Shown one piece after another: positions 1 to 64,000 of a stretch of DNA of 64,000 nucleotides. The stretch's first letter is position 1, and every line of letters starts with the position of its first letter. The position numbers were made by a program, and so were the translations under genes. The notes under the pieces were generated by a model. That model was not told the origin of the DNA, did no database searches, and worked only from the letters and a program-made list of their open reading frames with translations. Origin of the DNA: an uncultured Ectothiorhodospiraceae bacterium (GTDB lineage: Bacteria > Pseudomonadota > Gammaproteobacteria > Nitrococcales > Nitrococcaceae); assembly GCA_913055565.1 (NCBI GenBank), contig CAJXKP010000007.1:1-64000 (forward strand). Reading direction: 5' to 3'.

Positions 1-552
1 GTCATCGTCCACCTCACCGCTAGGCTGCTGACTCGCCGGCAGGCGTTGGAGCAGCATCCCGGCCGCAACCTGCTCATCGGCCGCAAGCCAGACCCGCGTG
101 TCCAACTGCTCCGATTCCCGGAAGTACTTCTCGATCGCCCCGGCGAGTGAACCGGCGGCGAGATCGACCACACCCTGATAGCGATCATTCTGATCGTCGG
201 CATCGATGGTGATCGCCAGCGCCCCCTGGGGCGCCTGCTGATCGAGCGCGAGATCCGGGAGATCGCCATCGCTGCGCGCCAGGGCCCGCATCCCGCCATC
301 GCTGGTGGCCTGGACGACCAGCAGCTTGAGCGGCCCGTTCGCCTGGACCTGCAGGGTCAATCTGCCCGTGAACTTCAGAGTCGCGAGCAACAGTGACGTC
401 GCGGCGAGCGCCTCGCCGACGAGGCGCGATAGCACAGGCGGATGCGCCGCGCGCTGGACGACCTCCCGATACAGGTCGCCAAGCTGGACGAGCTCGCCAC
501 GCACATCCGCCCCCTCGAACAGGAACCGATACAGGCGATCGCCCTCACCCAT
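1..552 (-). CDS. hslO: Hsp33 redox-regulated chaperone (partial, C-terminus outside window)
   Basis: The 184 visible residues match the N-terminal substrate-binding domain of Hsp33: an RFLFEGADVRGELVQLG start, a GEALAATSLLLATLKF helix and a later ACG-free YQGVVDL strand. Hsp33 is a cytosolic holdase activated by oxidation of a C-terminal four-cysteine zinc centre. That centre would lie beyond base 1, so it cannot be checked here. Full-length family members are about 290 residues. I chose ATG at 552 (preceded by GAGGGAG); an in-frame ATG at 576 is an alternative. The gene follows gatB on the same strand with a short gap, so it may be read from the gat promoter. Confidence 0.88.
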   Translation of the reverse strand, partial: MGEGDRLYRFLFEGADVRGELVQLGDLYREVVQRAAHPPVLSRLVGEALAATSLLLATLKFTGRLTLQVQANGPLKLLVVQATSDGGMRALARSDGDLPDLALDQQAPQGALAITIDADDQNDRYQGVVDLAAGSLAGAIEKYFRESEQLDTRVWLAADEQVAAGMLLQRLPASQQPSGEVDDD

Positions 553-587
553 GGATGCTCCCTCGCCGCCTGACATCGATCCCCCGC

Positions 588-2018
588 TCAACCGAGCTTC
601 TGCTTGAGGATGTCGTTGACCTGTTGCGGATTCGCCTTGCCGCCCGAGGCCTTCATGACCTGCCCCACGAAGAAGCCCAGTAGCTTGTCCTTGCCGCCTT
701 GGTACTCGGCAACCTGATCGGGGTTATTGGCGATGACCTCATCAACCATGGCCTCGATCTCGCTGGTATCGGTCACCTGCTTCAGGCCCTTGGCCTCGAT
801 GACCGTATCGGCGTCGCCCTCGCCGGCCCACATCGCCTCGAAGACATCCTTGGCGATCTTACTGGAGATGGTTCCGTCGGTGACGCGCTGGATCATGCCG
901 CCGAGCCTCTGCGGTGAGACCGGGCTCTCCGTAATGCCCAGCCCTTCCTTATTCAGGGCCCCCGACAGTTCGTCCATCACCCAATTCGCCGCCAGCTTCG
1001 GGTCATCACAGGCCCCGGCGGCAGCCTCGTAGTAATCCGCCAGCTCGCGGCTAGCGGTCAACACACCCGCGTCGTAGCTCGATAGCCCATACTCGCTCTC
1101 GAAGCGCGCCTTCCGCGCGTCCGGCAGCTCCGGCATGTCCGAGCGCACATCGTCGATGAAGGCGGGGCTAACCTCGATCGGCAGCAGATCCGGATCGGGG
1201 AAGTAACGATAGTCGTCGGCGCCTTCCTTCGTCCGCATGGTCCGCGTCTCGTTGCGGTCGGCGTCGTAGAGACGCGTCTCCTGCGGTATCGAGCCGCCGT
1301 CCTCGCGGATCTCGATCTGGCGCTCGATCTCATGGTTAATCGCGCGCTCGACAAACCGGAAGGAATTGACGTTCTTCAGCTCGGCGCGGGTGCCGAACTC
1401 ACGCTCGCCCTTGGGGCGCACCGAGACGTTGGCGTCACACCGGAACGAGCCCTCCTGCATATTGCCATCGCAGATATCCAGATAGCGCACGATGGTATGG
1501 AGCTTCTTCATGTACGCGACGGCCTCTTTGGCCGAACGCAAATCCGGCTCCGAGACGATCTCCAGCAGCGGCGTACCCGCGCGATTGAGATCGATGCCGG
1601 ACATGGCCTCGAAGCCCTCGTGCAAACTCTTGCCGGCGTCCTCTTCAAGATGGGCGCGGGTCACCCCGACGCGCTTGGTGGTGCCGTCGTCGAGCTCGAT
1701 ATCCATCTGGCCGCTGCCGATCAGCGGCAGATCGTACTGCGAGATCTGATAGCCCTTGGGCAGATCGGGGTAGAAGTAGTTCTTGCGCGCGAACACCGAG
1801 CGGGGCGCGATGTCCGCGCCTAGCGCGAGGCCGAGTTTAACGGCATAGCGCACGGCCTGCTCGTTGAGCACCGGCAACACGCCGGGCATGCCGAGATCAA
1901 TGGCGCTCGCCTGCCGGTTGGGCTCCGCCCCGTACGCGGTCGGTGCGCCCGAGAAGATCTTGGTTTGGGTCGAGAGCTGGACGTGGATCTCCAACCCGAT
2001 GACGCTTTCCCATTCCAT
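588..2018 (-). CDS. gatB: Asp-tRNA(Asn)/Glu-tRNA(Gln) amidotransferase subunit B
   Basis: The 476-residue protein begins [13 protein letters not shown] and contains the GatB/PET112 signature [18 protein letters not shown] near residue 95, then ends in a YqeY-like tail domain with a [13 protein letters not shown] segment. GatB binds the mischarged tRNA, carries the kinase/transamidase site and receives ammonia from GatA. Length is normal for the family. It is the last gene of gatC-gatA-gatB, 30 bases after gatA. Having GatCAB implies that Gln-tRNA and/or Asn-tRNA is made by the indirect route in this organism; whether glnS or asnS is also present cannot be seen in this window. Confidence 0.97.
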
Positions 2019-2048
2019 GCCGGATTCCTCTTAACCGCAGCGCCGGGG

Positions 2049-3503
2049 CTAGTCGATGCCGGCCGGCGCGCGCTTGTGATAGTCGGTAACGCGCTGGAAC
2101 TGATCCGCGACGTTGAGCAGCTGCCCCTCGTCGAAATAGTCGCCGATGAGCTGTAGGCCCACGGGCCGACCACCGCTCTCGCCGGCCGGGATGGAGACCG
2201 CCGGCAGGCCCGCCAGATTGACCGCGATGGTGTAGATATCAGAGAGATACATCTGCACCGGGTCCTCGCTCTTCGAGCCGATATCGAAGGCCGGTGTGGG
2301 CGCCGTCGGCCCCATCAATACATCGACCTCGGCGAGGGCCTGGACGAACTCATCGCGAATGAGCCGACGCACTTGCTGGGCCTTGCGGTAGTAGGCGTCG
2401 TAGTAGCCCGCTGACAGGGCATAGGTCCCGACCATGATGCGGCGCTTGACCTCGGGGCCGAAGCCCTCGCCCCGCGAGCGCTTGTACATATCGTCCAGCC
2501 CCTGGGGATCCTGGCAGCGGTAACCGTAGCGGACCCCGTCGAAACGGGACAGATTGGAGGACGCCTCCGCCGGGGCGATGACGTAGTAGGCCGGCACGGC
2601 CAGGTGGCTGCTCGGCAGCGAGACCTCGCGAATGCTCGCCCCCAGGCGCTCGTACTCGGCGACGGCGGCGTTGACGGCCTCTCGGGTGCCGTCATCCATG
2701 CCCTCGCCGAAGAACTCCTTGGGCAGACCGATGGTCAGGCCGTCGAGCGACTGCCCGAGTGCCTCGCTGTAGCGTGGCACCGGTCGGTCCGCGGCGGTGG
2801 AGTCGCGCTCATCGACCCCGGCCATGACCTCCAGCATGAGGGCGAGATCCTCGGCACTGCGCGCCATGGGCCCGGCCTGATCGAGGCTGGAGGCGAAGGC
2901 GACCATGCCGTAGCGCGAGACCCGTCCATAGGTGGGCTTGAGCCCGCTGATGCCGCACAGCGCCGCCGGCTGCCGGATCGAGCCACCGGTGTCCGTCCCC
3001 GTCGCTCCGGGGGTCAGGCGCGCCGCCACGGCCGCCGCCGAGCCGCCCGATGAGCCCCCGGGCACGGCATCGCGGTGCCACGGATTGCGCACGGCACCGT
3101 AGACGCTGGCCTCATTGGATGAGCCCATGGCGAACTCATCCATGTTCGTCTTGCCGAGGATGACGGCCCCGGCCGCCTTGAATTGGGCGACGACATGGGC
3201 GTTGTAGGGCGGCGCGAAGTTATCCAGCATGCGGCTGCCGCAGCTGGTCTTAAGATCCTCGGTGCAGAAGATGTCCTTCAACGCGATGGGGATGCCGGTC
3301 AGCGGCCCCGCGTCGCCACGCTGGCGGCGGGCGTCGGCCTCCCGCGCCGCTGCGCGGGCGCTATCGGCATCCACCGTAATAAAGCTGTTCAGGCTAGCGT
3401 CGAGGCGGCGGATACGATCCAGGTAGGCCTCAACGAGCTCAAGGCTGGTAACGTCACCGCCCGCCAGGGCGGCCGATAGTTCGGCGATGGTCTTATCGTG
3501 CAT
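2049..3503 (-). CDS. gatA: Asp-tRNA(Asn)/Glu-tRNA(Gln) amidotransferase subunit A
   Basis: This 484-residue amidase-signature enzyme hydrolyses glutamine and channels ammonia to GatB. The Ser-cisSer-Lys triad is visible: Lys76 in [10 protein letters not shown], Ser151 in the [14 protein letters not shown] loop and Ser175 in [11 protein letters not shown]. The open frame extends 104 codons further upstream without homology, so I placed the start at the ATG at 3503 (MHDKTIAEL), which matches the family N-terminus. It lies 31 bases downstream of gatC and 30 bases before gatB, consistent with one gatCAB transcript. Confidence 0.97.
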
Positions 3504-3534
3504 GGTGTCGTGCCGTCCGAAGTGGGTAGGTCGA

Positions 3535-3825
3535 TTACTGCTCGATAACGCGCGGCACGAGGTAGAGCCCCGCCTCGGCGGCGGGAGCGAGTGCCTGGAA
3601 GCGCTCGCGCTCGTCGATGTGGGTGACCTTATCGGGGCGCAGCCGCTGAGCCATATCCAACGGATGGGCCATGGGCTCCACGCCCTCGGTATCCACCGAA
3701 CCGAGCTGCTCCACAAACGCCAGTATCTCGGAGAGATTCTCCGCGTAGTCCGGGATATCGCGCTCGTCGATGGCGAGGCGCGCCAAATGGGCGATCTCGC
3801 GAACTTGATTGGCATCGAGTGCCAT
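3535..3825 (-). CDS. gatC: Asp-tRNA(Asn)/Glu-tRNA(Gln) amidotransferase subunit C
   Basis: The 96-residue protein has the short GatC fold, starting [19 protein letters not shown] and containing [10 protein letters not shown], the segment that wraps around the GatA-GatB interface. GatC stabilises GatA and has no catalytic residues. The start was set at the ATG at 3825 because the 22 upstream in-frame codons have no family similarity. It is the first gene of the gatCAB group and is divergent from mreB, with 119 bases between the starts for two promoters. Confidence 0.95.
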
Positions 3826-3875
3826 GCGCCAGCTCCGTTCTATAGGCTCCAGGGTCAGGTTGTAACCTAGCATAG

Positions 3876-4988
<1,113 letters not shown>

Positions 4989-5085
4989 GCGGGCAGGAGC
5001 TCGCCGTGATGCCGGGCCGAAACCAAACGATGCCGCGCCTGTCCTATCGGTAGTTAGACGTTAAGCCGCTTGTGGCGGCTACGAG

Positions 5086-5940
5086 GTGGCGCGTATCAAG
5101 CCGCTATTCTCACAAGGGCCGTCGGCCACGCCCCGCTTAGTTATCGCGATCCTGCTATCGATCGTCCTCATGGGGGTGGACCACCGCCATGATGTCCTCG
5201 AGCCCGTGCGTCAGACGCTCTCGGCCGCCGTTCACCCCATTCGGCTGACAGCCCAGATGCCGCTGTCGCTCCTCGACGCCGCAACGGATCAGATGCGTAG
5301 CCGTGATGAGCTGACCGCGAGACTCGAGCAATTACGGCGCCAGCAGTTGCTCTACGAGGCACGGCTGCAGCGCCTGGATGCCCTCGAGGTCGAGAACATC
5401 CGGCTGCGGGAGCTCTTAGACTCCTCCCACAATCTGGCCAACCCGGTGCTCATCGCGGAGCTCATCGAGATCGATCTCGACCCGCAGCGCCACCTGATCC
5501 AGATCAACAAGGGCAGCAACGACGACGTCTACGCCGGCCAGCCCGTGCTCGATGCCAACGGCGTGGTGGGCCAAGTCGACGAGGTGGGGCGGTTCTCCGC
5601 GCGAGTACGCCTCATCACCGATCCATCCCACGGTCTGCCGGTACAAATCAATCGTAACGGTCTGCGCGCCATCGCCTCGGGGACCGGTCAGCGGCATCGA
5701 CTCCAGATCAAAAGCGTTACCAACAACGCCGATGTCCGAGAGGGCGATCTGCTGGTGACATCGGGCCTGGGTGGGCGTTTTCCGCAAGGCTACCCGGTCG
5801 CTCGCATCGACAACGTGACACAACGCCCGGGCCGCGCGTTCGCGCGCGTCGAGGCCGCGCCCATGGCGGCCCTTAATCGAATCCAGGAGGTCCTGCTGGT
5901 CAGAAACCGCGGTCAAACGGATACGGAGCCCGAGCCATGA
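5086..5940 (+). CDS. mreC: Rod-shape-determining protein MreC
   Basis: The 284-residue protein has one N-terminal membrane helix (about residues 15-33), a coiled coil rich in Glu/Leu/Arg (about 65-110) and a periplasmic beta-barrel region containing GLPVQINRNGLRAIASGTG. MreC is the periplasmic scaffold linking MreB/MreD with PBP2-RodA. The start is GTG at 5086, 97 bases after mreB, with only a weak ribosome binding site (ACGAG). It overlaps mreD by four bases (ATGA), implying coupled translation. Confidence 0.93.
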   Translation: MARIKPLFSQGPSATPRLVIAILLSIVLMGVDHRHDVLEPVRQTLSAAVHPIRLTAQMPLSLLDAATDQMRSRDELTARLEQLRRQQLLYEARLQRLDALEVENIRLRELLDSSHNLANPVLIAELIEIDLDPQRHLIQINKGSNDDVYAGQPVLDANGVVGQVDEVGRFSARVRLITDPSHGLPVQINRNGLRAIASGTGQRHRLQIKSVTNNADVREGDLLVTSGLGGRFPQGYPVARIDNVTQRPGRAFARVEAAPMAALNRIQEVLLVRNRGQTDTEPEP

Positions 5941-6425
5941 TGGCAGCCGAGCACCGCGGCGGTTGGTTGATCGTCGTCAGTATCTTCGCGGCCCTGGTTC
6001 TGACGGCCTTGCCCTTACCTGAGACGGCTAGCGCGTGGCGCCCCGAATGGACCGCCTTAATCCTGGTCTACTGGTGCCTCGCGCTCCCGGAGCGCGTGGG
6101 CATCGGCTGGTCATGGTTCGTCGGTTGCCTACAGGATGTCCTCCAGGGCCCCGAGCTCGGCACCCATGGCCTCGCCTTCGCCATTGCCGCCTATCTCACG
6201 ATCCGCCTGTATCAGCGCTTACGTGTGTTCCCCGTCTGGCAGCAGGCCCTCGCCGTACTGGTCCTGCTATTACTGATTCGGCTGATCCTGTTCTGGATCG
6301 ACGGTCTGCTGGGCCGGCCAACCCCCAACTGGAAGCACTGGCTGCCGGCGCTGACGGGCACCCTGGTCTGGCCGTTGGTGTTCATGCTACTCAGGCGACT
6401 ACGGCGCCGTTTTAACGTGCGCTAG
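5937..6425 (+). CDS. mreD: Rod-shape-determining protein MreD
   Basis: This 162-residue, highly hydrophobic protein has about five membrane spans and a GCLQDVLQGPELGTHGLAF segment typical of MreD. It is an inner-membrane partner of MreC in the elongasome. Its ATG overlaps the mreC stop codon. A second in-frame ATG follows immediately, so the true start could be 5940. mrdA starts 13 bases downstream. Confidence 0.93.
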   Translation: MMAAEHRGGWLIVVSIFAALVLTALPLPETASAWRPEWTALILVYWCLALPERVGIGWSWFVGCLQDVLQGPELGTHGLAFAIAAYLTIRLYQRLRVFPVWQQALAVLVLLLLIRLILFWIDGLLGRPTPNWKHWLPALTGTLVWPLVFMLLRRLRRRFNVR

Positions 6426-6438
6426 GTGATATAAGCGC

Positions 6439-8292
6439 ATGGAACTGGACCCCATCAAGGACCGCCACCACCACGCCGGCATGATTCGCCGCCGGCTGAT
6501 CGTCGGACTGGTCGGTGTCATCGCCCTGGCCACCACCCTCGTGGCGCGCAATGCCTACCTACAGGTGACGGGCCACGAGCACTACAGCCAGCTCGCCCAA
6601 GACAATCGCGTCCGATTGGTACCGATACCGCCGACGCGCGGCCTGATCTATGATCGCGACGGCGAGCTCCTGGCGGAGAACGTCCCCGCGCACCGCCTGG
6701 TCATCACACCGGATCAGGTCCCGGACCTGTCGGCCACCCTGGAGCGGCTCGGTGAGATCATCGAGCTGCGCCCCTCGGATATCGAGCGCTTCCATGAGCA
6801 GCGCAAGCGCGGGCGCCCCTTCCAGGCTATACCGCTGAAACACCAGCTCTCGCCCGAGGAATACTCCCATTTCGCCGTGAACCGGCATCGTTTCCCGGGG
6901 GTCGAGACCGAGGCCGAGCTGGTGCGCCACTACCCCCAGGGTAGCGTTGGCGCGCACGCCATCGGGTACGTGGGCCGGATCAGCGAGAGCGAGCTTCGCC
7001 GCGTCAATCCCGATGAGTACCAGGGCTCGAGCAACATCGGCAAAAGCGGCGTGGAGGGCTTCTACGAGAAACGCTTGCACGGCGAGGTCGGCGTCAAGCG
7101 CGTGGAGACCAATGCCGCCGGGCGCGTGTTGCAGACGCTCGAGCGCCAACCGCCAACGCCCGGACAAGACCTGCACCTGAGTCTCGACGTCGATCTCCAA
7201 CGCGCCGGCGAGCAGGCCCTGGGCGAACGCAGCGGCTCGGTGATCGCCATCGACCCCGATAACGGCCAGGTCCTAGCCCTCGTTAGCAAGCCGACCTTCA
7301 ACCCCAACCTATTCGCCACGGGCATCGGCATCGATGAATACCGTCGGCTCCAAAGGGACCCACGGCGCCCGCTGTTCAACCGCGCCATTAACGGGCAGTA
7401 CCCACCGGCATCCACGATCAAGCCGTTCGTCGCCCTGGCGGCGCTAAGCCGCGGGGTGCGCGCGCCCGACGACACGGTGTATTCCACGGGCCGCTACAGC
7501 CTGCCGGGGGTTGATCACGTCTGGCGTGGCTGGAAGGAGGGAGGTCATGGCGAGATCAATCTCAAGCAGGCAGTCGCTCAGTCCTCCGACATCTATTTCT
7601 ACGACATGGCCTACGACCTCGGCATCGAGGCCATGCACCAGTTCCTGGCACCGTTCGGATGGGGCCAGGCCACCGGCATCGACCTCAAAGGCGAGGACAC
7701 CGGCATCCTGCCCTCGAAGGCCTGGAAACGTCGCAACAAGGGTGAATCCTGGTATCACGGCGAGACACTGATTACCGGGATCGGGCAGGGCTTCTTCCTT
7801 AGCACCCCCATGCAACTGGCTAAGGGCACGGCCATAATGGCGAACCGCGGCCATAGCGTTACCCCGAGGCTGCTGAGTGGCGTCCGGCCGCCGGGAGAGG
7901 AGACCGCCCACCAGGTCGAACGCGAGACGAGCCCATCCGAGCTCTTCAATGACGTCGAGGCGTCCCAATGGCAGTTCGCACACGAGGCCATGATCGAGGT
8001 CGTCCACGGCGAGCGCGGAACGGCCCGCGCCATCGGCCGCGACGCGCCCTACCGGATTGCCGGCAAGACCGGTACCGCCCAGGTGTTCGGCCTCGGTAAG
8101 GACGAGGAATACGACGCCGCGGAGCTGCCGCGGCGTCTCCACGATCACGGCCTGTTCATCGCCTTCGCGCCCGCACCGGATCCCGAGATCGCGGTGGCCG
8201 TGGTGGTCGAGCACGGCGGTGGCGGCAGCAGCGCCGCGGCCCCGGTGGCGCGCGATGTGATGGATGCCTGGCTCACGGATGACGCCCCATGA
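6439..8292 (+). CDS. mrdA: Peptidoglycan DD-transpeptidase MrdA (PBP2)
   Basis: The 617-residue class B penicillin-binding protein crosslinks lateral-wall peptidoglycan together with RodA. One N-terminal transmembrane helix (about 18-36) precedes a pedestal domain. The catalytic motifs are intact: STIK with the nucleophile Ser325, SSD at 382-384 and KTG at 543-545. It overlaps rodA by four bases (ATGA), the usual mrdA-rodA arrangement. A GGGGSSAAAP-like glycine/alanine-rich stretch near the C-terminus is a minor local feature. Confidence 0.97.
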   Translation: MELDPIKDRHHHAGMIRRRLIVGLVGVIALATTLVARNAYLQVTGHEHYSQLAQDNRVRLVPIPPTRGLIYDRDGELLAENVPAHRLVITPDQVPDLSATLERLGEIIELRPSDIERFHEQRKRGRPFQAIPLKHQLSPEEYSHFAVNRHRFPGVETEAELVRHYPQGSVGAHAIGYVGRISESELRRVNPDEYQGSSNIGKSGVEGFYEKRLHGEVGVKRVETNAAGRVLQTLERQPPTPGQDLHLSLDVDLQRAGEQALGERSGSVIAIDPDNGQVLALVSKPTFNPNLFATGIGIDEYRRLQRDPRRPLFNRAINGQYPPASTIKPFVALAALSRGVRAPDDTVYSTGRYSLPGVDHVWRGWKEGGHGEINLKQAVAQSSDIYFYDMAYDLGIEAMHQFLAPFGWGQATGIDLKGEDTGILPSKAWKRRNKGESWYHGETLITGIGQGFFLSTPMQLAKGTAIMANRGHSVTPRLLSGVRPPGEETAHQVERETSPSELFNDVEASQWQFAHEAMIEVVHGERGTARAIGRDAPYRIAGKTGTAQVFGLGKDEEYDAAELPRRLHDHGLFIAFAPAPDPEIAVAVVVEHGGGGSSAAAPVARDVMDAWLTDDAP

Positions 8293-9416
8293 ATCCGGTA
8301 AGCAGCCCCGCCGGTCGCGGCCATCAGCTCACGCCCCTGCAACGGCGCCTCCATCTCGATGGCCCGCTGCTGTTATTGATTGCCCTGCTAACGGCCCTTG
8401 GCTTGGTGGTGCTCTACAGCGCGGCGGACAATAGCCTGGCGGCGGTGCAGCAACAGGCCATCCGCCTATCCGTGGCGGCCGCGGGCCTGATCATCGTTGC
8501 CCAGATACCGCCTCAGCTGATGCGAGTCCTCGCGCCCTGGGGATTCGGCCTCGCGATTATCACCCTGGTAGCCGTGCCCTTTATCGGCATCGAGGGCGGG
8601 GGCGCCCGTCGCTGGATCGCCCTCGGACCCATAAACATCCAGCCATCGGAGCTCATGAAGATCGCACTGCCGGTGGCGCTCAGCGCCTATCTCGCGGGCC
8701 GTCATCTGCCGCCCCGCCTACCGGATCTGATCGCGAGCCTGGTTCTGATCGCGCTTCCGGTGGCGCTTATCGCCATCCAGCCCGATCTGGGGACGGCCAT
8801 CCTGGCCGCGGCAACCGGGTTCTTCGTGGTCTTCCTGGCCGGGCTGCAATGGCGTTACATCATTGGCGCCACCGTGGCCGCCATCCCAGCCATCGCTGCG
8901 TTCTGGCACTACATCATGCAGGACTATCAGCGCGAGCGGGTTCTAACCTTCCTCAACCCCGAGCGCGAGCCGCTCGGGGCGGGTTACCACATCATCCAGG
9001 CCAAGATCGCGATCGGCTCCGGCGGCGTCTACGGTAAGGGATGGCTCAACGGCACCCAGGCCCACCTCGATTTCCTCCCCGAGCGGCAGACGGATTTCGT
9101 GTTCGCCGTGCTCGCCGAGGAGCTGGGCTTCGTCGGCGTCTGCGCGCTCATCGGGATCTACCTCGCTGTTGTCGCCCGCGGGCTATGGATCGCCAGTCAG
9201 GCCCAGGATGACTTCGGTCGCCTCCTGGCGGGCGCGGTGTCTTTAACCTTTTTCGTCTACTGCTTCGTTAACATCGGCATGGTGAGCGGACTGCTACCCG
9301 TGGTCGGCCTACCCCTGCCGCTTATCAGTTTCGGCGGCACCTCGGTAGTGACGCTCATGGCGGGCTTCGGTATTCTCATGGCAGTCCACACCCATCGACG
9401 CACCTGGTCCGGCTAG
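8289..9416 (+). CDS. rodA: SEDS-family peptidoglycan glycosyltransferase RodA
   Basis: The 375-residue polytopic protein has about ten membrane spans and the SEDS motifs QPSELMKIALPVA, QPDLGTAIL and, near the C-terminus, GLPLPLISFGGTSVV. RodA polymerises lipid II and works with PBP2 (the gene immediately upstream) during elongation. The start overlaps the end of mrdA by four bases. Confidence 0.97.
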   Translation: MNPVSSPAGRGHQLTPLQRRLHLDGPLLLLIALLTALGLVVLYSAADNSLAAVQQQAIRLSVAAAGLIIVAQIPPQLMRVLAPWGFGLAIITLVAVPFIGIEGGGARRWIALGPINIQPSELMKIALPVALSAYLAGRHLPPRLPDLIASLVLIALPVALIAIQPDLGTAILAAATGFFVVFLAGLQWRYIIGATVAAIPAIAAFWHYIMQDYQRERVLTFLNPEREPLGAGYHIIQAKIAIGSGGVYGKGWLNGTQAHLDFLPERQTDFVFAVLAEELGFVGVCALIGIYLAVVARGLWIASQAQDDFGRLLAGAVSLTFFVYCFVNIGMVSGLLPVVGLPLPLISFGGTSVVTLMAGFGILMAVHTHRRTWSG

Positions 9417-9445
9417 CAACGGGGCGGCTTGCGCCGGGAGAGCTC

Positions 9446-10438
9446 ATGACCCTGATTCGTTCGCTTATCGTTACCGTCGGCCTGGCGCTCATCGCCACCC
9501 TCAGCGGGTCCGCTTTGGCCGCCGATGATGCCGCCACCGAGTTTCGCGAGTTCGCTGAGCGCATGGGCCAACGCCACGGCATGGACCGTGACCAGGTGGC
9601 ATCCTGGCTGTCGGCCAGTGAACGCCAACAGTCCATCATCGATGCCATCTCCAGCCCCGCTGAGGGATTACCCTGGCATCGCTATCGCAAGATCTTCGTC
9701 ACCAGCAGCCGCATTAACGGTGGCATGCAGTTCTGGCGCCGCCACGAGGCGCTGCTCGAGCGCGCGGAGGCCCGCTACGGCGTTCCGCCCGCGGTTATCG
9801 TAGCCATCCTGGGCGTGGAGACGCGTTACGGCCAACACACGGGCAGCCATCGGGTCATCGACGCGCTACGTACCCTGGCCTTCGATTATCCGCCGCGCGC
9901 CGATTTCTTTCGCAGTGAGCTGGAAGCCTATCTCCTGTTGACCTCGGAGCAGGGCATCGACCCACTGACCCCCAAGGGATCCTACGCCGGCGCGCTCGGT
10001 CTACCCCAGTTCATACCCAGCAGTTATCGCGCCTACGCGGTCGATTTCAACGACAACGGGCGGACGGATCTGTGGGGTGAGACAGCCGATGCCGTCGGCA
10101 GCGTCGCCAACTACCTCGCCGAGCACGGCTGGCGATCCGAGGAACCCGTTGTGGCACGCGCCGAGGTGAGCGGTGAGGACTGGCGCGCCTTCGACACCAG
10201 CGGCCTCAAGCCCAACACGACGATCGCTGAGCTTCGCGCCGCCGGCATCGACGTGCCATCGGATTACCCTGACGACAGCGAGGCGCGCCTGTTCGTGCTG
10301 GCCGGCGAGGACGGCAATCAGTACTGGGCCGCGCGCCGCAACTTCTACGTGATCACTCGCTACAACCACTCCGCGCTCTACGCCCTTGCCGTCCACCAAT
10401 TGGCCGAGTCGATACGCCAGCGCCGAGAGGCTCGCTGA
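9446..10438 (+). CDS. mltB: Lytic murein transglycosylase B
   Basis: The 330-residue protein has a signal peptide ending around SGSALA (residue 26) and the MltB/SLT fold, with catalytic Glu125 in ILGVETRYGQ and a GALGLPQFIPSSYR motif. It cleaves the MurNAc-GlcNAc bond to give 1,6-anhydroMurNAc ends. No clear lipobox is visible, so it is probably soluble periplasmic rather than a lipoprotein. An RBS (GGGAGAG) lies upstream of the ATG. The stop codon overlaps the rlpA start (TGATG). Confidence 0.94.
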   Translation: MTLIRSLIVTVGLALIATLSGSALAADDAATEFREFAERMGQRHGMDRDQVASWLSASERQQSIIDAISSPAEGLPWHRYRKIFVTSSRINGGMQFWRRHEALLERAEARYGVPPAVIVAILGVETRYGQHTGSHRVIDALRTLAFDYPPRADFFRSELEAYLLLTSEQGIDPLTPKGSYAGALGLPQFIPSSYRAYAVDFNDNGRTDLWGETADAVGSVANYLAEHGWRSEEPVVARAEVSGEDWRAFDTSGLKPNTTIAELRAAGIDVPSDYPDDSEARLFVLAGEDGNQYWAARRNFYVITRYNHSALYALAVHQLAESIRQRREAR

Positions 10439-11298
10439 TGAAGGCACGTCTGTTAGGCGTCATCCTGGTAGCGCTGGCCCTGCTGAGCGGCTGTGCCACC
10501 GGACCGGACAAGGACGACTACGCCGCGGCGAGCTCGGAAGCGGCCGGTAAACCCAGGCAACCCGCCACCAGCGAGTCGAGCAGCACCGCTGATAGCTACA
10601 CCATCGCTGGCGAGACCTATAACGTGATGACCTCCGCTGACGACCATGTCGAGCAGGGAATCGCCTCCTGGTACGGCAAGAAGTTCCACGGCAAGCAGAC
10701 CGCCAATGGCGAGCGCTATGACATGCATGCCATGACCGCGGCCCATCGGGAGCTGCCGCTGCCCAGCTATGTTGCCGTGGAAAACCTGGAGAACGGACGC
10801 GAGGTCGTCGTTCGAGTCAACGACCGGGGCCCCTTCAAGCGAAACCGAATCATCGACCTCTCCTACGAAGCGGCATCAAGGCTGGCCATGATGGAGGCGG
10901 GGACGGCGCCGGTGGAGATTCGAACCGTCGGCCGACCGGACGAAGGTAGCGAATCGGCGACTACCACCGGAATCGGCTCGACCACGGAGCAGGTCAGCGA
11001 GAGCAGCGCCAAGGCATCAGCAGGCGAAGTGGATTACTATGTACAGGTCGGGGCGTTCGCCGAGCGCGATAACGCCTACCGCATGGCCGGGCGCGCCGAC
11101 GCGGCGGACTTGGCGCCATCGGTAGACGTCAGCAAGCACCGTCGTTCCGGAAAGCAGCTGTACCGGGTGCGCGTTGGCCCCCTATCGGACGCCGAACACG
11201 TGGACCGCGTTACCGCCGGGCTGACTGAAGTCGGCATCACCGACAGCCATGTGGTCATCGAGCCAGCAACCGGGTCGCAGGGAACCGCAACGCGATAG
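10438..11298 (+). CDS. rlpA: Septal ring lytic transglycosylase RlpA (lipoprotein)
   Basis: The 286-residue protein has a lipobox LLSGC ending at Cys19, a double-psi beta-barrel domain (about 70-160) with GIASWYGKKFHGKQTANGE and RVNDRGPFKRNRIIDLS, and a C-terminal SPOR domain beginning at YYVQVGAFAERDNA (about residue 200). RlpA cleaves denuded glycan strands, and SPOR targets it to septa. A Ser/Thr-rich linker separates the domains. It sits between mltB and dacA, as in many gammaproteobacteria. Confidence 0.94.
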   Translation: MKARLLGVILVALALLSGCATGPDKDDYAAASSEAAGKPRQPATSESSSTADSYTIAGETYNVMTSADDHVEQGIASWYGKKFHGKQTANGERYDMHAMTAAHRELPLPSYVAVENLENGREVVVRVNDRGPFKRNRIIDLSYEAASRLAMMEAGTAPVEIRTVGRPDEGSESATTTGIGSTTEQVSESSAKASAGEVDYYVQVGAFAERDNAYRMAGRADAADLAPSVDVSKHRRSGKQLYRVRVGPLSDAEHVDRVTAGLTEVGITDSHVVIEPATGSQGTATR

Positions 11299-11364
11299 AC
11301 CGCACAACTAAGGCAGCGACAGGGGGTTGCCGGCACAGGCCACCCCGATGACACACAACCGAGA

Positions 11365-12537
11365 ATGAGATCCACCGCCGCTATGCCCGCTAACCTGGCG
11401 CAACAGATCGCCCGAGCCATCCTCGTGCTGCTGGCCATCAGTTCCGCCGCAGCCCAGCAACCAACGGTCCCGGTTCCGGAGCCGCCGGAGCTCGGCGCCG
11501 AGAGCTACATCCTGCGCGATCACCACAGCGGCCGTATCATCGCGGCCCGCCAACCCGATGAGCGCCGGAATCCGGCCAGCCTGACCAAACTCATGACGGC
11601 CTATGTCGTGTTCAATGAGCTCGACTCAGGCAACGTGACCATGGACGACAAGGTCCGCATCAGCGAGAAGGCCTGGCGGGCCAAAGGCTCGCGCATGTTC
11701 GTCGAGGTCGGCGACCAGATCAGCGTTAAGAATCTGCTCAAGGGCATGATCATCCAATCGGGCAATGACGCCAGCATCGCGCTGGCGGAGCATATCGCTG
11801 GCGCCGAATCGGCCTTCGCCCAGGTCATGAACCAGTACGCCGGCCAATTGGGCATGGCCAATACGCAATACCGCAATGCCACGGGCCTACCGGCCGAGGG
11901 CCACTACAGCACGGCGCGCGACACAGCGATCCTCGCGCGGGCACTGATCAGCAACTTCCCAGACCACTACCAGTACTACTCGCAGCGCACATTCAACTGG
12001 GCCGGTATCGAGCAGTCCAATCGCAACAAACTGCTATGGCGGGACAACGGCGTTGATGGGCTGAAGACGGGCTATACGGAGAGCGCCGGCTACTGCCTCG
12101 CCAGCTCCGCGGTACGCGATGGCATGCGACTGACCTCCGTGGTCATGGGCACGGATAGCAAGCAAGCGCGGCTCAACCAGAGCCAGTCCCTGCTTTCCTA
12201 CGGCTTCGGGTTCTTCAGCACCCATCGGCTGTACCAGGCGAATAAGCCGCTGGCGCGGGCAACCGTCTGGAAGGGGGCCGCCGAGGACGCGCCCATGGGC
12301 GTTCAGCGCGATGTCTACGTCACCGTACCGCAGCGCCAATACGAGGACCTCGAGGCCAGCGTCAGCGTGGACCGCTTGATCACCGCCCCCGTGACGAAGG
12401 GCAAGACCTATGGGCAGGTGAGCATCAAACTCCAGGGGGAGACACTGGTCGAGCGGCCGCTGGTGGCATTGGAGTCGGTCGAGGCGGGGGGTCTATGGAC
12501 ACGCATGGTGGACAGCGTTTGGCTATGGTTCGAGTAA
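11365..12537 (+). CDS. dacA: D-alanyl-D-alanine carboxypeptidase DacA (PBP5/6 type)
   Basis: The 390-residue penicillin-binding protein trims the terminal D-Ala of peptidoglycan pentapeptides. A signal peptide ends near SSAAAQQ (about residue 32). Active-site motifs are SLTK (Ser72), SGND (Ser132) and KTG (Lys234). The C-terminal beta domain is followed by an amphipathic anchor ending WTRMVDSVWLWFE, which should bind the inner membrane. An in-frame ATG six codons downstream is an alternative start. It precedes ybeD by four bases. Confidence 0.96.
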   Translation: MRSTAAMPANLAQQIARAILVLLAISSAAAQQPTVPVPEPPELGAESYILRDHHSGRIIAARQPDERRNPASLTKLMTAYVVFNELDSGNVTMDDKVRISEKAWRAKGSRMFVEVGDQISVKNLLKGMIIQSGNDASIALAEHIAGAESAFAQVMNQYAGQLGMANTQYRNATGLPAEGHYSTARDTAILARALISNFPDHYQYYSQRTFNWAGIEQSNRNKLLWRDNGVDGLKTGYTESAGYCLASSAVRDGMRLTSVVMGTDSKQARLNQSQSLLSYGFGFFSTHRLYQANKPLARATVWKGAAEDAPMGVQRDVYVTVPQRQYEDLEASVSVDRLITAPVTKGKTYGQVSIKLQGETLVERPLVALESVEAGGLWTRMVDSVWLWFE

Positions 12538-12541
12538 GGCA

Positions 12542-12808
12542 ATGAGCGACGAGGAAAGCCCCCTCCAGTTCCCCTGCGAATTCCCGATTAAGGCCATGGG
12601 GCCGGCCGGTGAGACCTTTCAGGCGAGCGTTTGGGCCATTGTGACCAGCCATGCGCCGGAGACTAGCAGCCAGTCATTCGGGGTGACGCCCAGTCGCCAG
12701 GGCAACTATGTCTCGGTAACGATCACGATCACCGCCACCAGCCGTGAGCAGCTCGACGCGATCTACGCGGATCTACGCGACGAGCCCAGCGTCCTGGCGG
12801 TGCTCTGA
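12542..12808 (+). CDS. ybeD: DUF493 protein, YbeD family
   Basis: The 88-residue protein has the YbeD profile: FPCEFPIKAMG near the start, a central strand SVTITITATS and a C-terminal LYADL-type segment followed by VLAVL. The fold is ferredoxin-like and resembles the regulatory domain of D-3-phosphoglycerate dehydrogenase; its function is not established. The gene lies between dacA and lipB, exactly as in E. coli, which supports the call more than the sequence alone. Confidence 0.92.
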   Translation: MSDEESPLQFPCEFPIKAMGPAGETFQASVWAIVTSHAPETSSQSFGVTPSRQGNYVSVTITITATSREQLDAIYADLRDEPSVLAVL

Positions 12809-12818
12809 GGGCCGGCAT

Positions 12819-13448
12819 TTGAGTCACGACCTCACGATTCAGGACCTGGGAAGCCAGGTGGCCTATGAGCCCACGTGGCAGGCCATGCGGCGCATTACCG
12901 ACGAACGTGACACCACGACGCCCGACGAGTTGTGGCTACTCGAGCACCAGCCCGTATTCACCTTGGGGCAGAACGGGCGCCACGAGCATGTCCTCGCGCC
13001 GGGCGATATCCCCTTGGTACCGGTCGATCGCGGCGGCCAGGTGACCTACCACGGTCCCGGACAGGTCGTCGCCTACCCATTGGTGGATCTGCGCCGGCGC
13101 GGCGTTGGTGTTCGCGGCATGGTCACCGCCATGGAGACCGGCGTTATCCGGCTGGCCGAGGCGTACGGGATTACGGCGCGGGCACGCCCCGATGCGCCCG
13201 GGGTCTACGTCGGCGAGTCCAAGCTAGCGGCGGTCGGGCTGCGGGTACGGCGCGGCTGCAGCTACCACGGCGTCGCGGTCAACGTCGCCATGGATCTTTC
13301 GCCATTCGGCCGCATCGATCCGTGTGGCTATGCCGGCATGCCGGTCACCGATCTGCGCTCGCTCGGCGCTGCGGCGACCACCGAGGACGTCAAGTCACGC
13401 CTGGCCACGTTGCTCAGTGACACCATCGACGAGGCAGCTCGGGGCTGA
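12819..13448 (+). CDS. lipB: Octanoyl-[acyl-carrier-protein]:protein octanoyltransferase LipB
   Basis: The 209-residue enzyme transfers octanoate from ACP to lipoyl domains, the first step of lipoate assembly. GGQVTYHGPGQ and the downstream GVYVGESKLAAVGLR segment with its catalytic Lys are present, as is the GFDPCGYAGMPVTDL-like region near the C-terminus containing the Cys. I chose the TTG at 12819, preceded by GAGGG, because upstream in-frame codons lie inside ybeD and show no homology. The GcvH encoded at 29514-29906 is one likely substrate. It converges with murU, only four bases apart. Confidence 0.94.
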   Translation: MSHDLTIQDLGSQVAYEPTWQAMRRITDERDTTTPDELWLLEHQPVFTLGQNGRHEHVLAPGDIPLVPVDRGGQVTYHGPGQVVAYPLVDLRRRGVGVRGMVTAMETGVIRLAEAYGITARARPDAPGVYVGESKLAAVGLRVRRGCSYHGVAVNVAMDLSPFGRIDPCGYAGMPVTDLRSLGAAATTEDVKSRLATLLSDTIDEAARG

Positions 13449-13452
13449 CCGA

Positions 13453-14136
13453 TCAGGGGCTTACGCCCCGCCGGCGCAGATAGCCGTCGACGCTGTCCAG
13501 CCGCTGCGGGGTGCCGATATCGAACCAGTCCCCCCGATGCTGGGTGGCGGTGACCTCGCCGCGCGCGGCGGCGTCCCGGAGCAAGGGCGCTAATCGAAAA
13601 CTGCCGTCATCGGTATCGCGAAAGAGCAACGGATCGTAGCAACCGATGCCGGCGAAGGTGAGCGGCTGGCCCTGATCGTCGGCCGCCACCGTGCCGTCAT
13701 CGCGCAGCCGGAAGTCGCCGGCTAGGTTGTGCGCCGGATTCGCCACGAGCACCAAGTGGGCCAGCCCCGGTGGCTGGGCCGGCAAATGGGCCGGGTCGAA
13801 GTCTGTCCAGACATCGCCATTGAGCACGCAGAACGGCTCCTTGCCCAGCAGCGGCAAGGCGCGCCGGATACCACCGCCCGTCTCGAGGCCCTCCGCCCCC
13901 TCGTGGGAGTAGCGAACGCGCAGACCCCAAGCCGAGCCGTCGCCGACATGCGCCATGATCTGCTCGCTCAACCAGGCCGTATTGATCACCACGTCCTGCA
14001 TACCAGCGCGCGCTACAGCGCTTAGGTGCCAATCGATGAGCGGCCAGCCGCCCACCGGCAACAACGGCTTTGGCGTCGCATCGGTCAATGGGCGCATCCG
14101 TCGACCGCGACCTGCGGCGAGGATCAACGCCCTCAA
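13453..14136 (-). CDS. murU: N-acetylmuramate alpha-1-phosphate uridylyltransferase MurU
   Basis: The 227-residue nucleotidyltransferase begins MRALILAAGRGRRMRPLT, the GxGxRxxPxT-type nucleotide-binding loop, and has NGDVWTDFD as a metal-binding Asp motif. In Pseudomonas-type recycling MurU makes UDP-MurNAc from MurNAc-1-phosphate and so bypasses MurA. The specific call rests on the neighbour: amgK (MurNAc/GlcNAc kinase) overlaps its start by four bases. A generic sugar-1-phosphate nucleotidyltransferase is the alternative. Confidence 0.88.
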   Translation of the reverse strand: MRALILAAGRGRRMRPLTDATPKPLLPVGGWPLIDWHLSAVARAGMQDVVINTAWLSEQIMAHVGDGSAWGLRVRYSHEGAEGLETGGGIRRALPLLGKEPFCVLNGDVWTDFDPAHLPAQPPGLAHLVLVANPAHNLAGDFRLRDDGTVAADDQGQPLTFAGIGCYDPLLFRDTDDGSFRLAPLLRDAAARGEVTATQHRGDWFDIGTPQRLDSVDGYLRRRGVSP

Positions 14137-15131
14137 GCCGAAGCCTCAACGCTCGCCAACAGCTCGCCCAACCCATGAAGCTCGGGGTCAGCCGTCTCGC
14201 GGCGCAGATACCCGAGAAAACGAGGTGCCTCGGCGAGGTAGCGGGGTTTGCCATCGCGGTAACTCAAGCGCGCGAAGATCCCCAGTACCTTGAGATGGCG
14301 CTGCGCGCCCATCCAATCGATAGCGCACCGGAAATGCGCGTAGTCGTCTGGGACGGGTACGCCGACCTCACGCGCCCGCCGCCAGTAGTACGCGAAACAC
14401 CATTCCTCGAAAGCGGGCGACCACTGCCAGAAGGCATCGCGTAGCAGCGATACGAGGTCGTAGGTCACCGGCCCATAGACGGCGTCCTGGAAGTCGATCA
14501 CGCCTGGGAAGGGCTCGGTACGCATGAGATTGCGCGGCATATAGTCCCGATGCACGTAGACTCGCGGCTGAGCGAGCGCCCGCGCGACCAACGCATCCTC
14601 CACGGCCGCCCAGCCCCGATCATAGGCCGCCGCCTCGGACCAGCCGAGGTGCTGTTGCAGGTACCAATCGGGAAAGAGCCGGAGCTCGCGGCGCAGCAGC
14701 TGCTCGCTGTAGGCCGGCAGGGCATCATGGCGGCTGGCTGCCTGCCAGCGCAGCAAGGCATCGATGGCAGGCCGCATTAGGGTCTCGCCCTCGTCGGCAT
14801 GGAGCCCATCCAGCATGGTCCGATGGCCGAGGTCATCGAGCAATAGAAAACCGCGGGCCAGGTCGGCCGCGAGGATGCGAGGGGCGTTGACGCCCGCACG
14901 CCGCAATAGGCCGGCGATACGCACGAATGCTGAGGAGTCCTCCTTATCGGGCGGCGCATCCATAACGATCACCGGCCCATGGGGCAGCCAGAGCCGAAAA
15001 TAACGCCGAGAACTGGCATCCGCCGACGCCACCGACCAGTCCCGAATGGTGCGGCCGGTGCGCCGAACCCAGGCCAACAGGGCCGCCAGCCGCTGATCAC
15101 CGCTAGGCTGCATCGGGATCCGCTCCGTCAT
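14133..15131 (-). CDS. amgK: N-acetylmuramate/N-acetylglucosamine kinase AmgK
   Basis: The 332-residue protein is an aminoglycoside-phosphotransferase-fold kinase. The catalytic loop VYVHRDYMPRNLM and metal-binding VIDFQDAVYGP are clear. In cell-wall recycling AmgK phosphorylates the anomeric position of MurNAc or GlcNAc to feed MurU. The long open frame includes 73 non-homologous upstream codons; ATG at 15131 (MTERIPMQ) with AAGGGAAGG upstream is the better start. Divergent from lptD, as in Pseudomonas, with a palindrome between them. Confidence 0.9.
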   Translation of the reverse strand: MTERIPMQPSGDQRLAALLAWVRRTGRTIRDWSVASADASSRRYFRLWLPHGPVIVMDAPPDKEDSSAFVRIAGLLRRAGVNAPRILAADLARGFLLLDDLGHRTMLDGLHADEGETLMRPAIDALLRWQAASRHDALPAYSEQLLRRELRLFPDWYLQQHLGWSEAAAYDRGWAAVEDALVARALAQPRVYVHRDYMPRNLMRTEPFPGVIDFQDAVYGPVTYDLVSLLRDAFWQWSPAFEEWCFAYYWRRAREVGVPVPDDYAHFRCAIDWMGAQRHLKVLGIFARLSYRDGKPRYLAEAPRFLGYLRRETADPELHGLGELLASVEASA

Positions 15132-15222
15132 GGCTACGCCTTCCCTTATCATCGTGGCGCGGATGATAAGCCGCCCGCGATCTAGTGGCCATGCCAGCGA
15201 CGGCGATTGATGGGCCGCGAGG

Positions 15223-15253
15223 CTTGTGCAAAGGTAGGCAGCCTTTGCACAAG
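15223..15253. repeat. Perfect 12-bp inverted repeat between amgK and lptD
   Basis: CTTGTGCAAAGG (15223-15234) and CCTTTGCACAAG (15242-15253) are exact reverse complements separated by seven bases. It lies 48 bases before the chosen lptD start and 92 bases before amgK. It could be a dimeric-regulator operator serving both promoters or a hairpin in the lptD leader RNA. There is no U-run, so an intrinsic terminator is unlikely. Confidence 0.75.
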
Positions 15254-15300
15254 GCTTTACGAGCCCATTGTGGGGACGTGTTGTGGACTCAGGGTATCCA

Positions 15301-17538
15301 TTGAACAGCGCCGGCGCGCGCCCGCTAGCGACAGCCGCCGGTATCGTCATCGGCCTGGCAGCATCGCCAGCGGCGGCCCAGAGCGGCGATTGGGCCTACT
15401 GCGGCGGGCCGCTCGTGGCCCCCATGCCGAGCACCAACGCCCCGAAGGACACGGTGACCGGCGAGGCCGACCGAGGCAGCTACAACGCCGCGAGCAGCAG
15501 CTACACCTTCGTTGGCAATGCGACGTTCCGGCGCGGTGACCGCCAGATCAGCGGCGAGCGCCTGGAGTACAACCAAAAGACCGATACGGTACGCGGCGAC
15601 GGCGGCCTGCGGCTGCGCGAGCCCGGCGTAGCGGTGGCGGCGAGCCGCGGCGAATTCCGGTTGGCCGAGGATACGGGTGAGGCGGAGGATGTCGAGTACC
15701 GCTTCGCCACGGGCCATCTCCACGGCGACGCCGCGCGCATGAGTCTCCTCGGCGAGGAGCGCACTCGCTATCAGGACGTCACGGTGACCACTTGCAACCC
15801 CGGCGAGGAGCTCTGGGAGCTGCGAGCGACGGAAGTGACGGTGGATGAGGCCGCTGGTTTTGGCGATGCGTGGAACGCGCGCCTTGCCCTCGGTGGCGTC
15901 CCCGTGGCCTACACGCCCTGGCTGCGCTTCCCGGTCGGGCGCGAGCGCCAGACGGGCTTGCTAGCCCCTACCATCGGGGGCAGCGGCGATAACGGCTTCC
16001 AGGCGAGCACGCCGTTCTACTGGAATATCGCCCCGAATTACGATGCCACCATTACGCCGACCCACTTCGCCGACCGCGGCACCATGCTGGGCACCGAGTT
16101 TCGCTATCTCGAGCCCTGGATCCAGGGCACGGTACGCAGCAGCTACCTCCCGAGCGACAGCGAATTCGGCGAGGATCGCTGGTCCATCAACCAGGAGCAT
16201 CGTATGCGACTCGGCGAGCGCTTTCGTGCCGAGCTCGACCAGCAGCGGGTCAGCGATGCCGAGTACCCGGACGATTTCGACACCAGCTTCGACGGTAACA
16301 CCGAACGCTTCCTGGAAAGCGAGGGCCGCGCCACCTGGTCGGCGGCGGACTGGTCCGCGAGCGCGCGCGCCCAGAGCTGGCAGACCGTCGACCAGACGAT
16401 TGCCCCAATCAATCAACCGCTCGCGCGCGAGCCCAGCGTTCGTTTTCGCTACGACCCGGTCCAGACACTTGGACCACGGTGGCTGGATTACAGCCTTGAG
16501 ACGGAGGCCACCCGCTTCACCCATCGAGTCGAGTCGCAACGCGACACGGGTGATCGCCTTGATACCACGGCCCGCCTGAGCCTGCCGTACGAGCGGCTGA
16601 GCTACTTCGTTGAGCCGTCCGTGAGTCTCCGCCACACGCAATACGACCTGGACCGGCCGGGCAACCAACCCGAACAGCCCGACCGGACCGTACCGATCTA
16701 CAGCCTGGATACCGGCCTCTTCCTGGAGCGAGAGGCCGCGCTGTTCGGCGACAACATCAAGCAGACGCTGGAGCCGCGGCTATTCTTCCTGTACGTCCCG
16801 GAACGGGATCAACAGGAGCTGCCGCGATTCGACACCCAGCGCGCGCAGCTGACCTTCTCGCAGCTATTTCGCGAGGATCGCTTTACCGGTGCGGATCGCG
16901 TTGGCGACGCCCAACGCAGCTCTTGGGGTGTCACGACGCGCTGGATCGACAACAGCTCGGGCCGGGAGTATGCAAGCCTCTCGGGCGGCGGCATCGTTCA
17001 CTACGATGAGCGCGATGTCACGTTGTCGAACGAGCCGGAGACCGACGACCTCTCGGAGCTGGTCGGTGAGGCGGAACTCAACCTACCGCGCGGATTAAAC
17101 GCCCGCCTGGACGGCCTCATCGACCCCAACAACACGGCTAACTACGAGTGGCAAAGCACACTCCGCTACCGTGGTAGCGAGGGTGTTATCCTGAATGGTC
17201 GGTATCGAACGCGCGAACGGGACGGCCAAACCCTGCGTGAGAACGCTAATGCCAGCGCCGCGATTCCGCTCGGTCGCCGCTGGACGGCATTCGGTGGGGC
17301 CCGCTTCGACCTGGTCGATAACGAGACCGAGGCGGCGTTTACCGGTATCCAGTACGAGGCCTGCTGTTATGCGGTGCGCGGCGTCTATCGCAGCACGCTC
17401 GATCCGGCCGCCCAGGGCGGGACAGAACGCGAAAACGCGTTCATGATCCAGTTCGAGCTCAAGGGCCTCGGCGGCGTGGGCGATGAGGTGACGTCCTTGT
17501 TCCGGGACGCCGTTCCCGGCTATCGACGGCGTTATTAA
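15301..17538 (+). CDS. lptD: LPS-assembly outer-membrane protein LptD
   Basis: The 745-residue protein has a signal peptide ending near SPAAAQ, an N-terminal OstA/LptA-like jellyroll (about 60-170) and a C-terminal 26-strand barrel domain. The diagnostic four-cysteine pattern of LptD is present: Cys34, Cys165 and the adjacent pair Cys688-Cys689, which form the two essential disulfides. LptD with LptE inserts LPS into the outer leaflet. I favour TTG at 15301 with AGGG seven bases upstream; GTG at 15283 and TTG at 15268 are in frame. It heads lptD-surA-pdxA-rsmA. Confidence 0.93.
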   Translation: MNSAGARPLATAAGIVIGLAASPAAAQSGDWAYCGGPLVAPMPSTNAPKDTVTGEADRGSYNAASSSYTFVGNATFRRGDRQISGERLEYNQKTDTVRGDGGLRLREPGVAVAASRGEFRLAEDTGEAEDVEYRFATGHLHGDAARMSLLGEERTRYQDVTVTTCNPGEELWELRATEVTVDEAAGFGDAWNARLALGGVPVAYTPWLRFPVGRERQTGLLAPTIGGSGDNGFQASTPFYWNIAPNYDATITPTHFADRGTMLGTEFRYLEPWIQGTVRSSYLPSDSEFGEDRWSINQEHRMRLGERFRAELDQQRVSDAEYPDDFDTSFDGNTERFLESEGRATWSAADWSASARAQSWQTVDQTIAPINQPLAREPSVRFRYDPVQTLGPRWLDYSLETEATRFTHRVESQRDTGDRLDTTARLSLPYERLSYFVEPSVSLRHTQYDLDRPGNQPEQPDRTVPIYSLDTGLFLEREAALFGDNIKQTLEPRLFFLYVPERDQQELPRFDTQRAQLTFSQLFREDRFTGADRVGDAQRSSWGVTTRWIDNSSGREYASLSGGGIVHYDERDVTLSNEPETDDLSELVGEAELNLPRGLNARLDGLIDPNNTANYEWQSTLRYRGSEGVILNGRYRTRERDGQTLRENANASAAIPLGRRWTAFGGARFDLVDNETEAAFTGIQYEACCYAVRGVYRSTLDPAAQGGTERENAFMIQFELKGLGGVGDEVTSLFRDAVPGYRRRY

Positions 17539-17576
17539 TCGCCTCCCTCGAGGCGCAACCCTGAAACGAGGTATTA

Positions 17577-18851
17577 ATGAAACGATTGGCCAGCCTGCTC
17601 CTGGTTCTTCTCGGTGCCACCACCCCTGTAGCAGCCGAGCAGACGCTCGACCGCATCGTCGCCGTCGTCAATGACGATGTCGTACTGGCCTCGGAGCTGG
17701 AGGAGGAGTTCCGCGGCACGGTCCAGCAGATGCGCCAGCGGGACATGCAGATGCCACCGCGCGACGAGCTGCGGCAGCGCGTGCTTGAGCGGCTCGTGAT
17801 GCAGCGGTTGCAGATGAATCGCGCCGACGAGCGCGGGATCCGGCTGGATTCGGCCACCCTCGACGCCGCCGTACGTCGGGTGGCGCGGCGCAACGACATG
17901 TCCCTGTCGCAGTTTCGTGATGCCCTGGCGCAGCAGGATATGGGCATTGCCGATGTGCGTGACCGCCTACGCCGGGAGCTGACGTTGCAGCGGCTGCGGC
18001 AGCAGGTGATGCGCCGTCGAATCAACGTTACCGACCAGGAGATCGACCAGTACATCGATCAGAATCAGGGCGATAACTGGGAATACCAGCTCGCCCATAT
18101 CCTGATTGCGGCGCCCGAGGGGGCATCACCGGATGACCTCGCACAGGCCCGCGAGCGGGCCCAGAAGGTGAGATCCCAGCTGGATGAGGACGGCGACTTC
18201 GCGTCACTGGCGGCAACCTGGTCGGACAGCCGGACCGCGCTGGAGGGCGGCGATATGGGCTGGCGCAAGCGCGGTGAGCTACCGGAAGGCATCGCTCAGA
18301 GGCTGCCGGATATGGAGCCAGGCGAGGCCACGGACGTTATCAAGACACCCTCGGGGTTCCACCTGTATAAGCTCAAGGACCGGCGACGCAGCGAGCGTAA
18401 GGTGGTCGAACAGAAACGAGCCCGCCAGATCCTGACCAAGACCAACGACGTCGTTAGCAATGAGGACGCGCGCCAGCGCCTGGCCTCGTTGCGCGAGCGC
18501 ATCGTCGCCGGCGATGCCGACTTCGCGGCGCTGGCGCGAGCCAACTCCGATGACGCCGGCTCGGCATCCCAGGGCGGCGACATGGGCTGGGTTCGGCCCG
18601 CGTCGCTGCCGCCGCGCCTCGGGCGCGGGCTCGAGCGCCTGGAGCCCGGGGATATCAGCGAGCCCTTCCGCAGCCGCCTCGGCTGGCATCTGGTCGAGGT
18701 CACCGACAAGCGAACCAAGGACGTGACCGAAAAGACCCTGCGCCGCGATGCCCAGCAGGCCATCCGCGAGCGCAAGCGCAGTCAGGAGATGGAGATCTGG
18801 CTCCGGCAGCTGCGCGACGAGGCGTACATCGATTACCGAACACCGTCATGA
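17577..18851 (+). CDS. surA: Periplasmic chaperone/peptidyl-prolyl isomerase SurA
   Basis: The 424-residue protein has a signal peptide (MKRLASLLLVLLGATTPVAA), the SurA N-terminal chaperone domain starting LDRIVAVVNDDVVLASEL and two parvulin domains, near residues 170-270 and 285-380, each with a GGDMGW motif. SurA escorts outer-membrane proteins to BamA, including LptD encoded directly upstream. An in-frame ATGA overlap joins it to pdxA. Confidence 0.97.
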   Translation: MKRLASLLLVLLGATTPVAAEQTLDRIVAVVNDDVVLASELEEEFRGTVQQMRQRDMQMPPRDELRQRVLERLVMQRLQMNRADERGIRLDSATLDAAVRRVARRNDMSLSQFRDALAQQDMGIADVRDRLRRELTLQRLRQQVMRRRINVTDQEIDQYIDQNQGDNWEYQLAHILIAAPEGASPDDLAQARERAQKVRSQLDEDGDFASLAATWSDSRTALEGGDMGWRKRGELPEGIAQRLPDMEPGEATDVIKTPSGFHLYKLKDRRRSERKVVEQKRARQILTKTNDVVSNEDARQRLASLRERIVAGDADFAALARANSDDAGSASQGGDMGWVRPASLPPRLGRGLERLEPGDISEPFRSRLGWHLVEVTDKRTKDVTEKTLRRDAQQAIRERKRSQEMEIWLRQLRDEAYIDYRTPS

Positions 18852-19846
18852 CGCGGCCGGCCCGACTGGCACTAACCCCGGGTGAGCCCGCGGGTGTTGG
18901 GCCAGACCTGATCGTTTTGCTGGCGAGCCGGCCGCGCCGGCAGCGTCTGGTCGTTATCGGCGACAAGGCCTATCTGCGCGAGCGCGCGCGACAGCTCGGT
19001 CATGTCATCGATTGGATGGCCTTCGATCCCGATGCTGAGGGCGCCTTCGAGGCGGGCCTCATGGAGATCGAGGACCGGTCGGCATCGGTCCCCGTCGAGC
19101 CCGGTCGCGTTGATGAGGCCAATGCCGAGCACGTCCTCGACACGCTGCGGACCGCCGCTGCCGGCTGCCAGACGGGGCGCTTCGATGCCATGGTCACGGC
19201 CCCTGTCCACAAAGGGATTATCAACCAGGCGGGCGTACCCTTCAGCGGTCATACCGAATACCTGGCCTGGCTCACCGGAGCGCCTACCCCGGTGATGATG
19301 CTCGTGGCGGGCCGCTTGCGGGTGGCACTGGTAACCACTCACCTAGCCCTACGGGATGTGCCGGACGCCGTCACGCGCGAGCGCCTGGCCCAGGTTGCGC
19401 GCGTGCTCGATCGCGATCTTCGGTCGCGTTTCGGCGTCGAGACGCCCCACATCCTGGTAGCCGGCCTGAACCCGCATGCCGGCGAGGGAGGCCACCTCGG
19501 CCGGGAGGAGATCGATATCATCGAGCCGACCCTGGAGCGGCTCCGGCAAGAGGGGTTGGACCTGGTTGGGCCGTTGCCGGCGGACACGCTTTACACACCG
19601 GAGCTGTTGCGGGATGCCACCGCCACCCTGGCCATGTTCCACGACCAGGGTCTGCCGGTGCTTAAACACGCGGGCTTCGGCGAGGCAGTCAATATCACGC
19701 TTGGGCTGCCGATCATTCGAACCTCCGTCGACCACGGCACCGCGCTGGAACTCGCGGGCACCGGGCGAGCGCGGGACGGTAGTCTCAAAGCCGCCGTAGG
19801 ACAGGCAACGGCGCTGGTCGATAGCGCTCGCGCGAGCCGTTTGTGA
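18848..19846 (+). CDS. pdxA: 4-hydroxythreonine-4-phosphate dehydrogenase PdxA
   Basis: The 332-residue oxidoreductase acts in DXP-dependent pyridoxal phosphate synthesis. N-terminal LTPGEPAGVGPDL, the substrate/metal region FSGHTEYLAWL, a second His in VTTHLALRDVP and a C-terminal HDQGLPVLKHAGFG with its His metal ligand are all present. It overlaps surA and rsmA by four bases on each side. Confidence 0.96.
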   Translation: MTRPARLALTPGEPAGVGPDLIVLLASRPRRQRLVVIGDKAYLRERARQLGHVIDWMAFDPDAEGAFEAGLMEIEDRSASVPVEPGRVDEANAEHVLDTLRTAAAGCQTGRFDAMVTAPVHKGIINQAGVPFSGHTEYLAWLTGAPTPVMMLVAGRLRVALVTTHLALRDVPDAVTRERLAQVARVLDRDLRSRFGVETPHILVAGLNPHAGEGGHLGREEIDIIEPTLERLRQEGLDLVGPLPADTLYTPELLRDATATLAMFHDQGLPVLKHAGFGEAVNITLGLPIIRTSVDHGTALELAGTGRARDGSLKAAVGQATALVDSARASRL

Positions 19847-20640
19847 CGGCCCGCCACCACCCGCGTTCCCGGTTTTCCCAGAACTTCCTCCGCGACCGCA
19901 ATACGATTGAGCGATTGGTGGCGGCCATCGATCCGAGGCCGTCGCAGAGGCTTGTCGAGATCGGCCCCGGGGAGGGCGCACTGACGCGACCGCTGCTAGC
20001 GCACGCCGGGGCGCTGACGGCGATCGAGGTTGACGCCGACTTGGCCGATCGGTTGGCGGATTGGCCCGGCCTGGTGATCGAACGCGCTGACAGCCGTCAG
20101 ATCGACCTCACCGCCTTGGCACAAGCCAAGGGGGGAGCGCTGCGACTGGTAGGGAACCTGCCGTACCACATAACGACCCCGCTAGTGTTCCACGCGCTGG
20201 CGCACTGCGGGGTAATCACGGACATGCATTTCCTGCTACAGGCCGAGGTGGTGCAACGGCTGGCGGCTAGCGCCGGCAGTCGGGACTACGGACGCCTGTC
20301 GGTAATGGTCCAATACCGCTGCCGAGTCGAGCCGCTCTTCCGGGTTCCCCCGGGCGCTTTTCGACCCGCGCCGCGGGTGACCTCGCAGCTTGTGCGGTTG
20401 ACCCCACACGCGCAAGCGCCCGTCAGTGTGCGCCATGAGGCAGCCCTCGAGACGACGGTAGCGTACGCCTTTGGGCAACGCCGCAAGACGCTGCGCAATG
20501 CCTTGCGCCCGCTGCTGGATGCCGCTGCCATCAGCGCTGCCGGCGTCTCGCCCGGCGAGCGCGCGGAGCAGCTGAGTCTTGCGGATTTCGCGGCTCTGGC
20601 CGACGCCTATTACGCCCGCCAGTCAGGTGAGCTAAGCTGA
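19843..20640 (+). CDS. rsmA: 16S rRNA (adenine1518-N6/adenine1519-N6)-dimethyltransferase RsmA (KsgA)
   Basis: The 265-residue SAM-dependent methyltransferase has RFSQNFLRDRNTIERLV, the SAM loop VEIGPGEGALTRPLL and the catalytic NLPYHITTPL (NLPY) motif. It dimethylates two adjacent adenines in helix 45 of 16S rRNA. GTG at 19843 overlaps the pdxA stop (GTGA). In E. coli apaG follows; here it is absent and a UspA-family gene occupies that place. Confidence 0.97.
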   Translation: MTARHHPRSRFSQNFLRDRNTIERLVAAIDPRPSQRLVEIGPGEGALTRPLLAHAGALTAIEVDADLADRLADWPGLVIERADSRQIDLTALAQAKGGALRLVGNLPYHITTPLVFHALAHCGVITDMHFLLQAEVVQRLAASAGSRDYGRLSVMVQYRCRVEPLFRVPPGAFRPAPRVTSQLVRLTPHAQAPVSVRHEAALETTVAYAFGQRRKTLRNALRPLLDAAAISAAGVSPGERAEQLSLADFAALADAYYARQSGELS

Positions 20641-20669
20641 GGCCGAATTCAGGCGAGTCGAGGCAACCA

Positions 20670-21101
20670 ATGGCCGACTACCAACGCATACTCTTGGCCG
20701 CTGATTTCCATGAGGACAGCCATGCCGTCGTGGAGCGGGCGGCGCGCTTGGCGGCACTGTGCCAGGCACGCTTGGCGCTGCTGCATGTGGTTGAGACCGT
20801 ACCCGTGGAAACGGGCGACGAGCTCATGATGCCACCCAGCCTGCCCGCCGAATCCGAGCTCATCGACAACGCCAAGCGCCAGCTCGCGTCAGTGGCGGAC
20901 ACCTTCGCCATCCCGGATGCGCAGCGCTTCGTCCGCGTCGGTCAGACCAAGCGGGAGATCCTGGCTGTCGCCGACGAGGAAGACAGCGACCTCATCATCG
21001 TGGGTAGCCACGGCCGCCATGGGTTGGCGCTGATCCTGGGTTCGACAGCGAATGCCGTGTTGCACGGAGCGCCGTGTGACGTCCTGGCCGTCCGGATCTA
21101 G
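20670..21101 (+). CDS. UspA-family universal stress protein
   Basis: The 143-residue single-domain protein has the Usp alpha/beta fold: an initial strand YQRILLAADF, LALLHVVE and the C-terminal ATP-loop signature GSHGRHGLALILGSTANAVL, which fits the G-2x-G-9x-G-S/T consensus of the ATP-binding subgroup. The physiological role is unknown. It lies 29 bases after rsmA and may share its transcript. Confidence 0.93.
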   Translation: MADYQRILLAADFHEDSHAVVERAARLAALCQARLALLHVVETVPVETGDELMMPPSLPAESELIDNAKRQLASVADTFAIPDAQRFVRVGQTKREILAVADEEDSDLIIVGSHGRHGLALILGSTANAVLHGAPCDVLAVRI

Positions 21102-21110
21102 CCGCCGGGC

Positions 21111-21209
21111 TTAGACATAGGGCAATCCCAGGGTCACGGCGACGGCCACTAGCACGGCGATGGATACAACAGCCATCAGGTCGGGCTTGCGGTGGTTTCG
21201 TGGCATCAT
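21111..21209 (-). CDS. Small single-span membrane protein, 32 residues, uncharacterised
   Basis: An ATGATG start at 21209, with AGGAG seven to eight bases upstream, opens a 32-codon frame ending in TAA. It has a basic N-terminus (MMPRNHRKPDLMA) followed by one strongly hydrophobic helix of about 18 residues (VVSIAVLVAVAVTLGLPYV). The pattern of positively charged head, one span and good RBS supports a real small membrane protein. It is divergent from apaH and its end converges with the Usp gene. I do not recognise the family with certainty; the function is unknown. Confidence 0.6.
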   Translation of the reverse strand: MMPRNHRKPDLMAVVSIAVLVAVAVTLGLPYV

Positions 21210-21361
21210 TCGTACGGCTCCTAGTGACACTGAGCCCGTGCACCCCCGAGATCGGCCACGCCAATTGGTAAAGGCTATCATCGTAACCTATTGAGGTGAA
21301 CGGAGCGGGTGACCGAGTACTCATTATCGCGTCGCGGCCATGGGCAGAACGGGAGGCAGAC

Positions 21362-22183
21362 TTGGCAATATATGCGATTGGTGACCTGCATGGTTGCTAC
21401 GACTCGCTTCGCCGGCTCTTGGATGAGGTCGCCTTTGAGCCTACCGTCGATCGCCTGTGGTTCACGGGCGACCTCGTCAACCGCGGGCCCGACTCACTAG
21501 CCTGCGTGCGCTTCGTGCGCTCTCTCGGCTCCGCGGCGCGCATGGTACTCGGCAACCACGACCTCCACCTGCTCGCCCGCTACCACGGGATCGGACGCAG
21601 CAAGTCCAACGACACCCTGGATGCGGTACTTGACGCGCCCGATGTCGATGAGCTGATGGTATGGCTGTGTGAGCAGCCGCTACTCCACGAGGATGCTGAT
21701 CTGCCGGGCTATGCGCTGATCCATGCGGGGTTGCCGCCGCAGTGGACGATGGCCACAGCGCGTGCCTGTGCGCGGGAGGTCGAGGCTTGGCTGCGCTCGG
21801 ATGAGCGGGAACACTATTTCCAGCACCTCTACGGTAATGAACCTTCCTACTGGAGCCCACGACTGTCGACATGGGAGCGGCTGCGCTTTATTACCAATGC
21901 CTTCACCCGGCTTCGCTTCTGTGACGCGGACGGCCGTCTGGCGCTGACGCAGAAGGGCGCGCCGAGTCAGGCACCGACGGGGATCATGCCCTGGTTCCGC
22001 GTGCCGGGACGGGCCTCCTTCGGCAAGCGCCTTATCATCGGGCACTGGTCGCTGCTGGGCTGGCACGAGGGCGATGGCATCCTGGCCCTCGATACCGGAT
22101 GCCAGTGGGGCTACGACCTGACGGCCGCCCGCCTCGATGACGGCAGCCACGCTAGAACGGCGATCACCTGCGGCGTGACATAG
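21362..22183 (+). CDS. apaH: Bis(5'-nucleosyl)-tetraphosphatase, symmetrical, ApaH
   Basis: The 273-residue metallophosphatase hydrolyses Ap4A to two ADP. The metal-binding motifs are GDLHG (residues 7-11), GDLVNRGP and GNHD, with a later GHWSLLGWH. I placed the start at TTG 21362, preceded by GGGAGG; the 22 upstream codons are non-conserved. Recent work on the family also links ApaH to removal of Np4 RNA caps. It follows the lptD-surA-pdxA-rsmA series but has its own upstream gap containing the small membrane-protein gene. Confidence 0.94.
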   Translation: MAIYAIGDLHGCYDSLRRLLDEVAFEPTVDRLWFTGDLVNRGPDSLACVRFVRSLGSAARMVLGNHDLHLLARYHGIGRSKSNDTLDAVLDAPDVDELMVWLCEQPLLHEDADLPGYALIHAGLPPQWTMATARACAREVEAWLRSDEREHYFQHLYGNEPSYWSPRLSTWERLRFITNAFTRLRFCDADGRLALTQKGAPSQAPTGIMPWFRVPGRASFGKRLIIGHWSLLGWHEGDGILALDTGCQWGYDLTAARLDDGSHARTAITCGVT

Positions 22184-22196
22184 ACAGGCGCCCGCG

Positions 22197-22823
22197 TCAG
22201 CCCGCGTAAGGACTGGGTTGCGTACACGGCCGCGGCACGCCGAGCTCGCGTTCGAGGCGCTGCCAGTCGAAGGCCGGACCAGGGTCGGTCTTGCGGCCGG
22301 GAGCGATGTGCTCGTGGCCGGCGATCCGTGTCGGATCAAGCTCGGGGTAGTGGCCGATCAGGGTCCGCAGCAACGAGGTAAGGCACCGATACTGCGGCTC
22401 GGTGTAGGGGATGTCGTCGCAGCCCTCGAGCTCGATACCAACGGCGAAGTCATTACAACGCATCCGGTCCCCGAAGCGCGACAGGCCGGCATGCCAGGCC
22501 CGGCGCGCAAGCGGCACGAACTGCAGCAGCTCCCCGGGGCGGGTAATGAGTAGGTGACTGGAGACCCGCAGGCCGATACTGGCATCCAGGTAGCTGTGCT
22601 GCCCTTCGGGTAGGGTCCCGGTAAACAGGCGCTCGATCCAGGGGCCCCCGAACCGGCCCGGCGGCAGGCTGATACCGTGCAGCACCACCAGCTCGACGGC
22701 GTCAGCGCCTGGCCTCGCGTCACAAAAGGGCGATAGGAACTGCTGGGCCTCGCGGACGATGCCGTCGGGCTCGATGATCTTCAAGCTGCTTCGCTCATCG
22801 CCGCGGTGACTTGATGCTACCAT
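22197..22823 (-). CDS. ampD: 1,6-anhydro-N-acetylmuramyl-L-alanine amidase AmpD
   Basis: The 208-residue zinc amidase of the amidase_2/PGRP fold has His in [24 protein letters not shown] with the catalytic Glu, and [17 protein letters not shown] with the second His and the Asp ligand. No signal peptide is seen, so it is the cytosolic recycling enzyme that removes the peptide from anhydro-muropeptides. With murU/amgK nearby it supports an active recycling pathway. Start at 22823 (MVASSH) is preferred; 22844 is possible. It is divergent from the DUF255 gene. Confidence 0.92.
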
Positions 22824-22858
22824 TCGCCCACGAGAGACCACCACGACAGGAGCGGCGC

Positions 22859-24937
22859 ATGGCCGATCAGGTGAACGACTTCGGCAATAATCGGCTGGGG
22901 CAAGCCTTGAGCCCCTACCTCCAGGAGCACGCGGACAATCCCGTGGACTGGTACCCGTGGGGGCCGGAGGCGCTGGCGCGCGCCCGCGAGGAGAACAAAC
23001 CCATCCTGCTGTCGATCGGCTATTCCGCCTGCCATTGGTGCCATGTCATGGCCGAGGAGTCGTTCTCGGACCCGGATACCGCACGCGTCATGAACGAGCA
23101 GTTCATCAACATCAAGGTGGATCGCGAGCAGCGCCCGGACCTGGATCGCATCTACCAGACCGCCCATCAGTTGCTGACCGGGCGCGGCGGTGGCTGGCCC
23201 TTGACGGTCTTCCTCGATCCCGAGCAGACGCCGTTCTTCGCCGGCACCTACTTCCCCGCGGAGCCGCGGCATGGGCTACCGGGATTTCGCGATGTGCTCA
23301 GCCAGATCGCCACGGCTTGGCGCGAGAAAGGGGCCGCCATTGCAGAGCAGAATACTGCCTTGCGCGAGGCGTTGAATCGGCTCACCCATGCGCCCGCGCC
23401 CGACGGGGCGCGGTCCCGACGGCAGCTCTTGGAGGCCGCGCGCGACGGGCTTGCCGAGGAGTTCGATGAGCGCTTCGGCGGTTTCGGCAGTGCGCCTAAG
23501 TTCCCCCAGGCGAGCCAGAACGAGCGGCTACTGCGGCACTACGCCTTGACGCTCGGCGAGGGCCAGGTCGATCGTCACGCGCTGCACATGGCGTGCCTGA
23601 CCCTACGTCGCATGGGGCTCGGCGGCATCTACGATCAGGTGGGTGGCGGCTTCGCTCGCTACTCGGTGGATGACTATTGGATCATCCCTCATTTCGAGAA
23701 GATGCTCACCGACAACGGACAGCTTCTCGGACTCTATGCGCAGGCCTGGCAAGCGACGGGGGATGGGCTGTTTCGACGAATCGCGCGCGAGACAGCGGAT
23801 TGGGTGCTGCGCGAGATGACTCATCCCGACGGCGGGTTCTTCACCTCGCTCGACGCCGACAGTGGCGGCGGCGAGGGGCGCTTCTACCTGTGGACGCCGG
23901 ATGAGGTGCGGGCGGTTCTCGAGCCCCAGGAGGCGAGGCTGACCGAGTTGCGCTTCGGCCTGGATGAACGCGCCAACTTCGAGGGTCAATGGCATCTGCA
24001 CGTCAACATGACGTTCTCGGAACTGGCGAAACGGCTGCAGATGCCCCGCGATGAGGTCGTCTCGACCTGGTCCAGCGCGCGCCGAAAACTCCTGACCGCG
24101 CGTGAGCGGCGCCTGCGGCCGGGGCGCGACGAGAAGATCCTCACCAGTGCCAATGCGCTAACCATCAGCGGCCTGGCGCGCGCCGGCCGTCTATTGGGCG
24201 AGCCGGACCTCGTGGACGCCAGTGATGGCGCGCTGCGCTTCCTCGCCCGCGAGCTGTGGCAGGACGAGCGACTGTATGCCAGCTGGCGTAATGGCGTCGC
24301 TGAGTTGACCGGCTACCTGGATGATTACGCCGACCTGCTCATGGCCCTGCTCGATCAGCTCGAGGCGCGATGGCGCGGCGAGTGGTTGGATTGGGCTTGC
24401 CAGTTGGGCGAGCAGTTGCTCGCGCATTTCGAGGACGACGAGCATGGCGGCTTCTTCCTCACCGCTGATGACCATGAGCGGCTCATCCATCGACCCAAAC
24501 CGTATACGGATGACGCGCTGCCCTCGGGCAACGGCGTCGCGGCGACCGCGCTTGGGCGGCTGGGCCACCTGACGGGCCGGGCGCGATTCCTGCAGGCAGC
24601 GGAGCGCGCGGTCGAGGCCTCGCGAGGTTCGGTTGAGCGTGTACCCCACGCCCATGGGGCAGTCTTGAACGCCGCGGAGGAGGCTATGGAGCCGCCGGAG
24701 ACGGTCATCATTCGTCCAGGTAGCGGCCACGAGACCAGCGACTGGCGCCATGCCGCGGAGCCTGGTTACGCGCCGCGGCGCCAGGTGTTCATCCTCGATG
24801 ATCAAACAACGCGCCTGGGTGACCAACCCTTCCAGGGCGATGGCGCGTGGCTGTGCCGGGGTACCCATTGTCTGCCACCGGTGGAGCGCCCCGACGAGCT
24901 GCGGGAACAACTGGCGGCGTCGGCAGACGCCCAATAA
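22859..24937 (+). CDS. Thioredoxin-domain protein of the YyaL/SSP411 (DUF255) family
   Basis: The 692-residue protein has an N-terminal thioredoxin-like domain (about 1-165) with the HWCHVM motif (Cys58 and Cys61) and a C-terminal (alpha/alpha)6 domain resembling N-acylglucosamine epimerase/cellulase folds. The N-terminal [18 protein letters not shown] signature is characteristic. The activity is not established for this family. The start is ATG 22859 with AGGAG upstream; the preceding 16 codons would overlap ampD. Confidence 0.93.
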
Positions 24938-24938
24938 A

Positions 24939-24968
24939 AAGAGCCGGCCCCGTCCGGGGCCGGCTCTT
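24939..24968. terminator. Bidirectional intrinsic terminator
   Basis: AAGAGCCGGCCCC (24939-24951) and GGGGCCGGCTCTT (24956-24968) form a perfect 13-bp stem with a four-base loop between convergent genes. The minus-strand RNA continues into five U residues, so it best serves the PfkB-family gene. The plus-strand copy has a shorter U-run (CUCUUAG) and may also stop the DUF255 transcript. Confidence 0.85.
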
Positions 24969-25014
24969 AGCAACGATCAGCCGCTGACTCGACCCAGCGG
25001 TAAGCCGCCTGCCG

Positions 25015-25953
25015 TTACAGCGGCGCGTTACTACCGAAGGCCGCCTCGTAGCGCTTACGCAGATCGTCCAGCGAGAACTTGTGGTTCTGCGTACCCGCGG
25101 TGGCCACCTTGATGGAGCCCATCAACGAGGCGAGCTGGCCCGTCTGCTGCCAGTCCCAGCCCTCGCCCAGGCCATGCAGGAGCCCAGCACGGAAGGCATC
25201 ACCACAGCCAGTCGGATCGGTGACGGCCTCCGGCTTCGCCGCCGGGATCTCCAGACGCTCGCCGCCGGTAAAGATCCAGGAGCCCTCAGCACCGCGCGTC
25301 ACCACCAACGCCTTGACGCGCTCAGCGATCTGCTCGAGCGACAGGCCGGTACGCTCCTGCATCAGGCGGGACTCGTAGTCGTTAACCGCGACCCACGTCG
25401 CCTGATCGACGAACTTGGTGAGCTCGTCACCGTCGAACATCGGCAGACCCTGGCCCGGGTCGAAGATGAACGGGATACCCGCCGCGACAAACTGCTCCGC
25501 GTGCTGGAGCATCGCGTCGCGGCCGTTGGGCGCGACGATCCCGACGGCGCCGGAGTAGTCGGTCGGCACGTTGATCTGATGGCCCTCGCCCATGGCACCC
25601 GGATGGAAGGCCGTAATCTGGTTATCGTCCAGGTCCGTGGTAATGAAGGCCTGGGCCGTATACTGGTCGTTGAGGGTCTTAACGTACGCCGTATTAATGC
25701 CGTGGCTGTTCAGCCACTCCATATACTTCTCGAAGTCGGAGCCGACGGTCGACAGCGGCACCCCCTCACTGCCGAGCAGACGGAGGTTATACGCGATATT
25801 GCCCGCGGTACCACCGAACTCGCGCCGCATCTCGGGCACCAGGAACGCCACGTTTAGGATATGGACCTGGTCCGGTAGGATGTGATTGGCGAAACGATCA
25901 TTGAAGACCATGATCGTATCGAAGGCCATGGAGCCACTAATAACTGCGGTCAT
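25015..25953 (-). CDS. PfkB-family kinase, probable adenosine-kinase-like
   Basis: The 312-residue ribokinase-fold protein has the N-terminal ISGSMAFDTIMVF strand, an EFGGTAGNIAYNLRLLG motif and the C-terminal PfkB signature DPTGCGDAFRAG with the catalytic Asp. This subgroup, common in Proteobacteria, is often annotated as adenosine kinase or generic carbohydrate kinase; the substrate cannot be fixed from sequence. The start is ATG 25953. It lies downstream of gcvPB with a structured 138-base gap and has a strong terminator. Confidence 0.9.
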   Translation of the reverse strand: MTAVISGSMAFDTIMVFNDRFANHILPDQVHILNVAFLVPEMRREFGGTAGNIAYNLRLLGSEGVPLSTVGSDFEKYMEWLNSHGINTAYVKTLNDQYTAQAFITTDLDDNQITAFHPGAMGEGHQINVPTDYSGAVGIVAPNGRDAMLQHAEQFVAAGIPFIFDPGQGLPMFDGDELTKFVDQATWVAVNDYESRLMQERTGLSLEQIAERVKALVVTRGAEGSWIFTGGERLEIPAAKPEAVTDPTGCGDAFRAGLLHGLGEGWDWQQTGQLASLMGSIKVATAGTQNHKFSLDDLRKRYEAAFGSNAPL

Positions 25954-26021
25954 TATCGGTTCGTTCCTTTGTTGCTTGCGGGATGGGGCGCGGCGCCCTA
26001 CAGCTCGCACCGTGTTGAGGG

Positions 26022-26065
26022 GCCGCTAATAATAGCGGCGCGGCCCGCCGGGGCGAGCCGCGCCG
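26022..26065 (-). promoter_or_regulatory. Two overlapping, mutually exclusive hairpins in the PfkB-gene leader
   Basis: On the minus strand the first-transcribed stem pairs 26057-26065 with 26036-26044 (nine GC-rich pairs). The second pairs 26034-26039 with 26022-26027 (AGCGGC/GCCGCT, six-base loop). They share bases 26036-26039, so only one can form. The element lies between the gcvPB stop (26092) and the kinase start (25953). It could attenuate read-through or simply end the gcv transcript. No U-run follows. Confidence 0.4.
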
Positions 26066-26091
26066 TCGCGCGATGGGCTAGATGCGACCGC

Positions 26092-27546
26092 CTAGGCGGC
26101 CGATTGGTCCCAGCGTAGATCGAGCTCGCGCGCCGCCTTGACGTCGTCCAATCGACGCACCGGCAGCGTGTAGGGCGCCCCCTGCACGAACTCCGGATCC
26201 GTCTTCGCCTCCTCCCGAATGGCGATCATCGCCTCGATGAAGCCATCCACCTCCGCTCGGGTTTCGGTCTCAGTCGGCTCGATCAGGAAGGCCTCCGGGA
26301 CCAGGAGCGGGAAGTAGGCCGTAGGCGCATGCACCCCATAATCGAGCAGGCGCTTCGCGAAATCACCGGCGCCGCAGCCGTAGTTCTTGGCCTCGTGCTT
26401 GAGACTAACGATGAACTCGTGGCTGGCCCGCCGATCCGGATAGGCCACCTGGAAGCCCGCCTCGTGGAGGCGCCTCATCATGTAGTTGGCATTCAGCGTC
26501 GCGTGCTCGGCAACGCGCCGCATGCCGTTGCGTCCGAGCATGCGGGCGTAGACGTAGGCTCGCAGCAGCACGCCGACGTTGCCGCCGAACGCCGACAGAC
26601 GCCCAATCGACTTCGGGATATCGGCCTCGGCGAGCCAACGGAACTGATCACCCTGGCGCCCGACGCACGGGATCGGGCGATGCTCCTTGAGGCGCTCGCC
26701 GACACCGATAGCACCAGCTCCTGGGCCACCCCCGCCATGGGGCGTCGAGAAGGTCTTATGTAGGTTCATATGGATGACGTCAAAGCCCATATCGCCCGGC
26801 CGGGCCTTGCCCAGGATGGCATTGAGGTTGGCACCGTCGTAGTAGAGCAGGCCACCCGCCTCGTGGACCATATCCGCGATCTCGCGGATATGGCGCTCAA
26901 ATACACCGGCGGTCGATGGGTTGGTCAACATGATGCCCGCCGTCTGCGGCCCAAGTGCCTCCTTGAGGCTATCCATATCGACGTTGCCCTCGGGCCCGGT
27001 CGGGATCTCGCGCACATTAAAGCCGCACATCACCGCCGTCGCCGGATTGGTGCCGTGAGCGGCGTCCGGCACGATGATCTCGGTGCGCTCGTGATCGCCG
27101 CGCGCCTGATGGTAGGCCCGTATCATGGCGACGCCGGAAAACTCGCCCTGCGCACCGGCCATGGGAGCCAGCGACACCTCGCTCATGCCCGTGACGTCCG
27201 CGAGGATCTCCTGGAGCTCCCACAGGCAACGCAGAACACCCTGCCCGAACTGATCCGGCGCATAGGGGTGACGGCCCAGGAATGCAGGCTGCATGGCCAG
27301 GCTGTTACACGCCCGCGGGTTGTACTTCATGGTACACGAGCCCAGCGGATAGAAATTCGTGTCGATGGCGAAATTGGTCTGTGACAGTCGGGTATAGTGC
27401 CGAACCACCTGGAGCTCGGAGACCTCCGGCAGTGCCGCGCGCTCACGGCGGCGGAACTGCTCCGGCAGATCGGTGAGCTCCTCGCGCTGCTGCGGCCCTT
27501 GGGCACGGGCCCAACGCCCCTCACGACCCTGTTCGAAAATCAGCAT
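26092..27546 (-). CDS. gcvPB: Glycine dehydrogenase (decarboxylating) subunit 2, P-protein beta
   Basis: The 484-residue PLP enzyme is the C-terminal half of glycine decarboxylase. The Schiff-base lysine is Lys264 in [16 protein letters not shown], and [11 protein letters not shown] near residue 68 is typical. With GcvPA it decarboxylates glycine and passes aminomethyl to lipoyl-GcvH. It is separated from gcvPA by tpx. The split P-protein differs from the single fused GcvP of E. coli. Confidence 0.97.
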
Positions 27547-27587
27547 GACTTACCTCCTCGACATCCCGTTACTGGGACGTGTTCGAT

Positions 27588-28088
27588 TCAATTCAGCGCC
27601 GCTAGTGCCGCGTCGTAGTCCGGCTCATCACCGATCTCGCCCACCAACTCGGTGTGTACGACCTCGTTGTTCTGATCCAGAACCACCACGGCGCGGGCGT
27701 TTATACCCGCCATGGGCCCATCGGCCTGGAGGATCCCGTAGTCGTGGCCGAATTGCCGGTCGCGCATCATGGACAGCGTGACCGCGCCATCAATCCCCTT
27801 GGTCTCGCAGAAGCGTTGCTGCGCGAAGGGCAGATCGGCGGAGATGGTCAACACGACCGTGTCCGCCAGGCCCCCGGCGCGCTCATTGAACTGCCGCGCC
27901 GAGTTAGCACACACCGGGGTATCCAGACTGGGCACGATGTTCAGCACCTTGTACTGGCCATCGAAATCCGCGAGGGTCGCATCGCTCAGATCGCCCCGCG
28001 TAAGGCTGAAGTCCGGCGCCTTAGTACCGACCGCGGGTAGTTGCCCCACGGTATGGATCGGGGTGCCGTCGAGTGTGACGGTTGCCAT
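27588..28088 (-). CDS. tpx: Thiol peroxidase Tpx
   Basis: The 166-residue atypical 2-Cys peroxiredoxin has its peroxidatic Cys60 in [13 protein letters not shown] and resolving Cys94 in QQRFCETKG, matching E. coli Tpx. It reduces hydroperoxides, especially lipid or alkyl ones, using thioredoxin. It is embedded in the gcv gene group, 41 bases before gcvPB and 15 after gcvPA, suggesting cotranscription. Confidence 0.97.
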
Positions 28089-28103
28089 AAGATACTCCTT
28101 GAT

Positions 28104-29477
28104 TCAGGCGCGAACCGCTTGGGCCACGGCCCGCTTGAGCGCACCCGCATAGGCCTCGATGTCCGCGTCGGTCCGCTTCTCGGTGGCGCAGACCAACAAC
28201 GACGGGCCGAGCTCGGGGTAGTCCTCGTCCAATCGATAGCCACCGAGGATGCCCTCAGCGGCCAAGGCATCGAGAACCGGCGCCGAAGCCACCGGTAATC
28301 GCACCGCCGCCTCATGGAATACGGGCCCGTCGAAGCACGGCTCGACACCGTCGATCGCGGTCAGGGCATCCACGAGACGCTTGGTATTGGCGTGACTGCT
28401 GCCGGCGACTCGTTCCAGGCCTTCGGCACCGAGCAGGCTCATGTAGATGGTCGCCGCTGTGACCATCAGCCCCTGATTGGTACAGATATTAGAGGTCGCC
28501 TTGGAGCGGCGGATGTGCTGCTCACGCGGCTGAAGGGTCAGCGTATAGCCCTCTCGCCCCTCCATGTCCTGGGTCTTACCGATTAGCCGCCCCGGCATCT
28601 GGCGCACCAGCTTTTGGCGACAGGCCAGGTAACCGAAGTACGGGCCGCCCGACGACAGTGGGATGCCGAGGGGTTGGCCATCGCCACAGGCAATATCGGC
28701 GCCCTGCTCGCCCCACTCGCCCGGCGGCTGCATCACCGCCAGCGCCACGGGATTAGCCACGCCGATCAGCAGCGCCCCCTGCTTGTGCGCCCAGTCGGTA
28801 ATGGCGTCCACATCCTCAAGGCGGCCGAAGAAGTTCGGCTGCTGAACCACTACCGCCGCAATGTCCTCGCCATACCAGGCCTCATAGGCCGAGGTATCGA
28901 GCGCGCCACTGGCGTGATCGTAATCCACCATCTCCAGGCTGAGGCCCTGGTTGTTGACGATCGTCTCGACCACGAGGCGGTAATAAGGGTGGAGTGTGCG
29001 CGGCATCAGGATGCGCTTACTCTTCGCACGGCGGTTGGAGCGCACCGCCATCAGGACGGCCTCCGCCAACGCGGTCGCGCCGTCATAGAGGGAGGCGTTG
29101 GAGACCTCCATCCCGGTGAGCCCGCACATCATGGTCTGATACTCGTAGACCAGCTGCAGGGTACCCTGGGAGGCCTCGGCCTGATACGGCGTGTACGCAC
29201 TGTAGTACTCGCCGCGGGTCGTTAGTTCCCAGACGGCCGCGGGGATGTGATGGTCATAGGCCCCGGCGCCAACGAAGCACAGTGGCTGTTCATCCTCGCT
29301 GGCGCGATCCTGCATTAGGCGGGTGATCTCCATCTCGCCCACGGTCTCCGGAACCTGCTCCAACTTGACGTTGCGCAGTGACTCCGGGATCTCCTCGAAC
29401 AGCGCATTAATGTCGCTCGCCCCAACGGCGGCAAGCATCTCGCGCACTTCGTTTTCGCTATGCGGTATGAACGGCAT
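28104..29477 (-). CDS. gcvPA: Glycine dehydrogenase (decarboxylating) subunit 1, P-protein alpha
   Basis: The 457-residue protein is the N-terminal half of glycine decarboxylase, starting [15 protein letters not shown] and containing [18 protein letters not shown] and [14 protein letters not shown], conserved in GcvPA. It forms the P-protein with GcvPB. It lies 36 bases after gcvH. Length is normal for the split subunit. Confidence 0.97.
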
Positions 29478-29513
29478 GGTTCTCCCTTTCGGCGTCCAGC
29501 GCCGTGTGACAGA

Positions 29514-29906
29514 TCAATCAGCCTCGGCCAGCACGTCGCTGTAGCTGTCGGCATCGTGGAGGCCGGAGAGGTCGGCATCGGCACCGAGCCGGACCTTCAT
29601 GATCCAGCCGTCACCGTACGGGTCGTTGTTGACGAGCTCGGGCTCGTCTTCGAGCCGCTCGTTAACCTCCACGACCTCGCCACTGATGGGCGCGTAAATG
29701 TCAGAGGCTGCCTTAACAGACTCCACCACGGCGCAGGCAGTTCCCACGTCGAGCGAATCGCCCTCAGCGGGGGGATCCACGAATACTAGATCCCCGAGCG
29801 ATTCCTGGGCGTGATCGGTGATCCCCACCGTGACCGTGCCCTCTTCTTCTGCGCGGATCCACTCGTGGGACGAGGTATACTTGAGTTCGGCCGGAATGTT
29901 GCTCAT
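29514..29906 (-). CDS. gcvH: Glycine cleavage system H protein
   Basis: The 130-residue lipoyl carrier protein has the lipoylated Lys65 in [14 protein letters not shown] and the classic SSHEWIR start. It shuttles the aminomethyl group between P, T and L proteins. It lies 17 bases after gcvT. LipB encoded at 12819-13448 could supply octanoyl groups for its lipoylation. Confidence 0.98.
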
Positions 29907-29923
29907 TGGCGACGGATTCCTCT

Positions 29924-31012
29924 TTATAGTTCGATTCGCGCCTTACCCTGGCGCACAAAGGGTGGTTGAACGATGCGTACGGGGATATCGCGACCGCGGA
30001 TTTGAGCCGCCGCCGGCTCCCCGAAGCCTTCGGGTACACGGGCCAGGCCGATGGCGCGGCCTAGTGTGGGCGAGTAGCTACCGCTCGTGAGCTCACCTTC
30101 TTGGTTGCCATCGCTGACCGCCTGGTGGGGGCGCAGCACGCCTCGGCCCTCAAGCACCAGACCCACGAAACGAGCGCCGACACCCCGACTGCGCTGCGCC
30201 ACCAAGGCCTCGCGCCCGATGAATTCACGCTCGGCCGGCTCCATGGCAACGGTCCATCCCAAACCGCATTCCAGCGGCGTGGTCTGCTCATCCATATCCT
30301 GGCCGTACAGATTCAGCCCCGCCTCTAGGCGCAGCGTATCGCGCGCGCCCAGCCCGGCCGGCGTAACCCCGGCCTCACGCAGGCCTTGCCAGAACGCCAC
30401 GACCTCGTCGGCGGGTACAATGATCTCGTAGCCATCCTCACCGGTATAGCCGGTACGCCCCAGGAACCAGTCGCCCTGCCACGTCGCGGCGAACGGCTTG
30501 AGCGCCGCTGTCGCGTCCGCCAGCGCACCCGGCAGGCAGCCGTGCGCGAATTCGCGTGCCTGCGGTCCCTGCACAGCGACCATGGCCAGGTCATCACGCC
30601 AATCAACACGAACATCGAACGCCGCCGCGTGCTCGCGAATCCAGGCGACGTCTTTATCCTGCGTGGCGGCATTCACCACCGTGCGGTAGTGACTCGGCGA
30701 CACGCGATAGACGATTAGATCGTCCAGGATGCCACCGTCATGCTTGAGCAGGCAGGTATAAAGCGCCCGCCCATCACCGGCCAAGCGCGCCACGTCGTTG
30801 GCGAGCAGATAGCGCGTGAACGACGTGGCGTGCTCGCCGCTGATATCCACGACCCCCATGTGGGAGACATCGAACATGCCGGCCGACTGGCGCACGGCAT
30901 GGTGCTCCTCGATCTGCGAGGCGTACTGGATGGGCATATCCCATCCCGCGAAATCAACGATCCGCGCCCCGTCGGCCGTGTGCTCCTCGAACAGCGGCGT
31001 GCGAAAACCCAT
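29924..31012 (-). CDS. gcvT: Glycine cleavage system T protein (aminomethyltransferase)
   Basis: The 362-residue folate-dependent enzyme releases ammonia from aminomethyl-GcvH and makes 5,10-methylene-THF. The N-terminus [26 protein letters not shown] and [13 protein letters not shown] are typical. The start is ATG 31012; 49 upstream in-frame codons cover the promoter and leader and have no homology. First gene of gcvT-gcvH-gcvPA-tpx-gcvPB. Confidence 0.96.
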
Positions 31013-31099
31013 GAATCCACCGAAGGCTGGTAGGTGATACAGCGAACCCCTCGGCGCTAGGCGACCGCCTGGGGGGAACATGTCAACAATCAATACGAT

Positions 31100-31128
31100 A
31101 ATATACCGATTATCCGACTCGAACCCAA
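31100..31128 (-). promoter_or_regulatory. Predicted sigma70 promoter of the gcv operon
   Basis: On the minus strand TTGGGT (31128-31123) and TATATT (31105-31100) are separated by 17 bases and sit in the only AT-rich part of the ubiI-gcvT gap. Initiation near 31093 would give an approximately 80-base leader. No glycine-riboswitch core is recognisable in that leader. Confidence 0.5.
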
Positions 31129-31220
31129 ACGGCTTCGCCTTAGCGACGCCAGTCCACACGGGTGGCCGCCTAACCAGGGCTGACTGCGAGAGGCCGTTGG
31201 GGGAGCGCGACGGCGGTTCC

Positions 31221-32387
31221 TTACCCGCTCATCGCCCGCTCCATAAAGCAGCGCCTCAGCCAGGTCGACTCGCGAGTCAGCGCGAAGCCACTCCGGCGCA
31301 GTGCCCGGCGCCACGGCTCGTCGGTGCCGAACCCCCAATGGAAGGCGTCCATGGCGCACTGCATGCGGTCATTGGCCTCGCGCCGCGAGCGCTCGTAGCG
31401 ACGCAACGCCAACCGGTCCGCCGGGTCTCTTCCGCGCGCAACGGCATTGCCGAGGGTCGCGCTCAAGGCCCGTGCATCGGCGATGCCGAGGTTCGCGCCC
31501 TGGCCCGCCAGTGGGTGGATCACATGCGCGGCGTCGCCCACCAAGGCGACACGCCCGGCGCTGTAGCGTGCGGCGCGAACCCGGCGCAACGGGAAGCGAC
31601 CGGGCTCGCCGAGTGATGCGATACCGCCAAGCCAACCATCGGCCGCTGCCTCGAGCTCCGCGCCGAAGGCGTCAGTAGGCAGGTCTAACAAGCGGTCGGC
31701 CTCGGCTTCTGGGCGCGACCACACGACAGCCGCATGACGCTCGCCCAGGGGCAGGTAGGCCAACGGTCCGCCTGGCATGAAGCGCTGTCGGGCCACGCCG
31801 CCGTGGCCCCGATGCCCCTCGATCACGCTGACCACCGCTGCTTGCTCGTAGTCCCCGGTCGCGACCGGGATACCCGCGAGCTGGCGGATCGGTGAGGCCC
31901 CTCCATCCGCCGCGACTAACAGCCGCGCGGACAGCCAGCGGCCGTCATCCAGTAGCAGCTCGAGCCGGTCCGCATGGGTCTGCCAGTCGCTGACGCTCAC
32001 CGGGTGGCAGCGCCGCACACCGGCTTGCTCGGCCGCTGCGGCGGCACCTGCCACCAGCAGCTCGCTCTCAACGATATGGGACAGATGCGAGGCCCCGCTA
32101 TCGGCGGCGTCGAAGGCCACGCTCGGGCCATCATGGCCATCAACGGCCTCGACGCGCCGCACGGGCGTCGCACGCCACGCCTCGATCCGTCCCCAGGCGC
32201 CGAGTTGGTCGAGCCAATCCTCGCTAGCGCGATTGAGCGACGTAACCTGGCGTCGGTACGCCTGCGCCTGCCATTGGGGCGCCGGCTGACGGTCCAGCAC
32301 GGTCACCGACAGGCCACAGCGGGCCAGCCCGGTAGCCACCGTCAGGCCGATCAAGCCACCGCCTTGGATCACAACATCGGCTGTCAC
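31221..32387 (-). CDS. ubiI: FAD-dependent ubiquinone-biosynthesis hydroxylase, UbiI/VisC type
   Basis: The 388-residue flavoprotein monooxygenase has a dinucleotide-binding GGGLIGLTVATGLA near residue 9, the DG/GD region and the family signature GDAAHVIHPLAGQGANLG. It probably hydroxylates ring C5 of the ubiquinone precursor. UbiI versus UbiF/UbiM cannot be settled by motif alone; the call uses gene order, pepP-ubiH-ubiI-gcvT as in E. coli. GTG start at 32387, three bases from ubiH. Confidence 0.88.
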   Translation of the reverse strand: MTADVVIQGGGLIGLTVATGLARCGLSVTVLDRQPAPQWQAQAYRRQVTSLNRASEDWLDQLGAWGRIEAWRATPVRRVEAVDGHDGPSVAFDAADSGASHLSHIVESELLVAGAAAAAEQAGVRRCHPVSVSDWQTHADRLELLLDDGRWLSARLLVAADGGASPIRQLAGIPVATGDYEQAAVVSVIEGHRGHGGVARQRFMPGGPLAYLPLGERHAAVVWSRPEAEADRLLDLPTDAFGAELEAAADGWLGGIASLGEPGRFPLRRVRAARYSAGRVALVGDAAHVIHPLAGQGANLGIADARALSATLGNAVARGRDPADRLALRRYERSRREANDRMQCAMDAFHWGFGTDEPWRRALRRSGFALTRESTWLRRCFMERAMSG

Positions 32388-32390
32388 AGA

Positions 32391-33617
32391 TTAGGTCTCG
32401 CTGCGCTCCGTAAGGTCGATACCACGCATGAGCCGCGGCAGCCAACCGTGTCGGCCCATGGCGCGCTGAACCAGCTCGCGGCGCAGCGGCGGTATGGCAT
32501 CGAGCCCCAGTAGCGCGACATCGCGCGCGGCGCTGACCCCCGGCAGGGCATTCGAGAAGCCGCGCACCAACAGATCGGTAAAACCGAAGACACGCTGGTA
32601 GTCCCGCCGTCGCCGAGCCGCGTAGTCATGCAGCAAGGCAGGGGCACCGATATCGTGCTCGCGGGCATCCGCGAGGCACTCCGCCAACGTCGCGATATCG
32701 CGCAACGAGAGGTTGAGCCCCTGACCGGCCACGGGATGCAGGGTATGCGCCGCGTTGCCGACAACCACCGCCCGCCGCCCTACCACGCGCTCGGCGGCGA
32801 GGGCGCTCAGAGGATAGAGGTGGCGCTGCCCCACGGCCTGGAGGCGCCCCAGTCGGTGGCCGAACTGCTCCTGGAGCACCTCCAGGAACTCGGCGTCCGT
32901 AGCCGCGCGCATGGCCTGGGCCCGCTCGGGGGACATCGCCCAGACCAGGGACACACCGTCCTCGGCGGGCAACACCGCCAGGGGCCCTTGCCGGCCGAAG
33001 CGCTCCCAGGCGCAGCCCTCGTGGTGGCGCTCGGTGGCTACCTTCGCCACGATAGCGCTTTGATGGTAGGAGCGCTCGCGTTGCCCGATGCCCAGTGCCG
33101 CGCGCGTGGGAGATCCCGCCCCCTCAGCCACGACCAACAGCTGCGCCCGTATCATGGTCTCAGACGCCGCGCCGTCGACGAGCACCGTCACGCCGGTATC
33201 GTCCGGCATGACGGCAGTCACATGTGCCGGCTGATACCGCGTGACGGACGGCGCCGCCGCTAGCAGGGGGGTCAACGCGGCACCGATGACGTGATTGGGC
33301 ACCACCCACCCCAACGCCGGCAGCCCCTCCTCGCTGGCGCGCATGCGCATGAATCCGAAGCGGCCCTGGTCCGAGACACGGATCTCGTGCAGTGGGTTGG
33401 CCCGTGGCGCCATCGCCGGCCATGCACCCAGAGCCTCAAAGAATCGTCGCGATGCCGGCGCGAGAGCGGTGTGACGCTCGTCGAAACTGGCCGGCTCGGT
33501 CGTCGCGGCGGATGATGCCTCAACCACGACGATATCCAGCCCGGTCTGGGCGAGCGCGAGCGCTAGGCTGGCGCCGACCAGGCCGCCGCCGGCGATGACC
33601 ACATCGGCCTGCCTCAT
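32391..33617 (-). CDS. ubiH: 2-octaprenyl-6-methoxyphenol hydroxylase UbiH
   Basis: The 408-residue FAD monooxygenase begins RQADVVIAGGGLVGASLALAL, has VVAEGAGSPTRAALG and the signature VVGNAAHTLHPVAGQGLNLS. UbiH hydroxylates ring carbon 1 in ubiquinone synthesis. It overlaps pepP by four bases (ATGA) and is followed by ubiI. Assignment to UbiH rather than a sibling is based on order and on the ALAQTGLDIVVVE N-terminus. Confidence 0.9.
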   Translation of the reverse strand: MRQADVVIAGGGLVGASLALALAQTGLDIVVVEASSAATTEPASFDERHTALAPASRRFFEALGAWPAMAPRANPLHEIRVSDQGRFGFMRMRASEEGLPALGWVVPNHVIGAALTPLLAAAPSVTRYQPAHVTAVMPDDTGVTVLVDGAASETMIRAQLLVVAEGAGSPTRAALGIGQRERSYHQSAIVAKVATERHHEGCAWERFGRQGPLAVLPAEDGVSLVWAMSPERAQAMRAATDAEFLEVLQEQFGHRLGRLQAVGQRHLYPLSALAAERVVGRRAVVVGNAAHTLHPVAGQGLNLSLRDIATLAECLADAREHDIGAPALLHDYAARRRRDYQRVFGFTDLLVRGFSNALPGVSAARDVALLGLDAIPPLRRELVQRAMGRHGWLPRLMRGIDLTERSET

Positions 33618-34915
33618 GACTTCATCAGGGCCTCAATATCGTCGACCTGCTTGGGGGCAATGGCGCTGCCCAATACCTCGCTGCCCGTGTTGGTGACGGC
33701 AACATCATCTTCGATACGAACGCCGATACCCCGGAAGCGTTCCGGCACATCGGGGCTGTCGGGCGGGATATAGAGGCCGGGCTCGATAGTCATCACCTGG
33801 CCCGGCTCCAGCTGACGCCAATGGCCATCCACCCGATAGTCACCCACATCATGGACATCCATACCCAGCCAATGCCCCGTACGGTGCATAAAAAAGCGCC
33901 GGTAGTCGCCGCTCTCGATGATGGCCTCCGCGTTACCGCTCAACACCCCTAGCTCCAGCATGCCATCGACCAACACGCGTGTCGCCGCTTCATGCGGCCG
34001 GTTCCAGTGATTATCGGGGTGCACGGCCTCGATCGCCGCCTCCTGGGCACGAAGCACGACCTCGTAGAGCGACCGTTGCGGCTCACTGAAACGCCCGCTG
34101 ACGGGGAAGGTGCGCGTAATATCCGAGGCGTAGTTGCCTAGCTCGACACCGGCATCGATGAGAACCAGGTCACCGTGGCACAACAAGGCATCATTGGTGA
34201 TGTAGTGCAAGGTGCAGGCGTTGGCGCCGCCGCCGACGATGGGCGGATAGGCAGGCCAGCCGTTATGGGCCCGAAACCGATGCTGGAACAGGGCCTCCAG
34301 CTCATACTCGGCCATGCCCGGACGCACCTGCCGCATGGCCTCACAGTGGGCATCGTGCGAGATCTGCGCCGCGCGGCGCATGGTCGTGAGCTCGCCGCGA
34401 CTCTTGCTGAGCCGCATCTCGTGGAGCAACGGCTGGAGCGCGACGTACTCCCCGGGTGGACCGGCGCTGCGGCCGGCACGCACCTGATTGATCCAGCCGA
34501 ACAGCCGCTGATCGAACGTGGAATCGGCGCCCATGTTGCCGTAGACCCGCGAGCGCCCCTCGAGCAGCCCCGGGACGATGTCGTCGATATCGCTGATGGG
34601 GAAGGCGTCGTCGGCGCCGTACTCGGATACGGCACGCTCCTGACCGACGGTGGCCCCCTCCCAGACCTCGCGCGCCGGGTCCCGCTCGCGGCAGAACAGC
34701 AGGAACTGGCCCTGCTCGCGGCCCGGCGCCAGGACGGCAACGGCGTCCGATTCACCGAACCCGGTCAGATACCAAAAATCGCTGTCCTGACGATACGGGT
34801 GGAAGACGTCGCGATTGCGGCGGCGTTCGGGAGCGGCCGGCAACAGCGCGATACCCTCGTCACCCATAAGCCGCATCAGCTCGTCGCGACGGCGATGATA
34901 CTCATTCACTGCCAT
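33614..34915 (-). CDS. pepP: Xaa-Pro aminopeptidase PepP
   Basis: The 433-residue M24 metallopeptidase has an N-terminal aminopeptidase-P domain (YRQDSDFWYLTGF) and a pita-bread catalytic domain. Metal ligands are visible as LIDAGVELGNYASDITRTFP (two Asp), MHRTGHWLGMDVHD (His), MTIEPGLYI (Glu) and GVRIEDDVAVT (Glu). It removes N-terminal residues preceding proline. It overlaps the end of ygfB and the start of ubiH. Confidence 0.96.
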   Translation of the reverse strand: MAVNEYHRRRDELMRLMGDEGIALLPAAPERRRNRDVFHPYRQDSDFWYLTGFGESDAVAVLAPGREQGQFLLFCRERDPAREVWEGATVGQERAVSEYGADDAFPISDIDDIVPGLLEGRSRVYGNMGADSTFDQRLFGWINQVRAGRSAGPPGEYVALQPLLHEMRLSKSRGELTTMRRAAQISHDAHCEAMRQVRPGMAEYELEALFQHRFRAHNGWPAYPPIVGGGANACTLHYITNDALLCHGDLVLIDAGVELGNYASDITRTFPVSGRFSEPQRSLYEVVLRAQEAAIEAVHPDNHWNRPHEAATRVLVDGMLELGVLSGNAEAIIESGDYRRFFMHRTGHWLGMDVHDVGDYRVDGHWRQLEPGQVMTIEPGLYIPPDSPDVPERFRGIGVRIEDDVAVTNTGSEVLGSAIAPKQVDDIEALMKS

Positions 34916-35516
34916 CGGCGCCCCCTACATCGCCAGCATCCGGTGATCCAGGCGATTCCATGGCCCCGCCTGGGGCCGCCCGCGACGGTGCGACCAGTCC
35001 CTCGCGCACTAGCAACGCCCCCGTTCGCACGTACTCCACGAGTTCGGTATAGGCGGCCTCACCCTCATCACCCATGTCGGATTCGGTATCGACGCGCGCG
35101 ATCTCGCTGAAATCATTAACGACCTCGCCCGCCTCACGCGGCAGTTCGCTACGCGAGCTCAAACCGCCCAGGCCCAAACCGAAGACGTAGCCCTCGCACC
35201 AGGCCCCCAGCGCCCCGGCGCGTTCCGGTAGCGGCGCCTCATCGTCGGGTAGCAGCGGCGTGAAGCTCATGCTGTCATCGCCGAAGCCGCGGCGCGTGCT
35301 GTCGTCGAGCTCGGTGAGCACCTCCAGGCAGGTACGCGCTGGCTCGCCCTTGGGCTCGGTGTTGGCCAGAACCTCGGCGATCCAGCGCGCTTGGTCGACC
35401 TGGGAAGGGGTCGAGAGCATACCGCACAGCATGCCCTGGGCCTCAGCGGCAGTCACCTCAGCGCCGACATCGGCGAGGGCGGTGGCGAGGCGATTGTATT
35501 GATCGGTTTCGGACAT
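34902..35516 (-). CDS. ygfB: UPF0149 family protein YgfB
   Basis: The 204-residue acidic all-alpha protein has the YgfB core: AEAQGMLCGMLS near residue 25 and a WCEGYVFGLGLGG segment with helix-capping glycines. The C-terminal 25 residues are low-complexity (Ala/Gly/Ser/Pro) and overlap the pepP start. In Pseudomonas aeruginosa YgfB modulates ampDh3 expression; whether that holds here is unknown. The position upstream of pepP-ubiH is conserved in gammaproteobacteria. Confidence 0.9.
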   Translation of the reverse strand: MSETDQYNRLATALADVGAEVTAAEAQGMLCGMLSTPSQVDQARWIAEVLANTEPKGEPARTCLEVLTELDDSTRRGFGDDSMSFTPLLPDDEAPLPERAGALGAWCEGYVFGLGLGGLSSRSELPREAGEVVNDFSEIARVDTESDMGDEGEAAYTELVEYVRTGALLVREGLVAPSRAAPGGAMESPGSPDAGDVGGADGSE

Positions 35517-35576
35517 GATGGGCTCAACGAACCTTGGAATGATCCCGTATCCTATCAGGCGAGGGAGTCACGGTCG

Positions 35577-35605
35577 TTGACCGGGTCGCATCCCGATCCT
35601 ACAGT
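35577..35605 (+). promoter_or_regulatory. Predicted sigma70 promoter for the zapA transcript
   Basis: TTGACC (35577-35582) and TACAGT (35600-35605) are separated by 17 bases, upstream of the GTG at 35633. It lies between the divergent ygfB and ZapB-like genes. Confidence 0.5.
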
Positions 35606-35632
35606 TAAGCGGAATCTCTAAGGGGCGGCCAA

Positions 35633-35848
35633 GTGACTGATTCCGTTAGCGAGCAGATCGCGGTCCTCGAGAAGCGAGTAGACGACCTCGTTCGCCTGTG
35701 CGATCAGCTGCGTGAGGAGAATCGCATTCTGCGCGAGTCCCAGGAGTCGCTGAACGCGGAACGAGCGGCGCTACTAGAGAAAAATGAAAAGGCACGCTCG
35801 CGTATTGAGGCCATGATTAGCCGCCTCAAGGCCATGGAACAGGGCTAG
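35633..35848 (+). CDS. Small coiled-coil protein, TIGR02449 / ZapB-like
   Basis: The 71-residue protein is almost wholly heptad-patterned coiled coil (EQIAVLEKRVDDLVRL through RSRIEAMISRLKAME) with a characteristic LREENRILRE segment. Members of this family lie next to zapA and are likely cell-division accessory proteins, resembling ZapB. GTG start at 35633. The gene is 31 bases before zapA, so a joint role at the Z-ring is a reasonable inference. Confidence 0.88.
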   Translation: MTDSVSEQIAVLEKRVDDLVRLCDQLREENRILRESQESLNAERAALLEKNEKARSRIEAMISRLKAMEQG

Positions 35849-35879
35849 CAGCGCCAGCCGAACGCAACAGAGGGCCGCA

Positions 35880-36194
35880 ATGGCAGAGCCGGTGAAAGTG
35901 CACATACTCGATCGGGAGTTCCTGGTGGCCTGTCCGGACGATGAGCGCGCCGGCCTCATGCAGTCGGCTGACCTGCTGGATCAGCGCATGCGCGAGATCC
36001 GGGCTAATAACAAGGTCATGGGCGTTGACCGGATCGCCATCACCGCCGCGCTCAACCTGACCCATGAGTTGTTGCAGACGCAGCAGCAGGCCGAGGTCAG
36101 CGAGGCCGTGGGTGACCGGCTCGAACGGCTCAACGAGCGCCTCAGCAGCTGCCTTGAAGGCAGCGAGGGCAACTCGAATCCGCGCCAATCGTAA
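35880..36194 (+). CDS. zapA: Cell division protein ZapA
   Basis: The 104-residue protein has the ZapA globular head (VKVHILDREFLVACPDDERAGLM), a helical MREIRANNKVMGVDRIAITAAL region and a C-terminal coiled coil. ZapA crosslinks FtsZ protofilaments. It is immediately upstream of the 6S RNA gene, the arrangement found across gammaproteobacteria. Confidence 0.95.
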   Translation: MAEPVKVHILDREFLVACPDDERAGLMQSADLLDQRMREIRANNKVMGVDRIAITAALNLTHELLQTQQQAEVSEAVGDRLERLNERLSSCLEGSEGNSNPRQS

Positions 36195-36233
36195 CTGGAC
36201 GGCGGGGCGCGGGCTGGGGCATGATGAACGCTC

Positions 36234-36426
36234 GACATCCCCTGCGGTGATCGATGTCGGGCTAAAGTTTCTTGAGCCGACAACTACTCGCCTCGGGGGC
36301 ATTAGCGTGACGGCACTGGTGTGCAGGTCCGCCTTCGAGCGGAAAGCCTAAAGGGTCGCCCGTCGCCCCCACCTGAACCTCACGGTTCAAGGGCGGTGCC
36401 CGTACGACGCCAATGCGGGGGGTGTC
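36234..36426 (+). ncRNA. ssrS: 6S RNA (SsrS)
   Basis: Between zapA and the 5-formyl-THF cyclo-ligase gene, the standard ssrS location, lies a sequence that folds as 6S RNA. A closing helix pairs 36234-36245 (GACATCCCCTGC) with 36415-36426 (GCGGGGGGTGTC) over 12 bases including G-U pairs. Internal segments match E. coli 6S: CTTGAGCCGA, GGTCCGCC..AAGCCTAAA and CACCTGAACC..GGTTCAAGGG. 6S binds sigma70 RNA polymerase as an open-promoter mimic. A TGGACG/CATGAT pair with 18-base spacing (36196-36225) could be its promoter. Ends are estimated from the helix. Confidence 0.9.
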
Positions 36427-36453
36427 CTACCGAACACGACTCAAGGGCCAGCC

Positions 36454-37056
36454 ATGAACTCGCGCTCCGATATCCGTCGAAGCATGCGGGCTGGCCGGCG
36501 CGCGGTGCCGCCCCGGCAGCGGCGTGCGGCCGGGATCGCCTTAATGCACTCGGCGATCCGATTGCCCATGTGGCGTTGGGCGCGTCGGGTCGCCATCTAC
36601 CGACCGGCCGATGGCGAGATCGACACCACGCCACTGGCGCGCGAGGCGCGCCGATGCAATAAGCAGCTCTACCTCCCCGTTGTCGACGGTCACAAGCTGC
36701 GCTTTCGGCGCTGGCAGCCGCAGCAGACCATGGCCCCTAATCGCTTCGGCATCCCCGAGCCACCCCGTGCGGCACCCGAGTGCCCGACGCGCTGGCTGGA
36801 TCTGGTTATCATGCCGCTGGTGGCATTCGATGGCGCCGGGAACCGCCTCGGCATGGGGGGCGGCTTCTACGACCACACGTTTGCCTTCCGCCACCGCCAT
36901 CCGCGTTGGCGCCATCCGCGCCTGGTAGGGGCAGCTTTCGGTTTGCAGCAGGCCGAGGCCCTGCCAACCCGCCCCTGGGATGTGCCGCTGGATGCCGTGA
37001 TCACAGACACCGGCGTGGTACGACCACAGCCCCAAACCGAGGGAAAGCCGGCATGA
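36454..37056 (+). CDS. fau: 5-formyltetrahydrofolate cyclo-ligase
   Basis: The 200-residue enzyme converts 5-formyl-THF to 5,10-methenyl-THF with ATP. The substrate/Mg loop RLGMGGGFYDHTF and VIMPLVAFDGAGNRLG are diagnostic; an Arg-rich N-terminus RRSMRAGRRAVPP matches the family. It follows 6S RNA, and the ssrS-fau cotranscript is conserved in gammaproteobacteria. It overlaps the next gene by four bases (ATGA). Confidence 0.95.
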   Translation: MNSRSDIRRSMRAGRRAVPPRQRRAAGIALMHSAIRLPMWRWARRVAIYRPADGEIDTTPLAREARRCNKQLYLPVVDGHKLRFRRWQPQQTMAPNRFGIPEPPRAAPECPTRWLDLVIMPLVAFDGAGNRLGMGGGFYDHTFAFRHRHPRWRHPRLVGAAFGLQQAEALPTRPWDVPLDAVITDTGVVRPQPQTEGKPA

Positions 37057-37523
37057 ATTACTGGCTTATGAAGTCGGAACCGGCCGAATTCAGTATCGAT
37101 GACCTGGCGGCTCAGCCGAAGCAGACGGATCACTGGGACGGCGTGCGTAACTATCAGGTACGCAACATGATGCGCGACCAGATGGCGGTCGGCGATCAGG
37201 CCCTGTTCTACCACTCCAATGCCAAGCCGCCCGGCGTCGCAGGGATCGTCGAGGTGGTCCGCGAGGGCTATCCGGATCATACCGCGTTCGATCCGGACGA
37301 CCCGCATTACGACCCCAAGAGCGATCGCGACAATCCACGCTGGTATATGGTGGATGTTCAGCTGGTGCGCCGATTCCAGCGCCTCATCCCGCTCAACGAG
37401 CTCAAGGCCAACCCAGATCTGGCGGACATGCCGCTGGTCAAGAAGGGCAATCGACTCTCGGTCATGCCCGTTGACGAGGAGCAGTGGCGAGCCATTCTCG
37501 CCATGGAAGACAGCGGCGAATAA
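37053..37523 (+). CDS. EVE-domain protein
   Basis: The 156-residue protein is a single EVE (PUA-like) domain: YWLMKSEPAEFSIDDL, then HWDGVRNYQVRNMMRDQM and GIVEVVREGYPDHTAFD, all family signatures. EVE domains bind modified bases in DNA or RNA; the physiological target is unknown. The start is ATG 37053, inside the end of fau; the longer open frame to 36780 is only the fau gene in another phase. It converges with argA, seven bases apart. Confidence 0.93.
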   Translation: MNYWLMKSEPAEFSIDDLAAQPKQTDHWDGVRNYQVRNMMRDQMAVGDQALFYHSNAKPPGVAGIVEVVREGYPDHTAFDPDDPHYDPKSDRDNPRWYMVDVQLVRRFQRLIPLNELKANPDLADMPLVKKGNRLSVMPVDEEQWRAILAMEDSGE

Positions 37524-37530
37524 CCCCCGG

Positions 37531-38865
37531 TTACAGGTCTTGCCGCGGCAGCCCCTTACTGTAAACGCGGGAGTTACGACGATAGTTGTAGAGCTCCCGC
37601 CGACCAACCGGCAGCTCGGTCAAGCTAGCTGGCGCGAAGCCGCGCTCTTGGAACCAGTGAGGCGCCCGCGTAGTGAGCACGAATAGCCGATCGAGCCCTT
37701 GGGAACGCGCCGATGCCTCCATGCGTTCGAGGATGCGCTCGCCCCGCCCCGAGCCGCGGTAATCCGGGTGGACCACGACGCAGGCCAACTCCCCTGAGCG
37801 ACTATCACCCAACGGATACAACGCCGCGCACGCCACGACGGTGCCTTCGCGCTCCATGACCAGGAAGCGATCGATCTCGGTCTCTAGCAGCTCGCGCGAG
37901 CGCCGCACCAGCACGCCCTCGCGTTCCAAGGGCTCGATGAGCTCAAGGATCCCGCCGACATCGTCGACCGTCGCCGAGCGCAGGCGCTCGAACGAATGCG
38001 CGGTCACCAGCGTACCCACGCCATCGCGCGTGAAAAGCTCCATTAGCAGCACGCCATCACGGCGACGCGCAAGGAAATGGACCCGGCTCACACCCCGATG
38101 GCAGGCATCGATGGCCAGCCTGAGAACCCGTTTGCGATCGGCCATCTCGTCGTGCTCGCGCCCCAGGTAGCTGCGGGCCTGTTCCGTCGTCATCTCGCGC
38201 ACCAGGCCACCGTCGGCGTCGCGCAGTCCGTCTTCATCGCGCAACAAGAGCAGCTTCTCCGCCCCAAGACCACTGGCAATCGACAGGGCCACGTCCTCGC
38301 GGGAGCAGTTGAATGCCTCGCCGGTAGGCGAATACCCGACCGGCGAGGCGATCACCACCGCGCCATCGTCGAGGCGCTGCCTCAATGCCTGGTGATCGAT
38401 CCGACGCACCTCGCCGGTATGCAGATAGTCAGTGCCGTCGCGCACGCCAATGGGACGCGCCGTAACCAGGTTACCCGAGGCGACGCGCACGCGAAGGCCT
38501 GCCATCGGAGAATTCGCTAACCCCATCGACAGCAGCGCCTCGAACTCCATGCGTACACTGCCCACGGCCTGCTTAACACAGGCCATGGCGGGTTCGTCGG
38601 TTATTCGCAGACCCTCCTGATAGCGAGGCTCCAGCCCCTTGTCCTGCAGGCAGGCATCGATCTGTGGCCTAGCCCCGGGCACGAGCACCAGCCGAATGCC
38701 CAGTGTATTCAATAGGGCCAGATCGTGGACGAGCGCCGGCAGGTTGCCCTCATTGAGGATCTCACCACCCACCGCAATGACGAAGGTGGCGCCGCGATGG
38801 GCATGGATATAGGGCGAGCTCTGCCGAAACCAGCCCACGAGGCGCTGTAGCTCGGGATCCGTCAT
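37531..38865 (-). CDS. argA: N-acetylglutamate synthase ArgA
   Basis: The 444-residue protein has an N-terminal amino-acid-kinase fold (about 1-290, with FVIAVGGEIL and VLVPGARPQID) and a C-terminal GNAT acetyltransferase domain containing VVHPDYRGSGRGERIL, the acetyl-CoA loop. It makes N-acetylglutamate, the first step of arginine synthesis, and the kinase-like domain is the arginine sensor. Length equals E. coli ArgA. Confidence 0.96.
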   Translation of the reverse strand: MTDPELQRLVGWFRQSSPYIHAHRGATFVIAVGGEILNEGNLPALVHDLALLNTLGIRLVLVPGARPQIDACLQDKGLEPRYQEGLRITDEPAMACVKQAVGSVRMEFEALLSMGLANSPMAGLRVRVASGNLVTARPIGVRDGTDYLHTGEVRRIDHQALRQRLDDGAVVIASPVGYSPTGEAFNCSREDVALSIASGLGAEKLLLLRDEDGLRDADGGLVREMTTEQARSYLGREHDEMADRKRVLRLAIDACHRGVSRVHFLARRRDGVLLMELFTRDGVGTLVTAHSFERLRSATVDDVGGILELIEPLEREGVLVRRSRELLETEIDRFLVMEREGTVVACAALYPLGDSRSGELACVVVHPDYRGSGRGERILERMEASARSQGLDRLFVLTTRAPHWFQERGFAPASLTELPVGRRELYNYRRNSRVYSKGLPRQDL

Positions 38866-38943
38866 GGCCGCTCTACCCTTGGCACAGCCGTGGCTGCTGA
38901 GGCGTGTTGGCTCACTGAGTTGGCCTCCCGAACGCTAGAGATG

Positions 38944-39603
38944 CTAGAGGGGATGACTACGGCCGCGCCTGGGACCGCGAACGCGACCCAACAGCAGCCC
39001 GACAATCAGCCCGAGCCCGAGCACGCCGGCACCCACAAGGAACCATTCCTGGCGATTCTGCCCCGTGAGCCCCTCGACCCGATTGGTTAGCTCCTGAATA
39101 CGGCGGTTGAGGTCCACCTTCGACTTCTTGAGCCGCCTATTCTCCTCGGCAAGCTCAAGACCGCGACTGGCCTGCTCCACCTGGGAAGCCAGCTTATCCC
39201 GCTCGGACTCCATGGCCTCGAGGCGCTCGGACACGTTATCCCGCTCATCACGAACCCGCTTGAGCCGCGACTCAAGCGCCAGGATGCGCTCACGGGCCTC
39301 GGTGAGCTCACTTTTCAGTCCCGGCAGGCGTTCGGCAGCCGGCGCCTCCGAGCTGACGTATTGCGCGGGTAGCCAGCCGGTTTGCCCGTTCTCCGTACGA
39401 ACCCGCGTCCAGCCGCCACGCTCGGCCAGAACGCTCAGTCCCGTGCCGGCCGGTATTCGTTGGGTAATACGGTAGTCGTTGCCAGCCCCCGTGCGTAGAT
39501 TGACCCGTAGCTCATCGGTAACGTAGTGGCTCGACTGGGCGAACCCGCCCTGGCTAACAACCAGCAGGACGAGCACGGTAGTAAGCCGGCATAACAATGG
39601 CAC
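38944..39603 (-). CDS. SH3-domain, coiled-coil membrane protein (TIGR04211 / YgiM-like)
   Basis: The 219-residue protein has a signal segment (about 1-22), a bacterial SH3 domain (about 25-85; RVNLRTGAGNDYRITQRIP and GWLPAQYVSSE), a long coiled coil (about 95-175) and one C-terminal transmembrane helix (VGAGVLGLGLIVGLLLG) followed by a basic tail. The arrangement is that of YgiM. The role is unknown, possibly envelope-related. I chose GTG at 39603 with GAGGAG upstream rather than the TTG at 39630. It is divergent from lgt. Confidence 0.85.
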   Translation of the reverse strand: MPLLCRLTTVLVLLVVSQGGFAQSSHYVTDELRVNLRTGAGNDYRITQRIPAGTGLSVLAERGGWTRVRTENGQTGWLPAQYVSSEAPAAERLPGLKSELTEARERILALESRLKRVRDERDNVSERLEAMESERDKLASQVEQASRGLELAEENRRLKKSKVDLNRRIQELTNRVEGLTGQNRQEWFLVGAGVLGLGLIVGLLLGRVRGPRRGRSHPL

Positions 39604-39784
39604 AAGGCGCTCCTCATCGAGGTGACCCAACGGTCGTTATCGCACAGTCACCGGTCGAGCGTGCTAAGCTCCCGTTTTGACGCTGCTGAACGCACCAGTT
39701 TAGCCCAGCCGACGTCCTGGCAAAACAGGCAAATGCGGGTAGCGAGCAGGGCGCTACCACCTGCCCGTCATAATGAGGCCTGGC

Positions 39785-40606
39785 ATGCTGACCTACCCAG
39801 CAATCGACCCGGTGGCTATTGCCGTCGGCCCGGTGGCGGTCCACTGGTATGGGCTGATGTACGCCATCGGTTTTGTTAGCGGCTGGTGGCTGGGCCGGCG
39901 CCGCGCCCACCAGCCCTGGCGTCCGGTCACGCCCGTCCAGATGGAAGACCTGGTGCTCTACGTCGCCATCGGTGTCGTCATCGGCGGGCGAATCGGTTAC
40001 ATGCTGTTCTACGGCTGGCAGCGACTGGCCGATAACCCATTGAGCCTGTTCATGATCTGGCAGGGCGGGATGTCCTTCCACGGGGGACTACTCGGCGTCA
40101 CCCTCGTGCTCATCTGGTACGCGCGCCGGCTCGGGCGGCCATTACTTGAGCTGGTCGACTTCGTCGCCCCGCTGGTACCCATTGGCCTGGGCGCCGGGCG
40201 GCTCGGCAACTTCATTAACGGCGAGCTCTGGGGTACTCGCACGGATCTACCGTGGGGCATGGTCTATCCGCCGCTGGGCCCGCATCCGCGCCACCCGTCG
40301 ATGCTCTACGAATGCCTCCTTGAGGGCGTGGTGCTATTCATCGTCGTCTACCTCTTCAGCCGACGGCCCCGGCCGATCGGGTCCGTGGCTGGGCTATTCC
40401 TGCTCGGCTACGGGCTAGCGCGCTTCCTAGTAGAGTTTGTTCGCCTGCCCGATGATCACATCGGCTACCTGGCCTTCGGCTGGCTTACCATGGGCCATGC
40501 CCTCACCATCCCCATGATCGTGGGCGGCGCCACGCTTACAGCGCTCGCCTACCACTGGTACCGGCTGCCTGGTCATCGCGACCAAGAGGCCGGAGCAACC
40601 GACTAG
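39785..40606 (+). CDS. lgt: Prolipoprotein diacylglyceryl transferase
   Basis: The 273-residue polytopic membrane enzyme transfers diacylglyceryl from phosphatidylglycerol to the lipobox cysteine. About seven spans are visible, with the Lgt signature [15 protein letters not shown] and an N-terminal [11 protein letters not shown]. The start is ATG 39785 preceded by GAGG. RlpA, the secretin and the lipoprotein at 42160 are lipobox-bearing substrates in this window. thyA follows 11 bases later. Confidence 0.96.
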
Positions 40607-40617
40607 CGAGCCAACTG

Positions 40618-41412
40618 ATGCGGCAATACCTCGACCTGTTGAGCCACGTCCGACACCACGGGACCCCGAAGGCCGACCGCACAGGGACCGGGACGCTATC
40701 CGTTTTCGGCTGGCAAAGCCGCTACGATCTGAGCCAAGGCTTTCCCGTTGTCACCACCAAGAAGCTGCACCTGCGCGCCATCATCCATGAGTTGCTGTGG
40801 TTCCTGAGCGGCGACAGTAATACCCGCTACCTCAATGAGCGCAACGTCCATATCTGGGACGAGTGGGCTGACGACAATGGCGAACTCGGGCCCATCTACG
40901 GCGTCCAGTGGCGCTCCTGGCCCGCCCCCGACGGCCGCGAGATCGACCAGATCAGCCAGCTCATCCATCAGCTACGCCACGACCCCGACTCACGACGCCA
41001 CATTGTCAGCGCCTGGAATGTCGGCCAGCTCGATGCCATGCAGCTACCGCCCTGCCATGCCCTATTTCAGTTCTATGTCGCCGACGGCCGCCTCTCCTGC
41101 CAGCTCTATCAGCGCAGCGGGGACCTGTTCCTGGGGGTGCCCTTCAACATCGCGTCGTATGCCTTACTGACCCATATGGTTGCTCAGGTTACGGGCCTCC
41201 AGCCGGGCGAGTTCATCCACACACTCGGCGACGCGCACCTCTATCGCAATCACCTGGACCAGGCCGACCGCCAGCTCGCGCGTACGCCGACAGCACTTCC
41301 CACGCTGCGACTCAACCCGAGCGTCGATTCCTTGTTCGATTTCCGCTACGAGGATATCGGGCTCGAGGGCTATGATCCCCATCCACCCATCAAGGCCCCG
41401 ATTGCGGTATGA
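40618..41412 (+). CDS. thyA: Thymidylate synthase ThyA
   Basis: The 264-residue enzyme methylates dUMP using 5,10-methylene-THF. The nucleophile is Cys146 in [13 protein letters not shown]; the folate and dUMP residues [12 protein letters not shown] and [13 protein letters not shown] are present. Length matches E. coli ThyA. It overlaps folA by four bases, a functional pairing because ThyA makes dihydrofolate that FolA reduces. Confidence 0.98.
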
Positions 41413-41918
41413 ACAGGGTTAGTGACCGGCCCGTTATTGCCATGATCGCTGCCATGGACCGCAACCGGGTCATTGGCGCCAACGGCGGCCTACCGTGGCA
41501 TCTACCGGCCGATATGCGGCACTTCGTGCAAACAACACGCGGCAAGCCCGTAATCATGGGCCGGCGCAACTATGAGGATATCGGGGGTGCGCTCCCCAAC
41601 CGTCACAACGTCATCCTGACGCGCGACCCATCGTACCCCGCCACCGGCTGCACGGTTGCTACCAAAGCGACCGAGGCTATAGCCGCGGCCGGCTCGGCCG
41701 ACGAGATCATGGTCATTGGCGGCGAGCAGATCTATCGGCTGTTCTTGCCCGAGAGTCAACGGCTCTATCTGACGTACGTCGATGCGGCCATCGGTGGGGA
41801 TACCTACTTCCCGGCTCTGGCGGTTGACGAATGGCATGAAACCAAGCGCGAGCACCGGCGTCCGGACGATCGGAACGGCTACGCCATGACCTTTGTCACC
41901 TTGGAGCGCGACGGCTAA
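41409..41918 (+). CDS. folA: Dihydrofolate reductase FolA
   Basis: The 169-residue reductase has [16 protein letters not shown] (folate pocket with the conserved Asp), [17 protein letters not shown] (NADPH) and [14 protein letters not shown]. It restores tetrahydrofolate for ThyA. Its ATG overlaps the thyA stop (ATGA). lgt-thyA-folA forms a compact operon. Confidence 0.96.
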
Positions 41919-42098
41919 CGTCACTGGCCAGGGGACGCTGAACCATCAGCACGACCCTGTCGCCGTTCTGGCGTCATCAGCCTTGGTGTGACGGATGATG
42001 GCCGTTCACGGCGAGGCTCGCCTTGCCACAAGGCCGCCGTAGCCCGCGGAGCCCCGCAAGCATTCCTCAGCGTTTCCTTCGGCCACCTCGGTGGGCCA

Positions 42099-42127
42099 TT
42101 GCAGACGTATCTGGGTTAACCTATGCT
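42099..42127 (+). promoter_or_regulatory. Predicted promoter of the lipoprotein gene
   Basis: TTGCAG (42099-42104) and TATGCT (42122-42127) with a 17-base spacer lie upstream of the ATG at 42160. The spacer contains a GGTTAACC palindrome (42114-42121). Confidence 0.4.
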
Positions 42128-42159
42128 GCCAGCTTTAATTAGCCGATGAGGATGGGCTG

Positions 42160-43218
42160 ATGCAGCGCGCTCGCCTTGCCGCCACCCTGTTGCTGGTTCT
42201 GCTATTGCATGGCTGCGGCACCTTCGGGTTGGGCGGTTCGGAGGACTCGGACTCGAAGAGTAGCGAATCGGACACGACGTCCGAGAAAGGCGCTGAGTCC
42301 GACAGTGATCCACGCTCCGAGGATGCAAAAGCCGATAAGCGGGTGGTCCTCCCGGATAGCGAGGGCGAAGGCGATAGCGACCTGCTGTCCGGCATATTCG
42401 GCAGTGATGAGCCAGCCTCCCAGGCCAACCGCGCCGAGACGGCCAAGCTCCGCCAGGACATAGCCCGCCTCCAGGCCTCGATGCAGGATCGCCAGCCGCA
42501 ACGACAGCCAACGCGCACCGCTGATCGAACAGGCCCGGGCATTGGCGTGGTCTTCCCGAAAGGGGCGGCATTACGGGCCCCCATGCTGAGCGCCCTTAAC
42601 CGGGCCGCCGGCAGCTTCCCGATGCGCGTCATGTCACCGGGCGACGTAAGGCCTGTACTCGATTCCTATGGCTGCCGTGCGGCAGCCCCACAGGATTGCC
42701 TGAGCGCCTTGGCCGTCCAGCCGGGGGCCCGCCTACTGGCGGTCGTCGAGCCATTGCCCGCGACTAAGGACCAAGAGCGTCGCATCCGTTTCCGTTTCTA
42801 CGACACCGACCTGGGCTTGCGCTACGACCCAGTCACCCTGGCGCTACCGCGCGGTAACGCGGATACCGAGAGCCAGAGCTGGATCGCGGCGGCTGATGCG
42901 GTCCTAATCCACGCCCAGGATCATCTCCAGCTGACTCCGACCATCGTTCATGCCGTCAAGGCTGAGGGCGACACGGTCTATTTGAATCAAGGTAAGGCGG
43001 CTAATCTCGCCAAGGGCAGTCGGCTCACCGTCCATGGTGACGGGCGTCTCGTACGCGGGGCCGCTGACCTACCCGTCACGTGGATCCCCGGCAACAAGCG
43101 CGGCATGGTCGAGATCACGCGCGTTAGCAATTCGGGGCGTGCCATTGGCCGTGTCATAGAGGGGGAGGCGCCGGAACCGTCTGACTTCCTTATACCAGCC
43201 GACAGGGATCAAGGCTGA
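42160..43218 (+). CDS. Uncharacterised lipoprotein with acidic linker
   Basis: The 352-residue protein has a lipobox (LLLHGC, Cys19), then a very Ser/Asp/Glu-rich segment of about 50 residues, then a folded region (about 125-345). Near the C-terminus TVYLNQGKAANLAKGSRLTVHG resembles the small beta-barrel found at the end of FlgT/CsgG-type outer-membrane lipoproteins. The middle (GAALRAPMLSALNRAAGSFPMRVMS) could be a TolB-N/CsgG-like domain. I do not recognise the family confidently. It stands alone with its own promoter and converges with rho. Confidence 0.7.
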   Translation: MQRARLAATLLLVLLLHGCGTFGLGGSEDSDSKSSESDTTSEKGAESDSDPRSEDAKADKRVVLPDSEGEGDSDLLSGIFGSDEPASQANRAETAKLRQDIARLQASMQDRQPQRQPTRTADRTGPGIGVVFPKGAALRAPMLSALNRAAGSFPMRVMSPGDVRPVLDSYGCRAAAPQDCLSALAVQPGARLLAVVEPLPATKDQERRIRFRFYDTDLGLRYDPVTLALPRGNADTESQSWIAAADAVLIHAQDHLQLTPTIVHAVKAEGDTVYLNQGKAANLAKGSRLTVHGDGRLVRGAADLPVTWIPGNKRGMVEITRVSNSGRAIGRVIEGEAPEPSDFLIPADRDQG

Positions 43219-43252
43219 GGCCAACGGCCGCGGCGGAGCGTGCTCGCTCTCA

Positions 43253-43320
43253 AGGGAACACTAAACCGTTCGCGCCTGGTTTAGTGTTCCCTACGGCCTA
43301 GAACGAGACAAACCAGGCGC
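43253..43320. repeat. Overlapping inverted repeats between the lipoprotein gene and rho
   Basis: AGGGAACACTAAACC (43253-43267) pairs perfectly over 15 bp with 43278-43292. A second perfect 11-bp pair joins GCGCCTGGTTT (43272-43282) to AAACCAGGCGC (43310-43320). The two share 43278-43282, so they exclude each other. The first, the stronger, could end transcription from either side, although no U-run follows. Confidence 0.7.
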
Positions 43321-43451
43321 TAAGCGCATCGGCCGCATCAACGAGGATAGAGGCGGGGGGAGACCACCGCCCTGTAGGGATGGCAGCAGTTAGGCCTGCC
43401 ACGACGACTCGCACCTGGCCGGCAGGCTATCCCGCCCCTTCGTCGCCGAGG

Positions 43452-44717
43452 TCAGCCCGAGCGCTTCATGGATTCGAAGAACTCGGCGTTGGTCTTGGTA
43501 TCCTTGAGCTTATCCAACAGGAACTCGATCGCCGCGAGTTCGTCCATGGGGTGGAGCAGCTTGCGCAGTATCCAGACCTTCTGGAGCTCGTCCTGCGTCA
43601 TCAATAGCTCCTCACGCCGGGTGCCCGAGCGATTGATGTTAATCGCCGGATAGATCCGTTTCTCGGAGATCCGGCGATCCATGTGGATCTCCATATTCCC
43701 CGTTCCCTTGAATTCCTCGTAGATGACGTCATCCATGCGCGAACCGGTCTCGACCAGGGCCGTCGAGATGACGGATAGGCTACCGCCCTCCTCGACGTTT
43801 CGCGCCGCGCCGAAGAATCGCTTGGGCCGATGCAGGGCGTTGGCATCGACACCGCCGGTGAGCACCTTACCCGAGGAGGGGATAACCGTGTTGTAGGCCC
43901 GGGCCAACCGGGTAATCGAATCCAGCAGGACGACCACGTCCTGACGATGCTCGACCAGCCGTTTGGCCTTTTCGATGACCATCTCGGCCACCTGGACATG
44001 GCGATTGGCCGGCTCATCGAAGGTGGATGAGACAACCTCGCCACGCACGGTCCGCTGCATCTCCGTCACCTCCTCCGGCCGCTCATCAATGAGCAGAACG
44101 ATGACGTAGCACTCGGGGTAATTGGCCGTAATGGCCTGCGCCACGTTCTGGAGCAGCATGGTCTTACCGGCCTTGGGCGGCGACACCAACAGGCCTCGCT
44201 GCCCCTTGCCAACCGGCGCGCTAAGGTCAATGACGCGCGCCGTCAGATCCTCAGTAGAGCCGTTACCACGCTCAAGCACCATGCGTTCCTTCGGGAACAG
44301 GGGGGTGAGATTCTCGAACAGGACCTTATCCTTCGCCGCCTCGGGCTTCTCGAAGTTTATCTCGCTGACTTTGAGAAGCGCGAAGTAGCGCTCACCCTCT
44401 TTCGGCGGCCTGATCTTGCCCGCCACCGTATCGCCGGTCCGCAGGCTAAAGCGCCGGATCTGACTCGGTGAGACGTAGATATCGTCGGGCCCGGCGAGGT
44501 AGGAACTATTCGCCGAGCGCAGGAACCCAAAGCCGTCCTGCAGGATCTCGACAACACCGTCGCCCCATATGTCCTCACCGTTTTTGGCCTGATGCTTGAG
44601 TAGAGAGAAGATCAGGTCCTGCTTCCGCGCGCGCGCAACGCCCTCGATGCCCTGATCACGGGCCATCTGCAGTAATTCCGTAGCGGGTTTTTGCTTGAGC
44701 TCGGTGAGATTCATCAT
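43452..44717 (-). CDS. rho: Transcription termination factor Rho
   Basis: The 421-residue RNA-dependent ATPase has the N-terminal helix-and-OSB RNA-binding domain ([24 protein letters not shown], split here for length), the Walker [10 protein letters not shown] and the Q/R loops typical of Rho. It terminates factor-dependent transcripts. A second in-frame ATG follows the first. The usual upstream trxA neighbour is missing; a long gap lies there instead. Confidence 0.98.
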
Positions 44718-44820
44718 GGTTTATCGGAGATTATGCATTCGCTAGCTGGGGTGGCAGCGGGATTCAACCCGCTAGACTATTGGGTTGGGCGAGCCATTGA
44801 AACGCGGCTCGCCCCGGATA
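44718..44820 (-). promoter_or_regulatory. Structured rho leader
   Basis: In the RNA upstream of rho a perfect 9-bp stem pairs 44806-44814 with 44787-44795 (ten-base loop). Nearer the start two further 6-bp options appear: CAACCC/GGGTTG and AGCGGG/CCCGCT, which share bases. Rho is autoregulated through its leader in E. coli, so a control role is plausible but is an inference. Confidence 0.4.
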
Positions 44821-45643
44821 GGGATTGCTCATGCGGTTGTTAATGGATGAGCTGCCTTCTGAGATGGGCCTTGATCAAGAACCACAACGTTAGACCTGGC
44901 TTTCGCCATCGGCTCAAACGCCGCAGCCCAGCGGTATCGATCAGTGAACCCGAGCAGGCCCATGGTCGGTAAGGCCCCACCATTGATCGCCAGATCAGGC
45001 CTGCGAATCAACGGAGCACGTCTCGCCGGCGTTCCTCGTCATCCTTTGCTTGAAGCAAGGCCGGCGACTCGCCCGCGGGCGGGATCAAGGACCACGAGAG
45101 GCTCACGGCTGCGGGGTCGCGTAAACCCGATCGGCGACTTAATGCCGCTAATCGGCGCTGAGTATCGGGGGAGACTAGCCGGCACTTAGTACACTGTCAA
45201 CTATGGTTTCGACCCAACAGCATCCAAGGCATGAGCTCCCTTGGAGCCAGGAACACGGGGCTGTTGCGACGCTCGGCCGCGCCGCCCAGCGCCCGACCTC
45301 GCACGAGCGTGTCACTCCGCTCCAGGAGCCCTAAAGCGAGCCTGCCCAAACACAGCAAGCAAGCCACCCGGGGCCCTGTCGTCGGTATAATCTTCCACGA
45401 ACGACCGCCTCCTGGCATCCCGGGACGGGCCAGGGGGCGAGGACCACGTGCCGGACGCGCAATCGGCGATTCGCCGGGCAGCGCATGCGTGTGGCTGGCT
45501 CGCTAGCCTAGGTGCCTGGCAGACTCACCGCCACGACGTGATCCTTGCGCCGGTGACTGCTAAAGGCAACGCCCCGTCGTGTGAGGCAGCGGCGGCCATC
45601 CGGCGCCGTAGATCTCGCCAAGGGCTGTTCAGGGCAATGTCCA
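44821..45643. other. Long gap without recognisable gene between rho and nudE
   Basis: No open frame here shows recognisable homology or good coding character. Short frames of 60-91 codons exist on both strands. A GTG frame at 45448-45705 has a decent RBS but overlaps the nudE start in another phase. A perfect TATAAT at 45386-45391 lacks a -35 partner. A small palindrome TTGCTTGAAGCAA lies near 45045. The region may hold decayed genes or an unidentified RNA. Confidence 0.5.
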
Positions 45644-46198
45644 TTGAAAGAACCGTACCAACGCTACGTACATACACTGACTCGCTCACGGCTTTTCCAG
45701 ATTGATGCCGTGGGCTTGCGCTTTAGCAACGGCACGGAGGTGGAGTTCGAGCGGCTATCACCGGGGCATGACGGGGGAGCCGTGCTGGTCGTACCGATAA
45801 CCGAGCATGGCGAGCTACTCATGATCCGTGAGTACGCCGTTGGTACCGAGCGCTATGAACTCGGTTTTCCGAAGGGCCGGTTGGAAGTCGATGAGTCACC
45901 CGGCACGGGCGCACGTCGTGAGCTGCGCGAGGAAACGGGCTATGATGCCCACCGTATCGACGAGCTGCGACGGGTCACGCTGGCGCCGGGCTATATCGCG
46001 CATGAGACGACGATTATACTAGCGCGACAACTAACGCATGCACCGCTTAGGGGCGACGAGCCAGAGCCCCCTGAGCTTATCGGCTGGCCATTGAATCGTT
46101 TCGATGAGCTGCTCAACCAACAAGGACTTACCGAGGCGCGGAGCATTGCGGCCCTCTACCTGGCTCAAACCTTTCTTGACGCGACAACAGGGGACTGA
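45644..46198 (+). CDS. nudE: ADP-compounds Nudix hydrolase NudE
   Basis: The 184-residue Nudix protein has the Nudix box GRLEVDESPGTGARRELREE, slightly modified but with the REEXGE-type core ARRELREETG, and a NudE-like start TRSRLFQIDAVGLRFSNG. E. coli NudE cleaves Ap3A, ADP-ribose and NADH. I chose TTG 45644, with AGGG upstream, over GTG 45581 because homology begins just after it. cysQ starts three bases downstream. Confidence 0.92.
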   Translation: MKEPYQRYVHTLTRSRLFQIDAVGLRFSNGTEVEFERLSPGHDGGAVLVVPITEHGELLMIREYAVGTERYELGFPKGRLEVDESPGTGARRELREETGYDAHRIDELRRVTLAPGYIAHETTIILARQLTHAPLRGDEPEPPELIGWPLNRFDELLNQQGLTEARSIAALYLAQTFLDATTGD

Positions 46199-46201
46199 GG
46201 C

Positions 46202-47071
46202 ATGAGCATCGACGTCCAGACACGCTGGCAGCTCAGCGAGGAGGTCTGCCGCATCGCGCGTGAGGCCGGCGAGCGCATTATGAGCGTCTATAACCAGGAT
46301 TTCGAGGTCGAGACCAAGGACGATAACACCCCCCTTACGCAAGCGGATCGGGCCGCCCACACCACGATCCAGCAGGCGCTCGAAGGCCAGGAACCCAAAC
46401 TGCCGATCCTATCGGAGGAAGGCGCCGAGACCCCCTATGAGGAGCGCCGCAGCTGGGAGAACTTCTGGCTCGTGGACCCGCTCGACGGTACCAAGGAATT
46501 CATTAACAAAAACGGCGAGTTTACGGTCAATATCGCGTTAATCCAGGACCAGCGACCTATAGTCGGCGTCGTTTATGCGCCAGCGCTCGGCGTTACCTAC
46601 TTGGGCGTCAAGGGCAAGGGCGCTTTCCGCATTACCAAAGCCGAGCACCAACCCATCTATGCGCGGGCGGTTAACGACGAAAAGCTGACGGTGGTGGCCA
46701 GTCGGTCACATCGCGACAGCGCCATCGACGCCCTGCTAGCACGCCTGCCCGAGCACGAGATCACCTCGGTCGGCAGCTCGCTTAAATTCTGCCGGGTCGC
46801 CGAGGGCCAGGCCGACTTGTACCCTCGCTTCGGCCGAACCGCTGAATGGGACACGGCCGCCGCGCAGTGCGTGGTCGAAACCGCCGGGGGCCGCGTCGTC
46901 GATCTCGATCGCAGCCCGTTGACCTACAACACGAATGAATCCCTGTTCAATCCGAGTTTCGTCGTCTATGGCGACCCCGCCCACGACTGGGACCAATACC
47001 TCCAGGGGCTGGCTAAGGCCACACCCGAGTCGTCCCCAAACGCACCGAGCGGCGAGCCCGGCTCGAGCTAG
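46202..47071 (+). CDS. cysQ: 3'(2'),5'-bisphosphate nucleotidase CysQ
   Basis: The 289-residue inositol-monophosphatase-fold enzyme has LSEEGAETPYEER, DPLDGTKEFINKNGEFTVNI and a C-terminal EWDTAAAQCVVETAGG, all CysQ metal and substrate motifs. It degrades PAP from sulfate assimilation. nudE-cysQ adjacency is conserved in E. coli. A Ser/Pro-rich tail follows the domain. Confidence 0.96.
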   Translation: MSIDVQTRWQLSEEVCRIAREAGERIMSVYNQDFEVETKDDNTPLTQADRAAHTTIQQALEGQEPKLPILSEEGAETPYEERRSWENFWLVDPLDGTKEFINKNGEFTVNIALIQDQRPIVGVVYAPALGVTYLGVKGKGAFRITKAEHQPIYARAVNDEKLTVVASRSHRDSAIDALLARLPEHEITSVGSSLKFCRVAEGQADLYPRFGRTAEWDTAAAQCVVETAGGRVVDLDRSPLTYNTNESLFNPSFVVYGDPAHDWDQYLQGLAKATPESSPNAPSGEPGSS

Positions 47072-47205
47072 GGAGACGCGGAACAAGTCGCACAAGCCTC
47101 TAGCCGTCGAGCGCGCGCGCAGGCAAAGCGCGGCGTGCCGCGCCCTACTAAGGGTATCGTCATGCTTTGCCACGCGTATCGCGAACGCGCCCAGCGGCCC
47201 CAACG

Positions 47206-47234
47206 GGCGCGCCACGGCGGCGCCGTGGCACGCC
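47206..47234. terminator. Hairpin downstream of cysQ
   Basis: A 13-bp stem (47206-47218 with 47222-47234, one G-U pair in plus-strand RNA) with a three-base loop lies 135 bases past cysQ and before convergent phaC. In the plus strand it is followed by CTTGTCC, a weak U content, so efficiency is doubtful. Confidence 0.45.
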
Positions 47235-47309
47235 TTGTCCCACGAGAATGACTCCGTATCGCCCTAGCTCGCGCGAACGAACCTGGGCGTTGGCTACCGC
47301 CGCCGACGC

Positions 47310-49064
47310 CTAGCGCATCAGCACATAACTGCCCGGTGCGGGCTCCAACACCGGCAGATCCTGGTTGGGCGCGCCCATGGAAGGCGGTTCTACCGCGGTG
47401 CCGCTACGCTCGCGCAACCAATTCTCCCAAGCAGGCCACCATGACCCCTGGGCCTGCTCGGCCTTCGCCAAGAACTGATCTGGCGGCAGGTAAGAATCCA
47501 GGGGCTCGTGGTAGATCGTACGGTAGCTACGGCGCGGATGGCCGGGCGGCGTCACGATGCCTGCGTTATGGCCCCCCGAGGTCAGCAGGAAGGTAACCGG
47601 CGTCCTCGCCAGTCGCACCAGCTTGTAGACGGAGCGCCATGGCGCGATGTGATCCTTCTCCGTGCCGACGACGAACATGGGGGCCTTGATGTCGCCGAGA
47701 TGAATAGGCTGACCAGCGACGTCGTAGCGCCCCTCGACGAAATCGTTATGCATGAACAGATCACGCAGGTACTCGGAGTGCATGCGGTAAGGCAGCCGCG
47801 TGGCGTCGGCATTCCACGCCATGAGATCGATGGTGTTCTCGCGCTCACCCATGAGGTAGTGCTGGACCATGCGTGACCAGATCAGATCCTCGGAGCGCAG
47901 GAGTTGGAAGGCCCCGGCCATATGCCCCTGCCCGAGATAGCCGCGGGCCCACATGACGTCCTCCAGGAACGCGACCTGGGATTCATCGATGAATAGCTCC
48001 AGCTCGCCGGGTTCGGTGAAATCCGCCTGCGCCGCCAATAGTGACATGGAGGCGATGCGGTCATCGCCATCGCGCGCCATCGTAGCGCCGGCGAGCATCA
48101 GGAGGGTGCCGCCCAGGCAGTAGCCCACGGTATGGATACCGCGCTCGGGACAGATCTGCTCAACCGCGTCCAGCGCCGCCATGACGCCTTGCCGCCGGTA
48201 GTCATCCAGGCCCAGATCGCGATCATCGCTCGTAGGGTTGCGCCAGGAGACCATGAAAACGGTATAGCCCTGGCCTACCAGGTATTCCACCAGGGACTTC
48301 CCGCGCCGCAGGTCTAGGATGTAGTACTTCATGATCCAGGCCGGCGTGATCAACACCGGCTCGGGATGAACGGTCTCCGTCGTGGGCTCGTACTGAATTA
48401 GCTCGATGAGCCGATTGCGATAGACCACCTGACCGGGTGTTAGCGCCATATCGCGGCCAACCTGGAAGGCCTCGGTGCCGGCTGGCGGATCACCCGCGAG
48501 CTTGCGCTGCTGATCCTCGAGGAGATTCTCCGCACCGCGGACCAGGTTATAGCCCGCTTCGTTGAGCGTCCGCGCCTGGATGACCGGATTGGTGAGCAGG
48601 AAATTGGAGGGCGAAACCACGTCCAGGCATTGACGTGTAAGAAAGCCCACAACCGCCTCATGGTGCGGGTCGACACCGCGGACACCCGTGGTCGCGTTGT
48701 GCCACCACTGCTGTGTCAGCAGGAAGCTTTGATACAGCGGCGCCCAGGGGATTTGCTGCCAGCGCTCGTCATGGAACCGGTCATCGCCGGCGAGCGGCTC
48801 GATACAGGGCTCGACCGCCTCGCTGGCCGCCATACAGCGTAGGTTATACAGCGCCAGGCGCTGCCATTTACGCCAGCCCTTGTAGGTCAACTCGGCTTGC
48901 TTACCGGGATGTAGAGCCAAGTTCAGCCACCAATCCGTGGCGGCTAAGGCGATGGCGGCCGGCGAGAGCCCTTGGGTGATCTCGCCAAGGCCGGCGTGCA
49001 ACAACCGATCGAGGGGATTGGCGGGAACGGTCTCGGCCTCGGAGACGGTGCGCGTATGAGCCAT
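47310..49064 (-). CDS. phaC: Poly(3-hydroxyalkanoate) synthase PhaC
   Basis: The 584-residue alpha/beta-hydrolase-fold enzyme has the PhaC N-terminal domain and the lipase-like box GYCLGG with nucleophile Cys316, a catalytic Asp in GTEKDHIAPW and His in TSGGHNAGIV. It polymerises hydroxyacyl-CoA into storage granules. The length and domain layout match class I synthases. No phaA/phaB/phasin gene is adjacent. It lies downstream of the pilus operon on the same strand with a 150-base gap, so it probably has its own promoter. Confidence 0.95.
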   Translation of the reverse strand: MAHTRTVSEAETVPANPLDRLLHAGLGEITQGLSPAAIALAATDWWLNLALHPGKQAELTYKGWRKWQRLALYNLRCMAASEAVEPCIEPLAGDDRFHDERWQQIPWAPLYQSFLLTQQWWHNATTGVRGVDPHHEAVVGFLTRQCLDVVSPSNFLLTNPVIQARTLNEAGYNLVRGAENLLEDQQRKLAGDPPAGTEAFQVGRDMALTPGQVVYRNRLIELIQYEPTTETVHPEPVLITPAWIMKYYILDLRRGKSLVEYLVGQGYTVFMVSWRNPTSDDRDLGLDDYRRQGVMAALDAVEQICPERGIHTVGYCLGGTLLMLAGATMARDGDDRIASMSLLAAQADFTEPGELELFIDESQVAFLEDVMWARGYLGQGHMAGAFQLLRSEDLIWSRMVQHYLMGERENTIDLMAWNADATRLPYRMHSEYLRDLFMHNDFVEGRYDVAGQPIHLGDIKAPMFVVGTEKDHIAPWRSVYKLVRLARTPVTFLLTSGGHNAGIVTPPGHPRRSYRTIYHEPLDSYLPPDQFLAKAEQAQGSWWPAWENWLRERSGTAVEPPSMGAPNQDLPVLEPAPGSYVLMR

Positions 49065-49214
49065 GGGCGGCCCTCCTGGTAAACGGCTGCTACCCGTTGA
49101 GGATAACCCACATAACCGTCCGGTGCGCGCCGGGGCGAGCGAGCGGGAGTCGCCTACGAGTACTCATTCCTACGCCGAGCGCGACCCTCTTTCACGGCGA
49201 CGTGTCGCGGGAGG

Positions 49215-49883
49215 TTAACGCCGCATGACATAATAGGCTGTCAACGTCGCGACCTGGGCCTCGTCGCCCTGGGCACCGTTCATCGCATCCGTATCGTCGA
49301 GCCCCCACTGCTGCGCGCTACCAGTATTATGACGGCCTTCGCGACGAAAGCGACCGAAGCGGGCGTCTACGCGCCCGTCGATCCGCGAATCCAGATGCCG
49401 CGCCAGTGACGGCGTGAGCTGGCTAAACTCGAGCACGTTGCGCGGCCGCTCGACGAAGTTGCCGGTACTGGCGCCCGGCACGGCCCAATCGGCGACGGGG
49501 CGCATACATACCTGAATGGCCTGCGGGTTGCCGTTGCTATCCTCGTAGACGTAGCGATCGTTCTCGCCTACCGCGCGCCCTTGTGGGAGCTCAACACCCG
49601 CTGCGAGGAACTCGTCGAGCATGCCGTTATTACAGCTCGGGGCGTCGATGAGGCCATCATCATCCGTGCTCCCCGGGACGCCTCCGGTCCTTTGAAGATA
49701 GCTGTCATAGGCCATCTGCCAACCGCGAACATACTGACCGCTTATCGTGCTGTAGGTGGCGGTGCGGTAGAGGCCGGCGCCAACAGACATCGCGGCTAGC
49801 AAGAGACCGATGACGGCAATAACCACCGTCACCTCCAGCAGGCTGAATCCGACCTGGCGACGGCTCGACGTCGCTAGAGACAT
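49215..49883 (-). CDS. Prepilin, paralogue of the first pilin of the cluster
   Basis: The 222-residue protein has the prepilin peptidase site VG|FSLLE (cleavage after Gly12, Glu at +5) and one N-terminal helix. Its body aligns with the 269-residue pilin at 62775-63584: shared AYDSY, DRYVYED-NGNP, PDLAR/PSLARHLD and a closing AYYVMRR-like strand. Start ATG 49883 follows AGGGAG; the upstream 15 codons overlap the neighbouring gene. Last gene of the pilus operon. It may be a minor or alternative pilin. Confidence 0.85.
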   Translation of the reverse strand: MSLATSSRRQVGFSLLEVTVVIAVIGLLLAAMSVGAGLYRTATYSTISGQYVRGWQMAYDSYLQRTGGVPGSTDDDGLIDAPSCNNGMLDEFLAAGVELPQGRAVGENDRYVYEDSNGNPQAIQVCMRPVADWAVPGASTGNFVERPRNVLEFSQLTPSLARHLDSRIDGRVDARFGRFRREGRHNTGSAQQWGLDDTDAMNGAQGDEAQVATLTAYYVMRR

Positions 49884-49924
49884 GACACATCTCCCTTGTT
49901 GCTCGGCTGCCGTACGCTCGCCGC

Positions 49925-51061
49925 TCAAAAGCCCTGGCTCTCCGCCTGCTCCGCCCGGTCTGTCACAATCTCGTTCAGTGGCTCGGCTCGATTATCGAGC
50001 AACCGCTCAATGGCGTCCCGCTGTCTCTCGGCCTGCTCAAGGTAATTGTCGGCCTCATCGAGAGCCGCGCCCGCGGGGCCGAACGCCGAGGCGATCACAC
50101 CAACCCCGGCGATCGCGAGCCGCTGCGCGGACGACTCGCCGAGGTCGATACCCCGGCCGAAGCTCTCACTCATGCCGCCGGCGGCCTGTGCCGTAATCCC
50201 CCCCACAAGTGCCATGTTCGCCTCGGCGGTGCGGAGTTGCCCCTCGGCGACCTGCACCTGCGCCTCGGCCACGGCGAGGTAGTCCCGTAGGGCGCGTTGC
50301 ATGAGCTCGGCGCTGACAGCGGTATTAAATCGGCCATGGCCGAGGCTAGCGAGCGCCTCACCGCAGGCCACGCGGCCCGCCAACGCCGAGAAGCCCGCCG
50401 CTGCAACGCGATCATCATTATCGTGAGCACCGAGGCCTGGCCAATCGAGCTCCGCGTCGCCGTCATCCTGGCGCCCGTCGAAGCGGCCACCGCCATCCGC
50501 ATCCCCGGCGCCCGGCGCCGCCAGGGCGTAGGCAACATTCCGCGTTCGGCTATCGGCGACCAGTTGCAGACCATCGCTCGCCGTTGGCCGCGACCGTTGA
50601 CTGAGGGCACCGAGCGCACGACAAGTATCGAGCAGGTTGGCCGTGCCATCATTGAGCCGCGTCCGCACCGGCTCGTCGTTATCATTGAGTCGGATGACCT
50701 CAAGCCGATCCGCGGCCGTCGTGAGATCGGGGCCGCTTCGATAGACGCCATAGCGCAGATCCCCGGCGCGCGCATCCGCCAGGCCGAGCTCCTGCCAGGG
50801 AACAAAGCCCATTTGACCGGCACTGCAATCGGCCGCGCCATCACCATCCGAGGCCGGACAGGGCAGATGATGATTGGCCTGGACGAAGGCCACCAGGGAT
50901 TGCTCGGCGCGGCGCATCAACCGCTCCTGCTCAGTCCGCCTCTGGCTGCCGTTGATAGCGGCGAGATAGGCAACGACCGCAATAGCGAGCACGCCGAGCA
51001 GCGCCAGACTCAGGGCCATCTCGAGGAATGAGAAACCACGGCTGTGTTGCGGCGACGTCAT
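49925..51061 (-). CDS. Large minor prepilin, Cys-Pro/DGDG family, with C-terminal helical extension
   Basis: The 378-residue protein has RG|FSFLE (cleavage after Gly9, Glu +5). The family core (65-240) has HLPCPASDGDGAADC, PWQELGL, VAYALAAPGAGDADG and DDRVAAAG. After about residue 250 comes a helical region (YLAVAEAQVQVAEGQLRTAE), a hydrophobic Ala/Gly segment at 314-334 and an acidic tail. Asp-rich loops look like Ca2+ sites. It overlaps the preceding prepilin gene by four bases. Confidence 0.82.
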   Translation of the reverse strand: MTSPQHSRGFSFLEMALSLALLGVLAIAVVAYLAAINGSQRRTEQERLMRRAEQSLVAFVQANHHLPCPASDGDGAADCSAGQMGFVPWQELGLADARAGDLRYGVYRSGPDLTTAADRLEVIRLNDNDEPVRTRLNDGTANLLDTCRALGALSQRSRPTASDGLQLVADSRTRNVAYALAAPGAGDADGGGRFDGRQDDGDAELDWPGLGAHDNDDRVAAAGFSALAGRVACGEALASLGHGRFNTAVSAELMQRALRDYLAVAEAQVQVAEGQLRTAEANMALVGGITAQAAGGMSESFGRGIDLGESSAQRLAIAGVGVIASAFGPAGAALDEADNYLEQAERQRDAIERLLDNRAEPLNEIVTDRAEQAESQGF

Positions 51062-52155
51062 GGCAGCACCCCCTCCTCGTCCTTGGTGTCGGCGTCATCG
51101 TGCCGTTGGGTGCTTGAATAACCGCTCAGCCCGTCCAGTGCCCGGCCCTGGCTGACCCGTGTTTGCGCTGCCCCGATATCCTTGGTGGCCATCTGCAGGC
51201 GCGACGCGGTTTCCCCCAGCACCGCGAAGCGCAGAAAGTTGTTATAGGCAGTGGCGCGAATTTCTCCGGCTGTAGCGGGGGCGTCGTCGGTGCGCTCCGA
51301 GAACCCCTGCACTGTTTGGGCCGTGAATACGGCGAGCAGTGCCCCCGTAACCAGGACATCGACGCCGGTGATGGCGCGTTGGGTGATCGTCTTCTGGCGG
51401 TTCGTCTGCCTGACCCGCACGGCGCGCTCGCGGAAATCCTGGTACAGCGAGCTAAAGGCGCCGAGCTCAGTGCTCTGGGCCGCCTGATGGCCGCCGAGGT
51501 TGCTCCGGGCCAGCCGCGCCGGGCAGTCCAACCGCGTCGCCAATGCCGCCGGGCTGGCCGACTGGACGCGATCGTCGCCGTCGGCACCGGCCTCACCGGG
51601 CAGGGCGAAGCCATTCGCGTTGCGATGCGGCCCTTCGAAACGGCCATTAGCCCCGGGGGCAGCAATGGCGAAGGCCACCTCGGCGCCCGGCCCTTGACTG
51701 CCAACACGCACACCCCCGCCCGAGTTGCTGGCGATGGCATTACGCAGCGCCGCACAGTAGTCGAGCGTATTCTGTCGCTGCTGACCACTGCCAGTAGGCT
51801 GATGGGCCTCGGCGGGCGCCCGCGTCGTCAGGGCGGCGGCCGGCTCGTACCGGATATCGGTCGCGGGCTTGTCAACGCCGAGCGTCTGCCACGGCAAGGC
51901 CTCACCCGTCGCGCCACAATCCTCGCGGCCGTCGCCGTTGGCATCGGCGCAGGGCAGGCGATGCTCGGCCACAGCGTAGCCCTCCAGAGCCCGCCGTGCC
52001 ACCGAGAGCTTGCCGGCGGCGGGCGCGTCGGCGCCGCGGCCGGCCTCGATCGCCCTGGGCACGATCTGCCAGACGGCCAGCGACACCAGCCCGGCAATCG
52101 CTAGGGCGATGCTCATCTCCATCATCGAGAAACCGTCGATACGTCGATTCATCAT
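51058..52155 (-). CDS. Large minor prepilin, Cys-Pro/DGDG family, with second hydrophobic segment
   Basis: The 365-residue protein has DG|FSMME (cleavage after Gly8, Glu +5), RLPCADANGDGREDC at 66-80, LPWQTLGV at 87-94, VAFAIAAPGA and DDRV. Residues 261-280 (GVDVLVTGALLAVFTAQ) form a second, transmembrane-like hydrophobic stretch inside a C-terminal helical region, flanked by basic residues. The C-terminus is acidic. Overlaps both neighbours by four bases. Confidence 0.82.
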   Translation of the reverse strand: MMNRRIDGFSMMEMSIALAIAGLVSLAVWQIVPRAIEAGRGADAPAAGKLSVARRALEGYAVAEHRLPCADANGDGREDCGATGEALPWQTLGVDKPATDIRYEPAAALTTRAPAEAHQPTGSGQQRQNTLDYCAALRNAIASNSGGGVRVGSQGPGAEVAFAIAAPGANGRFEGPHRNANGFALPGEAGADGDDRVQSASPAALATRLDCPARLARSNLGGHQAAQSTELGAFSSLYQDFRERAVRVRQTNRQKTITQRAITGVDVLVTGALLAVFTAQTVQGFSERTDDAPATAGEIRATAYNNFLRFAVLGETASRLQMATKDIGAAQTRVSQGRALDGLSGYSSTQRHDDADTKDEEGVLP

Positions 52156-53450
52156 TGCGGTTGACTCCCTTGTATCGCGCCGGCCTGGTCGGCCGCGTCC
52201 AGCAATGCCTCACGCCGATTCCACGGCGTATTCGCCTGCAACTGATCCTCCGCGGCCCGGTAATCGGCCAGCGCGAGGCCATGCAGCGCTGCGGACGCCG
52301 ACAGCCCCCCTATCGAGACAGCGTGCGAAATGGCTGCGGCGCCGTACGCCGGGAGCGCCGGACAGGCGAAGGGATCCCACGGCGGCGGCAGCGGCGGGCA
52401 TTCCCTAGCCGCTCGCACCGCTGCCATGCCGTCCTCCACTGCCATCGCTGCTGACACAGCGGGGGCCAGCCCGACAAGGCTGAGACGCTGCGAAGAGATG
52501 CGAACTCCCCGCTCCGCCGACGTAGTGACCCAGTCATGCTGGGCGTTGACCTCCTCGACCACGGCGATGGTCAGCGAGACGGCCTCTAATGAACGCATCA
52601 GGGGCCCACAACCCAGCCGCCGGGCGAGGCCGCTGTGCCCCTGGGCGACGACGCGGTCGTCGTAGCCCGGCTGGGCGCCACGGTCCAGCTCGGCCATACG
52701 GGCATTCGATGCGGCGTTGGGGCCATCGAACAGATCGCCGTCGCCGTCGCTATCCCGGCCACCGGGGTGGGCCAGGGCAAAGGCCACCTCGCGACTATCG
52801 GTGCCTGCCAACTGCGGCCCGCCGTCGCCAGCCGTACGAGCCAGAGAACGGCATAGGTCGGCGGCCGAGGTGATATCGCCGTCCCGGAACTCGGCTTTGG
52901 GCGTGCCCAACCGCTCGACGCATTCACGAGCGGTGAGAGGGAGCCCGCTGTTGTCGAGCTCGTCATGGTTACGATAGCGCGCAAGGCCCTCAGCGGTCCG
53001 CAAACACTCACTCGTGCCCGGCTTGCCGTAATTGAAATCGTCGGCGTCCACCCGCGTTAACGTGACATCGGTGCCGGCATCGTCGACCATATAGGCGAGT
53101 TCCTGGGTGAGTCCGCTCGCTGCCGGATCGGGAACGCCCAGGGTCTGCCACGGCAGCGCCCCCTTCTCGTTGGGCGCAACGCAATCGCCATTATTCCGGT
53201 TCTCCAGGCCGTCGCCGTCGGTATCGGGGCACGGCAGCCGGTGATTCATCATCGCGAAACTCTCCAGCGCGCGCTCGCCCTCGGTGAGGCTGCGCTTCTG
53301 CTCACGCAGGCGCTCACGCTGGGAATCGACCTGGAGCCAGGCTAGGCCCGCTGCTAGAGCGCTGCCCACCAGCAGCGTCACCAGCAATGCCTCAATAAGG
53401 CCGCCCCCTCGCTGGCGGCAACGCGTTCCCTGGTATCGCCGGTATCGCAT
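52152..53450 (-). CDS. Largest minor prepilin, Cys-Pro/DGDG family, GspK-like size
   Basis: The 432-residue protein has the atypical cleavage site RG|GGLIE (Gly15, Glu20 at +5). It has RLPCPDTDGDGLEN (71-84), PWQTLGV, VAFALAHPGGRDSDGDGD (222-239) and DDRVVAQG. A C-terminal extension (from about 285) contains a hydrophobic Ala/Gly/Ser-rich region around 370-392. Multiple cysteines may form disulfides. Size is like pseudopilin GspK but sequence homology to GspK is not evident. Start abuts the end of the platform gene. Confidence 0.8.
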   Translation of the reverse strand: MRYRRYQGTRCRQRGGGLIEALLVTLLVGSALAAGLAWLQVDSQRERLREQKRSLTEGERALESFAMMNHRLPCPDTDGDGLENRNNGDCVAPNEKGALPWQTLGVPDPAASGLTQELAYMVDDAGTDVTLTRVDADDFNYGKPGTSECLRTAEGLARYRNHDELDNSGLPLTARECVERLGTPKAEFRDGDITSAADLCRSLARTAGDGGPQLAGTDSREVAFALAHPGGRDSDGDGDLFDGPNAASNARMAELDRGAQPGYDDRVVAQGHSGLARRLGCGPLMRSLEAVSLTIAVVEEVNAQHDWVTTSAERGVRISSQRLSLVGLAPAVSAAMAVEDGMAAVRAARECPPLPPPWDPFACPALPAYGAAAISHAVSIGGLSASAALHGLALADYRAAEDQLQANTPWNRREALLDAADQAGAIQGSQPQ

Positions 53451-54721
53451 CAGACACCTCCGGCCTGCATGGCCATCGTTTGCCGAATAAGGTCGTAGAT
53501 AGGCAGGAGCAGCGCCACCACCATGAACACCAACAACCCGCCGGCTAGGATGACGATCACGGGTTTAATGATCTCCGACAGCGAGGCGATGATGGTGTCC
53601 AGGCGGCTGCGGTACTCCCGCGCCAGATAGTTCAATTGCTCATCGAGGGATCCGCTTTCCTCGCCGACGCTGACCATGCGCACCACCATCGGCGGGAAAC
53701 CGCCGGCCAGGCGCATGGCGCCACCGATGGGCTCACCGCGCTGGACGGCATCGTTGAGCCGCTCCAGCCGGCGCTCGTAATAGAGATCCCGCGTCGTGCG
53801 CTGGAGGACGCTGAGGCTGGTCACCACATCCAGGCCCGAGCGAACAAGGATCGCGAGATGCTCCGTCATGGTCGCCATCCCCGATGCCGTGACGATGCGC
53901 TTGGTCACCGGTAGATAGTGGAGGAGGGTGTGGACGCCACGACGCGTCGGCTCATGGCGGCGATAGAGCATGACCATGGCGACGACGGCGCCCGCCAGGC
54001 CGGCCAGGACGATGAGGAAGTGATCGGCGAACATCGCTGAGAAAGAGACGAGCCAACGAGTTATGGCCGGCAGATCGGCGTTGAGGCGATCGAAGAGATC
54101 CCCGAGCTTAGGCACGACGTAGGTAATCCAGAAGCCCATGACCGCGAACAGCGTCGAGAAAACGAAGGCCGGATAGATCAGCGCGGTCCGTATGTTGCGG
54201 CGAATATTGATCACCCGTTCCATATGATCGGCGGCCTCCATGAGCATGCGGTCGACACTGCCGGAGCGATCACCGATCGCGATGAGATTGCGAACGGTCT
54301 CGGAGAAGATATCGGGCCGACGTGCGAACGCCTCACTAATGGGCACGCCAGCATCCATATCGTCGTAAAGCTGCTGCGCGATTTGAGCGATACCGTGTGC
54401 CCCGCTGCCGCGGCGCTCGTTAATGATCGTGCGTAACGCCTCCAGGGTCGGTACGCCAGCGGTTTGCATGACGCCGAGGTCACGCAAAAACGAGGTGCAA
54501 TCATCCGCTTTCACGTTGCGGGCGAACAGCCCGGCGACCCCCTTGTAGAGGCCAGTGACCGGCGCAGGGAGTCGCCACAGGCTGACGACGGTACCGCCGA
54601 ACTCGCCTTCCAGACGGAGTCGTGCCGACGTATCGTGCGCCACGCCGAGCTGATAGAAGCCGGTGCGCATCTTGCCGTGTGGCTCAAGGATGCGGTAGTA
54701 GTAAGTCCGTACCTCGCTCAT
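53450..54721 (-). CDS. mshG: Pilus assembly platform protein, GspF/PilC/MshG family
   Basis: The 423-residue inner-membrane protein has two GspF domains, near 70-190 and 290-410, each with an FLRDLGVMQTAGVPTLEAL-type or ILVRSGLDVVTSLSVL motif, and three membrane spans. It couples the ATPase to pilin extraction. The neighbouring ATPase and secretin suggest the MSHA branch. It overlaps the ATPase gene by four bases. Confidence 0.92.
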   Translation of the reverse strand: MSEVRTYYYRILEPHGKMRTGFYQLGVAHDTSARLRLEGEFGGTVVSLWRLPAPVTGLYKGVAGLFARNVKADDCTSFLRDLGVMQTAGVPTLEALRTIINERRGSGAHGIAQIAQQLYDDMDAGVPISEAFARRPDIFSETVRNLIAIGDRSGSVDRMLMEAADHMERVINIRRNIRTALIYPAFVFSTLFAVMGFWITYVVPKLGDLFDRLNADLPAITRWLVSFSAMFADHFLIVLAGLAGAVVAMVMLYRRHEPTRRGVHTLLHYLPVTKRIVTASGMATMTEHLAILVRSGLDVVTSLSVLQRTTRDLYYERRLERLNDAVQRGEPIGGAMRLAGGFPPMVVRMVSVGEESGSLDEQLNYLAREYRSRLDTIIASLSEIIKPVIVILAGGLLVFMVVALLLPIYDLIRQTMAMQAGGV

Positions 54722-56424
54722 GTCGCACCCTCCCCGATAGCGCGCTCGATCTCGTCGGTGGTCGTCTCCCCTTCGAGCACCCGCTGGCGTCCCGATTCGA
54801 GAATGGTGCGCATGCCGGTGGCCTCACAGGCGGCACGTAGGTCACCGCGGGGGGCATCCGAGGCGATCAGATCGGCGATGGTGCGATCCGGCAACAGCAT
54901 CTCGTAGACCGGCACGCGACCCAGATAGCCAGTCCCCCGGCAACGCTGGCACCCCGCGCCACGCATGACGGTGGCGCCTTCCGCGATGCCGAGCCAGCTA
55001 CGCGCCGCCTCACTCGGCGTGGTCGCGGTCTTGCACATCGGGCAGTTCCGCCGGGCGAGACGCTGGTTGATAACGCCCATGAGATTCTCGGCGATGGTCT
55101 CGACGTCGATACCGAGGATCTTGAGTCGCGGCACCACGCCGAAGATGCTGCCGACATGCAGGGTGGAGAGCACAAGATGGCCCGTCGAGGCGGCCTCGAG
55201 GCCCGCATGCGCGGTCTCCTGATCGCGGATCTCCCCCACAAGGATGATGTCCGGATCGTGGCGCAGGAAGTGGCGTAGGGCGTTGGAGAAACCATAACCA
55301 GCCCGGCCGTTGACCTCCGTCTGGCCCACCGCCGGCACCCGGTATTCGACCGGGTCCTCGACGGTCAGGACATTGCGCTCGACGATGTGTTGCATGCGCA
55401 AGGCGGCGTGGAGGGTCGTGCTCTTGCCCGAGCCGGTCGGCCCCGTGAGCAGTATGAGCCCCTGGGGGCTTGCGAAGAGCTTCTTTAATGCCGCGATATC
55501 TTCGTCGAGCACCCCGAGATCGCTGAGCTTATCCAGATCTCCCTGCTGACCCAGTAAGCGGAGCACCATTCGCTCGCCGTACTCGGCGATGACCGTGGAA
55601 ACACGGATCGTATAGGGCTGATCCAGGATCGTTCGGCTAAAGCTGCCGTCTTGCGGTAGACGCTGCTCGGCGACATCCATCTCGGAGCACAACTTGATAT
55701 AGCCCGTGAGCCGATCGCCCGCCGACGACATGGCGAGCATCGGGCGTAACACCCCGTCGACGCGAAAGAGGATATGCCGGCTGCCGGGACTCGCCGTGAT
55801 ATGGATATCCGAGGCGCGCTCACGCACCGCGTAATGGAGGATGTACTCCAGCAACGTATCCGGGCTGTAGACGCGATCGACGTCGCGATCGAGCTGGCGC
55901 AGCTCACGCTGAATGATCTCGTCGGGGGGATGCTCGGCGAAGAAGAAATGCTGGCGGATAGCCTGATTAACGCGCGCAAACTCACCCTGCTGGAAGCGCA
56001 CTTGCCAACCGGTGCGCCGCCACACGAGCTCGCTCACCTCGCCGGGGTCAGCGTCTCCGATAAGGACCGTCACCACAGTCTGATTGGTCGAGCCGACGAC
56101 GGTGTCAAGCGGGAGAAATCCCCGCGCCAGACAGAGTGCCTGGTTGAACAGGCGAGTGGCCTCGGGCGTAGGCTCCGACGCCCAGTCCTTATCCAAGAAT
56201 TCGATACCATGCCCGTACTGATCCGCGAGGATGCGGGCAACTTCCTTCTCCGTCACCAGTCCCAGGGAGACGAGCATGTTGCCGAGGCGACCGCCCTCGA
56301 CGGCTTGTTTCTGCAAAACAAGATCCAGCTCCGTGTCGTTCAACAATCCCCGTTCGAGGACCATCTGTCCCATCCGCCGTACGGCCGCGTTATCGCCGCC
56401 ACTCGATTCAGCCAATGTCGCCAT
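54718..56424 (-). CDS. mshE: Pilus assembly/extension ATPase with MshEN-like N-domain
   Basis: The 568-residue GspE/PilB-family ATPase has tandem MshEN-like motifs at 17-46 and 47-77 (RLGNMLVSLGLVTEKEV is the second), which in Vibrio MshE bind c-di-GMP. The catalytic part has Walker A GPTGSGKSTT with Lys334, an Asp box, VGEIRDQETA, and a zinc-type tetracysteine: Cys461, Cys464, Cys492, Cys495. No separate retraction ATPase is present in the window. Confidence 0.93.
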   Translation of the reverse strand: MATLAESSGGDNAAVRRMGQMVLERGLLNDTELDLVLQKQAVEGGRLGNMLVSLGLVTEKEVARILADQYGHGIEFLDKDWASEPTPEATRLFNQALCLARGFLPLDTVVGSTNQTVVTVLIGDADPGEVSELVWRRTGWQVRFQQGEFARVNQAIRQHFFFAEHPPDEIIQRELRQLDRDVDRVYSPDTLLEYILHYAVRERASDIHITASPGSRHILFRVDGVLRPMLAMSSAGDRLTGYIKLCSEMDVAEQRLPQDGSFSRTILDQPYTIRVSTVIAEYGERMVLRLLGQQGDLDKLSDLGVLDEDIAALKKLFASPQGLILLTGPTGSGKSTTLHAALRMQHIVERNVLTVEDPVEYRVPAVGQTEVNGRAGYGFSNALRHFLRHDPDIILVGEIRDQETAHAGLEAASTGHLVLSTLHVGSIFGVVPRLKILGIDVETIAENLMGVINQRLARRNCPMCKTATTPSEAARSWLGIAEGATVMRGAGCQRCRGTGYLGRVPVYEMLLPDRTIADLIASDAPRGDLRAACEATGMRTILESGRQRVLEGETTTDEIERAIGEGAT

Positions 56425-56472
56425 AGCCCGGCCCCCTGGATTGATCCCGATCCGGCACTCGATTGGTCACGC

Positions 56473-57066
56473 TCATCGCCGTAAGCGTTGTCGTGCGCCC
56501 GCCAGAGCGTCCGATGCCGGATTGTGCTCAAGGGCCTGTTCCAAGACCTCGCGCGCGGCGTCGCGCCGATCCGCACGCTGATGCAGATACGCAAGATTCA
56601 GTGCCGCGTTCTCATCCCCCGGCCGCGTCGCCAGGACCTGCTGGAATTGGCGTTTGGCCCGTTGATCTCGGCCGCGCTTGAGTTGATACCAACCCACCAG
56701 CCGCGTATGGAGGCTACGACGCCCCGGTAGCTGATCATCGATATGTGCCAGAGCGAGCTCGGCACGCTCCCACTGCTCGGCGGCCACCGCGCGCAGAACA
56801 CGGCGATGCAACCGGCGCAATTCGGCCACGCCACCCCCGGCATCATCGGATTGCCCTCGGGGCGATGCCGTAGCGCTAGCATCGGGGCCGCCGGTCGCCG
56901 CGTTCTCTCCGGAACCACTGGTTTCGGCCGCCCACACAGGGGTGGGTGTCGCCACAACAACAACTAACCCGGTCACCATCCATCGACGAAACCGCCGTCC
57001 GACCCCGCGTTGCGCATCCCGGCGACGCTTGTCGATGGGTAGACCAACACTGCGAACCTGTCTCAT
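56473..57066 (-). CDS. TPR-repeat protein, MshN-like
   Basis: The 197-residue protein has a basic N-terminus, one membrane helix or signal anchor (about 29-46, VTGLVVVVATPTPVWA), a Gly/Ser/Ala linker and at least two TPR-like units ending in QRADRRDAAREVLEQALEHN. In msh clusters a TPR protein (MshN) sits between the secretin and ATPase genes, as here. It overlaps the secretin gene by four bases. Confidence 0.75.
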   Translation of the reverse strand: MRQVRSVGLPIDKRRRDAQRGVGRRFRRWMVTGLVVVVATPTPVWAAETSGSGENAATGGPDASATASPRGQSDDAGGGVAELRRLHRRVLRAVAAEQWERAELALAHIDDQLPGRRSLHTRLVGWYQLKRGRDQRAKRQFQQVLATRPGDENAALNLAYLHQRADRRDAAREVLEQALEHNPASDALAGARQRLRR

Positions 57067-58805
57067 TGAACTTTCACCCTTAGAGCGATAACCAGCTCGC
57101 GTGTCTCTGTCAGACGCTGGCGTTCGCCGAAGACGCCGCCAATAACCGGAAGCGATGACAAACCAGGCAGGCCCTGGTCGCGCTGGTCGGTACTGCGATC
57201 AATTAGGCCCCCGATGAGCACCAAGTCGCCATCGTTGAGGGCCAATGTCGTGGTGAGCCCCTTTGACTGGACACGTGGCAACGAGATCCGGTTAGCGCCG
57301 CCCACATTGACCAGATCCAGGGTGCCGTCGACGACGCTGGTTTGGAGAGGACGGACCAATAATTCGACCCGCCCGTTGCCTCGTATATAGGGCACAACCC
57401 CGACGGTGATGCCATCGAAGACGCTATCCGTGTCGACGTCCACGGTGACCGTCGACTGGCCACCGCCGGCATTCTGCTCACTGGATTCGGACTGACTGAC
57501 GAACCGCGAGGTCGTCCCGACGCTCAGCTGCGCGGGCGAGCCGTTACGAGCGAGGAGATTCGGATTCGACAGAACGGTGGCGTCGCCGAAGCGCTCGAGT
57601 GCCTCGACCACGGCCCCGAAATCACTCTCCTGGAAGGCAACGCCCAGCGAGCTACCGTCCCCGGCGTCAATGCTACGCCCCGGGATGGTCAACGTCCGCG
57701 ACGGCAGATCCGCGCCGCCGGAGGGAACATTGGTATTAATATCACCGAGTTGAGGCACCTCGCCGGTCAAGGTCGCGGCGAAGTTATCGCGCAGCAGCGT
57801 CCAATCGATACCGAAACGGAATTCGTCGGTAAGGGTCACATCGATGATCTGGGCCTCGATCGCAACCTGACGATTAACGGTCTCGCGCAGTTGGGCCATG
57901 TAGCGGTTAACCGCTTCGATCTTGCTAGGACGCGCCTCGACATAGAGCGTACCGGAATTGCGATCCAGCGAGACCGCACTCGCCACCTCTTTACTCTCCG
58001 GCTCAGACGCTCGCCCGCTGTTGGCGCCCCCGCCCGAACCGCCACCGGAACCGCTCGCACTACCACCGCTTGCGCCGCGGGATGGACCGCCTCCCCGTTG
58101 GCCGGGGGGGTCGACCCGAATGGTCTCTTTATCCGCGATGATGCGGGCAACGGTTTCACGCACGACCGAATAAGGGCGATCCGAGGCCCCGGATGTCGTC
58201 TCCAAGGTTTGGCTGCTACTGAGCTCCTCGGCGGTCGAGCCAAAGACATTGCCGCCATCGGAGGTGCTGAGCTCGTCCGCGGTATTCAGGAACTCAAGGG
58301 CGTAAACGCGCTCTTCTTTGAGTGTAATGCGCAGCGTGTTGCCTCGACGCTCGCCATGGACATCGTAGATCGCGAGGATATTCTCAAGCGCCTCACGCAC
58401 GCTGACCTCGGTCATGGACAGGGTGGCGCGTTGCGTCAAATCGTTGACGCTCGGATCCACGATGAGATTGACCGACGAGCTCTCCGTCAGCGCACGGGCC
58501 GCCTCGGTGATGCGCGCCCGCACCAGCTCGATGGTCACCACTTGCGCCGACAGCGGATCGAACTGAGGCTCTTGGGGCCGCAATCCGGGTAGCGATCGCC
58601 GCTGTTCGACCTGCTCGCGCATTCGCCGCGAGGCATTGGACAGCCGCTCGGACGCCTCGCCGGAACGCAATGGAATCTCGCCTTCCGGATTCGCCTCGGC
58701 TTGGCTCAACGCCGGTTCGCCTCCGGGCGGCAGATTCGCGCACCCGCTCGCGATAAGGGCGGACAGGGTAACCGCTAGACGCCAAGCGGTTTTTCTGTAA
58801 TTCAA
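57063..58805 (-). CDS. mshL: Secretin, MshL-like lipoprotein
   Basis: The 580-residue protein has a lipobox SGCANL (Cys22), a secretin N/STN domain (RATLSMTEVSVREALENIL near 130), an N1-type domain after a Gly/Ser-rich insert (about 236-270) and a C-terminal secretin beta-domain with VLSNPNLLARNG and LTTTLALNDGDLVLIGGLI. It would form the outer-membrane pore. Closest match by layout is MshL/PilQ-type rather than GspD. First gene after a 73-base gap. Confidence 0.9.
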   Translation of the reverse strand: MNYRKTAWRLAVTLSALIASGCANLPPGGEPALSQAEANPEGEIPLRSGEASERLSNASRRMREQVEQRRSLPGLRPQEPQFDPLSAQVVTIELVRARITEAARALTESSSVNLIVDPSVNDLTQRATLSMTEVSVREALENILAIYDVHGERRGNTLRITLKEERVYALEFLNTADELSTSDGGNVFGSTAEELSSSQTLETTSGASDRPYSVVRETVARIIADKETIRVDPPGQRGGGPSRGASGGSASGSGGGSGGGANSGRASEPESKEVASAVSLDRNSGTLYVEARPSKIEAVNRYMAQLRETVNRQVAIEAQIIDVTLTDEFRFGIDWTLLRDNFAATLTGEVPQLGDINTNVPSGGADLPSRTLTIPGRSIDAGDGSSLGVAFQESDFGAVVEALERFGDATVLSNPNLLARNGSPAQLSVGTTSRFVSQSESSEQNAGGGQSTVTVDVDTDSVFDGITVGVVPYIRGNGRVELLVRPLQTSVVDGTLDLVNVGGANRISLPRVQSKGLTTTLALNDGDLVLIGGLIDRSTDQRDQGLPGLSSLPVIGGVFGERQRLTETRELVIALRVKVQ

Positions 58806-58878
58806 GATCCTATCTCCTGCTAATGATTACCGACCGACCGCTCGACCCGCTTTCACAGGCCGCACGACGTCGGATGAA

Positions 58879-59613
58879 CTACGGACGCTGGAGCCAACCG
58901 ATAAGGGCAAAAGGCGATTCCGCTATAACGACATCATCGTTCGACTGGCTCGCACCCAGCGACGGCGCCCGGGCGCAGATGCCCGGATGGGGCCCATCGA
59001 GGCGGTCTCCGTCGCCATCACGATCGACGAGCGGGACGACCACGAAAAACGCCACGGGGCGACTATTGCTGCGGCAGCCCTGACCCCCGGCCCGACCGCC
59101 GACCGCTGCGGTGGCCGGGCCGCTGCCGTCGACGCCCCGCAAGGCACGAATCAGATCATTGCCATCGGGCCGATTGCCGCCGCCCGGACGCGAATTGGCA
59201 ACCGCCACGAGGTCACTGCTAGCCGCGCCGCGATAAACGGCATATAGGGCGCGCTTATCGGGGCCGGGTACACTCAGGCCGAGGCTGCGATAGGGGACCC
59301 AGCCGGTGGCGGCGCTATTAGCTCGGCAATTGCCAGCGCGCCCAACGGCGGCGTTGCCGCGTTGGATGCTGGCGTTGCCGGAGCGCGGCTCAGGGCAAGG
59401 CAGCTCGCCGTTGCTCAAGGCGTAAGCCCGCAACGCATCACGCACCTGCTCACCATGCGACTCAGCGGCCTGCCGGTCGGCTACTCGATCGGTATTCAAG
59501 TAGGCGCCACTCGTGGCGGCGAGCACGAGCCCCACCACGCCGAGCACGACCGCGATCTCGACGAACGAGAAGCCGGATTGCCTTGTTGCCCTGCGCGGCT
59601 TGGCTCGAATCAT
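58879..59613 (-). CDS. Minor prepilin of the Cys-Pro/DGDG family, short form
   Basis: The 244-residue protein has SG|FSFVE (cleavage after Gly14, Glu19 at +5), ELPCPEPRSGN (70-80), WVPYRSLGL, VAFFVVVPLVDRDGDGD and NDDVVIAESP, so it is the short member of the family at 49925-53450 without the helical extension. Start ATG 59613; the 17 upstream codons are non-homologous. It overlaps the preceding gene by four bases. Confidence 0.83.
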   Translation of the reverse strand: MIRAKPRRATRQSGFSFVEIAVVLGVVGLVLAATSGAYLNTDRVADRQAAESHGEQVRDALRAYALSNGELPCPEPRSGNASIQRGNAAVGRAGNCRANSAATGWVPYRSLGLSVPGPDKRALYAVYRGAASSDLVAVANSRPGGGNRPDGNDLIRALRGVDGSGPATAAVGGRAGGQGCRSNSRPVAFFVVVPLVDRDGDGDRLDGPHPGICARAPSLGASQSNDDVVIAESPFALIGWLQRP

Positions 59614-60341
59614 CGGCCGGCCTCCTGGGCCGTACCAGCCTGGCTGGCGTCGCGCAGATGCCAAGACGGACTTATCTTCACGGTTTCGCGGTCAGCATCT
59701 GGGGTCAACCGCCCCTCGGGGATGTCGACGGCCTCGAAAGCGGGATCGGTCATCATGTCCGTAACGAGCTTATTGGACAGCCGCATAGCACGATCGCGGT
59801 CTTGCGTATTCTCGGCTGCATTCAGTTCTCGCATCTTCTCGCCGAAATCCTTCATTCGAGCCGCCACCGCGAGTTGCCGCTCCAGCTCGTCGATATCGAG
59901 TTCCTCAGCCACCTGCCCAGGTGCCTCGCGCTGCAACTCACGCAGCAAATCAACCACCTTTTCCGGCTCGGCCGCGTCGTTAGCCACGAGCTCTGCAAGC
60001 TCATCAGCGATCCGGTTGGCGGTGGCGCGGGCCTCCGCGTCGCTCGGCGAGGCCTCGCCGTTCGCGAGCTTGGATGATTCCTCCTCGTTAGCGTCCTGCT
60101 CGAACAGCGCCGGCGCCGTGCGCTGCGTGACCGAACCACCGGACTCATCCGAGGTCGCGTTGTCGGCCTTGCTCTCCGTCTCCACGGCAACCGGCTGCCC
60201 AGTCCGATCACTGGGTAGGTCCCCCGGTCGAGACGGCTCCGATTGCAGCGCCGGGACGACCATGAATTGCACCCAGACCATGACCAACGCCACGATCGCG
60301 CCACCCAACGCTACTCCCTGCAGTACCTGTCGGTTCATCAT
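59610..60341 (-). CDS. Uncharacterised single-span pilus-cluster protein
   Basis: The 243-residue protein has one N-terminal membrane helix (about 9-30) and a long acidic, helix-rich periplasmic region with AELVANDAAEPEKVVDLL-type heptads. No known family is recognised. It sits between MshK-like and prepilin genes and overlaps the latter by four bases, so it is likely part of the machine, perhaps a periplasmic linker or adaptor. Confidence 0.75.
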   Translation of the reverse strand: MMNRQVLQGVALGGAIVALVMVWVQFMVVPALQSEPSRPGDLPSDRTGQPVAVETESKADNATSDESGGSVTQRTAPALFEQDANEEESSKLANGEASPSDAEARATANRIADELAELVANDAAEPEKVVDLLRELQREAPGQVAEELDIDELERQLAVAARMKDFGEKMRELNAAENTQDRDRAMRLSNKLVTDMMTDPAFEAVDIPEGRLTPDADRETVKISPSWHLRDASQAGTAQEAGR

Positions 60342-60378
60342 CCCTCCGGATTAACCATTCGATAGGTCAGCCAAACCG

Positions 60379-60891
60379 CTAGCGGGCAACCAGCCGCTGA
60401 CGGCGCCCGCCCCGCTCGGCAATCACGACGCTATCGGTATCGATGCGCAGCACTTCCGCCTCCCCCGGGAGACGATCGCCTTCCTGCACGACCCGACCGT
60501 CGACAACCGCGGTCGGTCGGGGGCCATCGAGCACCACACTGAGCTGGCGGCGCGGTAATGGCGCCGGTGGTTGTTCATCGGCCTGGTCGCGATCGACATC
60601 GGCCAGTAGGTCCGGACGCGGCACCAGTACATCAGGCGGCTCCTGAGCCGTCGCTAGCAGACCCGTCGCGTCCGCGCCGGGCGCGGACTCCATGAATAAT
60701 GCGAACCGATCGAGCTCGGTGGCCAGCTCATCCAAGCGCGCCTGCTCCTGCGGCGGAATCGGCTGGGTTGCGGGAACGCGCACAGTCGCGCTCGGAACCA
60801 TCGGATCCGCGCTCACCCTCGACAGAAGGAATGCCCCCAGACCCAGCGCCACCAGCGCTAGCCCATTCACTGCCACAAAGACGTACTTCAT
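60379..60891 (-). CDS. MshK/GspB-like periplasmic linker protein
   Basis: The 170-residue protein has an N-terminal membrane helix (VFVAVNGLALVALGLGAFLL), a proline-rich stretch and a C-terminal HR-type domain (RRQLSVVLDGPRPTAVVDGR then VQEGDRLPGEAEVLRI) shared by GspC, PilP and MshK. It is expected to bridge the inner-membrane complex to the secretin. Overlaps the GspL-like gene by four bases. Confidence 0.78.
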   Translation of the reverse strand: MKYVFVAVNGLALVALGLGAFLLSRVSADPMVPSATVRVPATQPIPPQEQARLDELATELDRFALFMESAPGADATGLLATAQEPPDVLVPRPDLLADVDRDQADEQPPAPLPRRQLSVVLDGPRPTAVVDGRVVQEGDRLPGEAEVLRIDTDSVVIAERGGRRQRLVAR

Positions 60892-62201
60892 GCACGCTCC
60901 CCGACTCGTGTGAGCTCGTAGGAAAAGCTCCCGGGCGCGTTGGCGGCGGGCTCAAGTGGCTGGATTCGCCAACCTTGGGCCCTGAGGTTCTTGAGAAACT
61001 GGCGCATGGCGTCGCGCCCACCGGCCAGATTCTGCCCATCGACGATGACGTAGTAGCCGTCCTCGTCCGAGCCTTGCCCGCCATCCTCGCCCGGCTCATT
61101 ATTGCCACCGTCCAGAAGAACCCGGTGTATACGAAGACCCTCCGAGCGGGCGGCCTCGACGTCACCCAGCAGCCGCGCTGGTGCAAACGGAGCGCGATCC
61201 ACCATCGGGCCGACGAATTCATCGGCCGCGCGCAATGCCTTACGCTGCGCCCGGAGCTCGGTTTTCTGAAACTGGCTCCGCAGTTGACGTAACTGCTGCA
61301 ACTGACCCTGTGCTTGGGCCCGCTCCTCGCTCGCCGCTTGACGCCAATACTCACCCATACCGGCGAACACCAGGGCTAAGGCGGAAACAGCTACAGCAGC
61401 GGCAACAGCCAACGTCTCCTGCCACCAGGCCAGCTTATCAACAGGCTTGTTGATCGCCTCACGCGTTGCGAGCTGATGAACGCAGACCGGCAAGGCCGTC
61501 AGCACCTGCCCTTCCAGCCCCTGATAGGACGCTAGCGGCGCGCAAGAGACCGCCACACCCGCGCGCTGCGCCATCCGTTGTGCAATCCAGTCCTCATCTT
61601 CGGCGCTTGCACTGTCTAGCGCGATCCATTCCACAGCCGGCGCTTCGTCCGCACCCAGCTGCCTCGCTAAATCACCACCGAGTGTCTCGGCGGCGACCGC
61701 AATATCATCAAGGTCAGCGGAGGCGGCCACGGCATCCTGGGTAAACAACCCCTCGCTGGTGCGGGCAAGGAACCGCAGCTGGCAGCCCGAGCGCACCACG
61801 CGGCACTGCCCTTCCTTGATGTCGGCCAACAGCGCGCCAAGCGGATAGACAAGGCAATGATCGCGCTGCCGGGACGCCCAATCGTGGAACTGCTGCCAGG
61901 CATCCAGGCGAACCGCCGTATAGAACGCAATGCCACCGCCGTGGACCCGATCCAGGTGGTGGAGAACGACGTGACTCACCCCCTCAAGCCAGCCCTCCTG
62001 GCGTACCTGGCGCTCGATAAAGGCGGCGGCGTACTGGGCCTGACCCTCAAAACGCATCACGCCGATGTAGGCATTATCGAACGCGACCATGAGCCGCGTC
62101 GGCGCTTTTAGATTCGGGAAAGGGTCGATCCGACGCGAACGCCCATCGGCGCCGTACCAGTGCCAGCCCTCGGAGGTAACCACAATCACATCGGGGTTCA
62201 C
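60888..62201 (-). CDS. GspL/MshI-like inner-membrane assembly protein (PilM-PilN type fusion)
   Basis: The 437-residue protein has a cytoplasmic actin-like (PilM/GspL) region (1-260), a transmembrane helix (about 268-288) and a periplasmic coiled coil plus ferredoxin-like end. This is the bitopic arrangement of GspL or MshI, whereas type IVa pili split it into PilM and PilN. MshI is the best name, not certain. It overlaps the PilN/O-like gene at its start. Confidence 0.78.
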   Translation of the reverse strand: MNPDVIVVTSEGWHWYGADGRSRRIDPFPNLKAPTRLMVAFDNAYIGVMRFEGQAQYAAAFIERQVRQEGWLEGVSHVVLHHLDRVHGGGIAFYTAVRLDAWQQFHDWASRQRDHCLVYPLGALLADIKEGQCRVVRSGCQLRFLARTSEGLFTQDAVAASADLDDIAVAAETLGGDLARQLGADEAPAVEWIALDSASAEDEDWIAQRMAQRAGVAVSCAPLASYQGLEGQVLTALPVCVHQLATREAINKPVDKLAWWQETLAVAAAVAVSALALVFAGMGEYWRQAASEERAQAQGQLQQLRQLRSQFQKTELRAQRKALRAADEFVGPMVDRAPFAPARLLGDVEAARSEGLRIHRVLLDGGNNEPGEDGGQGSDEDGYYVIVDGQNLAGGRDAMRQFLKNLRAQGWRIQPLEPAANAPGSFSYELTRVGERA

Positions 62202-62755
62202 GACTCACCCCCTACCCACAGATACATCGTGCCCACAAGTTGAAACCCGATCTTTGCTTGATCGTAAGGGGGGTTCTGAAAGAGCCCGAGCTCCGATTCA
62301 GGAACGCTTACCTCAAAAGATCGTGGTAAAAAGAACGAGCTTTTGCCGCCGCTCGCTACCGATCGCAAGATCTCATGGACCTTTCTCCGCGGGACCATCT
62401 GCTGCTCGTATTCCAGGCGCCGCGTCTGCCATTGATCCGCATTCAGTCCGAGCTGATCTTTGCGCGCCAAGACCTTTTCTAGCTTTTCGCCAAATTCCGA
62501 TCGCGCCCGCGAGCGCCGAATCTGCTTTTCGAAGCTCGCCACTTTGCGCTGGGCATCTGTTTTAAAATAACGGGCGGTAGCAAGCGCACTCGCGCCGTAA
62601 TAGGCATAGCCGATACTCGCCACCAGCATCACGACACAGCCGATACTTAGACCCATTATTCCGGAGCGCTTCATCGGAATCATCCGCTCGATCAGAGAAC
62701 GTGTCGCATCGACGCGCTCAGACGACGATCGCTGGCGGTAGGGGCTTACAGGCAC
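62198..62755 (-). CDS. PilN/PilO/MshJ-like inner-membrane protein
   Basis: The 185-residue protein has a cytoplasmic basic N-terminus, one membrane helix (about 34-55), a coiled coil (AQRKVASFEKQIRRSRAR) and a small C-terminal beta-rich domain. This is the PilN/PilO/MshJ layout. GTG start at 62755. Partner of the GspL/MshI-like protein encoded next. No firm family assignment from sequence alone. Confidence 0.72.
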   Translation of the reverse strand: MPVSPYRQRSSSERVDATRSLIERMIPMKRSGIMGLSIGCVVMLVASIGYAYYGASALATARYFKTDAQRKVASFEKQIRRSRARSEFGEKLEKVLARKDQLGLNADQWQTRRLEYEQQMVPRRKVHEILRSVASGGKSSFFLPRSFEVSVPESELGLFQNPPYDQAKIGFQLVGTMYLWVGGES

Positions 62756-62774
62756 CCTACCGCCTTGCTGAGCA

Positions 62775-63584
62775 CTAGCGCGCCATCTTGTAATGGGCCG
62801 TCACCAGCGTGACCTGTTGCTCATCGGCGGCCGTGTTGTTCGCCGCCTGCGTATTGGCGCTACGCTGACCGCGACTCTGGGTCGCATCACCACGCCACAC
62901 GTTGCCCGTGTTGCCTTGCCCGGTTTGGCCGCCACTGCCCTGGTTGCCCAATTGGCCTGCCGCCTGGCGGAACCGGCCCTGCTCCGGGTCGGCCTGGCCA
63001 TCGACACCCTGATCCAAGTAACGGGCAAGATCCGGTGTGATCCCAGCGATCACCATGACATTGCCGGAGCCCGAGGCCGTCCCCGGCGGATTCCACTGGA
63101 AACAGACCTGCATCTCGACGGGATTGCCGTTGGTGTCTTGATAGATATAACGGTCCTCCAGCCCCTCGCCGCGACCCGGCGGCAGCGTGATGCCCTGTTG
63201 GATCATCTCGCTGCGCAGTCCGGTGTTAGGGTTATTGGCGTTCAGGCGATGAGCGCTTTGCGTCGCGGCGCAATAGGGAGCAACGCTGGCCTGGCTCATA
63301 TCCCCGCCCGTCGTGCCGCCGAAGTTACGCCCGTTAACGATCATCTGGGGAGCCGTTGGATCATCGCCGATCGGCACTCCCGTTTTATTGAAATAACTGT
63401 CGTAGGCCAGTTTCCACTGGTCAAGGAACTTCTGGCGAATCTTGACGTACTCACCTTGGCGCAGTACGTCTTGGCCTATCATTACGGCGCCTAAAATCAG
63501 GCCAATAACGGCCAGGACGACCGCCATTTCGACGAGAGTAAAGCCGCCATGACGTTGCCGAAGTGTTCGATTTGCGCGCTCCAT
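62775..63584 (-). CDS. Prepilin, probable major pilin of the cluster
   Basis: The 269-residue protein has GG|FTLVE (cleavage after Gly14, Glu19 at +5), a classic N-terminal helix (MAVVLAVIGLILGAVMIG), then AYDSYFNKTGVPIG, ITPDLARYLDQGVDGQADP and a Gly/Asn/Gln-rich C-terminal region. First gene of the operon with a strong RBS (AGGAG at ATG 63584). Paralogue of the 222-residue prepilin at the far end. Rich in Gln/Asn, so possibly surface-exposed. Confidence 0.86.
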   Translation of the reverse strand: MERANRTLRQRHGGFTLVEMAVVLAVIGLILGAVMIGQDVLRQGEYVKIRQKFLDQWKLAYDSYFNKTGVPIGDDPTAPQMIVNGRNFGGTTGGDMSQASVAPYCAATQSAHRLNANNPNTGLRSEMIQQGITLPPGRGEGLEDRYIYQDTNGNPVEMQVCFQWNPPGTASGSGNVMVIAGITPDLARYLDQGVDGQADPEQGRFRQAAGQLGNQGSGGQTGQGNTGNVWRGDATQSRGQRSANTQAANNTAADEQQVTLVTAHYKMAR

Positions 63585-63615
63585 ATTACCTGCTCCTAAT
63601 TCTTTTTTCGACGAG

Positions 63616-63636
63616 TCGCTCGTAAGAATCGAGCGA
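63616..63636 (-). repeat. Hairpin in the pilin leader
   Basis: TCGCTCG (63616-63622) and CGAGCGA (63630-63636) form a perfect 7-bp stem with a seven-base loop, about 31-52 bases upstream of the pilin start. It would fold in the 5' leader RNA and could influence stability or translation. Confidence 0.5.
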
Positions 63637-63864
63637 AATCCATAAATGTTTTCCGTAACGCCCATGGCCTGTCACTTGGCCCGAAAAAAGGACGACCGTC
63701 AACAGGCATTAGCGGCCGTGCTAGGGCCACTAATACCCGTTATTGCAGTGCAAAACATCTACGACTCTTGCCACAGAACGATCTCAGCGGTTCAGAGGGT
63801 TCTTTCATCGCTGCGGATGAATTGTTCTGCAGCGCAACAAGCGCAGGTCAGGGGCTACCCGTAA

Positions 63865-63893
63865 CGTGACAATAATCACACTAAGGCGATAAT
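63865..63893 (+). promoter_or_regulatory. CRP/Vfr-like palindrome overlapping a predicted plus-strand promoter
   Basis: CGTGA-CAATAA-TCACA (63865-63880) matches the TGTGA-N6-TCACA CRP/Vfr consensus at nine of ten half-site bases. It overlaps GTGACA (63866-63871), a -35-like hexamer 16 bases before GATAAT (63888-63893). The palindrome is about 285 bases upstream of the pilin start. Confidence 0.5.
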
Positions 63894-64000
63894 AAAACCG
63901 CACCGGCTGGCCCTTCTGAGCGCTACTTTTGTGCGAACTCAGTTGCAAAAAAGGCGATTCAGAGCGATCGACACGTTTCGGTGACCTGATTATCAGTTTT

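Follow-up and report, generated by a model that had tools for sequence, protein, structure and literature searches.

The 14 co-directional genes on the minus strand at positions 49215–63584 of the 64-kb stretch of DNA analysed here (the window) probably form one complete operon that encodes, at a single locus, a type IV filament machine of a distinct lineage, which we name W-type; for this explanation taken as a whole, we put the probability at roughly 0.62. All components by which the superfamily is recognised are encoded, i.e., an AAA+ assembly ATPase, a platform protein, class III prepilins and the secretin expected of diderms. On the sequence evidence, the W-type is a conserved lineage related to, but distinct from, MSHA and apparently undescribed; a literature search yielded no description of a W-type machine and no experiment on any member. 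Chance is excluded as an explanation of the arrangement by the conservation of the whole ordered gene set in about 40 other genomes. The original prediction, made from the window alone, had suspected a distinct and undescribed system, and this suspicion is supported by the approximately 40 conserved loci and by the separate clades of the ATPase and the secretin; it had further said that related blocks with the same prepilin set in other genomes would speak for such a system, and blocks of this kind were found.

The window is the start of a 99-kb contig (C7) in a draft genome of 2.7 Mb. From A (start at 63584) to q (end at 49215), the operon encodes a secretin, a TPR protein, an assembly ATPase, a platform protein, six prepilins, three assembly proteins of the inner membrane and one additional membrane protein, B (Table 1), and all 14 contiguous genes were recovered at the place and on the strand originally given for them. 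Most were said to overlap by four bases, which is true of eight of the 13 junctions; one further junction overlaps by a single base and the other four are gaps of 19–73 bases. The GC fraction is 0.643 in the operon and 0.650 in the remainder of the window. A mobile element or plasmid origin was considered and rejected, as no plasmid record held the ATPase at an identity of at least 60% and the operon resembles the window in GC. The genome has a single copy of the prepilin peptidase PilD, located on contig C5 with an assembly ATPase some 2 kb away, and none in the locus. Compared with its relatives, the window copy is reduced: it has one A gene in front, an N protein of 197 aa (about 260–400 aa in relatives), a 432-aa n without most of its extension, and no mshM, whose homologues elsewhere in the genome lie only on contigs C55 and C20. 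The assembly core had been called complete, and Pfam profiles do confirm its genes (T2SSE ATPase, T2SSF platform, Secretin, TPR), but MshM, present in most relatives, is missing. Both M and N are absent from the loci of Halomonas and UBA2675, which indicates that such parts are dispensable over evolution.

Table 1. Genes of the W-type operon in the window, in order of transcription
Gene	Product	Length (aa)	Position (strand)	Basis
A	Candidate major pilin; a longer 296-aa frame begins at 63665	269	62775..63584 (-)	ATG with AGGAGC upstream; N_methyl 27.2 bits; paralogue of q; relatives carry two or three copies in tandem; pilin-like fold in AF2 model
J	PilO/MshJ-like inner-membrane protein	185	62198..62755 (-)	Position; single N-terminal TM
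I	GspL/MshI-like (PilM-PilN type) assembly protein	437	60888..62201 (-)	Position; build
K	MshK/GspB-GspC-like protein	170	60379..60891 (-)	Sub-threshold T2SSB/T2SSC; conserved position
B	W-type membrane protein	243	59610..60341 (-)	One N-terminal TM
h	LPCP-type minor prepilin without extension (h261)		58879..59613 (-)	GspG N-terminus match, 8.9e-7
L	MshL-type secretin, lipoprotein-like N-terminus	580	57063..58805 (-)	PF00263; TIGR02519; tree
N	MshN-like TPR protein	197	56473..57066 (-)	TPR_19 34.8 bits; lies between L and E
E	MshE-type assembly ATPase	568	54718..56424 (-)	PF00437 340 bits; c-di-GMP motifs; tree
G	Platform protein	423	53450..54721 (-)	PF00482 166.9 bits
n	LPCP-type minor prepilin with extension	432	52152..53450 (-)	Homologous to o and p; two DxDGDG motifs
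o	LPCP-type minor prepilin with ~140-aa extension	365	51058..52155 (-)	IV_pilin_GFxxxE 20.7 bits
p	LPCP-type minor prepilin with predicted ~135-aa hairpin extension	378	49925..51061 (-)	AF2; hhalign against o
q	A-family prepilin, last in operon	<=237 (longest frame, TTG start)	49215..49928 (-)	N_methyl 23.4 bits; paralogue of A

In about 40 genomes the gene order A A' J I K B h L N M E G n o p q recurs with small rearrangements, as judged wherever the available DNA extended far enough; a scan of the genome collection with an alignment of the A pilin returned 41 clear loci. The second copy, A', stands beside A in relatives and is not found in the window. Carriers include Arhodomonas, Halomonas, many Comamonadaceae (Acidovorax, Hydrogenophaga, Polaromonas, Rhodoferax, Comamonas), Methylobacter, Pseudoalteromonas peptidolytica and others, as well as four families outside the class of the window. 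The Arhodomonas aquaeolei operon (genome G003) has the full order, and its E and G proteins are 68.6% and 60.8% identical to those of the window; among the permutations, some Acidovorax have h after G, and in Pseudoalteromonas A is found on the opposite side. A survey by phylum detected full-length A relatives in 9/398 genomes, and the four of these that lie outside the class all had the same parts when read. Within the class the occurrence is patchy, as the survey found the W-type in just 4/369 genomes, and a search of 22 relatives from the window's own family revealed a close secretin in Arhodomonas only. The ATPases of Halomonas and Arhodomonas share 86% identity, which suggests horizontal exchange. 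No cargo, effector or substrate gene is conserved among the neighbours of the related loci; only regulators recur, with a large BTAD-like regulator at eight loci and a histidine kinase and response regulator pair at six (names assigned by reading the sequence).

The order of the core genes, I/J/K-L-N-E-G, resembles that of msh loci, as had been pointed out. Secretin L matches PF00263 with 108 bits and the MshL family TIGR02519 with 271 bits (cut-off 250.2), and ATPase E matches the MshE-related c-di-GMP domain NF053729 with 46.8 bits (cut-off 38). The latter holds two tandem c-di-GMP-binding MshEN motifs, RMGQMVLERGLLNDTELDLVLQKQ-5-RLGNMLVSLGLVTEKEVARILADQ, of 24 residues each with a five-residue spacer, the first of which reads RMG where RLG is expected. 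The MshE of V. cholerae has the same build, with 24-residue MshEN motifs separated by a 5-residue spacer (PMC5013675), and control of the window ATPase by c-di-GMP is therefore likely; it is less likely in the Comamonadaceae members because their first motif mostly lacks its Arg. The remaining inner-membrane proteins were recognised chiefly by their setting. The C-terminus of K gave sub-threshold matches to T2SSB (6.7e-4) and T2SSC (2.8e-3), and Pfam searches with I, J and B were without a match (up to 0.1 for I). Orthologues of J occur in nearly all related loci, those of B at the equivalent place in most relatives, the position of I is kept in complete loci, and the position of K is conserved.

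Of the six class III prepilins, five give an at least weak match to N_methyl or the corresponding NCBIfam model; in n432, the prepilin motif is visible by eye and accompanied by a weak match to the GspH N-terminus. The two prepilins at the ends of the operon, A296 and Q237, are indeed paralogues (E 6e-40), and q is the final gene in most relatives. Pilins of the A family measure approximately 235–330 aa, and the solved MshA (9lab) is smaller at 171 residues. The AF2 model of A consists of a long N-terminal helix (residues 17–68) and a beta domain, with insertions at low confidence. Apart from the N-terminal methylation motif, no prepilin scored above the cut-off of a named pilin family in Pfam or NCBIfam, so that best matches of all prepilins to ordinary MshB/C/D/O/P/Q, named in the original prediction as the contrary outcome, were not seen. 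Profile searches against PDB sequences matched known pilins, including MshA (9lab), along the N-terminal helix only, and Foldseek found no match for the p378 and A models in the PDB at E ≤ 0.001; weak resemblances to helical hairpins (colicin, HlyD, a tripartite pore former) were set aside, none of them reaching this threshold.

The second prepilin family comprises h, n, o and p, with the core motifs LPCP...DGDG...C...LPW/Y..LG, and was detected in 29 of the 29 genomes searched, usually with four members at the locus. Long extensions had been ascribed to all four Cys-Pro/Asp-Gly prepilins; the four are mutually related (E of most pairs 1e-21 to 1e-4), but a long C-terminal extension is present only in n432, o365 and p378, whereas h261 stops at the end of the core domain and its orthologues are about 235–284 aa long. 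The extensions of o and p in relatives have a near-constant length of 134–135 aa, counted beyond the chosen alignment cut, and are homologous to each other over the whole span (hhalign 98.1%, E 8e-14), with n related weakly. In relatives, n is mostly 650–1000 aa long with an extension of approximately 500 aa, which is short (~140–160 aa) in the window and in one other genome (G680). A Pfam search of extensions from 25 relatives revealed no recurrent domain apart from N_methyl. The maximum mean hydropathy over 19 residues is at least 1.6 in 28/28 o, 26/27 p and 23/26 n proteins, and in 1/62 of A, q and h together. For p378, AF2 modelled a pilin helix (12–63), a beta domain and two helices at 245–302 (58 residues) and 309–375 (67 residues), the latter pair at moderate confidence (pLDDT block means ~55–76); the model, which is based on an alignment of 22 rows, mostly core-domain relatives, thus predicts that the p extension forms a helical hairpin with about 60 residues per arm.

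From what is known of the superfamily, the W-type machine would work as follows. The prepilins would be cut by the general peptidase PilD, after which E would assemble the filament on platform G and the filament would leave through L, aided by N, with I, J, K and B coupling E to the secretin; binding of c-di-GMP at the tandem motifs of E would turn assembly on, and PilT proteins from other parts of the genome would be recruited for retraction. The shaft would consist of A (plus A' in relatives), and h, n, o and p may form a priming and tip complex. The tip-most position is proposed for n, as the largest minor prepilin and one in which residue 5 is Gln instead of Glu in several relatives. GspK likewise lacks Glu5. 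By analogy, the fibre tip is the probable site of the long, partly hydrophobic helical extensions of these last three proteins, which would protrude there and could contact a surface or membrane. Given these putative assembly, tip and switch steps, the most likely function is that of a contact or attachment fibre used at high c-di-GMP and ending in the h/n/o/p complex.

The same machine and tip could carry hairpins that never enter a membrane, being either purely structural, as an Ala-rich bundle, or a non-specific hydrophobic adhesin, and we regard this as a serious contender at somewhat below even odds. The o and p extensions are roughly one-third Ala plus Gly, a composition that inflates their hydropathy values, and charge-free runs are longer than in shuffled sequences for just 12/28 o and 12/27 p proteins. 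In the window copies of o and p, the longest such run is 20 residues and within the shuffle range, the hairpins are less hydrophobic than those of relatives, and charges occur close to the turn. However, the charge-free runs of n exceed the shuffles in 22/26 proteins, and the o and p alignments are hydrophobic around the predicted turn (charged fraction 0.02–0.07 in most blocks, ~0.2–0.3 in the flanks), which a soluble bundle would not need. The bolder proposal, a c-di-GMP-gated pilus in which the hydrophobic hairpins of three minor pilins insert into the membrane of the touched cell, strikes us as distinctly doubtful.

It is also unlikely that the locus encodes a machine akin to the type II secretion system (GspC–M) that exports substrates by means of a short pseudopilus, with n, o, p and h acting as GspK, I, J and H. 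Such a machine would share the secretin and ATPase superfamily, four minor prepilins (cf. GspHIJK), a K protein with a weakly GspB/GspC-like end, a large n that in several relatives has Gln5 instead of the Glu5 also missing from GspK, and the weak match of h to GspG. Yet E, G and L score far under the equivalog cut-offs for GspE (382.5 vs 630.25 bits), GspF (235.6 vs 424 bits) and GspD (133.8 vs 351.35 bits), only regulators and no substrate gene are conserved beside the loci, and two or three tandem large A pilins together with an MshL-type secretin are better suited to a pilus; moreover, further T2SS/T4P-type ATPases are encoded separately in the same genome. Nor does the ATPase reach the cut-off of the PilB model of type IVa pili (353 vs 675.65 bits), and PilT-like genes were found on other contigs only.

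Far less credible is a diverged but otherwise ordinary MSHA pilus locus, a reading that we reject on the trees, the absence of MshQ and the lack of pilin matches. The features shared with MSHA are a single locus in the order I/J/K-L-(M)-N-E-G, a secretin above the MshL family cut-off, a TPR protein like MshN, an MshE ATPase with c-di-GMP motifs and a prepilin peptidase outside the locus, as PilD is in MSH systems (PMC6668835). The MSH system model lists mshE, mshG, mshL and mshM as mandatory (PMC6668835), of which the first three are present in the window and yet common to all three lineages compared here, and mshM is not found in the system, nor is an MshA-type major pilin, MshQ in the locus or an ATPase inside the MSH clade. 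The MshL model TIGR02519 is by itself not decisive for membership because it exceeds its cut-off in 139/369 genomes of the class.

For comparison, MshL-family loci from the class of the window were divided into two groups. In classical loci, small pilins come after K L M N E G, and the adhesin MshQ (DUF6701) is encoded ~11–19 kb from the secretin in four genomes (G163, G073, G385 and G200); in loci of a second type (e.g. L178, L183 and L185), M-L-N-E-G precedes PilN/PilO/K-like genes and LPCP prepilins. An IQ-TREE phylogeny with 52 ATPases placed each of the three groups (W-type, classical and second-type) on one side of a branch, with support of 100/100, 100/99 and 100/100, respectively, and the secretin tree was concordant (SH-aLRT 100 for the W-type); in both trees MshQ-linked loci stand in for V. 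cholerae, which is absent, the root serves for drawing only, and outgroup branches are long. One genome (G200) harbours a W locus (on C7) as well as a classical MSHA locus (on C9), and MshQ is missing from most W genomes and never lies beside any W locus tested. The W-type thus differs from MSHA by its separate ATPase and secretin clades, by having no recognised MshA/B/C/D/O/P-type pilins (its prepilins match MSHA pilins along the N-terminal helix only), and by its additional protein B, large A-family pilins and LPCP minor prepilins with predicted hairpins; the window copy in addition lacks MshM. With the second MSH-like lineage it shares LPCP-core prepilins, weakly A-like pilins and a related core, but that lineage differs in gene order, in the PilN/O/K-like genes after G and in its separate ATPase clade, and a helical hairpin extension was not seen in the members read.

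A DNA-uptake pilus, for which the secretin and the core common to competence pili could speak, is the least probable reading of all, as genes like ComEA/ComEC were not recognised in or beside the loci read and the minor pilins have no DNA-binding match. A precedent for the proposed tip is offered by Tad/Kil pili, whose heterotrimeric minor-pilin tips bear extra domains (PMC12075869). The likeness to Tad pili with KilLMN/TadEFG tips, such as the predation pilus of Myxococcus, lies in three minor pilins with added domains as a tip complex, whereas the Tad core and pilins are not recognisably related to those of the W-type, whose ATPase is of the MshE/PilB and not the TadA type.

Type IV filaments have been divided into the T4aP, T4bP, T2SS, MSH, Tad, Com and archaeal branches, and 884 further systems were classed only as 'generic' by the main survey (PMC6668835). 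The W-type would add a well-delimited branch to this superfamily with a nearly fixed content of 16–17 genes, and it is amenable to testing because common culturable genera carry it (Acidovorax, Hydrogenophaga, Polaromonas). With its three minor pilins that bear extensions, one could examine directly to what degree the tip of a pilus can be modified and if pili are able to act on membranes. If the membrane-insertion reading were true, the W-type would be a contact-dependent, membrane-engaging device made of pilins rather than of a secreted translocon.

The draft genome that carries the operon (G000) would hold up to three MSH-like machines, since an additional MSH-type locus with the gene order K-L-M-E-G was found on its 11.4-kb contig C55 (L168), and a match to DUF6701, the MshQ domain that marks classical MSHA loci, lies on contig C45. 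An msh locus of classical look is present on a 9,293-base contig whose entire sequence is byte-identical in G000 and in G016, a genome from another genus, so that the contig is probably foreign to one of the two bins. A second MSH-like lineage, in which the genes follow the order M-L-N-E-G-PilN/PilO/K-LPCP prepilins (L178, L181, L183-L186), occurs across several families of the window's class.

The operon itself is flanked by two different PhaC-type PHA synthase genes, one per side. Beside the loci of its own pilus-machine lineage (W loci), two sets of putative regulators recur, a membrane histidine kinase with a response regulator at six loci and, at eight, a BTAD-like protein some 1150 residues long.

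Features beside the operon and other W loci, and the contig shared by two bins
Feature	Location	Basis
First PhaC-type PHA synthase gene	window 47310-49064	
Second PhaC-type PHA synthase gene	G000:C7:72034-73836	sequence reading
Recurring regulators, upstream of candidate major pilin gene A	L066, L070, L082, L089, L093, L094	
Recurring regulators, near the locus	L064, L073, L079, L091, L096, L097, L102, L108	
Shared contig, G000 (L031)	G000:C58:1-9293	
Shared contig, G016 (L032)	G016:C15:1-9293	

The W locus of Halomonas sp. CUBES01 (L063/L106) encodes an ATPase that shares 86% identity with its Arhodomonas counterpart despite the distance between these hosts, which makes a recent horizontal transfer of this locus likely.
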